31,515 nucleotides of DNA, from IMG/VR virus record IMGVR_UViG_3300021437_000064, positions 1 to 31,515 of that record; one strand, given 5' to 3'. This document shows positions 1 through 31,515 of the stretch, one piece after another. Under the pieces are notes generated by a model. That model was not told the origin of the DNA and did not search any database. It worked only from the letters and a program-made list of their open reading frames with translations. This DNA is from a virus. Numbering within the stretch: the first letter of the stretch is position 1; the number at the start of each line of letters is the position of its first letter. Position numbers and translations under genes: made by a program.

Positions 1-607
1 TTGATAGCTTTGACTTTGTGAGCTTGCTTCGTAGCATTGCAAGGTGGCCCTTGTAGACTAGCTCCTCAATGCTTACCGGCTCTATAAGTGCGTCAAACAG
101 TGCTGGCTTATCAGTGATTAAGCCGTGGCCCAATCGGTAAGGCGTAGCTGTAAGGCCAATCACGCGCAGTGCAGGGTTAATGACCTTGAGTGCTGCAAGC
201 AATGTTCGGTAGCCGCCCTCATCTTTGTGGCTCACAAGGTGGCATTCATCAATCAGCACCAGATCAATATGTCCTAGCTCTGCGGCTTTGATACGCACTG
301 ACTGGATGCCTGCGAAGGTGATAGGCTCGCCAAGCTGCTTGCGACCAATGCTAGCGCTGTAGATACCCATTGGCGCACCAGGCCAATGCTGGCGCATTTT
401 CTCTGCATTCTGCTCGATCAGCTCCTTTACATGCGTGAGCATGAGAATGCGTGTCTCAGGCCATGATTGCAAGGCATCCTTACACAGTGCTGCGATGATG
501 TGGGACTTACCCGCACCAGTCGGCAGCACCATGCAAGGGTTCCCCTCGTTGGATTCGAACCAAGCGTATAGCTGGTCGATGCTGCGTTGTTGGTAGTCAC
601 GGAGCAT
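1..607 (-). CDS. DEAD/DEAH-type superfamily 2 helicase, partial (C-terminus beyond left edge)
   Basis: The first about 202 residues of an SF2 helicase are present; the gene runs off the left edge. The N-terminus begins LRDYQQRSIDQL, a Q-motif-like start typical of the UvsW/SSL2/type III-restriction helicase group. Walker A is LPTGAGKSHI (about residues 23-32), the DEAH-type box is DECH, and motif III is GLTATPYRLG. These support an ATP-dependent DNA or branch-migration helicase acting in phage replication or recombination. The start ATG at 605-607 has a good ribosome site, TTGGAGG, seven bases upstream on the minus strand. It overlaps the upstream zinc-finger gene by 11 bases, so it is probably translationally coupled to the leftward operon. 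A restriction-enzyme-type helicase subunit cannot be excluded because the C-terminal half is missing. Confidence 0.9.
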   Translation of the reverse strand, partial: MLRDYQQRSIDQLYAWFESNEGNPCMVLPTGAGKSHIIAALCKDALQSWPETRILMLTHVKELIEQNAEKMRQHWPGAPMGIYSASIGRKQLGEPITFAGIQSVRIKAAELGHIDLVLIDECHLVSHKDEGGYRTLLAALKVINPALRVIGLTATPYRLGHGLITDKPALFDALIEPVSIEELVYKGHLAMLRSKLTKSKLS

Positions 608-953
608 GGCAAACCTCCAATACTCTCTTGCACATATCTATGTCAAACATACCAATGTGACATTCGCTTTTATCTATAGAAAGTTGCGCAGCAAGCCAAG
701 AGTAAGCATCCGATCGAGACATCCATCCTTCTTTCCATGAAGGGTCGAATGCAGCATGCGCCATTGACTTGTATTTTCTAAGCTCTGCATCTGCAAGTCT
801 TCCTAGTGGCTTTTTTGTACCTGGATGGCAACCTACATAGGCAGAGCATTGTTGGCAAAGCCAAAAATATTTAGATGCCAGATCAGGTCTATGTGGGTAA
901 ATCACACTTCCATCCACTAATTTAGGATTGCTATCGCAATATGGGCATTTCAT
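597..953 (-). CDS. Zinc-finger-containing phage protein (DUF3268-like)
   Basis: A 118-residue protein beginning MKCPYC. Cysteines at C3, C6, C33 and C36 (with C42 nearby) form two CxxC knuckles spaced as in the DUF3268 zinc-finger family, followed by the family-like segment HPGTKKPLGRLAD and a C-terminal region rich in Lys/Arg/Trp. The role is unknown; such proteins are usually found as accessory early genes in phages. An in-frame GTG lies four codons upstream, but the ATG at 951-953 has GGGGA placed correctly before it and begins only two bases after the stop of the methyltransferase-like gene, so ATG is preferred. By eye the base composition is more AT-rich than the neighbouring nuclease gene, consistent with an acquired accessory gene. 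Confidence 0.82.
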   Translation of the reverse strand: MKCPYCDSNPKLVDGSVIYPHRPDLASKYFWLCQQCSAYVGCHPGTKKPLGRLADAELRKYKSMAHAAFDPSWKEGWMSRSDAYSWLAAQLSIDKSECHIGMFDIDMCKRVLEVCHAP

Positions 954-955
954 GG

Positions 956-1507
956 TTATCCCCACTGCGCGGCCATAGCATCAGCTATGCCTTGATATGT
1001 ACGGCTACGCTCTTTCCATCGATTAGGTCCAGGCGGCATACGGTGGATTCGATCATCTCGGCCATCGACAATGTTTGTCGGCATAAGCAGTGGAAGCCCT
1101 TTCAGCCACAGACAAGTAGCTTTTGTCTCGCCATGCCCGAACTGCCAAGGCTGGATGATCTGGTCAGGCTTGCGTATTACGCTGCTTATGATACTTATGG
1201 GGTTCTCCAAAGCAATGCTTGGGATAGGAGCATTCAACAATCTGCGCACAAACTCCAATGCTTCTTGCTGACGCCCATCCGCACGCTTTGCAGCAAAGTG
1301 CCTAGCACCTGATACAGCCAAGTGTGTGCATGGAGGATGGGCAATCATCAAGTCCCAGCCATCGTTAATGATGTCGAAAACATCGCCCTGATAGTGCAGA
1401 CCTTGGGATTCAGTAGGCAACATGTCGCAAGACATGGCCTCGTGGCCACGCCGGATAAATGCATCCCGTACACGGCCTGAATATTCACATGATATTAGTA
1501 CTTTCAT
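956..1507 (-). CDS. Small C5-cytosine methyltransferase-like protein
   Basis: A 183-residue protein starting MKVLISCEYSG. It has a Rossmann-like opening (SCEYSGRVRDAF in place of the usual motif I), an acidic residue at D28 where motif II of SAM-binding folds usually lies, the PPC triplet at residues 58-60 (motif IV, catalytic Cys60) and ENP at 101-103 (motif VI). These are the core motifs of C5-cytosine DNA methyltransferases, but the protein is about half the usual length and leaves little room for a target-recognition domain. It could be a minimal phage methylase protecting phage DNA from host restriction, or a related enzyme. The start at 1505-1507 has GGGGGAA upstream and shares an ATGA overlap with the DUF4406 gene. 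No partner restriction enzyme is visible. Confidence 0.8.
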   Translation of the reverse strand: MKVLISCEYSGRVRDAFIRRGHEAMSCDMLPTESQGLHYQGDVFDIINDGWDLMIAHPPCTHLAVSGARHFAAKRADGRQQEALEFVRRLLNAPIPSIALENPISIISSVIRKPDQIIQPWQFGHGETKATCLWLKGLPLLMPTNIVDGRDDRIHRMPPGPNRWKERSRTYQGIADAMAAQWG

Positions 1508-1995
1508 AGTTTCCCCCACCAAAGAACGGGGTTTGATATGCGCGAATTGCGTCTTACAGATCCCTTGCTTTGCAAGCACCAATCACGTCTAGACCATAGT
1601 GGCCCCCACTTATCACCATCCCAATATCTAAACCCGTAGTTTGGTATTTTTGAATCAGATTTGACTCTATAAGCACCTTTTTTCTTTGGACTACCTGCCA
1701 TCCAATCATTAATAGAGCCTTCAATTATCATGCCCAACTCGCAAGCAATGTAATGCTCAAGTTTCGCGCCCTTGCTTTTCTCCCATCCAGGTAGCAAGTG
1801 CAATACTTGGCAATCCATCAGCAAACGAATATCTTTGCGCAGATAAAAAGACCATTCTTGATTAGGTACTTCGTCATGTTCTGCAGGATTACAAACGTCA
1901 AATCCTTGTGATCTCAACTCCTTAGCTTTTTCTGCAAATACTGGAAAGTTAAGTTCAGAATAGCCAGTCATTGGCCCACTAATATAAATTCTCAT
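1504..1995 (-). CDS. DUF4406 (nucleoside deoxyribosyltransferase-like fold) protein
   Basis: 163 residues. The start MRIYISGPMTG, followed by NFPVFAEKAKELRSQGFDVCNPAE and later the DCQVLHLLPGWEKSKGA segment, is characteristic of DUF4406, a Rossmann-like family related to nucleoside 2-deoxyribosyltransferases. The family is common in phage early regions, and the biochemical role is not established. The DUF domain fills roughly residues 1-95. The remaining 65 residues (WDGDKWGPLWSRRDWC and after) look like a separate, aromatic-rich tail that I do not recognise. The gene overlaps both neighbours by four bases (ATGA), fixing it in the leftward operon. It is visibly more AT-rich than the nuclease gene upstream. 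Confidence 0.85.
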   Translation of the reverse strand: MRIYISGPMTGYSELNFPVFAEKAKELRSQGFDVCNPAEHDEVPNQEWSFYLRKDIRLLMDCQVLHLLPGWEKSKGAKLEHYIACELGMIIEGSINDWMAGSPKKKGAYRVKSDSKIPNYGFRYWDGDKWGPLWSRRDWCLQSKGSVRRNSRISNPVLWWGKL

Positions 1996-3026
1996 TCCAC
2001 AACCCTCCCGTTAAATTCACGCCGTAAATCATGCAACTGAGCCCAGCCGCCATCAGCGCACGCTGCGGCATTGGCTAGCAGCTCCTTGCTGCTGTAAACG
2101 CCTTCTCCTGCTTCGCCATTGGCAACATCTTGTCCATTCACCTCGTAGATGGCCACGAAGTCAATAGCGCTTTCTTTGCGCTTCCAAGGCACTAGATCAG
2201 GGTGAATAACATGGGCTTCACATCCGTCATGCTGTGCGTTTGTTGGGACAATATCATCCCACTTTGCACAATGCCAGGTGCTATCAGACAATGGGGTAGC
2301 GTTGGCGCAGGTACGGCAATTCACCTCTTTGACTATGTGTGTAGAGTGGCAAAACTCATGCGCTGCGCAAAACCGGCACTCGAACCAGCTAGGGTCTGTG
2401 CTTATTGGTGGTGGCATTCGGTCTGCAAGAGTGATGCGATGGCCACGGGCAACGTACTTCTCTGCAAATTCCTTGTCGTAGTGCACGCGCTCGGTATAAA
2501 TCTGGTCGTCGTCTTTGCACACAGCCAAGTACAGCGCCCGGTCAATGCCGGTGCCATGCATGTATAGCTGCATCTGCACGTAGTGCTCTTTCTTGGATGC
2601 CTGCACGCCCTTGGCCTGCACATCCTTGAAGGACTTTAGGCTGTGAGTCTTGAACTCTGCAATATGGCGTGCTTTTGGCGCTTCCGGGACACCCCGCTCA
2701 ATGATGCCGTCAATGCTTCCACTGACATGGGAGCCAAAGTCTACCCGGGCTTGCTTGCCATCAATGGTGCCAGTGATATGGATGCCAATCATGCGAAGGT
2801 CAGAAATGATCTGCGCCTCTTCATTATTTCCACGGCGGAACACTCGCAAGATGCGTCCGGAAAAGGTCTGCTTGATTGCCCAGCGGAATGACAACCACAG
2901 CCAACGGTCACAGGGGTGCCCTAGTGCAGAGCATCCCAGGTGCGCACGGCCTTTCCCCGATTCTTTGGCCTCATGCGCTTTGTCAATTATAGAAGCTATG
3001 GTATCCTCACGTTCGGGTATCTTCAT
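1992..3026 (-). CDS. PD-(D/E)XK nuclease, Cas4/RecB-like, with cysteine clusters
   Basis: 344 residues. The nuclease core shows SGSIDG with D106, AEFKTH with E124 and K126, and a QMQLYM segment at Q151, matching motifs of the RecB/Cas4 group of PD-(D/E)XK exonucleases. Cysteines C32 and C39 near the N-terminus together with C217, C220 and C226 could hold a Cas4/AddB-like iron-sulphur cluster; this is inferred from spacing. A second group (C237, C240, C253, C269) looks like a zinc ribbon. The likely role is resection of phage DNA ends, feeding the DUF669 ssDNA-binding protein and the Sak4-like annealing protein encoded in the same operon. The ribosome site GAGGAGAGGGC precedes the ATG. Alternative: a structure-specific endonuclease. 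Confidence 0.87.
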   Translation of the reverse strand: MKIPEREDTIASIIDKAHEAKESGKGRAHLGCSALGHPCDRWLWLSFRWAIKQTFSGRILRVFRRGNNEEAQIISDLRMIGIHITGTIDGKQARVDFGSHVSGSIDGIIERGVPEAPKARHIAEFKTHSLKSFKDVQAKGVQASKKEHYVQMQLYMHGTGIDRALYLAVCKDDDQIYTERVHYDKEFAEKYVARGHRITLADRMPPPISTDPSWFECRFCAAHEFCHSTHIVKEVNCRTCANATPLSDSTWHCAKWDDIVPTNAQHDGCEAHVIHPDLVPWKRKESAIDFVAIYEVNGQDVANGEAGEGVYSSKELLANAAACADGGWAQLHDLRREFNGRVVE

Positions 3027-3057
3027 TGCCCTCTCCTCGGTTATGAGTTGTTGATTT

Positions 3058-3088
3058 GCCCCAGTTCAAAAGACTGGGGCATTTTTTT
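3058..3088 (+). terminator. Stem-loop with T-run reading on + strand
   Basis: An 8-bp perfect stem (GCCCCAGT at 3058-3065, ACTGGGGC at 3073-3080) with a 7-base loop is followed by A and seven T on the plus strand (3082-3088). This has the shape of an intrinsic terminator for rightward transcripts. The flanking genes are both leftward, and in their direction no U-run follows the stem. It may therefore block antisense transcription or act as an RNA-processing or stability hairpin between the ssDNA-binding and nuclease genes. Confidence 0.6.
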
Positions 3089-3090
3089 GG

Positions 3091-3573
3091 CTACTTCTTA
3101 GCCCAAGGAGGTGCCGCCTTGGCGGGTGCTGCAGGTGCTGCGGCCTTAGTCTCCACGGCCATGGCGCGGCCAACGGTGAGCGACTTGAATCCCTTCACAT
3201 CATTACTGTCGCCGTATTGCTCAGACTTCACTATGGCCAGTTTCAGGCCCAGGCTTCCACCAATAAGCTGGTCTGTGTCAGTGACGCGAGCCAAGCCTAT
3301 CGCACGCATCAACTCTCCCAACTGCTGGCGTCCAATTTCCTCCGCCTTGGGGTTTTGGTTCTTGATATTCATGTTGCCAAACACCACACGACCCTGATGC
3401 GTAGGCCCGGTAATGTCGTAGCGAACGGCAATGTATTCGCCAGTCCCGGACTTGGTCTTTTTGATCTCAGCACCAGTAATGCTAGCGGTGTACCAGCCAT
3501 CGGGCAGTGGGTCAAAGTTGCGTTCAGACTTGGGAAGACTGTCAACGTCAAATGATTCAGTGAGAAAGGCCAT
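3091..3573 (-). CDS. Phage ssDNA-binding protein (DUF669-like)
   Basis: 160 residues. The segments LPDGWYTASITGAEIKKTKSG, YIAVRYDITGPTHQGRVVF, NQNPKAEEIGRQQLGELMRAIG and LIGGSLGLKLAI match the DUF669 family of phage proteins, which are OB-fold-like ssDNA-binding proteins that accompany phage recombination genes. The C-terminus is an Ala/Pro/Lys-rich flexible tail ending PPWAKK, which differs from the acidic tip of cellular SSB. Position between the nuclease and the Sak4-like protein supports a role as the SSB of the recombination module. The start has AAGGA upstream. The stop (TAG) directly abuts a strong stem-loop. Confidence 0.85.
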   Translation of the reverse strand: MAFLTESFDVDSLPKSERNFDPLPDGWYTASITGAEIKKTKSGTGEYIAVRYDITGPTHQGRVVFGNMNIKNQNPKAEEIGRQQLGELMRAIGLARVTDTDQLIGGSLGLKLAIVKSEQYGDSNDVKGFKSLTVGRAMAVETKAAAPAAPAKAAPPWAKK

Positions 3574-3578
3574 TTAAG

Positions 3579-3971
3579 TTAATCCTTGGAGGCTTTAGTG
3601 ATTGCGAAGGAAGGGCGGCTAGGTTTAGCCGTGATTGCACTGGCCAGAGGCCTAGTGATAGTTTCATCGGCATTCTTCCACGCCGATGCATTAATTTCAG
3701 GTTTCCAGCGAAACAATGATCCCAGATGCTCAGTAATCCCCGCTTCATTGGCAAGCTCTTGCAGCTTCTCGCTGTCAATGGTTCGGTTAATCCGGCCAGT
3801 GACCTTGATAACAAAGTCACCCTGCTTCTGAGTCATGGCACCATCCAACTGATCAGAAACTTTCAAAAGTCGCGTAAGCTGGTCCTCCAAGTCACGGCGG
3901 GATTCGATAGCGATGCGCTCAGCTTCTTTGGCATATTGCCAGGATAGGCATAAGGTTTCAAGTTCGATCAT
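3579..3971 (-). CDS. Uncharacterised phage protein of the recombination operon
   Basis: 130 residues, beginning MIELETLCLSWQYAKEAER. The N-terminal 50 residues are predicted helical and charged (KEAERIAIESRRDLEDQLTR), a possible coiled coil. The centre reads QGDFVIKVTGRINRTIDSEKL and the C-terminal 30 residues are Ala/Pro/Ser/Lys-rich and probably disordered. I recognise the type as a protein regularly found between DUF669 and Sak4/AAA genes in phages, but no function is known to me. A role in recombination is inferred only from position. It overlaps the upstream gene by four bases (ATGA) and lies five bases before the DUF669 start. Confidence 0.72.
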   Translation of the reverse strand: MIELETLCLSWQYAKEAERIAIESRRDLEDQLTRLLKVSDQLDGAMTQKQGDFVIKVTGRINRTIDSEKLQELANEAGITEHLGSLFRWKPEINASAWKNADETITRPLASAITAKPSRPSFAITKASKD

Positions 3972-4180
3972 TTGCGGGCCTCCAACATGGCGTCGGCAAT
4001 GTCATATGCCTCAATAGCTAATACACTAGGTAATTCACATTCATATCGTTCGATCAGTGCAGCAATAGCCTTGGCCGCAAAGTAGTCGCGCATCGTAAGC
4101 CCCTTCAGATGACTCATGCATTCCTGATAAAGCTGAGGGAATGCGTAATCAGGTGGTGTAACTTTCAGTTCTTCGTTCAT
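3968..4180 (-). CDS. Small uncharacterised phage protein
   Basis: 70 residues. It carries a GLTMRDYFAAKA segment (residues 27-38), a motif that recurs in small early proteins of many tailed phages, followed by a helical, Ala/Glu-rich C-terminus (AYDIADAMLEARK). No catalytic or metal-binding residues are evident and the function is unknown. It is coupled by ATGA overlaps on both sides, to the Sak4-like gene upstream and the 130-residue gene downstream, which strongly supports it being real despite its size. Confidence 0.72.
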   Translation of the reverse strand: MNEELKVTPPDYAFPQLYQECMSHLKGLTMRDYFAAKAIAALIERYECELPSVLAIEAYDIADAMLEARK

Positions 4181-4851
4181 GCCTTACCCCCAATCTTGGC
4201 AATAATCTCCCCAAGATCCGGCGCTTCCCATGCCCCGAGCTTTCCGCTACGGTCTTTAGCTAGCCACAGGCCATCTGTATCGCACATCAGGGCACGCTGG
4301 GTATCTCCCTCGGCATCCTTCTCCACGCGCAAGGCCAGCACTTCGTCGAAAAAGTAGGGCAAACTTTGGCCGGTCTTATTACCGGGCATGCTTGGTGCAT
4401 AAAGCACGCGCCCCATTTCGTCTTGCGTCTTCTCAAGCTTGGCGGACATGTAGATGTGCTTTCCAGGCAGATCACGGAAGGCGCGGATGATATCGGCCAT
4501 CTGCTCCTGCATTGCGCCATACGCTGCGCGAGGGTCTTTGTTGGCCTTCTTTTCGTAGTTCAGCACCACTTCTGCTATCTCGCTAATGCTGTCCAAAGCC
4601 ACCGACTGGAAGCGCTCACCATCCGGTCCTGTCACCCACTCATAAGCCTCTTTCAAATCGGCCATGCTGGTGATCTCGATGTAAGGCAGGTCAGCATCCT
4701 GGATAGAAAGCAGGCCTCCCTCAGCACTGAGCACTATAGGTGCAGGCAGCGTTTTGATAAGTGAAGTCTTACCAGCCCCGGCCTGCCCGTAGACAAGCAG
4801 CTTCACGCCATTGGCAGACATGCTGCCGGTTGATTTCAGATTGATTGCCAT
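4177..4851 (-). CDS. Sak4-like RecA-fold annealing ATPase (AAA_24)
   Basis: 224 residues. Walker A is YGQAGAGKTS (lysine at about residue 28) and Walker B is FQSVALDSIS (D87). The core YEKKANKDPRAAYGAMQEQM and the HIYMSAKLEK strand fit the phage nucleotide-binding AAA_24 family, which includes Sak4, a minimal RecA-like single-strand annealing protein. It would bind ssDNA with the DUF669 protein and promote annealing or repair of phage DNA ends made by the PD-(D/E)XK nuclease. This is known for characterised Sak4 members and inferred here. There is a fairly weak ribosome site (AAGGATTTTT) before the ATG, just after the Gly-X repeat gene. Confidence 0.85.
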   Translation of the reverse strand: MAINLKSTGSMSANGVKLLVYGQAGAGKTSLIKTLPAPIVLSAEGGLLSIQDADLPYIEITSMADLKEAYEWVTGPDGERFQSVALDSISEIAEVVLNYEKKANKDPRAAYGAMQEQMADIIRAFRDLPGKHIYMSAKLEKTQDEMGRVLYAPSMPGNKTGQSLPYFFDEVLALRVEKDAEGDTQRALMCDTDGLWLAKDRSGKLGAWEAPDLGEIIAKIGGKA

Positions 4852-4860
4852 AAAAATCCT

Positions 4861-5076
4861 TTAATTTGACCCTTCCCCGTCCCCAGACCCGTCCCCGTCC
4901 CCGTACCCAGCCCCGTCCCCAGACCCGTCCCCGGCCCCGTACCCAGAGCCAGACCCGGCCCCGTACCCGGACCCGTCCCCGTACCCGGACCCGGCCCCGT
5001 ACCCGGACCCGGCCCCGTACCCGTACCCGGCCCCGTACCCGGACCCGTCTATAAATGCTTTATTTTTTGAAGCCAT
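4861..5076 (-). CDS. Gly-X dipeptide repeat protein
   Basis: 71 residues: a 10-residue head (MASKNKAFID), then 30 uninterrupted Gly-X dipeptides with X drawn only from Ser, Tyr, Ala, Asp and Glu, ending in Asn. Tyr/Ala dominate the first half and Asp the second, giving an acidic C-terminal end. The frame is open because the DNA is a run of GGN-NNC-type hexanucleotides. It overlaps the DUF6948 gene by 17 bases and sits 9 bases before the Sak4-like gene, so it is positioned as a translated operon member. The function is unknown. Its low complexity and acidic, aromatic side chains suggest a disordered or condensate-forming peptide, or a DNA mimic; this is speculation. It might instead be a non-functional expanded tract. 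Confidence 0.6.
   Translation of the reverse strand: MASKNKAFIDGSGYGAGYGYGAGSGYGAGSGYGDGSGYGAGSGSGYGAGDGSGDGAGYGDGDGSGDGEGSN
4867..5046 (-). repeat. Hexanucleotide minisatellite (30 units) in coding DNA
   Basis: 180 bases made of thirty 6-base units. On the plus strand each is a variation on CCCGTA, CCCGGA, CCCGTC and CCCGGC, interspersed with CCCAGA-type units. The array is strikingly C-rich on one strand and lies wholly inside the Gly-X gene. Such arrays change length by replication slippage, and any change in multiples of six keeps the reading frame. Confidence 0.9.
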
Positions 5077-5437
5077 TTATTGAATCCTCAGCTGTTGAGC
5101 TGCATGGGATCAACTCACAAACACCTGTCAAATAAATCTCTGGGTTCACAACGTCAATCTTGCAACCAGACTGCACGCCAGTCTGAGCCACGCCGGACAG
5201 TGCAACTCCGTCTTTTGCTTTCCAAGACCACAATCGGCGAGAGTCTTTTAGGATTACGTTTTCGCCATCCACGCTAACCACCGTACCAGCATGTACACCA
5301 GCTGCATAGCAGCGTGCAATGACGTACTTACCTATGAATGGATGGGGTGTGTTGCATGGCGCAGGCTGTGCAATAGTTCCATTCACAAGAAAAGCAATCT
5401 CTCGGATTTGCTTCAAAGTCAGTTCTTCAATGTTCAT
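5060..5437 (-). CDS. DUF6948-like phage protein, first gene of the leftward operon
   Basis: 125 residues starting MNIEELTLKQIREIAFLVNG. A helical N-terminus is followed by a beta-rich domain: PFIGKYVIARCYAAGVHAGTVVSVDGENVILKDSRRLWSW begins at about residue 40, and KDGVALSGVAQTG follows. This matches the phage family known as DUF6948, of unknown function. The start at 5435-5437 has AAGGAAACACA upstream; an extended frame reaching 5524 would cross the promoter and lacks a ribosome site, so it was not used. It is the promoter-proximal gene of the leftward early operon, overlapping the Gly-X gene by 17 bases. Confidence 0.78.
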   Translation of the reverse strand: MNIEELTLKQIREIAFLVNGTIAQPAPCNTPHPFIGKYVIARCYAAGVHAGTVVSVDGENVILKDSRRLWSWKAKDGVALSGVAQTGVQSGCKIDVVNPEIYLTGVCELIPCSSTAEDSINGFKK

Positions 5438-5494
5438 TGTGTTTCCTTGGTTGTTTGCCAGACCTTCTGCAAATTCAGTTCGTCCGGTGAGGGT

Positions 5495-5524
5495 AGTGTA
5501 AGCGCATTTCGTGGCAAAATGCAA
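5495..5524 (-). promoter_or_regulatory. Leftward early promoter
   Basis: On the minus strand, TTGCAT (-35; plus 5519-5524) and TACACT (-10; plus 5495-5500) are separated by 18 bases, a good sigma-70-type match. It points into the DUF6948 gene and the whole leftward operon, with about 58 bases to the start codon. The assignment is from consensus by eye. Confidence 0.6.
5504..5522. promoter_or_regulatory. Candidate operator in the divergent control region
   Basis: The inverted repeat GCATTT (5504-5509) and AAATGC (5517-5522), with a 7-base centre, lies between the -35 and -10 of the leftward promoter, a classic site for repression. A second, wider inverted repeat, GTGTAAGC (5496-5503) and GCTTACAC (5552-5559), overlaps the -10 on one side and the first codons of the HTH gene on the other. 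The adjacent HTH protein is the obvious candidate ligand (inference). Confidence 0.45.
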
Positions 5525-5549
5525 ATGTTTTTACAAAAAGGAATAAAAA

Positions 5550-5738
5550 ATGCTTACACCTGAGCAGATACGGCAGAGACTCCATGACGCTAATCTTCGA
5601 AAAGTGGCCGATATGGCGGATGTGAAGTACGCCACCCTATGGCGCTTTATGAATGGCGCAAGCCCAAAATACCACACCATAATGGCTATCAGTGACTACC
5701 TGACACGGCGCGAATGCGGCGAGGTGGCCAATGGCTAG
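5550..5738 (+). CDS. Small HTH DNA-binding regulator (Cro-like position)
   Basis: 62 residues. The segment from NLRKVADMADVKYATLWRF through MNGA (about residues 15-37) has the spacing of a helix-turn-helix: a first helix around VADMADV, a turn, then recognition helix YATLWRFMNG. TIMAISDYLT then forms the following helix. It resembles very small Cro/XRE-type phage regulators. It is the first gene rightward of the divergent control region, has AAGGAAT upstream, and overlaps the primase-helicase gene by 8 bases. Its own first codons lie in an inverted repeat, hinting at autoregulation. It is probably the switch controlling early transcription in both directions; this is inference from position. 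Confidence 0.75.
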   Translation: MLTPEQIRQRLHDANLRKVADMADVKYATLWRFMNGASPKYHTIMAISDYLTRRECGEVANG

Positions 5739-7734
5739 CCTTATCAGCATCCTAGGAGGTGAGTGGACGCCCCCCAAAGAAAAGCACATTTCAAGCCCTG
5801 AAGATCAACTACGCACCGCCATGCTATCGGCGGGGATTGAGCCACCACCAGACATAGCGCTAGACGGGAAGTTGCACCGATTCAATGGTGATGCACGCAA
5901 AGATAAGAGCGCTTGGTATTGCATCTTCGGAGACGGCGTTCCGGCTGGACGTTTCGGGTGCTGGCGACAAGGTTTAGAGTCTTCATTCCGGGCTGACGTA
6001 GGGCGCAGCCTTACCGCCGCTGAGGAAATGGCGCACACCAGGCGCATGAGTGAGGCAAAGGCACTGCGAGATTCGGAGACCCAGCGAAAGTATGAGACAG
6101 CCGCCACCGTGGTAGAACAGATATGGTCAGGATGCACCGCAGCGAGTCCAGATCACCCATACCTTGCACGCAAAGGAATTAAGCCCCATGGTGCAAGGGT
6201 GACGGGCGATGGGCGCTTAGTAGTCCCCCTGTACGACTCAGACGGTGAAATGTGCAGCTTGCAGTACATCACCAACGACGGAACCAAGAGCTACCACCCC
6301 GGCGGCGCATCAGGTGGTAAATTTTGGCAAGTAGGATCATTTGACGAGCCTGGCGTAATGTACGTGGGTGAGGGCTTCGCCACCAGCGCCACCATTCACG
6401 AAGTATCAGGCAGGCCCTGCGTTGTGGCCTACAGCGCATCGAGCATTGTCGCGGTGATCGAGGCTTTGCGCGAGAAGTATGGTGCAGCACAGTCCATTGT
6501 GGTGGTCGCCGACCATGATGAAAACGGCATAGGCCAAAAGTACGCCGACCAGGCAAGCGCCAAATACGGCGTGCGGGTAGTGATGCCGCCAACACCAGGC
6601 CAAGACGCCAACGATTACGTGCAGGCTGGCGGCGACCTGGCCGCACTCCTGGCACCCCCAGCAACCGATTGGCTGGTCCCTGCGGACGAATTTTGCGCCC
6701 AGCCCGCACCAATCTCATGGGTGGTAAAGCATTGGATACAAGAAAAAGCCCTTGTAATGGTGCATGGCCCATCTGGCGGCGGTAAGACCTTCGTGGTGCT
6801 GGACTGGTGCCTTCGCGCATCCGCAGGCATCACAGAGTGGGCCGGGCACAAGGTAAAGCCCGGCTCAGTGGTCTACCTAGCCGGTGAGGGACACCATGGC
6901 CTGCGGGGCCGTGTGGCAGCTTGGAAGCACCACAATCAGGTGCTTAGGCTCAATATGTGGCTATCTCGCGATGGCTGCGACCTGAACACGCCATCGGGAT
7001 ATCTCCGGGCGCTTGAGAACATCAGGGCCTTGGACATTAAGCCCAGAGTGATAGTGGTGGACACCCTGCACCGATTCCTGAGTGGCGACGAGAACAGCGC
7101 CCAAGACGCCAAAACGATGCTAGACGCCTGCAACGCGCTCATGCAGGTGTTTGGCTGCACTGTAGTCCTTGTGCATCACACAGGCGTGTCAGAGGACTCC
7201 CAAGGCCGCGCACGTGGCTCCAGCGCATGGCGCGGTGCGCTGGACATAGAGATAAGCATTGTCCCCGCCAAAGGCGACCAGCCCATGCAAATAGTGCAGC
7301 GCAAATCAAAGGACGCCGAGCTTGCACAAACGGTTTACGTCGAATTACTTTCTGTGGATATTCCAAAATGGTTTGATGAAGACGGAAATTCAGTAAGCAG
7401 TGCAGTAATTATTCAAGCAGATACACCGCGTGCAGAATCTAAAGACAACAAAACACAAGAGGCTTTTAAAGTAATTGAGCGCGCTTGGTTTTCAGCAGCA
7501 TGCGAAACACGCAATGGATCACCATACATTAGCCGTAGCGCATTGCGTGATTTATTAATATCTGATGGAATGAATGAGCGCACCGCTAAAAACAAAACAG
7601 AACCATCACGTGAAGATGGTTTTATTTTCAAATTGATTAATGCAGATATTATTTCCACACACGAACATGGGTGGCTTGTGACTGACGAACTGCAGGCATC
7701 GCTCCTTCTCATGAGGACTCAAAAAAGCCCCTAG
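5731..7734 (+). CDS. Bifunctional TOPRIM primase / RecA-fold replicative helicase
   Basis: 667 residues. Residues about 40-90 hold a primase N-terminal region with H49, C64 and C77, but no clear zinc ribbon. The TOPRIM domain is shown by YVGEGFATSA (E214) and ADHDENG (D261, D263). The AAA_25/RepA-like ATPase follows: Walker A GPSGGGKTF at 346-354, Walker B VVDTLHR (D444), and sensor-like VHHTG at 481-485. It would synthesise primers and unwind phage DNA at the fork. The C-terminal about 140 residues look like a winged-helix (SRSALRDLLISDGMNERTAKN). From about 7.33 kb the DNA becomes visibly AT-rich, so the C-terminus may have been exchanged. Translation is coupled to the HTH gene by overlap. 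Confidence 0.9.
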   Translation: MASLISILGGEWTPPKEKHISSPEDQLRTAMLSAGIEPPPDIALDGKLHRFNGDARKDKSAWYCIFGDGVPAGRFGCWRQGLESSFRADVGRSLTAAEEMAHTRRMSEAKALRDSETQRKYETAATVVEQIWSGCTAASPDHPYLARKGIKPHGARVTGDGRLVVPLYDSDGEMCSLQYITNDGTKSYHPGGASGGKFWQVGSFDEPGVMYVGEGFATSATIHEVSGRPCVVAYSASSIVAVIEALREKYGAAQSIVVVADHDENGIGQKYADQASAKYGVRVVMPPTPGQDANDYVQAGGDLAALLAPPATDWLVPADEFCAQPAPISWVVKHWIQEKALVMVHGPSGGGKTFVVLDWCLRASAGITEWAGHKVKPGSVVYLAGEGHHGLRGRVAAWKHHNQVLRLNMWLSRDGCDLNTPSGYLRALENIRALDIKPRVIVVDTLHRFLSGDENSAQDAKTMLDACNALMQVFGCTVVLVHHTGVSEDSQGRARGSSAWRGALDIEISIVPAKGDQPMQIVQRKSKDAELAQTVYVELLSVDIPKWFDEDGNSVSSAVIIQADTPRAESKDNKTQEAFKVIERAWFSAACETRNGSPYISRSALRDLLISDGMNERTAKNKTEPSREDGFIFKLINADIISTHEHGWLVTDELQASLLLMRTQKSP

Positions 7735-7745
7735 CCCCGGATTTA

Positions 7746-7757
7746 GCCCCTAGGGGC
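7746..7757. repeat. Perfect 12-bp palindrome after primase-helicase
   Basis: GCCCCTAGGGGC is a perfect palindrome eleven bases after the primase-helicase stop. The same GCCCC/GGGGC words recur several times up to 7836, so alternative pairings with the downstream terminator arms are possible. Confidence 0.6.
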
Positions 7758-7800
7758 ATTCAGGGGTTCGGGGCAAAACACCAAAAAAGAGCCCCGCCCC

Positions 7801-7841
7801 GCCCCTACTACTCTTAAGAGTAGGGGCAGTAGGGGCTTTTT
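7801..7841 (+). terminator. Intrinsic terminator of the early rightward operon
   Basis: GCCCCTAC (7801-7808) can pair with GTAGGGGC (7829-7836), directly followed by five T (7837-7841). Inside lies a perfect 14-bp palindrome, TACTCTTAAGAGTA (7809-7822), followed by GGGGC, so the RNA can fold in two alternative ways using either GGGGC copy. It closes the HTH/primase-helicase unit before the small AT-rich genes. Confidence 0.8.
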
Positions 7842-7897
7842 GGATGCGTCGATTTTCGGGATACAAAGTTAGTAGACACTTACATAGGATGGATGGC

Positions 7898-8104
7898 ATG
7901 GAAGACACAAAATTTATGGTTCAAGGCACTGAGGCTGAAGTCTGTGCGGACATAGCTCGCAGGCAGGCTATGGGAATAAACAAATATGGAACAACAGTTA
8001 GAAATAACGAATTGACTTTAAAACAATGGCTTCAGCATCAATACGAGGAATTATTAGATGCTGCAATCTATTGCAAACGCGCTATTGAGGAATTGGAAAA
8101 ATGA
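7898..8104 (+). CDS. Small phage protein, MazG/dATP-diphosphohydrolase-like sequence style
   Basis: 68 residues with this start. The segment IARRQAMGINKYGTTVRNNE, then LTLKQWLQHQYEELLDAAIY, recurs in many phages. Its KYG...W..H.YEE.LDA pattern recalls the all-alpha NTP pyrophosphatase (MazG/DUF5664) group, which hydrolyses dNTPs, though it is too short to be a full enzyme and I would not assign activity. Upstream in-frame ATG codons exist at 7844 and 7889; 7898 is preferred because AGGA lies eight bases before it, while 7844 sits against the terminator. The stop overlaps the next start (ATGA). Confidence 0.65.
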   Translation: MEDTKFMVQGTEAEVCADIARRQAMGINKYGTTVRNNELTLKQWLQHQYEELLDAAIYCKRAIEELEK

Positions 8105-8589
8105 AAAAGAAATGCAACCGGGTTATTAGGCCATTGATCAACACAATGGCCTATTCGACATACCAATCATCCAAACTAACTAAATTAGAATGGAACAATC
8201 AATTAATACCAGTACAGGCTGCAATTGATAGGCTCATATCAGGTGATTGGGATAAATATGAATGCTGGCAACCAATGTTTGAATGCCTCAATAGGATTGA
8301 ATCCATAGTGAAACTCAATCACATCAAGGATGCAATGGATTGGATTCATTCGGCACAAGATGCAATGACCACTGCCTTGGAGCGACAACGCCTGACCGGA
8401 GCCAAAGCGTTCAAGGCCGATGAGATGGCCACAATGCGCAGCATCGTCAGCACCTACGGCGATCTGCTTGGCGAGGTCACACACCAGCAGTTCCAGCAGG
8501 CCTGTGCACACACCAACGCCAACGTGGACCGCATCCTGGCGAAAGGCAAGCAGCGATCCAAGCTTGACCGGGTAGTGGCAGGGGATTGA
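8101..8589 (+). CDS. Uncharacterised phage protein before the packaging genes
   Basis: 162 residues starting MKKKCNRVIRPLIN. The opening resembles a recurrent short phage protein whose N-terminus reads K-K-x-C-N-R. The remainder is helical with no catalytic signature that I recognise (FECLNRIESIVKLNHIKDAM; LLGEVTHQQFQQACAHT). The DNA changes character inside the gene: it is AT-rich to about 8365, then GC-rich to the stop, suggesting a recombination joint. It is coupled to the 68-residue gene by an ATGA overlap. Its stop lies inside the -35 of the candidate late promoter. The function is unknown. Confidence 0.7.
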   Translation: MKKKCNRVIRPLINTMAYSTYQSSKLTKLEWNNQLIPVQAAIDRLISGDWDKYECWQPMFECLNRIESIVKLNHIKDAMDWIHSAQDAMTTALERQRLTGAKAFKADEMATMRSIVSTYGDLLGEVTHQQFQQACAHTNANVDRILAKGKQRSKLDRVVAGD

Positions 8590-8615
8590 TCAAACGCACG
8601 TGGATGCGTCATAAT
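8586..8615 (+). promoter_or_regulatory. Candidate promoter for the packaging/structural region
   Basis: TTGATC (8586-8591) and CATAAT (8610-8615) are separated by 18 bases, in the only intergenic gap upstream of the terminase genes, about 30 bases before the next start codon. The match to sigma-70 consensus is fair. A direct ACG-TGGATGCGT-type sequence lies in the spacer. Confidence 0.5.
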
Positions 8616-8644
8616 CGGCGCATTCACCACATCGGGGCACATCC

Positions 8645-8863
8645 ATGGCATTCACTGAAGCACAACTGCAGGCGCAGCTCGCAAGCGATGGCGCTGGAGC
8701 CAAGATCACGCAATTTCTCGCCGCTGGCGCTTCTAGCACTGACGTGTACGTCCAAAACCTGAACGCCACTACATCCGAAAAAGCAGGGTGGACTCAAGTT
8801 GCCCAAAGCAATACAGCAGCCCAGGCCGCTGCGCTCATTCGCTCCAACCTAACTATTCGGTGA
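8645..8863 (+). CDS. Small unknown protein at the start of the late operon
   Basis: 72 residues, beginning MAFTEAQLQAQLASDG, Ala/Gln/Ser-rich and probably helical at both ends with a short beta-like centre (STDVYVQNLNATTSEKAGW). No motif is recognised. Its position immediately before terminase suggests a packaging or head accessory protein, but this is only inference. The ribosome site is weak (GGGGCACATCC before the ATG). It is followed after three bases by the small terminase gene. Confidence 0.6.
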   Translation: MAFTEAQLQAQLASDGAGAKITQFLAAGASSTDVYVQNLNATTSEKAGWTQVAQSNTAAQAAALIRSNLTIR

Positions 8864-8866
8864 TTC

Positions 8867-9175
8867 ATGGAAGGGGTAAAAAAAACCAAACAGAAACCCA
8901 GAGGCGTTGCCGCGCTTGGAGCAGGCCCTGGAAGGCCCAAGGGCGTGCCAAACAAGATCACCACGGAGTTTCGCGAGACAGTCAATGCCCTGCTAAGGGA
9001 GAACAGTGGAAACGTCTCCTTGTGGCTTTCTGACGTTGCGCGTGATGACCCAGCGAAAGCTCTTGACCTGCTTTGCAAGCTTGCTGAGTACGCGACGCCT
9101 AAGCTGGCCCGCACCGAGCTTGCCGGTGACAAGGATGCTCCGCTTGTCATCTCATGGCAGTCCGATCAATCGTAA
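8867..9175 (+). CDS. terS: Terminase small subunit
   Basis: 102 residues. After a basic N-terminus comes GPGRPKGVPNKIT (about residues 20-32), the AT-hook-like signature typical of this kind of small terminase. A helical region follows (FRETVNALLRENSGN, LWLSDVARDDPAKALDLLCK, AEYATPKLART) and it ends just inside the large terminase gene. The small subunit recognises phage DNA and directs the large subunit during packaging. The 22-base overlap with the large terminase gene and the gene order support the assignment. Confidence 0.85.
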   Translation: MEGVKKTKQKPRGVAALGAGPGRPKGVPNKITTEFRETVNALLRENSGNVSLWLSDVARDDPAKALDLLCKLAEYATPKLARTELAGDKDAPLVISWQSDQS

Positions 9176-10464
9176 TCCCCTACACGCCCCGCAAAGCGTT
9201 TAAGCCACTCCACACCCGGCGCCAACGCTGGGCGGTCGTAGTGGCCCATAGGCGGGCCGGTAAGACCGTATCCTGCATCAATGAGCTAATCAAGGCCGCG
9301 CTCACATTCAAAGGCAATGATGGGCGTTTTGGATACGTGGCACCCTTCTACAGCCAGGCTAAGGCCGTTGCATGGGACTATCTCAAGCGGTACAGCGCAC
9401 CAGTACCGGGCATCAACATCAATGAATCTGAACTGCGCATAACTTACCCCAACGGGTGCTCCATTCGCCTGTTCGGTGCTGATAATGCGGACGCGTTGCG
9501 AGGCCTGTACTTCGATGGTGTGATAGCCGACGAATACGGCGACTGGCGTCCTAGCGTGTGGGGCTATGTCATACGCCCCGCGCTGGCTGACCGCCAAGGG
9601 TGGGCCGTCATCATTGGCACGCCGAAGGGTCGTAACCAGTTCTGGGAGCTTTACGAGCATGCCAAGGTCAATGACGAGTGGCTGGCCCTGTGCGTCAAGG
9701 CAAGCGAGTCCGGCCTGCTGCCTGAGTCAGAGCTTGCCGCGCTGCGCCTTGAGCTTACCGAGGACGCTTGGCGTCAGGAAATGGAGTGCGACTTTGATGC
9801 GGCACTGCCTGGCGCTATTTACGGCAAAGAGATATGGCTCGCTGACCAACAAGGGCGCATCAAGTCCGGCTTGTATGACCCATCCCTGAAGGTACATGCC
9901 GTGCTTGACCTGGGATGGTCAGACGACACCGCTATCTGGTGGTTCCAGGTGGGCAAGGAGTTGCGCCTGATTGGCTGCTACAGCACCCACGGCATGCCCA
10001 TAGCCCACTACCATGAGGTGCTGAAGGCCAAGCCGTACACCTACGGAGATTGGCTATGGCTACCCCACGATGCACGCGCCAAGAGCTTGCAGACAGGGCG
10101 AAGCATTGAAGAGCAGTTCCGCGCACTCGGGTGGAAGCCCCGCATTGTTCCCGAGCTTGGCCTGATTGACGGCATACAAGCCTCGCGCATGACCCTGGCG
10201 GACTGCTTCATTGACACTGACTGTGCTGAGGGTATGGACGCTCTCAAGCAATATCAGCGCGAGTATGACGAGGACAAGAAGTTCTTCAGAGACAAGCCAC
10301 GTCACGACTGGACCTCGCATTACGCAGACGCCTTCAGATATGCTTGCCTTGTTTGGCGTGAGGAAATGAAGCCAAAACCAAAACCTGAGCCTAAATTTGC
10401 GCAACATCAGACAATTTCGGAGATAATCAAGGCGAATTCCAAGAGAAAGCGAGACTACGAATGA
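9154..10464 (+). CDS. terL: Terminase large subunit (ATPase and nuclease)
   Basis: 436 residues. The ATPase domain has Walker A AHRRAGKT at 31-38, Walker B GVIADE with D126/E127, and the coupling motif IIGTPKGR at 153-160. The RNase H-like nuclease has LDLGWSDDTA with D252, LPHDARAK around D306, and HDWTSHYADAF with D392 as the third metal ligand. The protein pumps DNA into proheads and cuts the concatemer. The length is usual for this family. The C-terminus is a Lys/Pro-rich tail. It overlaps the next gene by four bases (ATGA). Confidence 0.95.
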   Translation: MAVRSIVIPYTPRKAFKPLHTRRQRWAVVVAHRRAGKTVSCINELIKAALTFKGNDGRFGYVAPFYSQAKAVAWDYLKRYSAPVPGININESELRITYPNGCSIRLFGADNADALRGLYFDGVIADEYGDWRPSVWGYVIRPALADRQGWAVIIGTPKGRNQFWELYEHAKVNDEWLALCVKASESGLLPESELAALRLELTEDAWRQEMECDFDAALPGAIYGKEIWLADQQGRIKSGLYDPSLKVHAVLDLGWSDDTAIWWFQVGKELRLIGCYSTHGMPIAHYHEVLKAKPYTYGDWLWLPHDARAKSLQTGRSIEEQFRALGWKPRIVPELGLIDGIQASRMTLADCFIDTDCAEGMDALKQYQREYDEDKKFFRDKPRHDWTSHYADAFRYACLVWREEMKPKPKPEPKFAQHQTISEIIKANSKRKRDYE

Positions 10465-10709
10465 TCTTCGGCCAACCCGTCACACTCACAGCCACCGGCA
10501 CAGTCTCCCCCCGCAGTGGGCGCATTGTGGGCTTTTACGTCAACTCCACCACTGCCGGCACTGTCGCATTGTCAGACTCCATTGGCGCTATCGGTGGCAC
10601 CATCACCCCGGCAGTGGGATGGAACTTCTACCCCATCGGCTTTCAAGGTGCGCTAACTGCAACCATTGGTGGCGCATTGAACATCACCTTTGTTGTGAAG
10701 CCCAACTAA
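10461..10709 (+). CDS. Small beta-rich virion-region protein
   Basis: 82 residues, nearly free of charged residues and rich in Thr, Gly, Val and Ile with alternating beta-strand patterns (GQPVTLTATGTVSPRSGRIV; TAGTVALSDSIGAIGGTIT). It looks like a small all-beta structural or decoration protein. It is translated by ATGA overlap from the large terminase gene and followed after three bases by the portal gene. I do not recognise a family. Confidence 0.65.
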   Translation: MIFGQPVTLTATGTVSPRSGRIVGFYVNSTTAGTVALSDSIGAIGGTITPAVGWNFYPIGFQGALTATIGGALNITFVVKPN

Positions 10710-10712
10710 GCT

Positions 10713-13016
10713 ATGGACTACGAAGCGGGCGCACTAGAGAAGCCAGAGGACACCGGCAAGGATGACGCTGGCGTCGTGCGCCGATGGCTGCTTGAGCTTA
10801 AGCTTGCCGATAAGCGTGAGTCCGTTTGGCGCGAGAAGGGCGACAAAGTGCTTAAGCGCTACAGACAGAAAGAGGTGCGTAAGCACAGCTTTAACATCCT
10901 GTGGTCCAACACCGAGACCATGCGCCCGGCCATCTATAACAGCTTGCCCAAGCCCGATGTGCGCAGGCGGTTCAAGGATGAGGACCCCGTAGGCAAGGCC
11001 GTGAGCGAGGTCATTGGGCGCTGCCTTGAGTACGGCATGGATACGACCCAGTTCGATTCACAGATCCGCAGTTGCGTGGTCGATATGCTTTTGCCGGGCC
11101 GTGGCCTGGCCCGTGTGCGCTACATCCCCACCTTCAATAAGGTACAGGAAGAGGCAGATTCGGAGCCAAATGAAGCGCTGGACGGTGACTTTGAAGAGCT
11201 TGCATGGGAGCAGGCACCCATCGAGCATGTGCAGTGGAAAGACTTCCGCATGTCTGCGGGCGAGTCATGGGCGAGCATCACATGGGAGGCTTTCCGTCAC
11301 CGGCTCACTCGCGACGAGCTTGAGGAGCAGTTTGGCGCTGTGGGCGCTGATGTGCCGCTTGATAAGACGGACGACGAGGACGTTGAGGGCGAGAAGGACT
11401 TGGACGTAGCCGAGGCATTCAAGACCGCCGAGGTGTGGGAGATATGGGATAAGGAAGAGGGCGAGGTGCTTTTCATTGCGCCGGCCTACAAAGAAGCCCC
11501 GCTCAAGGTGCTGCCCGACCCGCTTGGCCTGCAAGGCTTTTTCCCCAATCCGCGCCCACTGTATGCGTGTGAGGATAGCGGATCAATGGTGCCTACACCG
11601 TTGTTCGAGTACTACCGAGAGCAGGCCGACGAATTGGACAGCGTGACCCGGCGCATCAACATCTTGGTCAAGGGTCTGAAGATGCGGGGTATTTACGACT
11701 CCACCATATCGGAGCTGTCCGAATTGATGCGGGGTGAGGATAACGACCTTATCCCGGCGTCCAACGTCACAGCGCTGATAGAGCGCGGCGGGCTTGAGAA
11801 GGCCATTTGGTTTATGCCTATCGAGCAGGCTGCCAAAGTGCTGCAAGTGCTCCAATTGCAGCGCGAGTCGTCCAAGCAGGTGATTTACGAGATTACGGGT
11901 ATCTCGGACATTCTGCGGGGCTCCACAAACCCCAATGAGACGCTCGGGGCGCAGCAGATCAAGAGCCAATGGGGAAGCGCACGCCTAAAGCGCATGCAGA
12001 CGGACTGCGCACTGTTCATCCGTGACCTGCTGCGATTGCAGGCTGATGTGATTGGTGAGCGATTCCAGCCAGAGACGCTGGCAAGCATGACGGGCCTCAA
12101 GTTCCCCACTGGCGAGGAAAAGCAGCAAGCCATGATGCAGTGGCAGCAGCAATCCATGATGGCCCAACAGCAAGGCCAGCAGCCCCCACCACAGCCTGAC
12201 CTTCCCCCATCGTGGGACGAGATCATCCAAGTAATGCGTGACGACAAGCTGCGCACGTTCAAGATCGATGTGGAGACAGACTCCACAGTGGCCGCATCGG
12301 CCGAGTCCGATATGAAGGGCCTGAGCGACACCATGGCCGCACTGAATCAAGTGATCCAGAGCTTCATGCCAGCGGTACAGATGGGTGCATTGCCTGTAGA
12401 CGCGCTCAAGGAGATCATGCTCACAGTCACGCGCAGGGCCAAGATGGGCAATGCGGTGGAGGACTCAATCGACAAGATCAAGCAGCCACCGCCTCCCCCG
12501 CAAGAGCAGCAGCCGCAGGACAACAGCCTGCAGGTCAAGCAGATGGAGATTCAGCACAGCCAGCAGTCCGAAGCCCAGATCGCACAGCTTGAGCAGGCCA
12601 AGCTACAGCAATCCGCGCAGATGGAAATGGCCCGGATGCAGCATGAGGCGCAAATGAAGCAGATTGACGCCCAGGCGCAGGCCCAGATCGAGCAGGCAAA
12701 GCTTTCCGCAGACGCTGATCTTCAGTGGCGCATCGCCCAGCTTCAGGCAGAGACTAGCGTTGTGGTGGCTCGCATAGCAGCGGATCAGAAAACACAGTCC
12801 GACACGCTGAAGGCCCAGCAGGCAGCAAGTGCCCAGGCTGCAGATGCTCAAGGCAAGGCCAAGGAGCAGGCGGCTACTGACGGCGGCAATGCAGCGGCAG
12901 AGATGCAGAAGACCATTCTGTCGGCCATGCAAGGCCTACAATCGGCAGTCGAAGGTATGAACCGCCCGCGCACCGTTGTGCGTGATGCAAACGGAAAGAT
13001 AGCAGGAGTTAAATAA
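10713..13016 (+). CDS. Portal protein, P22-type, with long Gln-rich coiled-coil tail
   Basis: 767 residues. N-terminal features (VWREKGDKVLKRYRQ, FNILWSNTETMRPAIYNSLP, EWEIWDK-like VWEIWDKEEGEV) and the core YREQADELDSVTRRINIL match P22-like portal proteins, which form the dodecameric ring for DNA passage. From about residue 600 a long helical region extends, extremely rich in Gln, Ala, Met and Glu (QMEIQHSQQSEAQIAQLEQA and after), like the P22 portal barrel that projects into the head. The C-terminus ends RDANGKIAGVK. The length is close to the family's 700-750 residues. The stop overlaps the next start by one base. Expected partners are the adaptor at 20.1 kb and terminase. Confidence 0.9.
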   Translation: MDYEAGALEKPEDTGKDDAGVVRRWLLELKLADKRESVWREKGDKVLKRYRQKEVRKHSFNILWSNTETMRPAIYNSLPKPDVRRRFKDEDPVGKAVSEVIGRCLEYGMDTTQFDSQIRSCVVDMLLPGRGLARVRYIPTFNKVQEEADSEPNEALDGDFEELAWEQAPIEHVQWKDFRMSAGESWASITWEAFRHRLTRDELEEQFGAVGADVPLDKTDDEDVEGEKDLDVAEAFKTAEVWEIWDKEEGEVLFIAPAYKEAPLKVLPDPLGLQGFFPNPRPLYACEDSGSMVPTPLFEYYREQADELDSVTRRINILVKGLKMRGIYDSTISELSELMRGEDNDLIPASNVTALIERGGLEKAIWFMPIEQAAKVLQVLQLQRESSKQVIYEITGISDILRGSTNPNETLGAQQIKSQWGSARLKRMQTDCALFIRDLLRLQADVIGERFQPETLASMTGLKFPTGEEKQQAMMQWQQQSMMAQQQGQQPPPQPDLPPSWDEIIQVMRDDKLRTFKIDVETDSTVAASAESDMKGLSDTMAALNQVIQSFMPAVQMGALPVDALKEIMLTVTRRAKMGNAVEDSIDKIKQPPPPPQEQQPQDNSLQVKQMEIQHSQQSEAQIAQLEQAKLQQSAQMEMARMQHEAQMKQIDAQAQAQIEQAKLSADADLQWRIAQLQAETSVVVARIAADQKTQSDTLKAQQAASAQAADAQGKAKEQAATDGGNAAAEMQKTILSAMQGLQSAVEGMNRPRTVVRDANGKIAGVK

Positions 13017-13441
13017 TGGCGACACTTACATACGTTAAGTACCAAATTGGTACAGAGGTGCTGCAAGAGGCGGCAAACGCTGGCACGGACTCTTGGCGCT
13101 TGATACTGTCCAACACAGCGCCCACGGTGGCGACTGACACCACGGCTGCGAGTGCCTCGGAGCTTGCAACATCGGGCGGCTATACCGCCGGTGGTGTGAC
13201 TTGCACCGTGACCACTGCAGCTCAGACTGCGGGCGTGTACAAGCTTGTGCTTGCAGCCCCGGCATCACCCACTTGGACGGCATCGGGTGGCGGCTTCACA
13301 TTCCGCTACGTGATCCTGTACAACCTGACCAACACGCAGTGCATCGGCTACTGGGACCGTGGCTCTGCGACCGTCATGGCTGCGGGTGACACGTACACGC
13401 CCACGCTTGACGCGGCTAATGGCACTTACACGGTGACGTAA
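13016..13441 (+). CDS. Virion-associated beta-rich protein
   Basis: 141 residues, Thr/Ala/Gly-rich. The segment FTFRYVILYNLTNTQCIGYW, then DRGSATVMAAGDTYT, resembles a recurrent phage structural module (RYVxLYN...GxWDxGSxxT) found near head or tail genes. Beta-strand content is high and the protein has a very acidic, weakly charged composition. It may be a decoration, fibre-adaptor or head-surface protein; the specific role is unknown. The ATG at 13016 overlaps the portal stop and has AGGAG eight bases upstream. Confidence 0.65.
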   Translation: MATLTYVKYQIGTEVLQEAANAGTDSWRLILSNTAPTVATDTTAASASELATSGGYTAGGVTCTVTTAAQTAGVYKLVLAAPASPTWTASGGGFTFRYVILYNLTNTQCIGYWDRGSATVMAAGDTYTPTLDAANGTYTVT

Positions 13442-13444
13442 CCC

Positions 13445-13741
13445 ATGGCCAATGCAATCGGCACAGCGGTAATCGACTTCGGGGCTTTCCCTGGGGCGAA
13501 CGATGCATCCATTGCAGTCACTGGGCAGACTGGCATCAGTGCAACAAGCAAGGCGGAGGCATTCATCATGGCTGACGACACGTCTACCGATGGGCACACC
13601 GCCAACGACCACCGCTATTTCGACATGCTGGCGGGCCTGACCTGCGGCACTCCCACGGCTGGGACTGGTTTTACGATTTACGCCACATCGCAGCATAAGC
13701 TGCAAGGCAAATTTGCCCTTCGTTGGGTATGGAGCGACTAA
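13445..13741 (+). CDS. Small virion-associated protein
   Basis: 98 residues, beginning MANAIGTAVIDFGAFPG, with the continuous segment NDASIAVTGQTGISATSKAE. I recognise this style from phage structural regions, where it usually accompanies a 'FTFRYVILYN'-type gene as here. It is beta-rich with Trp-containing C-terminus (FALRWVWSD). The role is unknown, possibly a decoration or tail-base protein. The stop is immediately adjacent to the ATG of the next gene, arguing for coupled translation. Confidence 0.65.
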   Translation: MANAIGTAVIDFGAFPGANDASIAVTGQTGISATSKAEAFIMADDTSTDGHTANDHRYFDMLAGLTCGTPTAGTGFTIYATSQHKLQGKFALRWVWSD

Positions 13742-15178
13742 ATGCCAATGGATTCTAGAATCGTCGGTGGCGTCACTGGCTATCAAGCCGAGGTGGACGT
13801 TAACAACAATGCCAAGGTAAATCTTCCAACAACTGTGGCGCAGGCCGGTTATGCAGCGCTGGCCGCTGAGTCTGACCCAGGCACGGTTACCGGTACGCGT
13901 GAGGTACGCAAGGGGTTGATTACATCGGATAGTCGAATCCTGGCCGGCTCTCCGTCCCTGCTGGTGAGCAAGACATTCCCAGGCACTGCGGTGAATACCG
14001 GCTACTGGCACCAGATCGCGACTACACAGACTGTAGGCGTGGCGTCTGGCCTGCTTACGCTCAATTCCGGCAACGTGACGACGCTATCCACCGGGTCCGG
14101 TAACCAGAGCGCCCAGCCAGTCCCGATCAACATGGGTGGTGCGACGGTTATTGAGACCGACGGCTACCCAACCAATACGCCGGTGACCAACAATGTCACC
14201 GAATGGGGTGCCTACAACTACACTACGTTCAACGGTGCAATCACTGACGGCGCATTATTCCGGTTCAACGCTTTGGGCGAGTTCCGGTGCGTGCTGGTCA
14301 CAAACAGTATCGAGGCACAATCCGGCGTACTGAGTGCGGCCATGCTGACACCGATAAACAGCATCAAGAACTACTTCATTCGCATCTCTGACGAGGGTGC
14401 TGAGTTCCAGATCGACGGCGTTCGTATTGCCAACATTGTGCGCCCGTCTACAGCGGGCAGTTCACTGCTGAACACGGCGCTCTACATCTCTCAGCGCACC
14501 TACACACTGGCTACGGCTCCGGCTAGCGCCACGCAGTTCAAGGTCGGCCACGTTGCTGCATGGCTGGAAGAGGAAACCCCGAACCGCGACTACACACTGA
14601 GCCTGACCGGACAGGGCGGGCATTGCGCCTACACGCAGGACGGCACGGCCGCAGGTATCACGGCCAGCTACGTGAACAACACCGTGCCCACGGCGGCAGT
14701 GCCAACCAACACCACTGCGGCACTGGGCTCCGGCCTGGGCGGTCACTTCACTGCCACAGCGACGGCGGCGGTTAACACCGACTTGATCATCAGCAGCTAC
14801 CAAAACCCGGCCAACGGCGCGGCGCTGACGGGTAAGACGCTGTACCTGCGCGGCTGCTGGCTGGAAACCTACGTGCAGACAGCCCTCACTGGTGGCGGTA
14901 TGAATATCGTGTGGTATCTGTCCATCGGCAGCACGGCGGTATCCGAGGCTACGACCGAGAGCGCGACAACCAAGATTCGCCGCGTGATCCCGCTGGGCGT
15001 GCAGACCTTCGCTGCCGCAGCCGCTGCGCTGGTGACCGGCGCACGCATTCAGGTTCCGCTGACGGACTTTCCGGTATTCCCCGGCGAGTTTGTCAAGGTG
15101 TGTTGCCGCTATGTGGGCACGGCGGCTACCGCTGGCGCGTTCGGCCACCTGATCGGCTTCGACGGATTCAACGAGTAA
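13742..15178 (+). CDS. Large beta-rich virion-region protein
   Basis: 478 residues starting MPMDSRIVGGVTGYQAEVDV. A short N-terminal domain mentions AEVDVNNNAKVNLP, like the start of other phage fibre/collar proteins, followed by long Thr/Gly/Ala-rich beta segments (about 80-300) and a jelly-roll-like C-terminal half (GKTLYLRGCWLETYVQTALT; FPVFPGEFVKVCCRYVGTAA). It carries several Cys near the end. It probably is a virion surface or head-fibre protein encoded between portal and scaffold; no confident family assignment. The start with GGAG ten bases upstream sits directly after the previous stop. Confidence 0.6.
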   Translation: MPMDSRIVGGVTGYQAEVDVNNNAKVNLPTTVAQAGYAALAAESDPGTVTGTREVRKGLITSDSRILAGSPSLLVSKTFPGTAVNTGYWHQIATTQTVGVASGLLTLNSGNVTTLSTGSGNQSAQPVPINMGGATVIETDGYPTNTPVTNNVTEWGAYNYTTFNGAITDGALFRFNALGEFRCVLVTNSIEAQSGVLSAAMLTPINSIKNYFIRISDEGAEFQIDGVRIANIVRPSTAGSSLLNTALYISQRTYTLATAPASATQFKVGHVAAWLEEETPNRDYTLSLTGQGGHCAYTQDGTAAGITASYVNNTVPTAAVPTNTTAALGSGLGGHFTATATAAVNTDLIISSYQNPANGAALTGKTLYLRGCWLETYVQTALTGGGMNIVWYLSIGSTAVSEATTESATTKIRRVIPLGVQTFAAAAAALVTGARIQVPLTDFPVFPGEFVKVCCRYVGTAATAGAFGHLIGFDGFNE

Positions 15179-15183
15179 TCTAA

Positions 15184-16113
15184 ATGTCCCTGCTGCTTGC
15201 GCTAACGGCTGGCGGCGGTGGGCCGGCATCCTATGCGGATAGCCTATCCGCAGGCGCTTATGCGGTATCTGGCAAGGCACTGACTGACGGCGTAGCCAAG
15301 GCTGACGCGCTCTCTGCGGGTGCGTATGCGATAGCTGGCAATACGGTTAGCGACCTGCTGGCGCGCAATGACGCGCTTACCAAAGGCGCGTACACCATCG
15401 CTGGCCAAGCGGTAACGGACTCTGTGGCGCGGCCTGATGCATTGGCTACTGGTGCCTATGCCATCAGCGGCCAGAACGTCAACGATGTAGTGACCACGGG
15501 CGGCGGACCTGTTACTTATGCCGATGCGCTAAGTGTCGGGGCTTACGCCATTGCCGGGCAGGCGCTCACTGACAGCAAGGCCTATGCCGATGCAATGAGC
15601 GCTGGCGCTTATGCTTTGGCAGGCCAGTCGATTACTGACCTGCGCAGCCGCGCAGACAATCTAGCCCCAGGTGCATACGCCTACACCGGGCAGACGGTTA
15701 CTGACGTTAAGACCGGCACTGTGGTCTACGCTGACAGCCTTGGCTCTGGCGCGTATCTTGTGGCAGGCCAGAGCCTAGCCGACGCACTGGTGCAGACGCC
15801 TACCCGGCGCGGCGGGGATGATGCCCTGCGTAACCCAGGCTGGAGTAAACAGGCTTGGAAGAAGAAGAGCCAGCGCGAGGAGGCCATCGAGGACACCATC
15901 GAGGCGACCTACCATAGAATCATGGGTATCGTCCCGGCTCCCGCTGTGGTGGCCGAGATCAAGCGCGAGGCAAAGGTAGAGATACCGCGCATTGACTACA
16001 CGCAGGAAACCAAGTTTATAGAGTGGCTATCTGCTGAAATAGCGGATATAAAAGCAATTCAGCAAGAGTTAGACGACGATGACGAAGAAGCAATGATGCT
16101 TTTAATGGGGTGA
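15184..16113 (+). CDS. Eight-repeat virion-region protein
   Basis: 309 residues. After a short head (residues 1-16, MSLLLALTAGGGGP), eight copies of a 22-28-residue unit follow, residues 17-204, with consensus ADALsxGAYAIAGQxxTDxxA. Short linkers rich in Gly/Thr/Val occur after copies 4 and 7. The C-terminal 105 residues are different: a basic segment (NPGWSKQAWKKKSQREEAIE) and a helical, strongly acidic end (QQELDDDDEEAMM). The design, repeats plus a charged helical end, suggests a repetitive adhesive or fibre-like virion part whose tail anchors to another protein (inference). The function is unknown. The DNA becomes AT-rich toward the 3' end. Confidence 0.7.
   Translation: MSLLLALTAGGGGPASYADSLSAGAYAVSGKALTDGVAKADALSAGAYAIAGNTVSDLLARNDALTKGAYTIAGQAVTDSVARPDALATGAYAISGQNVNDVVTTGGGPVTYADALSVGAYAIAGQALTDSKAYADAMSAGAYALAGQSITDLRSRADNLAPGAYAYTGQTVTDVKTGTVVYADSLGSGAYLVAGQSLADALVQTPTRRGGDDALRNPGWSKQAWKKKSQREEAIEDTIEATYHRIMGIVPAPAVVAEIKREAKVEIPRIDYTQETKFIEWLSAEIADIKAIQQELDDDDEEAMMLLMG
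15232..15795 (+). repeat. Eight tandem coding repeats, about 66-84 bp each
   Basis: Codons for residues 17-39, 40-61, 62-83, 84-111, 112-134, 135-156, 157-181 and 182-204 align to one another through the invariant GAY and the near-invariant G(Q/K/N) and D positions. Copies are diverged at DNA level rather than identical. Confidence 0.85.
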
Positions 16114-16115
16114 AT

Positions 16116-16514
16116 ATGGATTACGAACAGATTCAAGCGCAGCTTGGTTTTACAGCAGACGACAAAGCCAATTGGATTGACTGCAATAGCAAGTATTACA
16201 GCGATCCAGAGCAGGGCTGGCGTGACAAGCTGATGATGCATGCATTCCCCAAGCGCACGGCATCCTTGTACGTCATGCCCGCTTATCAGTCCCCCATCAC
16301 CGGCAAGTGGATTGACACCCCAAGGCAGCGCCGTGACGATATGGCCCGCAGTGGTTCACGCCCGTGGGAAGGTATGGACTCAGAGCGAAAAGTTGCCGAA
16401 AACAGGGTTAAATTCGAGGAAAAGAAGGCAGATGCAGCTATCGAGAGCGCAGTTGTCGAGGCTTATAAATCACTTGGCCCTGAGAAGCAGGCCGTACTTG
16501 AAAGCAGTATATAA
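16116..16514 (+). CDS. Conserved phage head-region protein
   Basis: 132 residues. The central segment YQSPITGKWIDTPRQRRDDM, followed by ARSGSRPWEGM, is a pattern that I associate with a small protein often encoded just upstream of scaffold in podovirus head operons. The C-terminus is helical (VVEAYKSLGPEKQAVLESSI). The pattern YxSPxTGxxIDTxxQRRxDMxRxGxRPWEG hints at a short, conserved interaction module. ATG at 16116 is chosen with GGGGTGAAT upstream; a GTG six bases earlier is less likely. The function is unknown. Confidence 0.7.
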   Translation: MDYEQIQAQLGFTADDKANWIDCNSKYYSDPEQGWRDKLMMHAFPKRTASLYVMPAYQSPITGKWIDTPRQRRDDMARSGSRPWEGMDSERKVAENRVKFEEKKADAAIESAVVEAYKSLGPEKQAVLESSI

Positions 16515-16515
16515 A

Positions 16516-16542
16516 AAACACATAACACAAAATTATGTGTTT
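16516..16542. other. 10-bp inverted repeat upstream of scaffold gene
   Basis: AAACACATAA (16516-16525) and TTATGTGTTT (16533-16542) form a perfect AT-rich hairpin with a 7-base loop in the 59-base gap before the scaffold gene. A TACAAT-like hexamer (16542-16547) follows, but no convincing -35 is seen, so an operator, RNA hairpin or weak terminator are alternatives. Confidence 0.55.
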
Positions 16543-16573
16543 ACAATAGGTGCAAACCCTAACTGGAGTTGAA

Positions 16574-17605
16574 ATGGAAGACGAAGTGATCGACTCAACA
16601 GTCGAAGATAGCCAACCCGAATTGACGATGGATGACACCATCCGCAAGACCCTCGAAGATATCGAGGCGCGGGATGGCGATAGCTCACGCGACGATAAAG
16701 GCCGCTTCTCTTCCAAAGAAACACCGCCAACAGATACCACCCCGGCAGAGCCAGAGCCAGCCGAAGAGGCTGCGCAAGCTCAGGTCGAGGCTGTGGCGGC
16801 AGAGCCCGCCATCCCAATCGAGTTGCAGCGCCTAGGCCTGCGCAAAGAGGCCGCAGGGGCCATTGCCAAAGACCCGGTGGTGATGCAGGAATTCATTCGC
16901 CGATCGGATGAAATGCACCGAGGGCTTGAGCAGTACCGCGAGAAGGCGCAATTCGGCGACACCATCCGCAATGTCATTGCGCCGTACATGAAGAATATCG
17001 AGTCTTCAGGCATGACGCCGGATGTGGCCGTGCAAGCCCTGTTTACTGCGGACTCCATGCTTCGAGGCGGTAGCCAAGAGCAAAAGGTGCAGATGCTGCA
17101 CAAGCTCGCAGCCGATTACGGCATCGACATTCAGCAAGCGGCACAAGCACAACCAGTGCCATTTGACGGCACCACTTACGCACTCCAACAAAAGCTCTCC
17201 CAAATGGAGGGCTGGATTGCACAACAAACCCAAGCACGTCAGCAGCAAGAGAGCGCCACGCTTAACAGCGAAATCGAGCGATTCTCCGGCGATCCCGCTA
17301 ACGTGCATTTTGCGGCAGTTCGCGACGACATGGCTGGCCTCTTACAGGCTGGTATGGCGACCGACCTCCGCGATGCCTATGAGAAGGCAATCTACGCCAA
17401 CCCAACGGTGCGTGCCCAGGTTCTTGCCCAACAGCAAGCCAAAGCCGATACCGACCGGAAAGCGCAGGCCACTCAGAAAGCACAAGCTGCCAAGCAGGCT
17501 GCTGCTGTCAATGTATCTCGCAAGGGTACGCTGCCATCGGCCAAGCAAGTGGGCAGTATTGACGACACCATTCGAGACAAAGCGCGAGAGCTTGGTCTAA
17601 TCTAA
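16574..17605 (+). CDS. Scaffolding protein
   Basis: 343 residues. Features: an acidic, low-complexity first 100 residues (TPAEPEPAEEAAQAQVEAVA), a GRFSSKE segment common in scaffold proteins, a long Gln/Ala-rich helical middle (IAQQTQARQQQESATL), and a basic C-terminal stretch (KAQATQKAQAAKQAAA), then RKGTLPSAK. The gene sits directly before the major capsid gene with 14 bases between, the usual order. The protein would direct assembly of the prohead shell around the portal and leave before DNA packaging. The ATG at 16574 has TGGAG seven bases upstream; the in-frame codon eight residues earlier has no ribosome site. The assignment rests on context and composition more than on sequence motifs. 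Confidence 0.8.
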   Translation: MEDEVIDSTVEDSQPELTMDDTIRKTLEDIEARDGDSSRDDKGRFSSKETPPTDTTPAEPEPAEEAAQAQVEAVAAEPAIPIELQRLGLRKEAAGAIAKDPVVMQEFIRRSDEMHRGLEQYREKAQFGDTIRNVIAPYMKNIESSGMTPDVAVQALFTADSMLRGGSQEQKVQMLHKLAADYGIDIQQAAQAQPVPFDGTTYALQQKLSQMEGWIAQQTQARQQQESATLNSEIERFSGDPANVHFAAVRDDMAGLLQAGMATDLRDAYEKAIYANPTVRAQVLAQQQAKADTDRKAQATQKAQAAKQAAAVNVSRKGTLPSAKQVGSIDDTIRDKARELGLI

Positions 17606-17619
17606 TTTAGGAGCACATC

Positions 17620-18597
17620 ATGGCATCCCCCGGTCAATCCACCCTGTTTAACACCTTCACCGAACTGGTGAGTACCACGTATCGCAACCACAAAAAAGAA
17701 GTGGCCGATAACGTTTCCAATCACAACGCGCTGTACCGCCGCATCACCGACAAGGGCCGCATTCGCCTTGAGGATGGTGGCCTGTCCATCGTCACACCCA
17801 TGGACTACGCTGCAAACAGCACATACCAGCGCTACAGCGGCTTTGATGTTCTGAACGTCGGTGCTGTGGACGTGATCAGCGCTGCTGAATTCGCTTGGCG
17901 TCAAGTGGCCGTCAACGTTGCCGCTTCCGGCTTGGAAATCCGCACTAACAGCGGCTCCAATCGCATCATCAACTTTGTGAAGACAAAGCTGAAAAATGCA
18001 CAACGCTCGATGGCTAACGGCCTGTCTGGCGACCTGTACTCTGACGGCACCGCATCCAACCAGATGAACGGCATCCAGGCACTGGTGGCTGACCTTGGCA
18101 CCGGCACCGTCGGCGGCATCAACTCCGCCACTTTCCCATTCTGGCAAAACCAGGTGTTTGACGCATCCGATAACTCGGTGACCGTCAGCGCAGCGACCAT
18201 TGAAGCAGGCATGATGCTGCCCCTGTGGCTGCAGTGCACTCGCGGCAACGATACGCCTGACCTGATCGTCATGGATTCGAACTACTTCAGTTTCTATGAA
18301 GCCTCGCAATCGTCCCTGAAGCGCTATGCGCCCACCGACGAAGGCAAGGGCGGCATGATCAGCATGAAGTACAAGACCGCTGACGTGTTCTTTGACTCCA
18401 GCGCCTCGGGCATTCCGGCCAACCACATGTACTTCCTGAACACCGACTTCTTGGAGTTGGTGGTGCATCAAGATGCCAACATGGAAATCATGCCTGAGCT
18501 GCGCTCGGTGAACCAGGACGCACTGGTTATCCCCGTGCTGTTCCAAGGTAACTTGGTCTGCTCGAACCGCGCTCGTCAGGGCGTTGGTAAGGCTTAA
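17620..18597 (+). CDS. Major capsid protein
   Basis: 325 residues. The pattern TLFNTFTELVSTTYRNHKKE, SNHNALYRRITDKGRIRLED and YQRYSGFDVLNVGAVDVISA belongs to a podovirus major capsid type with an HK97-like fold (N-arm about 1-60, then P and A domains). It forms the icosahedral shell. GTASNQMNGIQALVADLGTG and RYAPTDEGKGGMISMKYKTA lie in the P and A domains, and the C-terminus ends LVCSNRARQGVGKA. The ribosome site is AGGAG, seven bases before the ATG. A stem-loop follows eleven bases after the stop. The position after scaffold and before a decoration-type protein is canonical. Confidence 0.9.
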   Translation: MASPGQSTLFNTFTELVSTTYRNHKKEVADNVSNHNALYRRITDKGRIRLEDGGLSIVTPMDYAANSTYQRYSGFDVLNVGAVDVISAAEFAWRQVAVNVAASGLEIRTNSGSNRIINFVKTKLKNAQRSMANGLSGDLYSDGTASNQMNGIQALVADLGTGTVGGINSATFPFWQNQVFDASDNSVTVSAATIEAGMMLPLWLQCTRGNDTPDLIVMDSNYFSFYEASQSSLKRYAPTDEGKGGMISMKYKTADVFFDSSASGIPANHMYFLNTDFLELVVHQDANMEIMPELRSVNQDALVIPVLFQGNLVCSNRARQGVGKA

Positions 18598-18605
18598 TGT
18601 CCAGT

Positions 18606-18632
18606 AGGGTGTGAGCCTAACTCACACCCTTT
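18606..18632 (+). terminator. Stem-loop after the capsid gene
   Basis: AGGGTGTGAG (18606-18615) pairs perfectly with CTCACACCCT (18621-18630) around a 5-base loop and is followed by only three T. It may be a weak terminator or attenuator, or a 3'-end stabiliser of the capsid message, between the capsid and the decoration-type gene. Confidence 0.6.
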
Positions 18633-18651
18633 CAACTCACAAAGGAATAAA

Positions 18652-19365
18652 ATGTTCGCTGCAATCTCCCCCACTCTGGGCACCCAACCGTTCAATGACT
18701 GGTTTGCCCCCGATACCGTTCAGCGCCAGCCGCTGGGCATGACTGTGACCGCCATTGACCCTTACTGGGGCACCGGTAAGTTTGTCTACATCAAGTCGGC
18801 TGACGCCATCTTGAAGGGCTCTCTGGTCATGTGGACTGAAGCCTACGCTGGCGCTTTGCTGCCAACTACGGCAGGCCAAGGCTTTTCGTTTGGCGTGGCA
18901 ATGGCTCCCATTGCTTCCGGCTCTTACGGCTGGATTCAGACCGAAGGCTTCGCCGTCTACAAGACCAATGCAACCGTTGCCGCAGATACCGCTGTGGCTG
19001 TGGCCGCTGCTGGCATTGCAGGCACTCTGGCTAACGGCAAGCAACTGCTGAACACCCGCAACCGCATTTCCGCGACTGGCACCAAGACGGTAACCGCTGC
19101 GACCGTACTGGGTTCTGCCAAGGTGGTTTGCGCCTCCGGTTACGACGGCTTCTTCATCGGCATGGCGCTGTCCGGCACTGGCATCCCTGCTAGTACCGTG
19201 GTGGCCGCTCTTGACCCTGATGGCCGCACCATCTACACCGGCTCTGCCATCGGTACTATCGATAAGGTTGCAACTGCATCCGGTTCGATCACTCTGACCG
19301 GTACTTACACCGGCTATGGTGCTGCTATCATCAACAACCCGTTTGCACAGGGTCAGGTGGTGTAA
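18652..19365 (+). CDS. Capsid decoration-type protein
   Basis: 237 residues, Ala/Gly/Thr-rich, with few charged residues. The N-terminus TLGTQPFNDWFAPDTVQRQP is followed by a domain of beta strands (GTGKFVYIKSADAILKGSLV; GFSFGVAMAPIASGSYGWIQ), then repeated Gly/Thr segments (TATKTVTAATVLGSAKVVCA-like). This position and composition fit a head decoration or stabilisation protein binding the capsid surface. The ribosome site is AAAGGAAT before the ATG. The assignment is by context and fold-like appearance; no clear family motif was identified. Confidence 0.65.
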   Translation: MFAAISPTLGTQPFNDWFAPDTVQRQPLGMTVTAIDPYWGTGKFVYIKSADAILKGSLVMWTEAYAGALLPTTAGQGFSFGVAMAPIASGSYGWIQTEGFAVYKTNATVAADTAVAVAAAGIAGTLANGKQLLNTRNRISATGTKTVTAATVLGSAKVVCASGYDGFFIGMALSGTGIPASTVVAALDPDGRTIYTGSAIGTIDKVATASGSITLTGTYTGYGAAIINNPFAQGQVV

Positions 19366-19371
19366 TCTTGG

Positions 19372-19390
19372 AAGGGACTTCGGTCCCTTT
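19372..19390 (+). terminator. UUCG-type stem-loop after decoration gene
   Basis: AAGGGAC (19372-19378), TTCG loop (19379-19382), GTCCCTT (19383-19389), followed by T-C-A-T-T-T. A stable UUCG tetraloop hairpin. The T-run is poor, so termination is probably partial. Confidence 0.65.
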
Positions 19391-19391
19391 C

Positions 19392-19430
19392 ATTTCAGAG
19401 GGCATTAATCAGTGCCTTCTGCAATGAAAT
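19392..19430 (+). other. Second imperfect stem-loop
   Basis: ATTTCA (19392-19397) pairs with TGAAAT (19425-19430), and AGGGCA (19399-19404) with TGCCTT (19413-19418) with one G-U pair; the arms enclose an 8-base loop and a side bulge. It is located between the UUCG hairpin and the next gene's ribosome site, so it might affect its translation. Confidence 0.4.
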
Positions 19431-19449
19431 CCTAAACAGGAAATAGACC

Positions 19450-20085
19450 ATGGAACTCCATCAAGCACGCCCCCCATTTGTTGAATTCAAGCGTATGGCT
19501 GTCCACGACAAACAGCAGTCCGAAAAGCTCGGCCGGCGCGTTACCAAAGACTTGGACATGGCATTTATCATGCAGCCAGGTTCCAAAGATCAAGTCGAGC
19601 GCATCGCAACCGATTGGCTGAAGATGCTCAAGATCAAGGCCGTTAACGCTTCGGCTGACGCCTACCCGCAGGAATGGATTGATGGGTTCCACAAGAAGTT
19701 TGAAGCCTGGCAGCAAGGCCAAGATGCCCCGCTGAACGGAACCTCTGTAAAGGAGTGGCCCGTGCTGTCCCCGGCTCAGGCTGACAACTTCATCTCCACG
19801 CACATCCTGACCATTGAGGACGTTGCCGCCATGACCGAGGAGGCTATGCGCAGCTACGGCATGGGTGGGCGCGAGTTGAAGCAAAAGGCGCAGGAGTGGT
19901 GCAAGGGCAAGGACTCTGCGACCGTGGAGAATGAGCTTTTGAAGCAGCAGCTTGCAATGCTTACCGAACGCCTTTCCAAGCTGGAGCAGGTGAGCGATAA
20001 TGAGGGCGAACCTCTACAGGTTAAGCGTGGGCGCAAACCCAAAATTGTCGAGCCAGAAATGGCCGAGGGTCAACCTGTGGAGTAA
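19450..20085 (+). CDS. Head-associated conserved phage protein
   Basis: 211 residues. It opens MELHQARPPFVEFKRMAVHD, then KQQSEKLGRRVTKDLDMAFI. A helical middle (DWLKMLKIKAVNASADAYPQ) is followed by the EWIDGFHKKFEAWQQGQDAP segment and a coiled-coil-like stretch (TVENELLKQQLAMLTERLSK, about residues 155-176). The C-terminus is a disordered basic-acidic tail (KRGRKPKIVEPEMAEGQPVE). It lies between the decoration protein and the adaptor, so a head-completion or capsid-stabilising role is likely but not proven. The ribosome site AGGAAATAGACC precedes the ATG. Confidence 0.6.
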   Translation: MELHQARPPFVEFKRMAVHDKQQSEKLGRRVTKDLDMAFIMQPGSKDQVERIATDWLKMLKIKAVNASADAYPQEWIDGFHKKFEAWQQGQDAPLNGTSVKEWPVLSPAQADNFISTHILTIEDVAAMTEEAMRSYGMGGRELKQKAQEWCKGKDSATVENELLKQQLAMLTERLSKLEQVSDNEGEPLQVKRGRKPKIVEPEMAEGQPVE

Positions 20086-20088
20086 TCA

Positions 20089-20799
20089 ATGGCTACTTGC
20101 CTTTCTATCGTTCAAGCAATCTGCGGCCGTCTATCGCTTGCGGTACCCAATCAAGCCATAGGAAACACCGATACCCAGATCACCACGATTCTGGCGCTTT
20201 GCAATGAGGAAGGGCAAGAGCTTGCAGCCCGCCATGAGTGGACCGGCTTGCAGACTTTGGCAACATACACCACGCTTGCGGCAGATCTTCAGGGAGCCAT
20301 GGAGACTATCGCCCCAGGCCTTGGCTATATCATCAACGACACGATCTGGAATCGCTCCCTGCGCCGCCCGGTGTATGGCCCAAAAACAGCCCAAGGATGG
20401 CAGCAAAACAAGGCCTTTGCGATCAATGGCCCATGGTCTAACTTCCGCGTCAAGGCCGGAAACCTCTACATGTACCCGTTTCCAAGCGCCGGTCAAACAT
20501 GCGTCTTTGAGTACACCACCCGCAACTGGTGTGCCGATTCAACAGGTGCCACCGGGCGCGAAGAATGGGGTAATGATGCAGACATTCCAAGGCTTGAATG
20601 GAACTTGCTTGTGCTTGGCACAATCTGGCGCTGGAAAAAGCTCAAAGGCTTTGAGTACGCCGAGGACTTCAGCACCTACGAACGCCGATGCATGGATGCA
20701 ATGGGCAAAGATGGGTCGAAGGATTGGCTGAATCTGTCGAATACCAAGTACGATATTTTCCCCGGCATAGTTGTCCCGGCTGGTAGCTGGAACGTCTAA
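20089..20799 (+). CDS. Head-tail adaptor protein, P22 gp4/SU10-adaptor-like
   Basis: 236 residues, beginning MATCLSIVQAICGRLSLA. The segment LALCNEEGQELAARHEWTGL (about 44-63) and the WNLLVLGTIWRWKKLKGFEY helix fit adaptor/connector proteins that bind beneath the portal of podoviruses. The C-terminus DIFPGIVVPAGSWNV is typical of an adaptor tail strand. It would close the portal channel after packaging and receive the tail nozzle. Placement between head genes and the next, nozzle-like gene supports this. The homology call is from pattern recognition. Confidence 0.7.
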   Translation: MATCLSIVQAICGRLSLAVPNQAIGNTDTQITTILALCNEEGQELAARHEWTGLQTLATYTTLAADLQGAMETIAPGLGYIINDTIWNRSLRRPVYGPKTAQGWQQNKAFAINGPWSNFRVKAGNLYMYPFPSAGQTCVFEYTTRNWCADSTGATGREEWGNDADIPRLEWNLLVLGTIWRWKKLKGFEYAEDFSTYERRCMDAMGKDGSKDWLNLSNTKYDIFPGIVVPAGSWNV

Positions 20800-22356
20800 A
20801 TGCGCCAAGCTGCACGCACAAAAGGGGCTCGCCAGGCGGTATCTAGTTCCGTCTCTCTGCCCGCACCCGTAGGTGGCTGGAACGCTCGCGACTCTCTCGC
20901 AGCCATGAATCCAGAGGACGCCGTGGTCATGGATAACTGGTTTCCGCTCACCACGGAATGCCAGCTTCGCAAGGGCTACACCAATCACGTTACAGGCATA
21001 TCCGGGCAAGTGGAAAGCCTAATGGTGTACTCAGCCGGCACCACAGAAAAGCTATTCGCTGTGGCTGGAGGCAGCTTCTACAACGCAAGCGCAGCGGGTG
21101 CTGTGGGGGCTGCTGTAGCCACTGGTAAGGCTAATTCACGCTGGCAGTACACCAACGTGGCAACACCCGGCGGAAGCTTCCTATACACCGCCAACGGTGT
21201 TGATAAGCCCATGGTGTACGACGGTGCGACTTGGACTCAAGTAGACGGCGCATCCACACCGGCGATAACCGGCGTGACCACCACCACGCTAAACAGCCCT
21301 ATCGTATTCAAAAACCGGGTCTGGTTCATTGGAAAAAACACACTCAAGACTTGGTATCTTCCCGTCCTATCAATAGGCGGTGCAGCCAATGCAATTGATG
21401 TGTCTTCGGTGGCGCAGCGCGGAGGCAGGATAATTGCACATGCGACTTGGACGATTGATGCGGGTACCGGTGTTGATGATTACTACGTGATCGTCACAAG
21501 TAACGGCGAAGTGATCGTCTATCAGGGCACAGACCCAAGCAGCGCCACCACGTGGGCACTTAAGGGCGTTTGGGCGCTTGGTGCACCGGTAGGTGAGCGG
21601 TGCTTGTATAAATTCGCTGGAGACCTGTTTTACATATCTCAGGATGGCCTAGTACCCATGGGTGGCGCTTTGCAATCGTCCCGTGTAAATCCACGGGTTG
21701 CAGTGACCGACAAAATCCAGTTTGCAATCTCCAGTGCGGTATCCAACTACTCTACAAACTTTGGCTGGGAAATCCTGTATTACGCCAAAGAAAACATGCT
21801 TTTCTTGAATGTCCCCGTATCAGAGGGCACCCAGCAAGAGCAATATGTGATGAACACCATCAGCAAGTGCTGGGGCCGGTTCACCGGGTGGAATGCAAAC
21901 TGCTGGGAGTTGTTTGGGGACGAACCGTACTATGGAGGTAATGGCTTTATTGGTCGTGCATGGAACGGCTACGTAGACGACACAAGCAATATCAACGGCA
22001 CCTGTATTCAGGCGTTTTCCACTTACGGAAACCCCGGAAATCTGAAGCGCTGGACAATGATCCGTCCAATCATCCGGGCTAGTGGTAGGCCCGCGCTGCT
22101 TGGGTCGATCAATACAGACTTCAACCTGACAATGAATACTACCCCATTCACATTTACACCAGTAGGCTATGGCGGGTGGGATTTATCTCTATGGGATGTC
22201 CCGCCGTGGGCTGGTGAGTTTGACATTTACCAAGACTGGCAAGGAACATCAGGCGTTGGGTACTACGGAGCACTACAGATGCGTGTGGCATCAAGCGGAA
22301 TCGATGTGCGGTGGGTATCCACCGACGTGGTGTTTGAGTCGGGTGCGATCCTATGA
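20800..22356 (+). CDS. Tail nozzle / DNA-stabilisation-like protein
   Basis: 518 residues. It shows repeated beta-strand blades with Trp, Tyr and Gly (PVGGWNARDSLAAMNPEDAV, MDNWFPLTTECQLRKGY, LYTANGVDKPMVYDGATW, KNRVWFIGKNTLKTWYLP). These fit a beta-propeller tail protein of the sort that forms the nozzle below the adaptor (P22 gp10-like). No membrane segment or signal is seen. It overlaps the GNAT-like gene by four bases and follows the adaptor gene directly. The family call is by composition and order; a dedicated structure comparison was not possible here. Confidence 0.65.
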   Translation: MRQAARTKGARQAVSSSVSLPAPVGGWNARDSLAAMNPEDAVVMDNWFPLTTECQLRKGYTNHVTGISGQVESLMVYSAGTTEKLFAVAGGSFYNASAAGAVGAAVATGKANSRWQYTNVATPGGSFLYTANGVDKPMVYDGATWTQVDGASTPAITGVTTTTLNSPIVFKNRVWFIGKNTLKTWYLPVLSIGGAANAIDVSSVAQRGGRIIAHATWTIDAGTGVDDYYVIVTSNGEVIVYQGTDPSSATTWALKGVWALGAPVGERCLYKFAGDLFYISQDGLVPMGGALQSSRVNPRVAVTDKIQFAISSAVSNYSTNFGWEILYYAKENMLFLNVPVSEGTQQEQYVMNTISKCWGRFTGWNANCWELFGDEPYYGGNGFIGRAWNGYVDDTSNINGTCIQAFSTYGNPGNLKRWTMIRPIIRASGRPALLGSINTDFNLTMNTTPFTFTPVGYGGWDLSLWDVPPWAGEFDIYQDWQGTSGVGYYGALQMRVASSGIDVRWVSTDVVFESGAIL

Positions 22357-22682
22357 TTGATAAGTGGCGTTACCTGCTGGAGCCATTGGTAAATGAGAGC
22401 CTGTGTGCCATTCCGTGGGAGCAGGTAAGGGAGCAGGATTACATCCTGTTCGAGCTAGAAGAGTCCGTTTTAGTCGCCAATAGCGGCGTGATGCTGGGTA
22501 AAAAAGCGCTGCAAATATGGCTTGCCGCTGGCATAATGGACCAAGTGGATATTCTGGCTCAACAGGCAGAAGACTACGGTCGTGCAAATGGATTCGAGCT
22601 TATTTCGTACTGCGGTAGGAAGGGATGGGTTAGATCACACGGCTATAAAGAAGTCGCAACTGTTGGAGTTAAAAATCTATGA
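22353..22682 (+). CDS. GNAT-like phage protein
   Basis: 109 residues. The core LQIWLAAGIMDQVDILAQQA (residues about 51-70), the SYCGRKGWVRSHGYKE segment (about 84-99) and the VATVGVKNL end resemble the C-terminal half of a GNAT acetyltransferase fold, as in other podoviruses with GRKGWxRxxGY proteins. The acetyl-CoA-binding loop is not clear, so enzymatic activity is uncertain; a structural role is also possible. It is coupled by ATGA overlaps on both sides, within the tail/ejection block. Confidence 0.65.
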   Translation: MIDKWRYLLEPLVNESLCAIPWEQVREQDYILFELEESVLVANSGVMLGKKALQIWLAAGIMDQVDILAQQAEDYGRANGFELISYCGRKGWVRSHGYKEVATVGVKNL

Positions 22683-23497
22683 ACGCAGTAAAAAGCGTAT
22701 TCGGCATACAAGATGCCCCGGCAGCACCCGATTACACTGCGGCTGCAAATGCCACTGCCGCAGGCAATCTAGCCGCTGCACAGCAAGCCACAAGAGCTAA
22801 CCGGGTAAACCAGTACACGCCCTACGGCTCTCTGACGTACCAAGAAAATCCAAACGGGACTTGGGACCAGAATATGAACCTGTCCAGCACTGGGCAGCAA
22901 CTTCTGAACGCCGACAATCAATCCGCATTGGGATTGGCAGGATTGCAAAACCATGCAATGCAAGGCGTTGCAGGACAACAGGGACAAGGGTGGAATGATT
23001 CTGCCCTGACGCCTTCAGCCATCAATCCGGGGCAGACTGCACAGGACGCCATCATGGCGCGACTACAGCCTCAGTTTGACCGAAAGCAATCAGCACTTGA
23101 GACGCAAATGGCGAATCAGGGCATCGCCCGCGGCACCGAGGCATGGAAAAACGGCATGTCTGATATGGATCATCAGCAGAATGACGCCATGAGTCAGGCT
23201 GCATTGCAGGGCATCAGCGTGGGCCAGCAGGCACGGCAGCAAGGAATCCAAGAGCAGCAGTACTTCAACTCACGCGACTTGAACAACCTCAATGCCCTGC
23301 GTACCGGCTCGCAAGTGACTAACCCCACATTCAACAGCTACAACCAGCAGGCTACGACTGGCGGTGCTGATATGCTTGGAGCAGCCCAGGCCGGGTATCA
23401 GGCACAGCTTGGACAGACCAATGCGAACAATGCTTTTGGGTCGGATGCTATGAATGGACTGTTTAGCCTGGCCGGTGGAAAAATGGGGAAGAAGTAA
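22679..23497 (+). CDS. Internal virion/ejection-type protein
   Basis: 272 residues, very rich in Gln, Asn, Ala and Gly. Near the N-terminus comes ANRVNQYTPYGSLTYQENPN, a segment found in phage proteins encoded upstream of ejection genes. A helical middle has repeated AQ-rich stretches (RLQPQFDRKQSALETQMANQ; DMDHQQNDAMSQAALQGISV). It is probably one of the proteins packaged with DNA and ejected into the host, as P22 gp7/16/20-like sets. The assignment is by position and composition. The stop is directly adjacent to the next ATG. Confidence 0.65.
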   Translation: MNAVKSVFGIQDAPAAPDYTAAANATAAGNLAAAQQATRANRVNQYTPYGSLTYQENPNGTWDQNMNLSSTGQQLLNADNQSALGLAGLQNHAMQGVAGQQGQGWNDSALTPSAINPGQTAQDAIMARLQPQFDRKQSALETQMANQGIARGTEAWKNGMSDMDHQQNDAMSQAALQGISVGQQARQQGIQEQQYFNSRDLNNLNALRTGSQVTNPTFNSYNQQATTGGADMLGAAQAGYQAQLGQTNANNAFGSDAMNGLFSLAGGKMGKK

Positions 23498-24862
23498 ATG
23501 GCAACTCCAATCATGGCCCCAGGCGCGTATGACGCGGAGTCTGAAGCCATCCGCCGCCGTCAGGCTTTTGCCGAAGCACTGAAAAACCCAACCGCACAGG
23601 GCGGGCGGATGGTTGGCAATCATTTTGTCCCCATGAATCCGATTGCAGGCCTGGCTGACTTGCTCCGCGCAAAGTGGGGCAAGGAGGAAAGTGCGGGCGC
23701 TACTCAAGACCAGCAAGCACTGGCTGACAAGATACGCAATCAGCGCACGTCTGACGTTAGTACATTCACCAAGATGCTGCAGCCTCAAGAGGCTATGCAG
23801 ATGCCAGAAGGACAACAAGGGCCAGTCCTAGGCGCACGTCCCGCAGATATCAATGGAGCGTATCAGTTCGCGTCCATGTCCAATACGCCAGAGCTACAGC
23901 AAGTAGGCATGCAGGGCGCATTGGAAAATGCCCAAAAGCAATCCCTGCTTGCACAGGCTTTGCAGCAACGCAAGTCTATGGCTGACCTGTGGCAATCCGC
24001 TGGCGGCAATGCACAGCAGTTCATGCAATCTGGTGGCGACCCTGCATTTGCCAAGCAAATGGCTGAAGCTCCATTGATGGGTAAGGAGAAGCTGCTGAAT
24101 GTGAACGGTCAATTGATGGGTGAACATACCGGCCAGGCTATGGGTGGCGTGGTTCCCAAGCAGTTTGACCAGCCGCAGGCGATAGCAGAATATGAATACG
24201 CCAAAAAGCAAGGATACGATAAGTCCTTGCAACAGTTCATCATTGACCAGAAACGTGCTGGCGCTGCGAACATGTCCGTTAGCGTCGCTGGCCCTGAGAA
24301 CAAGTTTAATCAGGATGTTGGCGCTGGATTGGCGAAGGATGCACTGTCAGCAGTTGATGCAGCAAAGGCGGCTCCTGAGCTTGTTACGAATGCACGCAGC
24401 ATCAAGGCGGCTATTGATAAAGGCGCTATCACTGGCACTGGTGCGAATGCACGACTGGCATTGCAAAAAGCACTTGAGACTGCTGGATTTGTGGGTTCCG
24501 GTAAAGCTGCAAGCACGCAAGAGCTTATGTCCGGACTTAGCAAGCTCACGCTTGGCGGGATCAAGTCCTCTGGCCTTGGTGGAGGAAATGGGTTTACAGA
24601 CAAGGACCGCGAATTCTTGAACTCCGCAATCGGTGGTCAGATCAGCGATACGCCAGAGAATTTGCGCCGAGTTGCGGACCTTTCAGAGCGCGTAGCCATG
24701 GCTACCCATAATAAGGGATCTAAGGTTCTGGAGCGTTGGAATCAGAATCCCGCACTGAAAAATGTCGCTCAGGATATGACTATTGACCCACTTCCTGTAC
24801 AGCAAGGAATGCCAGACCCATCAGCATTTGATGCTGAAATGAAACGCCGGGGGCTTAAGTAA
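23498..24862 (+). CDS. Internal virion/ejection-type protein 2
   Basis: 454 residues. It is largely helical with Gln/Ala-rich stretches (QSLLAQALQQRKSMADLWQS) and a C-terminal domain from about 270: AGPENKFNQDVGAGLAKDAL, ELVTNARSIKAAIDKGAITG, LASTQ-like ASTQELMSGLSKLTLGGI. This latter segment recurs in large phage internal proteins and may associate with membranes. The order (272 aa, 454 aa, 597 aa) mimics the three-gene ejection sets of podoviruses. Role by inference. Translation is coupled to the next gene by a one-base overlap (TAATG). Confidence 0.65.
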   Translation: MATPIMAPGAYDAESEAIRRRQAFAEALKNPTAQGGRMVGNHFVPMNPIAGLADLLRAKWGKEESAGATQDQQALADKIRNQRTSDVSTFTKMLQPQEAMQMPEGQQGPVLGARPADINGAYQFASMSNTPELQQVGMQGALENAQKQSLLAQALQQRKSMADLWQSAGGNAQQFMQSGGDPAFAKQMAEAPLMGKEKLLNVNGQLMGEHTGQAMGGVVPKQFDQPQAIAEYEYAKKQGYDKSLQQFIIDQKRAGAANMSVSVAGPENKFNQDVGAGLAKDALSAVDAAKAAPELVTNARSIKAAIDKGAITGTGANARLALQKALETAGFVGSGKAASTQELMSGLSKLTLGGIKSSGLGGGNGFTDKDREFLNSAIGGQISDTPENLRRVADLSERVAMATHNKGSKVLERWNQNPALKNVAQDMTIDPLPVQQGMPDPSAFDAEMKRRGLK

Positions 24863-26655
24863 TGGACTTGTCCAAACTCTCAGACGCTGATCTTGTAGCC
24901 CTGCATCGCGGTGATTTATCCAAAGTCTCTGATGCAGGGTTGCGCATGCTGCATGGCGCTTCTAATAAGGCCCCACAAGCAGCCAAAGCACAAGACCCTA
25001 CCGATGGCATGTCAATCTTTGAAAAGACGGCCGCAGGGGCTGGTAAGGCTTTGTATGACATTGGGCGTGGCGCAGGGCAAATGCTTGGACTTGTATCGCA
25101 GAAAGACATTGACCGGGCGCGTGAGCTTGATGCGCCACTTATGGCAACCGGCGCGGGCCAAGCCGGGAATATTGCAGGCAATGTGCTTGCAGGCATCCCA
25201 GCAGCTTTTGTGCCCGGTGCAAACGGAGTGGTCGGCGGTGCCATTACAGGCGCAGCACTGAGCGCTTTGCAGCCAACTGGAGAAGGCGAAAGCCGTCTGC
25301 AGAATATGGCACTTGGGGCCGCTGGAGGTGCCGCGCTCCCCGCTATTGTTGGCGGTCTTAAAACGGCCAAAGCGGCCATTTATGACCCGCTTGCAGGTCA
25401 AAACAAGATCATCGGAGGCGCTCTGAACCGTGCGGCTGGTGGAGATGCTGCGGCACTTGCACAAGCCCTTAAAGGCCAAGGAGCAGCCACACCAGGTGTT
25501 CGCCTATCTGCCGGTCAGACTGGCAGCAGTGAGGGATTGTCAGCCCTTGAGGACGCCATTACATCGGCATTGCCAAGCGGTGAGCTTGCACGCATGAGCC
25601 GTTCTAATCGTGCCGCATTGGCCGGCGCATTGCGTGGCATTGCCAAGTCTCCAGAGGATATGGCGGCTGCTAAGACCGCACGCAGCGCTGCGGCTGACAG
25701 CCTGTACAGCAATGCAAGGACCGAAGGCATAGACATGGCCGCACTCGCACCAGAGGCGCAGGCAAATATTGCTGCGTTCCAGCAGCGCATTCCAGAGGAT
25801 ATTCTGAACCGTGCCAAAGAGCTTGCAAAGATCAACGGCACCAGTATGGACAATGAATCTGCAGTGCAAGGAATGCATTGGGTAAAGAAAGCCATTGATA
25901 GCAAGATAGGCCAAGCCGTCACATCCGGTGATAAGGAAATGGCGCGTGCGTATCAAGGGCTGCAAGAGGACTTGCTAAAAGGCATGGGTGAGATTAGCCC
26001 ACTATATGATGCTGCCCGCACCACGCATGCGCAGATGAGCAAACCAATCAACCAGATGCAGGTAGGCCAGTCTCTTGCGCAAAAGCTGATACCTGCTACG
26101 GCTGGTGATATCCCTGAGTCGCTGAACTATGCAAGTCTCGCAACAGCCATGCGTAACCCCGACCGACTGGCACAGCAGGCCACAGGCTTTAGCGGTGCAA
26201 AAATGTCTGGCGTACTTTCACCGGAGCAGCTTGGCACTGTTCAGGGTGTTACGTCAGATGCAAGCAAGATTGCAGAGGCTTTGAAGCGCGGAATGGGTAC
26301 AAACTCCGCAACTCACCGCCGTACAGTGCAGGGTGAAATGCTGGCCCAGCACTTTGCTCAAGAGGCTCCAATCACGTCTAAGCTGCTTTCTTTGGCTGGA
26401 AACATACCAGGCGTAGGCATGGCTGGAAAAGGCATATCACTGGCCGCTGGTGTAGTTGGCGACAAAGTGCAGGCGCAAATGCTTGGAAAGTTGGACGACA
26501 TGCTTGCAAATAACCCGGCTCAGGTGGCAAAGCTTATCGAGGCTGAACTGTCAAGAGTGGCACCGTCGCAGCGCCAGCAGATTATCCGAGCACTTCCTAG
26601 TGCTGTATCTGCAGCGCTCCCGTCTGCGCTTATATCATCGAATTCGGCGCAGTAA
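24862..26655 (+). CDS. Internal virion/ejection-type protein 3, membrane-interacting candidate
   Basis: 597 residues starting MDLSKLSDADLVALHRGDLS, a short repeated LSDADL/VSDAGL segment. Residues about 55-175 are Gly/Ala-rich with amphipathic or hydrophobic character (GQAGNIAGNVLAGIPAAFVP; GVVGGAITGAALSALQ), like membrane-perforating ejection proteins. The remainder is a helical, Ala/Gln-rich body, with SLAGNIPGVGMAGKGISLAA near the C-terminus. It is a candidate for forming a channel in the host envelope during DNA entry. The 3' end overlaps an antisense micro-gene by 21 bases. Confidence 0.65.
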   Translation: MDLSKLSDADLVALHRGDLSKVSDAGLRMLHGASNKAPQAAKAQDPTDGMSIFEKTAAGAGKALYDIGRGAGQMLGLVSQKDIDRARELDAPLMATGAGQAGNIAGNVLAGIPAAFVPGANGVVGGAITGAALSALQPTGEGESRLQNMALGAAGGAALPAIVGGLKTAKAAIYDPLAGQNKIIGGALNRAAGGDAAALAQALKGQGAATPGVRLSAGQTGSSEGLSALEDAITSALPSGELARMSRSNRAALAGALRGIAKSPEDMAAAKTARSAAADSLYSNARTEGIDMAALAPEAQANIAAFQQRIPEDILNRAKELAKINGTSMDNESAVQGMHWVKKAIDSKIGQAVTSGDKEMARAYQGLQEDLLKGMGEISPLYDAARTTHAQMSKPINQMQVGQSLAQKLIPATAGDIPESLNYASLATAMRNPDRLAQQATGFSGAKMSGVLSPEQLGTVQGVTSDASKIAEALKRGMGTNSATHRRTVQGEMLAQHFAQEAPITSKLLSLAGNIPGVGMAGKGISLAAGVVGDKVQAQMLGKLDDMLANNPAQVAKLIEAELSRVAPSQRQQIIRALPSAVSAALPSALISSNSAQ

Positions 26656-26787
26656 AATGCGTTTGGTGCGGCCTTCAGGCATCCATCGAATAAATGCAAA
26701 CCGTACGCAAATTAGTGCTGCAAAAAGCGTGAATACTGCGAACGGCTTGATTAGAATTGCAATCAGCATTGATGTGTTTTCAGTCAT
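26635..26787 (-). CDS. Antisense 50-residue membrane protein
   Basis: The minus strand encodes a 50-residue protein (ATG at 26785-26787, TGA at 26635-26637). It starts MTENTSMLIAILIKPF, followed by one hydrophobic segment (AVFTLFAALICVRFAFI), the RWMPEGRTKR stretch and a basic end (ILLRRIR). The single membrane span with a positively charged cytoplasmic end is a typical small-membrane-protein design, and I recognise the K-P-F...RWMPEGxxKRxLLR pattern from small proteins in other phages. It overlaps the 3' end of the ejection gene by 21 bases and fills the otherwise empty gap before the tail fibre. Its ribosome site is weak. The function is unknown; superinfection exclusion is one guess. Confidence 0.6.
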   Translation of the reverse strand: MTENTSMLIAILIKPFAVFTLFAALICVRFAFIRWMPEGRTKRILLRRIR

Positions 26788-26805
26788 GCTTACAAAGGAT
26801 TAGAA

Positions 26806-28215
26806 ATGTCACGTAACGGTACTGGATCATACTCTCTGCCTGCTGGTAATCCAGTAACAACTGGCACCACCATTAGCTCCACATGGGCAAATAATACCCT
26901 ATCTGACATTGCAACGGCCTTGACTGGCTCAGTTTCGAAAGATGGGCAAACCACCATGACGGGCAATTTGCCTATGGGGGGATTCAAGGTAACAGGATTG
27001 GCCGCACCGACAGTTTCCGGGGATGCTTTGACCTACGGGGAAAATGCGTATGTTGCTAACCTTGATTTCTCCGGCACTGGCAGACGCATAACAGGCGACT
27101 TCTCGAATGCGACGCTTGCTAATCGGGTGCTGTTCCAGAGCAACGTAGTGAACGGCGCTACGTTCCTTGGCGTGCTTGCAAATGGAACATCTACAGATTC
27201 GGCTGTCTCTATTTACAACGCTAATAGCACTGTAAATAACAGTGCATTGACAATGTACGCAAATGGTTCGGATGTGCGCATCACATCAGACAAATCTGGC
27301 ACTGGTTCATACTTGCCAATAGCATTCCATTCTGGTGGCTCCGAGCGCTTCCGCATTGCCACTGACGGAACAGCTACATTCACTGGCAACGTCATTGCAC
27401 CGACTCAGGCAGCGGGTGATAACTCGACTAAGGTAGCTACTACTGCTTTTGTAGCAAACGCTGCACTTCAACTGCTGCCAATCTCTGCGTCAGTTGCAGC
27501 TAGCGCCCTGACAATTTCAGCATCTGCACTGTCTCTTGACTTCCGCTCTACCACACTTAGCAGCGGCACTGTAACTCGGGTTAGCGGGACGCCTGCAAGT
27601 CTAGTTGTTCCTTCAACTGCAACGCTTGGGACCATAAACGCAACACAGTCACGCCTTGTAGTCTTGGCTTTGAACAACGCGGGAACGATTGAACTTGCAG
27701 TAGTCAATATTGCTGGCGGTAATGACCTGACGGAAACAGGCCTGATTAGCACTACGGCAATCAGCGCAGCAGCTACGGCAAACAACGTTGTCTATTCAAC
27801 TACGGCACGCACCAACGTTGCTTACCGTGTCATTGGCTACGTGGAAAGCACGCAGGCTACAGCAGGCACATGGGCTACAGCACCAAGCACGATTCAAGGC
27901 GTTGGCGGCAATGCAGTGACGGCCATGAGTTCGCTGGGGTATGGGCAGACTTATCAAGTTGTAACGGGCGCTCGGTCTATCGGGACGACATATTTCAACA
28001 CCACCGGACGGACGATCTTTGCAGTTATTGCATTCAATAACAACACAGTGACGATAAACATGTCGGCCACCATCAATGGCGGAACCCCATTCACTATCGC
28101 CAGTTTGAGCGCGAATACGGTCAATGAAACGGCATTTTTGCCAATTCCACCCGGTGCGTCTTACCTCATCAGTGGCGCTGGGCCTGTGCTCCAGACCTGG
28201 GCCGAGCTTCGCTAA
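26806..28215 (+). CDS. Tail fibre protein
   Basis: 469 residues. The N-terminal 70 residues, including GTTISSTWANNTLSDIATAL and MTGNLPMGGFKVTGLAAPTV, are a typical phage tail-fibre anchoring start with the TMTGNL...G.KVTGLA motif. A middle repeat region (APTQAAGDNSTKVATTAFV) matches the recurring tail-fibre unit, and the rest is Thr/Ser/Asn/Gly-rich beta structure ending in a C-terminal receptor-binding or trimerisation domain (GASYLISGAGPVLQTWAELR). It would recognise the host surface. The rightmost gene before the assembly-type protein, which fits a fibre and its chaperone. The ribosome site is AAAGGATTAGAA. Confidence 0.85.
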   Translation: MSRNGTGSYSLPAGNPVTTGTTISSTWANNTLSDIATALTGSVSKDGQTTMTGNLPMGGFKVTGLAAPTVSGDALTYGENAYVANLDFSGTGRRITGDFSNATLANRVLFQSNVVNGATFLGVLANGTSTDSAVSIYNANSTVNNSALTMYANGSDVRITSDKSGTGSYLPIAFHSGGSERFRIATDGTATFTGNVIAPTQAAGDNSTKVATTAFVANAALQLLPISASVAASALTISASALSLDFRSTTLSSGTVTRVSGTPASLVVPSTATLGTINATQSRLVVLALNNAGTIELAVVNIAGGNDLTETGLISTTAISAAATANNVVYSTTARTNVAYRVIGYVESTQATAGTWATAPSTIQGVGGNAVTAMSSLGYGQTYQVVTGARSIGTTYFNTTGRTIFAVIAFNNNTVTINMSATINGGTPFTIASLSANTVNETAFLPIPPGASYLISGAGPVLQTWAELR

Positions 28216-28224
28216 GGAAAAATC

Positions 28225-28548
28225 ATGCATTACAAAGACCAATTCAACGCTCTGTATTTTTTGGACGATGCGGCCCATGAGCACCTGCTGCCAGCGGGCT
28301 GCGTGCAGATCACAGAGATGGAAGCAGAAGCCCTTAAGCCGGTTCACACGCCAACAGTTGCCGAAAAACTCGCAGCACTAGACGCAGCCAATGCGCTCAC
28401 CCAGCGCAATCTGCGCGAGACCGTTATGCTTATGGCTGAAGCTTTCAAGCAAATCACAGGAGGTGCTGTGAACCTTTCATTAATACCCGGTGTGGCAAAG
28501 GTTTACGAAGTCGAAGCACAGGCCGCAATCCTGCGAGGGCAGCTATGA
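28225..28548 (+). CDS. Tail-fibre assembly/accessory protein
   Basis: 107 residues. The N-terminus MHYKDQFNALYFLDDAAHEH and LLPAGCVQITEMEAEALKP, then ALTQRNLRETVMLMAEAFKQ, resemble small proteins encoded right after tail fibres. The N-terminal part matches the XXXYFLD...LPxGCVxIT pattern of fibre-assembly proteins. It probably helps fold or attach the fibre. The start has AAGGAAAAATC upstream and the stop overlaps the following gene by four bases (ATGA). Confidence 0.7.
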   Translation: MHYKDQFNALYFLDDAAHEHLLPAGCVQITEMEAEALKPVHTPTVAEKLAALDAANALTQRNLRETVMLMAEAFKQITGGAVNLSLIPGVAKVYEVEAQAAILRGQL

Positions 28549-28844
28549 TCTTCCTGCTGTGCCTATTGCTTAAGCCTGCGCTGCTGTGCGTGAGCGACCC
28601 GAGCCGGTATTGGTATCTCGCACCTATTGCTGTCCTTGCCTGGCTGCTTGATATTTTTATCACGCACACGACTTGGCCCCTGATTGCCGGGTTCCCACGC
28701 ATCGGTGAGGTAACTATCAGCGACACGCTGGAGCGGCTTTGCCTTGATCACGGGAACCCTGACCGTGAGTTATTTGTAGCTATCGCAAAGAAGATCAACC
28801 GCATCGACCCTCTACACGCACACATAAAGGCTGTACTCGCATGA
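28545..28844 (+). CDS. Small membrane protein of the lysis region
   Basis: 99 residues. Two hydrophobic segments, about 1-16 (MIFLLCLLLKPALLCV) and 23-40 (WYLAPIAVLAWLLDIFIT), are followed by a soluble, charged part with IGEVTISDTLERLCLDHGNP. I recognise the TISDTLERLC part from phage proteins in this position, but no function is known; a role in holin regulation is possible but unsupported. It is coupled by ATGA overlap to the flanking genes. Confidence 0.65.
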   Translation: MIFLLCLLLKPALLCVSDPSRYWYLAPIAVLAWLLDIFITHTTWPLIAGFPRIGEVTISDTLERLCLDHGNPDRELFVAIAKKINRIDPLHAHIKAVLA

Positions 28845-29152
28845 GCGAATTCCAACCATCCCAATACACCCGCCGTGAGTCGGATCAAAACCCGCCAATA
28901 GAGTCTTGGCACTTGGATAAAAAAGTACCCATTGCCTTGATCTTCGCAATGCTCACACAATTCGCTGCTGTGATCTGGTTTTTCGCAGATATAAAGCGCG
29001 ACGTTGAGCTACTGAAAGCTGATGCGGTGGTCCTGCACCAGCGTGACGTTCAAAATTCCGATGGGCTGAAGGATGCGCTAAAGCAAATGCAGGATCTGTA
29101 TCAGCGCCTGGACTCTAAGCTGGACCGGCTGATTGAAAGGGGCCAGAAATGA
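28841..29152 (+). CDS. Single-span membrane protein with coiled coil, lysis cassette
   Basis: 103 residues. A basic N-terminus (YTRRESDQ) is followed by one membrane span, about residues 30-47 (IALIFAMLTQFAAVIWFF), then a charged helical region with a predicted coiled coil (DALKQMQDLYQRLDSKLDRL). It is a candidate holin or antiholin because it directly precedes the lysozyme, but single-span proteins of this type also serve as lysis accessory factors. Overlaps the lysozyme gene by four bases (ATGA). Confidence 0.6.
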   Translation: MSEFQPSQYTRRESDQNPPIESWHLDKKVPIALIFAMLTQFAAVIWFFADIKRDVELLKADAVVLHQRDVQNSDGLKDALKQMQDLYQRLDSKLDRLIERGQK

Positions 29153-29577
29153 ATGAAGCAGGGCTAAATCTCATTCGCAATTTTGAGGGGTGTGTACTCG
29201 ATGCTTACCCGGACCCAGGCACTGGCGCATCACCTTGGACCATCGGCTACGGGTGCACTTTCGGCGTGAAGAAGGGCGACAAGATCACACGAGACATGGC
29301 AAATGTCATGCTCATGCGCGACGTGGAGCACTTTGAAAAATGCGTGAAGGAACTGCTTACCGTTGACGTTACACCAAATCAATTGGCGGCAATGATTGCG
29401 CTTGCCTACAACATCGGTATGGCCAATTTTGGATCGTCTACGCTGCTGCGCATGGTCAATGCAAAAGACCCAAAAGCAAGCGAACAGCTCCTTCGGTGGA
29501 ATCGCGCAGCGGGCAAGGTGATGGATGGACTCACACGGCGCAGGGCTGCAGAAAAAGCACTCTTCGATACACCATGA
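29149..29577 (+). CDS. GH24 phage lysozyme (endolysin)
   Basis: 142 residues. The catalytic region FEGCVLDAYPDPGTG, followed by ASPWTIGYGCTFG, has E13, D22 and T31 in the E-D-T arrangement of T4/P22-type muramidases. LAYNIGMANFGSSTLLRM and LTRRRAAEKALF are standard later motifs. The enzyme cleaves the glycan strands of peptidoglycan. There is no signal sequence or SAR domain, so release needs a holin made by a neighbouring gene. The length is typical for a compact GH24 lysozyme. The ribosome site is AAAGGGGCC before the ATG, and the stop overlaps the secreted-nuclease start (ATGA). Confidence 0.92.
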   Translation: MNEAGLNLIRNFEGCVLDAYPDPGTGASPWTIGYGCTFGVKKGDKITRDMANVMLMRDVEHFEKCVKELLTVDVTPNQLAAMIALAYNIGMANFGSSTLLRMVNAKDPKASEQLLRWNRAAGKVMDGLTRRRAAEKALFDTP

Positions 29578-29969
29578 AAGCAAAGGCATACATTTACTCG
29601 CTGCTGATCATCGCGATCATCTTTTGCTTGGGTATGCGGGATAGCCGTGCACAGATACTTGACCCACTGAAAGACTATCGCTATGTCGGACAAGTTACCC
29701 GAGATTCCACAGGAGCTACCGCCCGAAGTACCAAGGTCATCGCTGCGTTCAAGGCTCAGTGGGCTTGTCCCGCTACTGGACTCCATACTGGGGCCTGCCC
29801 AGGATGGGCAATCGACCACGTTATTCCGCTCGACTGCGCCGGGGTCGACGCCGTATACAACATGCAGTGGCTTCCCGACAGCATTAAATCCGCTAAGGGA
29901 CCATTCACCAAGGACCACTTCGAGCGCCGGGTCTACGGCGGTCACCACCTTAGCGCAGGCTGTCCGTGA
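29574..29969 (+). CDS. Secreted HNH-like nuclease in the lysis cassette
   Basis: 131 residues. Residues 1-26 form a Sec-type signal peptide (MKAKAYIYSLLIIAIIFC, with SRA-Q as a likely cleavage site). The mature part has CPGWAIDHVIPLDCAG with D81-H82, YNMQWLP with N96, and a final KDHFERRVYGGHH, the arrangement of an HNH endonuclease fold, with C65, C75, C88 possibly disulphide-bonded or metal-binding. It would act in the periplasm. Short HNH proteins with such DHVIPL...NMQW motifs occur in lysis regions of other phages. Its targets are unknown: host or competing phage DNA during lysis are options. Coupled to lysozyme by ATGA. Confidence 0.75.
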   Translation: MKAKAYIYSLLIIAIIFCLGMRDSRAQILDPLKDYRYVGQVTRDSTGATARSTKVIAAFKAQWACPATGLHTGACPGWAIDHVIPLDCAGVDAVYNMQWLPDSIKSAKGPFTKDHFERRVYGGHHLSAGCP

Positions 29970-29970
29970 T

Positions 29971-30183
29971 ATGGACCCCATCAATCTTGGCGATGTGGAC
30001 ATCCACCACCCCGAGCTGACGCACCGGGAGGCCATCGGTCTTGCGCTGGTCAAGGACAAAGTGGAAAGATATATCGCCAAGGGGCGTTTGCACGAAGCAC
30101 ATGGGGCCGCGTACACTGCGACCATCATGTACCAGGCGCTGCTTGGTATCAACGACATTGATACGGGATGGGGAGAACTATGA
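29971..30183 (+). CDS. Small unknown protein of the lysis region
   Basis: 70 residues, starting MDPINLGDVDIHHPELTHRE. Helical, with AIGLALVKDKVERYIAKGRL and the AAYTATIMYQALLG segment. The start is one base after the HNH stop (TGATATG), which implies re-initiation; the ribosome site is poor. A longer open reading frame in the same phase begins at 29683 but the extra part is the shadow of the HNH gene, so the short form is preferred. No family is recognised; role unknown. Confidence 0.55.
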   Translation: MDPINLGDVDIHHPELTHREAIGLALVKDKVERYIAKGRLHEAHGAAYTATIMYQALLGINDIDTGWGEL

Positions 30184-30434
30184 CGCGCAAATGGTGTGTG
30201 ATGGACTTGGTGACAGATCACCAGACTGGCAAGCTGCGCGAGACCGCGCTCTGGTCAAATATTGGCAAAGGTGCCATGACCTGGGCCTTTGTGTACACCG
30301 TGTTCTACGCAAAGGGCGGATTTTCAGAGGCGCTGTGGTTGGCATTTGGCTCTATCGTCGTGCTTCATGAAATGGGTGCTCGCTACTTCAACCAGAAACA
30401 GCAGGCACTCGATGCTAACAAGCCTTCTACTTAA
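30180..30434 (+). CDS. Holin candidate, small two-span membrane protein
   Basis: 84 residues, starting MTRKWCVMDLVTDHQTGKLR. Two short hydrophobic segments (MTWAFVYTVFYA, about 33-46, and EALWLAFGSIVVLH, about 49-62) are followed by a charged tail (ARYFNQKQQALDANKPST). The small size, two-span layout and location just before Rz/Rz1 suit a holin or lysis-timing protein. This type (MTRKWC-x-x-DLVT) occurs as a small membrane protein in other phages. The ribosome site GGGGAGAACT is excellent. The stop lies inside the Rz-like gene (23-base overlap). Confidence 0.62.
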   Translation: MTRKWCVMDLVTDHQTGKLRETALWSNIGKGAMTWAFVYTVFYAKGGFSEALWLAFGSIVVLHEMGARYFNQKQQALDANKPST

Positions 30435-30909
30435 CTGGCGTTTGTGGGCTGTTCTCGGCCTGCTTGCCGCTAATGCCGTCAGCTACAGCACTGGGCACCA
30501 CAAGGGCTACCTTACTGGCCGCGCTGAAGTGCAAGATGAGTTCACTGCCTACAAAGAACAGAGCTTTGAGCAGGCCATGGCTGAGCAGGTGAAGCGCAAT
30601 GCTGAAGCGGCCCGTATGTCAGAGACCAACCAGAAAGTGACGGAGAACTATGAAACACTCAAAACTGCTACTAGCACTGCTGTGCGTGCTCTTGACTCTG
30701 ACCGGATGCGCTTGCAAGCAGCCATTGCCTCCCGTCGTAGTTCCGCCACCAGTGATACCAAAGCCGGACTATCGCCTGATGCAGGCCCCGAAGTCAGGGT
30801 TCTTGGTGAATGCATCAGGCGATATGAAGAGGTGGCAGGAGATGCTCAATCCCTAAGCGATACTGTTAAGTCGCTTCAGGATTATGTGGCTGGCGTTGTT
30901 ACTCCTTGA
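30412..30909 (+). CDS. Rz-like inner-membrane spanin
   Basis: 165 residues. A single N-terminal membrane span (WRLWAVLGLLAANAVSYS, about 9-26) precedes a long charged, helical periplasmic region (AEVQDEFTAYKEQSFEQAMA; QVKRNAEAARMSETNQKVTE), and DUF2514-like features (RLQAAIASRRSS). It is the type II inner-membrane spanin component. Together with the nested Rz1 lipoprotein it fuses inner and outer membranes in the last step of lysis. The start at 30412 was chosen since longer upstream starts place non-membrane sequence in front of the span. Its 3' end overlaps the convergent Lar-like gene by 11 bases. Confidence 0.85.
   Translation: MLTSLLLNWRLWAVLGLLAANAVSYSTGHHKGYLTGRAEVQDEFTAYKEQSFEQAMAEQVKRNAEAARMSETNQKVTENYETLKTATSTAVRALDSDRMRLQAAIASRRSSATSDTKAGLSPDAGPEVRVLGECIRRYEEVAGDAQSLSDTVKSLQDYVAGVVTP
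30650..30856 (+). CDS. Rz1-like outer-membrane spanin lipoprotein, nested in Rz
   Basis: 68 residues, encoded in a different frame entirely within the Rz-like gene. The signal peptide has a lipobox LTGC (C20 would be lipidated), followed by a Pro-rich stretch (KQPLPPVVVPPPVIPKP) characteristic of Rz1. The ribosome site GGAGAACT precedes the ATG. Nested Rz/Rz1 architecture is well known from lambda-type phages and strongly supports both genes and a Gram-negative host. Confidence 0.88.
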   Translation: MKHSKLLLALLCVLLTLTGCACKQPLPPVVVPPPVIPKPDYRLMQAPKSGFLVNASGDMKRWQEMLNP

Positions 30910-31324
30910 TTCCGTGGGCGGCTTCGATGGCGCGTTCATGGCTGTCAAAACCACGCACAAAGCCACGCTCAAAAATCATTCGACCAACGCTGTTATCGTG
31001 CGTTGGATAGGCTTCAAAATATGAATCGGCAGCGCCTATGGCAAAGGCTTCGCGCAATGCAAAGTGCTGCTCACGGGTAATCAGCGGCTTTGCTTGGGGT
31101 GCGGCGGCGCGACGGTTCCATACGTTGACGGCTTCCACTTCAGTTTGCATAAATCCGCCAGTTGCACCGCAGCCGCCTTTTCCGTTTGGCTTTGCAGCAC
31201 TACAAATTACGGCAAACGATTCAGAGTGCATCCAGTATTCTTGATCTTCATCCATAAGCTCGGAGCCTCGGATAATTTCTAGGGTGTGCTGTTGACCGCA
31301 AAAAGGGCATGAATTTATATTCAT
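30899..31324 (-). CDS. Lar-like zinc-finger restriction-alleviation-type protein
   Basis: 141 residues. An N-terminal CPFCG (C6, C9), later C41 and C52, and the EAVNVWNRRA (about 66-75) segment match the Lar family module, CPFCG...C...GxxxxAVxxWNxR. Lar of Rac prophage counteracts type I restriction; this activity is only suggested here by homology of the motif. The C-terminal half (QHFALREAFAIGAADSYFEA) is different. The start at 31322-31324 has AGGAGCCG upstream and overlaps the next, partial gene by four bases (ATGA), marking a leftward operon at the right edge. Confidence 0.75.
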   Translation of the reverse strand: MNINSCPFCGQQHTLEIIRGSELMDEDQEYWMHSESFAVICSAAKPNGKGGCGATGGFMQTEVEAVNVWNRRAAAPQAKPLITREQHFALREAFAIGAADSYFEAYPTHDNSVGRMIFERGFVRGFDSHERAIEAAHGIKE

Positions 31325-31515
31325 TTCGGCTCCTGCACTGGCTCGGCCTTTGGCTGCGCGATACAAGCCCTGACGTAATTTGGCACGTTGTATGGGTCTG
31401 CCATCGCTGCCGCCCACTCGCGCTCAACAGGGCTTCCATGCTTGGGCATCGGGAATAGGTCACGCACTTCTGCAAGAGCGGCCAACAGATCACTATCTTC
31501 AACTGGCTCGGCCTT
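31321..31515 (-). CDS. Unknown leftward protein, partial (N-terminus beyond right edge)
   Basis: The last 64 residues of a gene continuing beyond the right edge, in frame with the ATGA overlap. It contains LLAALAEVRDLFPMPKHGSP and EREWAAAMADPYNVPNYVR, then ends with AQPKAEPVQEPK. The KAEPV motif occurs at both ends of the visible segment and the DNA there is a 14-bp direct repeat. The function is unknown; phage accessory gene. Confidence 0.55.
   Translation of the reverse strand, partial: KAEPVEDSDLLAALAEVRDLFPMPKHGSPVEREWAAAMADPYNVPNYVRACIAQPKAEPVQEPK
31337..31515. repeat. 14-bp direct repeat (ACTGGCTCGGCCTT) at 31337-31350 and 31502-31515
   Basis: The repeat units lie 165 bases apart start to start and both encode KAEPV on the minus strand. 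The second copy ends exactly at the window edge, so further copies may lie outside. Confidence 0.6.

Follow-up and report, generated by a model that had tools for sequence, protein, structure and literature searches.

The whole stretch of DNA that was analysed, which we call the window, comprises 31,515 bases and is an IMG/VR virus record. Its Gly-X gene (Table 1) had been described from the sequence as a perfect run of Gly-X dipeptides that overlaps a neighbouring gene by 17 bases. Both points were confirmed: thirty six-base units encode 30 uninterrupted dipeptides after a 10-residue head, and the gene shares 17 nt with its upstream neighbour. The X residues are 9 Ser, 8 Tyr, 6 Asp, 6 Ala and 1 Glu, and the Gly codons are GGG in 29 units and GGC in one. 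TRF scored the array at 182 (period 18) and 178 (period 24), while the next-best repeat in the window scored 46. A 4-unit pattern search on this strand gave 21 matches and the reversed control gave none. The gradient toward Asp that had also been pointed out is significant in the window array for Asp/Glu (one-sided p = 0.004). It has no counterpart in relatives, where D/E residues sit at a mean relative position of 0.49, and thus seems to be a chance local outcome of turnover in the array.

The upstream neighbour, to which the preliminary description gave no name, is a member of DUF6948 (100.8 bits against a curated Pfam cut-off of 27) and is the important one. On the downstream side, the Shine-Dalgarno sequence of sak4 falls at the end of the Gly-X gene, and the Sak4 start lies 9 nt past the Gly-X stop codon. 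On the opposite side of the locus lie a gene for a small regulator (phrog_18104) and one for a primase/helicase, both transcribed divergently. The assignment as a phage gene in an early recombination cassette is supported; the cassette includes a Sak4-like gene, a single-strand binding protein (SSB) and a Cas4-type exonuclease.

Table 1 Features of the Gly-X locus in the window
Feature	Position	Strand	Description	Evidence
Cas4-type exonuclease	1992-3026	(-)	recombination cassette (1992..4180)	profile search
DUF669 / single-strand binding protein	3091-3573	(-)	recombination cassette	profile search
DUF7173	3579-3971	(-)	recombination cassette	profile search
Small phrog_2201-like gene	3968-4180	(-)	recombination cassette	profile search
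Sak4-like ssDNA annealing ATPase	4177..4851	(-)	next operon gene	phrog_124 E 4e-58
Gly-X gene	4861..5076	(-)	head MASKNKAFID, 30 Gly-X dipeptides, Asn, stop; 71 aa	ORF translation, homologues
Hexanucleotide array	4867..5046	(-)	thirty units, mostly GGG(T/G)(A/C)C	TRF rows 4868-5049, 4876-5048; pattern hits; codons
Overlap of DUF6948 3' end with Gly-X start	5060..5076	(-)	17 nt	
RBS-like GAGGA	5085..5089	(-)	inside DUF6948 gene, 8 nt before Gly-X ATG	
DUF6948 gene	5060..5437	(-)	125 aa, predicted Sm-like beta-barrel, constant Gly-X partner	PF22253 E 4.8e-29; AF2 pLDDT 89.9; Foldseek

When the Gly-X protein was compared with Pfam, PHROGs, NCBIfam and PADLOC, no family was matched, and the exact window head was found in none of the other IMG/VR contigs. 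Sak4 was rejected as the defining neighbour. Among 80 viral loci fetched by Sak4, many of them on short contigs, a Gly-X gene was present in only one, in which DUF6948 occurs as well. No Gly-X run was seen in the stretches fetched from the named phages with the most similar Sak4 (Alteromonas PB15 and XX1924, Idiomarinaceae 1N2-2, Salicola CGphi29 and MW202867). What stays constant beside Gly-X is DUF6948 or a putatively Sm-like relative.

When DUF6948 alone was used to fetch 80 loci, Gly-X was found directly downstream in all but four, in which the contigs end at that place. A second, alignment-based scan yielded 23 new contigs, and Gly-X was present in all 22 that could be evaluated. With the contigs repeated between the two scans removed, Gly-X is adjacent in 98/98 distinct evaluable IMG/VR contigs, about seven of which are near-duplicates of others. 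It was also present in 12/12 further distant members, most of which are 32-42 % identical to the window protein (63 % for L174). These members come from phages of Pectobacterium, Dickeya, Vibrio and Iodobacter, a Chlorobiaceae phage, spring-water phages, human gut phages, Monoglobus, a gonococcal prophage and a Steroidobacteraceae bin. In one of them (L183) Gly-X lies upstream of DUF6948, not downstream, and in another (L181) it is partly frame-shifted. The preliminary description had tied its coding interpretation to homologues at the same locus with lengths that do not break the frame, and this is what was found in related phages. The Gly-X gene shows the features by which the family was defined, namely alternate Gly, a short head in which an aromatic residue precedes the first Gly, and a DUF6948-like neighbour. 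Among 399 cellular genomes of one phylum, DUF6948 was found only in the seed itself, so it is mainly phage-borne.

In the reverse direction, a search with the Gly-X DNA pattern found DUF6948 adjacent by profile in 41 of the 65 loci with enough upstream sequence. Most of the pattern-found loci without DUF6948 have a member of one of two other small, unnamed families immediately upstream, usually overlapping: family B (signature ..VVLDRGFVYVG..NAKNIRxWGTTKGLGEL..) or family C (signature ..VVVVDRGWIFAGDV..AVHVFKWES..). Two loci are tail-type phage proteins (L289 and L326), and a few, e.g. L306 and L335, fit neither DUF6948 nor B/C. When families B and C were searched independently of Gly-X, it was adjacent in 77/77 and 79/79 evaluable loci, respectively, counts that include three loci with Gly-X upstream, 29 near-duplicate pairs and at least one locus (L396) in which the counted frame is a neighbouring frame of the array. 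Profile comparison related families B and C to each other with 98.9 % probability. Between DUF6948 and family B, hhalign gave a probability of 38.7 % (E-value 3e-4), and one family B member (L342) narrowly passes the DUF6948 cut-off (27.7 vs 27), which helps the modest sequence link between the two. Apart from this borderline DUF6948 match, neither B nor C matched a family in Pfam, PHROGs, NCBIfam or PADLOC. In L274, a protein with repeated LTSIPEGFNPTVGGxLxL units is located upstream of family B, about 1.2 to 0.5 kb upstream of Gly-X.

Gly-X is thus almost invariably encoded next to a small protein that belongs to DUF6948 or to one of two related families, and the two genes form a well-supported module. 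In the neighbour tallies, the commonest recognisable neighbours of the module are Sak4, SSB, Erf, RecE, Cas4 exonuclease, Gam, primases and helicases; its usual setting is a group of phage genes for recombination and replication.

Constraint on the array was assessed in 72 arrays with 2412 units, of which only 68 lack an in-phase Gly. Entropy per hexamer position was 0.08, 0.07 and 0.26 in the Gly codon and 0.96, 1.05 and 0.32 in the X codon. Ser, Tyr and Asp together occupy X in 91 % of the units, and Asp accounts for 22 % of X residues. The X codon sets vary between arrays (TCC/TAC/GAC or TCT/TAT/GAT) with an unchanged X alphabet. In the nearest relative (L094), Gly is encoded by GGC where the window has GGG and the protein pattern is the same, so that the bases have been exchanged under a protein pattern that was retained. 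The DUF6948/Gly-X overlap is 8, 11, 14 or 17 nt in 74/78 loci and equals 2 mod 3 in all 78 but one, which is non-overlapping; the three values of 20-23 are perhaps alignments running past the stop. A Shine-Dalgarno-like 4-mer core precedes the Gly-X start in 70/78 loci (16 % expected), and an aromatic residue stands before the first Gly in 73/78 heads. We also considered a +1 frameshift that would join DUF6948 to Gly-X. It was rejected, as the A-rich stretch of the window shows no conservation and Gly-X has a start of its own, preceded by a ribosome-binding site. Judged by comparison of these sequences, Gly-X shows the hallmarks of a gene that is translated and constrained at the level of its protein, and not those of a satellite.

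Array length changes between near-identical phages: L163 and L164 differ by 48 nt (8 units) and L162 and L165 by 36 nt (6 units). Both differences are multiples of six, which supports the earlier statement that length can change without loss of the frame. The array may also, as had been suggested, serve to tune some function through its variable length. The arrays of three gonococcal prophages of one genome and of one in another strain are also slightly different and in frame. Such fast shifts in length, together with a codon make-up that differs between relatives, would be expected if the 3' ends of DUF6948 genes were a hot spot for neutral or selfish minisatellites with no function. However, this explanation is contradicted by a linkage of near 100 % over very divergent phages and three protein families, by the rarity of units without in-phase Gly, and by an X alphabet that stays the same despite differing codons, and we give it hardly any credence.

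The preliminary description had also suggested an unusual DNA structure next to the recombination genes. The window array, a run of GGG-N3 units, is indeed a classic G-quadruplex motif and lies immediately ahead of sak4 on the mRNA-like strand. The motif is private to the window, since it occurs in 0/77 relatives, in which the Gly codons are GGC, GGT or GGA, and a conserved G-quadruplex regulatory element is not supported. In a wider form of this idea, the array would act as DNA or RNA (G-quadruplex, recombination hot spot or translational spacer before sak4) and the reading frame would be incidental. One contig (L014) that is 99.9 % identical to the window ends exactly at the array, which would speak for this idea. 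However, positions 1 and 2 of the Gly codon are near-invariant whereas position 3 drifts, the head, the start codon and the ribosome-binding site are conserved, and the next gene varies between loci. With the motif missing from the relatives as well, the idea is largely refuted and we consider it very improbable.

In a single metagenomic case (L280, 4911-5620), the Gly-X tract is in frame with DUF6948 and the two make one 219-residue protein, with a predicted Sm-like core and a Gly-X tail. Downstream of the fusion, part of the DUF6948 3' end is duplicated, and a second Gly-X tract with its own ATG follows. In gut phages and Monoglobus (L180 3276-3791, L182 2270-2830, L184 2770-3528), the Gly-X tract lies within a larger protein, and thus a role as a tail may not be universal. 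These three share a C-terminal domain (WHHxLTGSC...GGDVI) without a Pfam match above cut-off.

Duplicated copies were also observed. In L298, five tandem Gly-X genes were counted at 1680-2968 (DUF6948 at about 683-956); they have a common head (MGLKAFLKFG) and a common tail (EPNLTSAGATVVEE), and their arrays differ. Two copies each are found in L342, L343, L306 and L287. In L114, which is near-identical to L113, the Gly-X array (about 2885-3160) runs into the sequence of the next gene, by either a deletion or a misassembly caused by the repeat.

AlphaFold (AF2) models of DUF6948 and family B had pLDDT values of 89.9 and 84.7, respectively, and an identical order of strands and helices. When they were compared with the PDB using Foldseek, all top-50 hits of DUF6948 were Sm/LSm-type (best-hit probability 1.00; best E-value 8.6e-3, none below 1e-3; TM-scores over the query about 0.4). 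In the case of family B, nearly all top hits were Sm/LSm (best E-value 6.9e-4) and included 3by7, a metagenomic Sm-like protein. On these models, DUF6948 and family B are predicted to fold like Sm/LSm/Hfq proteins. A PDB sequence search with either protein gave no hits. The five-strand barrel of Sm-like proteins is present in the predicted structure of DUF6948, whereas the Pfam LSM, Hfq and Sm profiles gave no match to it at E-values up to 10; we therefore call DUF6948 and B Sm-like in predicted fold and not members of Sm/LSm. The likeness to known Sm/LSm/SmAP proteins, including 3by7, lies in the predicted five-strand barrel with the same strand order. DUF6948 differs from them by a helix between strands 3 and 4, an N-terminal helix and a linker, by the lack of an Sm profile match, and in that its ring is a presumed one. 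The Sm2 Arg-Gly motif is not conserved either: it is absent as such from the DUF6948 alignment, with LTG or LEA in its place, and canonical uridine binding is thus doubtful.

Despite a mostly basic head, the Gly-X proteins have a strongly acidic pI of about 4.1, and the DUF6948 protein beside them is near-neutral. We consider it fairly probable that Gly-X is a disordered low-complexity partner of the phage Sm-like protein (DUF6948) and that the pair is one functional module. As to its activity, we infer that the Sm-like protein would form a ring binding RNA or single-stranded DNA. The Gly-X chain, with its short, mostly basic, aromatic-bearing head and long acidic Ser/Tyr/Asp tract, would bind this ring or its neighbours. 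It may act in trans as the disordered Gly-rich or acidic C-terminal tail of Hfq acts in cis, i.e. by competing with nucleic acid for the ring, and its many Tyr contacts could gather rings and nucleic acid in a condensate where phage DNA is replicating. As each unit has six bases, the length of the tail can drift by slippage with the frame kept. As a more tentative proposal, to which we would give somewhat less than an even chance, many unrelated tailed phages may use a two-component nucleoprotein organiser, made of an Sm-like ring and a separate, slippage-tunable Gly-X polymer, which would condense on phage nucleic acid during recombination and replication.

Hfq is the best-supported analogy for the proposed action of Gly-X. 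Its acidic disordered C-terminal domain competes with nucleic acid for the Sm core and regulates it (PMC5606850), in Acinetobacter its function depends on GGFGGQ repeats (PMC11617691), and Hfq forms droplets with polyphosphate and DNA (PMC10954037). The Hfq proteins of E. coli and Acinetobacter resemble the phage pair in having an Sm-type core with a low-complexity Gly-rich acidic tail, the repeat number of which matters in Hfq. They differ in that the Hfq tail is in cis, whereas here the tail would be a separate overlapping phage gene of pure Gly-X, fused to the core only in L280. Low-complexity domains of the FUS/hnRNPA1 type have Tyr at regular intervals on a Gly/Ser background, and chains of this composition are known to phase-separate. 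Gly-X is like them in this composition, and differs in having Gly at every second residue and Asp for Arg, and in being short and viral.

Strict Gly-X alternation is also the pattern of silk fibroin. Gly-X might accordingly be a sticky structural or adhesive peptide, forming silk-like sheets or a glycine-rich sandwich as in some phage adhesins, in or on the virion or the cell surface, and the two tail-type proteins among the pattern-found loci would agree with this. However, the genes are mostly in recombination and replication cassettes beside the Sm-like protein and not among structural genes, the share of Asp at X is unfavourable for tight silk-like sheets, and the heads have no obvious signal peptide by eye. 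We regard an adhesive role as quite improbable.

An unlikely reading, if not so remote, is that Gly-X and DUF6948 work as a counter-defence pair or in the manner of a toxin and its antitoxin. One of the two would then neutralise or regulate its partner, with the Sm-like fold as a mere scaffold. The genes are small, overlapping and probably translationally coupled, they recur in very different phages and prophages, and Gly-X is present in tandem copies in L298, L342 and L343. However, a core phage role fits better with the near-absolute linkage to three Sm-like or related families and with the recombination/replication operons, and none of Gly-X, DUF6948, B and C has a toxin or defence match in Pfam, PHROGs, NCBIfam or PADLOC.

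DUF6948 (Pfam PF22253) is filed as a domain of unknown function, to which a Gly-X partner and a predicted Sm-like fold are added here. The openly accessible literature that was searched makes no mention of DUF6948 and contains nothing on the Gly-X/DUF6948 pair; searches on Gly-X phage proteins, on phage Sm-like or Hfq-like proteins and on gonococcal prophage repeats returned nothing on the module. Sm-type cores with Gly-rich tails are already known. Of the widespread phage two-gene module of Gly-X and a predicted Sm-like protein we found no description.

A curious repeat thus leads to a widespread unnamed phage gene pair and to a testable prediction of viral Sm-like proteins with a Gly/Ser/Tyr/Asp partner. 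As the number of units varies between near-identical phages, the pair offers a minimal natural system in which the length and the Tyr/Asp content of a low-complexity chain can be related to nucleoprotein assembly. It also exposes a blind spot: the window Gly-X matches no family, such genes may go unannotated and contigs break at them. In Iodobacter phage phiPLPE, for example, the Gly-X gene beside phiPLPE_84 (NC_011142, 46100-46265) is unannotated. Two PLSDB entries (NZ_CP119142.1 and NZ_CP119140.1) are 2.17-Mb Neisseria gonorrhoeae chromosomes filed as plasmids; each has three DUF6948 places, and Gly-X is present at all four of those that were read through.

Follow-up and report, generated by a model that had tools for sequence, protein, structure and literature searches.

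A conserved antisense membrane microprotein gene between the putative ejection and tail-fibre genes of podoviruses: a tentative candidate for superinfection exclusion

Is a short frame that runs against the late genes of a podovirus a gene, and what could its product do between the proteins that recognise the host and those that deliver the DNA? The question is raised by the window, the whole stretch of 31,515 nucleotides of IMG/VR record IMGVR_UViG_3300021437_000064, in which a frame starts with an ATG at 26787 on the minus strand, continues for 50 codons and ends with a stop at 26635-26637. The features of this region are as follows:

24862..26655, plus strand: putative ejection (internal/DNA-transfer) protein gene, 597 aa; named from gene order and relatives
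26635..26787 (stop included), minus strand: microprotein gene, 50-aa membrane protein (MTENTSMLIAILIKPFAVFTLFAALICVRFAFIRWMPEGRTKRILLRRIR); ORF, conserved family and AlphaFold2 model
26788..26805, strandless: shared leader, 18 bases from ATG to ATG, with an AAGGA Shine-Dalgarno for the fibre gene on the plus strand
26806..28215, plus strand: putative tail-fibre/receptor-binding protein gene, 469 aa; name inferred from position

Results

The gene and its neighbours

The microprotein and fibre genes are divergent across the shared leader, and the 3' end of the ejection gene overlaps the microprotein gene by 21 bases. These coordinates agree with the sequence-only reading, which had reported an unbroken 50-codon minus-strand frame with a 21-base overlap with a large gene. 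It had also described the surroundings as otherwise only rightward genes, which is correct for about 5.5-31 kb but not for the left 5 kb, where leftward replication and recombination genes are located. We infer that the neighbours are the last ejection protein and the tail fibre, based on the gene order of the window (terminase, portal, major head protein, tail protein, amidase, and virion structural protein, with a lysozyme and a spanin-like protein later) and on annotated relatives: Xanthomonas phage PBR31 carries a putative internal protein C and then a tail spike at the equivalent place, and the relative of the ejection protein in DSL-LC05 is annotated as a putative DNA transfer protein. 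The PHROG matches of the ejection and fibre proteins, phrog_5880 and phrog_18834 (both with E 2e-11), are families of unknown function.

Recovery and conservation of the family

The window microprotein matched phage PBR31 by tblastn with 40% identity and an E-value of 0.07; the PBR31 copy is antisense between the internal protein C and the tail spike, with no annotated feature beneath it. We fetched 14 IMG/VR loci (L003-L016) via relatives of the window ejection protein; at the junction, 12 of these (L003-L011 and L013-L015) contain a related antisense frame, L012 contains none, and L016 contains a different one-span antisense frame. The frame is also carried by Podoviridae ctfPj964 (MW202557, the sequence of which is repeated in MW202655) and by Rhodoferax phage P26218, where it occupies 17751-17909 on the strand opposing the late genes, and it is unannotated in all three named carriers. 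A ten-member profile searched against 19,328 six-frame segments matched 88 of them at E<0.01, including 46 distinct ones, and remained stable on iteration (88 segments at E<0.001), while a 40-member profile over all 178 sequences (32,070 segments) gave 66 distinct domain sequences, which come from the IMG/VR relatives and the three named phages. One distinct segment (L081) possesses no ATG and was dropped, leaving 45 of the 46 for the analyses of the plus frame, leader, Shine-Dalgarno sites, and promoters; L002, L068, and L040 were additionally left out of the 42-row alignment.

Most members are about 45-60 aa in length, and the relatives are conserved at the amino-acid level. The proposed translated search of related phages at the same place thus recovered a family in which both the frame and its hydrophobic segment are kept, and the suggestion of a real, overlooked membrane microprotein is upheld by the conservation of the frame at the same place. 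The family, which we call K/R-P-F after its best-conserved residues, gave no match at E 1 among PDB sequences and no reliable match in PHROGs (best E 0.0045, to a PHROG matched by 2 of the 40 profile members), NCBIfam (best E 0.006, 1/40), or PADLOC (best E 0.016, 1/40). The best Pfam match of the window protein, to PF03376 (Adeno_E3B; E 0.002, 1/40), reaches 18.7 bits, below the 25-bit cut-off, and was rejected as a composition effect. Our search of the open-access PMC literature found no publication describing these microproteins, which apparently constitute an unannotated family. In GTDB genomes, a first prophage scan (A2) found none, and a second (A4) found a single weak ejection-protein relative; the MAG that carries it has no member of the microprotein family. 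On the IMG/VR contig IMGVR_UViG_2919627008_000001, a family member occurs together with an integrase; the form of the name leads us to guess that this is possibly an isolate genome, and if so, it could provide a culturable temperate carrier.

Which strand codes

In nine ungapped sequences of the P26218 group, the minus frame contains no stop and shows a pN/pS of 0.29, a value that by itself fits either strand, as the third positions of the plus and minus frames coincide. The differences at minus codon positions 1, 2, and 3 are 0.147, 0.037, and 0.209 per codon pair, respectively, and the minus frame is under purifying selection. In 30 of the 45 members, one plus-strand frame across the gap is likewise open, and the depositors of MW202557 annotated it there as a 44-aa hypothetical protein (UOF78610.1, 5715-5849). 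Both observations speak for the view that there is no protein gene on the minus strand, only an antisense RNA, a by-product of a small plus-strand gene, or a chance frame. However, random synonymous recoding of the minus proteins leaves the plus frame open in 31.3 +- 2.1 of 45 members; hence, no selection is needed to explain its openness, which follows from the amino acids encoded on the minus strand. The slowest codon position, minus position 2, corresponds to plus position 1, which is the wrong pattern for a plus-strand gene, and the membrane protein itself is encoded by the plus strand in two relatives. Recoding and codon-position rates together rule out a small plus-strand gene in this gap, and UOF78610.1 was very probably called in error, the conserved frame being that of the minus strand over the same bases. 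We regard a non-coding origin as scarcely credible, and the frame at 26635-26787 is a real, coding gene. Gene callers can pick the wrong strand in such gaps.

The protein

Residues 8-26 of the window microprotein are hydrophobic, with a mean Kyte-Doolittle value of 2.46, and are followed by a basic C-terminus, which matches the one membrane span and basic tail proposed initially. Column 18 of the alignment is Lys or Arg in 42 of the 42 members, followed by Pro in 41 and Phe in 38; this K/R-P-F motif is situated inside the single N-terminal membrane helix, whereas Lys47 (38/42) and Leu50 (41/42) belong to the basic tail. The mean net charge flanking the hydrophobic core is -0.31 on the N side versus +5.98 on the C side, and the N side is the less positive in 42 of the 42 members. 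According to the positive-inside rule, an N-out/C-in topology is predicted, and the protein would probably be located in the inner membrane. The AlphaFold2 model contains a helix at residues 3-35 and a short helix at residues 40-45, with a mean pLDDT of 79.4 and a pTM of 0.43.

Placement beside the ejection gene

The fetched stretch contains an ejection gene for 64 of the 66 family sequences and contains none for the other two. The microprotein abuts the 3' end of the ejection gene in 64/64, a count biased by the many loci that were fetched through that gene; 62 copies are antisense and two are sense. Among 24 loci inspected from context-blind scans with the microprotein, 22 have an antisense and one a sense copy beside the ejection gene, and for one the fetched stretch contains no ejection gene. 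The sense copies (L088 and L154) lie on the plus strand between the ejection and fibre genes. In L088, the ATG of the microprotein overlaps the ejection stop (ATGA) and its own stop overlaps the fibre ATG (TAATG), forming a tightly packed co-directional gene. Since these two relatives are sense, the antisense placement is not obligatory.

We also surveyed the junction from the ejection side. From 80 loci, 63 distinct junctions were kept after removal of near-identical or incomplete ones; 37 carry an antisense K/R-P-F gene, one a sense copy, five another one-span antisense gene, and 20 none. By a fixed criterion (within 200 nt after the gene, an antisense ORF of 28-130 aa that contains a membrane-like segment), 37 of the 63 junctions are positive, compared with 68/1591 random windows and 18/326 gene ends elsewhere in these loci. 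An antisense membrane ORF at the junction is more than chance. In 37 of 39 genomes kept for the comparison, the identity of the microprotein tracks that of the ejection protein (rho 0.44) more closely than that of the fibre N-terminus (rho 0.27), both values being confounded by shared descent.

A second type of one-span microprotein, with a GPLFWLGxNxLE motif and a basic tail, lies antisense beside the ejection gene in six loci (L091, L095, L098, L174, L175, and L176), and may be either unrelated to the K/R-P-F type or too diverged for detection. A second sequence type at the same junction is what a swappable exclusion locus leads one to expect. Three loci (L090, L104, and L122) carry another type of small antisense membrane frame at this junction, with the pattern D..L.K....V....F..G. 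Acidovorax phage AP1 has four leftward genes of an unrelated kind at 4879-6059, shortly past its relative of the PBR31 internal protein C and ahead of a structural gene, so that there, too, this region serves as an insertion spot; by profile, the K/R-P-F family shows no kinship with them.

Expression and phage life style

A gene opposite the late operon had been expected to need its own promoter. The window copy does not show one: 0 promoter and 0 terminator sites were found on the minus strand, the promoter score reaches a z of 0.40 against shuffles, and any minus promoter would have to fall inside the fibre coding sequence. The minus strand of the window also possesses no Shine-Dalgarno site for the microprotein. 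Promoter and Shine-Dalgarno tests across the family used 33 of the 45 members as non-redundant representatives. Their upstream promoter scores exceed those of shuffles slightly, by a mean z of 0.70 (standard error 0.22), and L040, L071, and L102 contain the strongest sites; a higher significance came from a weaker control, and we rely on the shuffle-based z instead. Shine-Dalgarno sites at -4 kcal/mol or better precede 12 of the 33 representatives versus 147 of 900 control ATGs, a difference that is not significant in a rank test (p 0.22), and good sites are absent from the window and the P26218 group. An intrinsic-terminator-like hairpin is present on the plus strand at the microprotein start, before the fibre gene, in five of the 45 members (L002, L064, L068, L079, and L108), where late transcription may stop ahead of the fibre gene and the latter may form a separate transcription unit.

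An integrase (PF00589) was found in 9 of 28 records searched, 8 of them over the cut-off and PBR31 among them. None was found in the window, in its close relatives L005, L007, L010, and L013 (36-38 kb), or in P26218, with the reservation that fragments cannot prove absence. In its published description, P26218 is called virulent, and none of its 44 predicted genes is reported to encode a transmembrane helix (PMC4657236). A role in the lysogen or the infected cell had been suggested; a lysogen-only role is unlikely because this virulent phage and the integrase-less nearest near-complete relatives of the window carry the gene.

Discussion

What might the microprotein do? The position and orientation of sieA in P22, which are equivalent to those of the microprotein gene, make superinfection exclusion our best guess at a function. 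Once made in the infected cell, the microprotein would insert in the inner membrane and, when related phages arrive, hinder their ejection-protein conduit from assembling or functioning, so that their DNA would be kept out; the most likely target, to judge from the placement, is the product of the adjacent ejection gene. We counted in its favour the pN/pS of 0.29, the K/R-P-F conservation, the 64/64 placement, the P22 precedent, the second type at the junction, and the rho of 0.44 versus 0.27, and against it the lack of any SieA profile relation, the window copy without promoter or Shine-Dalgarno site, and the 20 of 63 junctions scoring nothing. On this balance, we tentatively propose that the microprotein acts against the adjacent injection machinery as a minimal SieA-like factor for exclusion or immunity, in lytic as well as temperate podoviruses, and give this slightly less than an even chance.

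The linkage to the ejection gene would fit equally well if the microprotein shielded the producing cell from its own new membrane-active ejection proteins, preventing a premature conduit or leak until lysis. The two sense copies, inside an apparent late operon, would be expected to be expressed late and would be co-made with the ejection protein, which suits such self-protection better and early exclusion less well. The 20 junctions without such a gene by the criteria used argue against self-protection, which we judge rather unlikely. Many phage microproteins inhibit host inner-membrane functions, and a single span with a basic tail, found in two orientations, is in keeping with an inhibitor of a host protease, transporter, or division function, for which the fibre side of the junction would merely tolerate insertions. 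However, context-blind scans find the family at no other place, which a purely permissive site would not predict, and such host take-over seems improbable to us. For an ejection-accessory or virion protein carried into the next host, the neighbouring ejection genes would be a natural setting, but 62 of 64 copies are antisense and lie outside the late transcript there; we consider this very unlikely.

The short N-terminal helix and basic tail also recall a holin, pinholin, or antiholin, and one member matches a holin PHROG at E 0.41, which is chance level. The microprotein gene runs antisense and precedes the fibre gene, whereas the rightward lysis cassette of the window, with its lysozyme gene at 29149-29577 on the plus strand, has membrane-protein candidates of its own at 28545-28844 and 28841-29152; a role in lysis control accordingly has little to recommend it. 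The latter two candidates, situated just before the lysozyme gene, bear no family name and are likely a holin or accessory protein. To return to exclusion, a conserved family at the place of SieA in P22 provides a testable candidate for exclusion of sibling phages by virulent podoviruses, and the microprotein could potentially serve as a very small probe of the trans-membrane DNA conduit.

Comparison with known systems

Like a moron, the K/R-P-F gene is a small addition flanked by conserved structural genes and occurs in both orientations. Morons usually bring a promoter and a terminator, whereas the K/R-P-F family is without a clear promoter and the only terminators seen (5/45) act on the plus strand. 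T4 Imm is a small membrane protein, and its gene is located at a place different from the ejection/fibre junction. In the lytic phage T4, Imm is described as a product that keeps superinfecting phage from injecting their DNA (PMC11436027), as we propose for the microprotein.

The closest parallel in placement is P22, where gene 16 (plus strand) is followed, 22 bases past its end, by the start of sieA (minus strand), which has its own annotated promoter, and then by the tailspike gene 9 (plus strand). According to PMC10883804, SieA is an inner-membrane protein that blocks the ejection conduit, escape mutations map to gp16 and gp20, and the sieA-like genes, of three types (A, B, and C) that are <30% identical, lie between homologues of genes 16 and 9 in every case examined in detail. 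Both systems place a membrane protein gene opposite the late genes (usually, in the K/R-P-F family), between the last ejection gene and the tailspike or fibre gene, and both show several diverged types at one place (for SieA, PMC10883804). In contrast, SieA is 162-164 aa long, is predicted to span the membrane three times, and carries FxRYPxEAxxFNK as a cytoplasmic motif (PMC10883804), compared with 50 aa and one helix for the window protein, and the K/R-P-F family also occurs in phages without an integrase. The 40-member profile gave no match to P22 SieA, and the motif is absent from the 42-row alignment. As size, topology, and sequence differ, the microprotein is not a member of the SieA family at all. 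Homology to P22 orf59a was likewise rejected by profile, and the only match in the P22 region (E 0.0014), an antisense frame of different character over gtrB, thousands of bases from sieA, was attributed to chance.

A broader reading, which we find possible and on the whole doubtful, is that the ejection/fibre junction is a general anti-injection immunity locus of podoviruses, with P22 SieA as its large temperate version. If this were true, each phage, temperate or virulent, would encode a single-span microprotein there, usually on the strand opposite its own injection gene and belonging to one of several types unrelated in sequence (K/R-P-F, GPLFWLGxNxLE, and perhaps D..L.K), and the inner membrane of the infected cell would become refractory to the phage's own class of ejection conduit.
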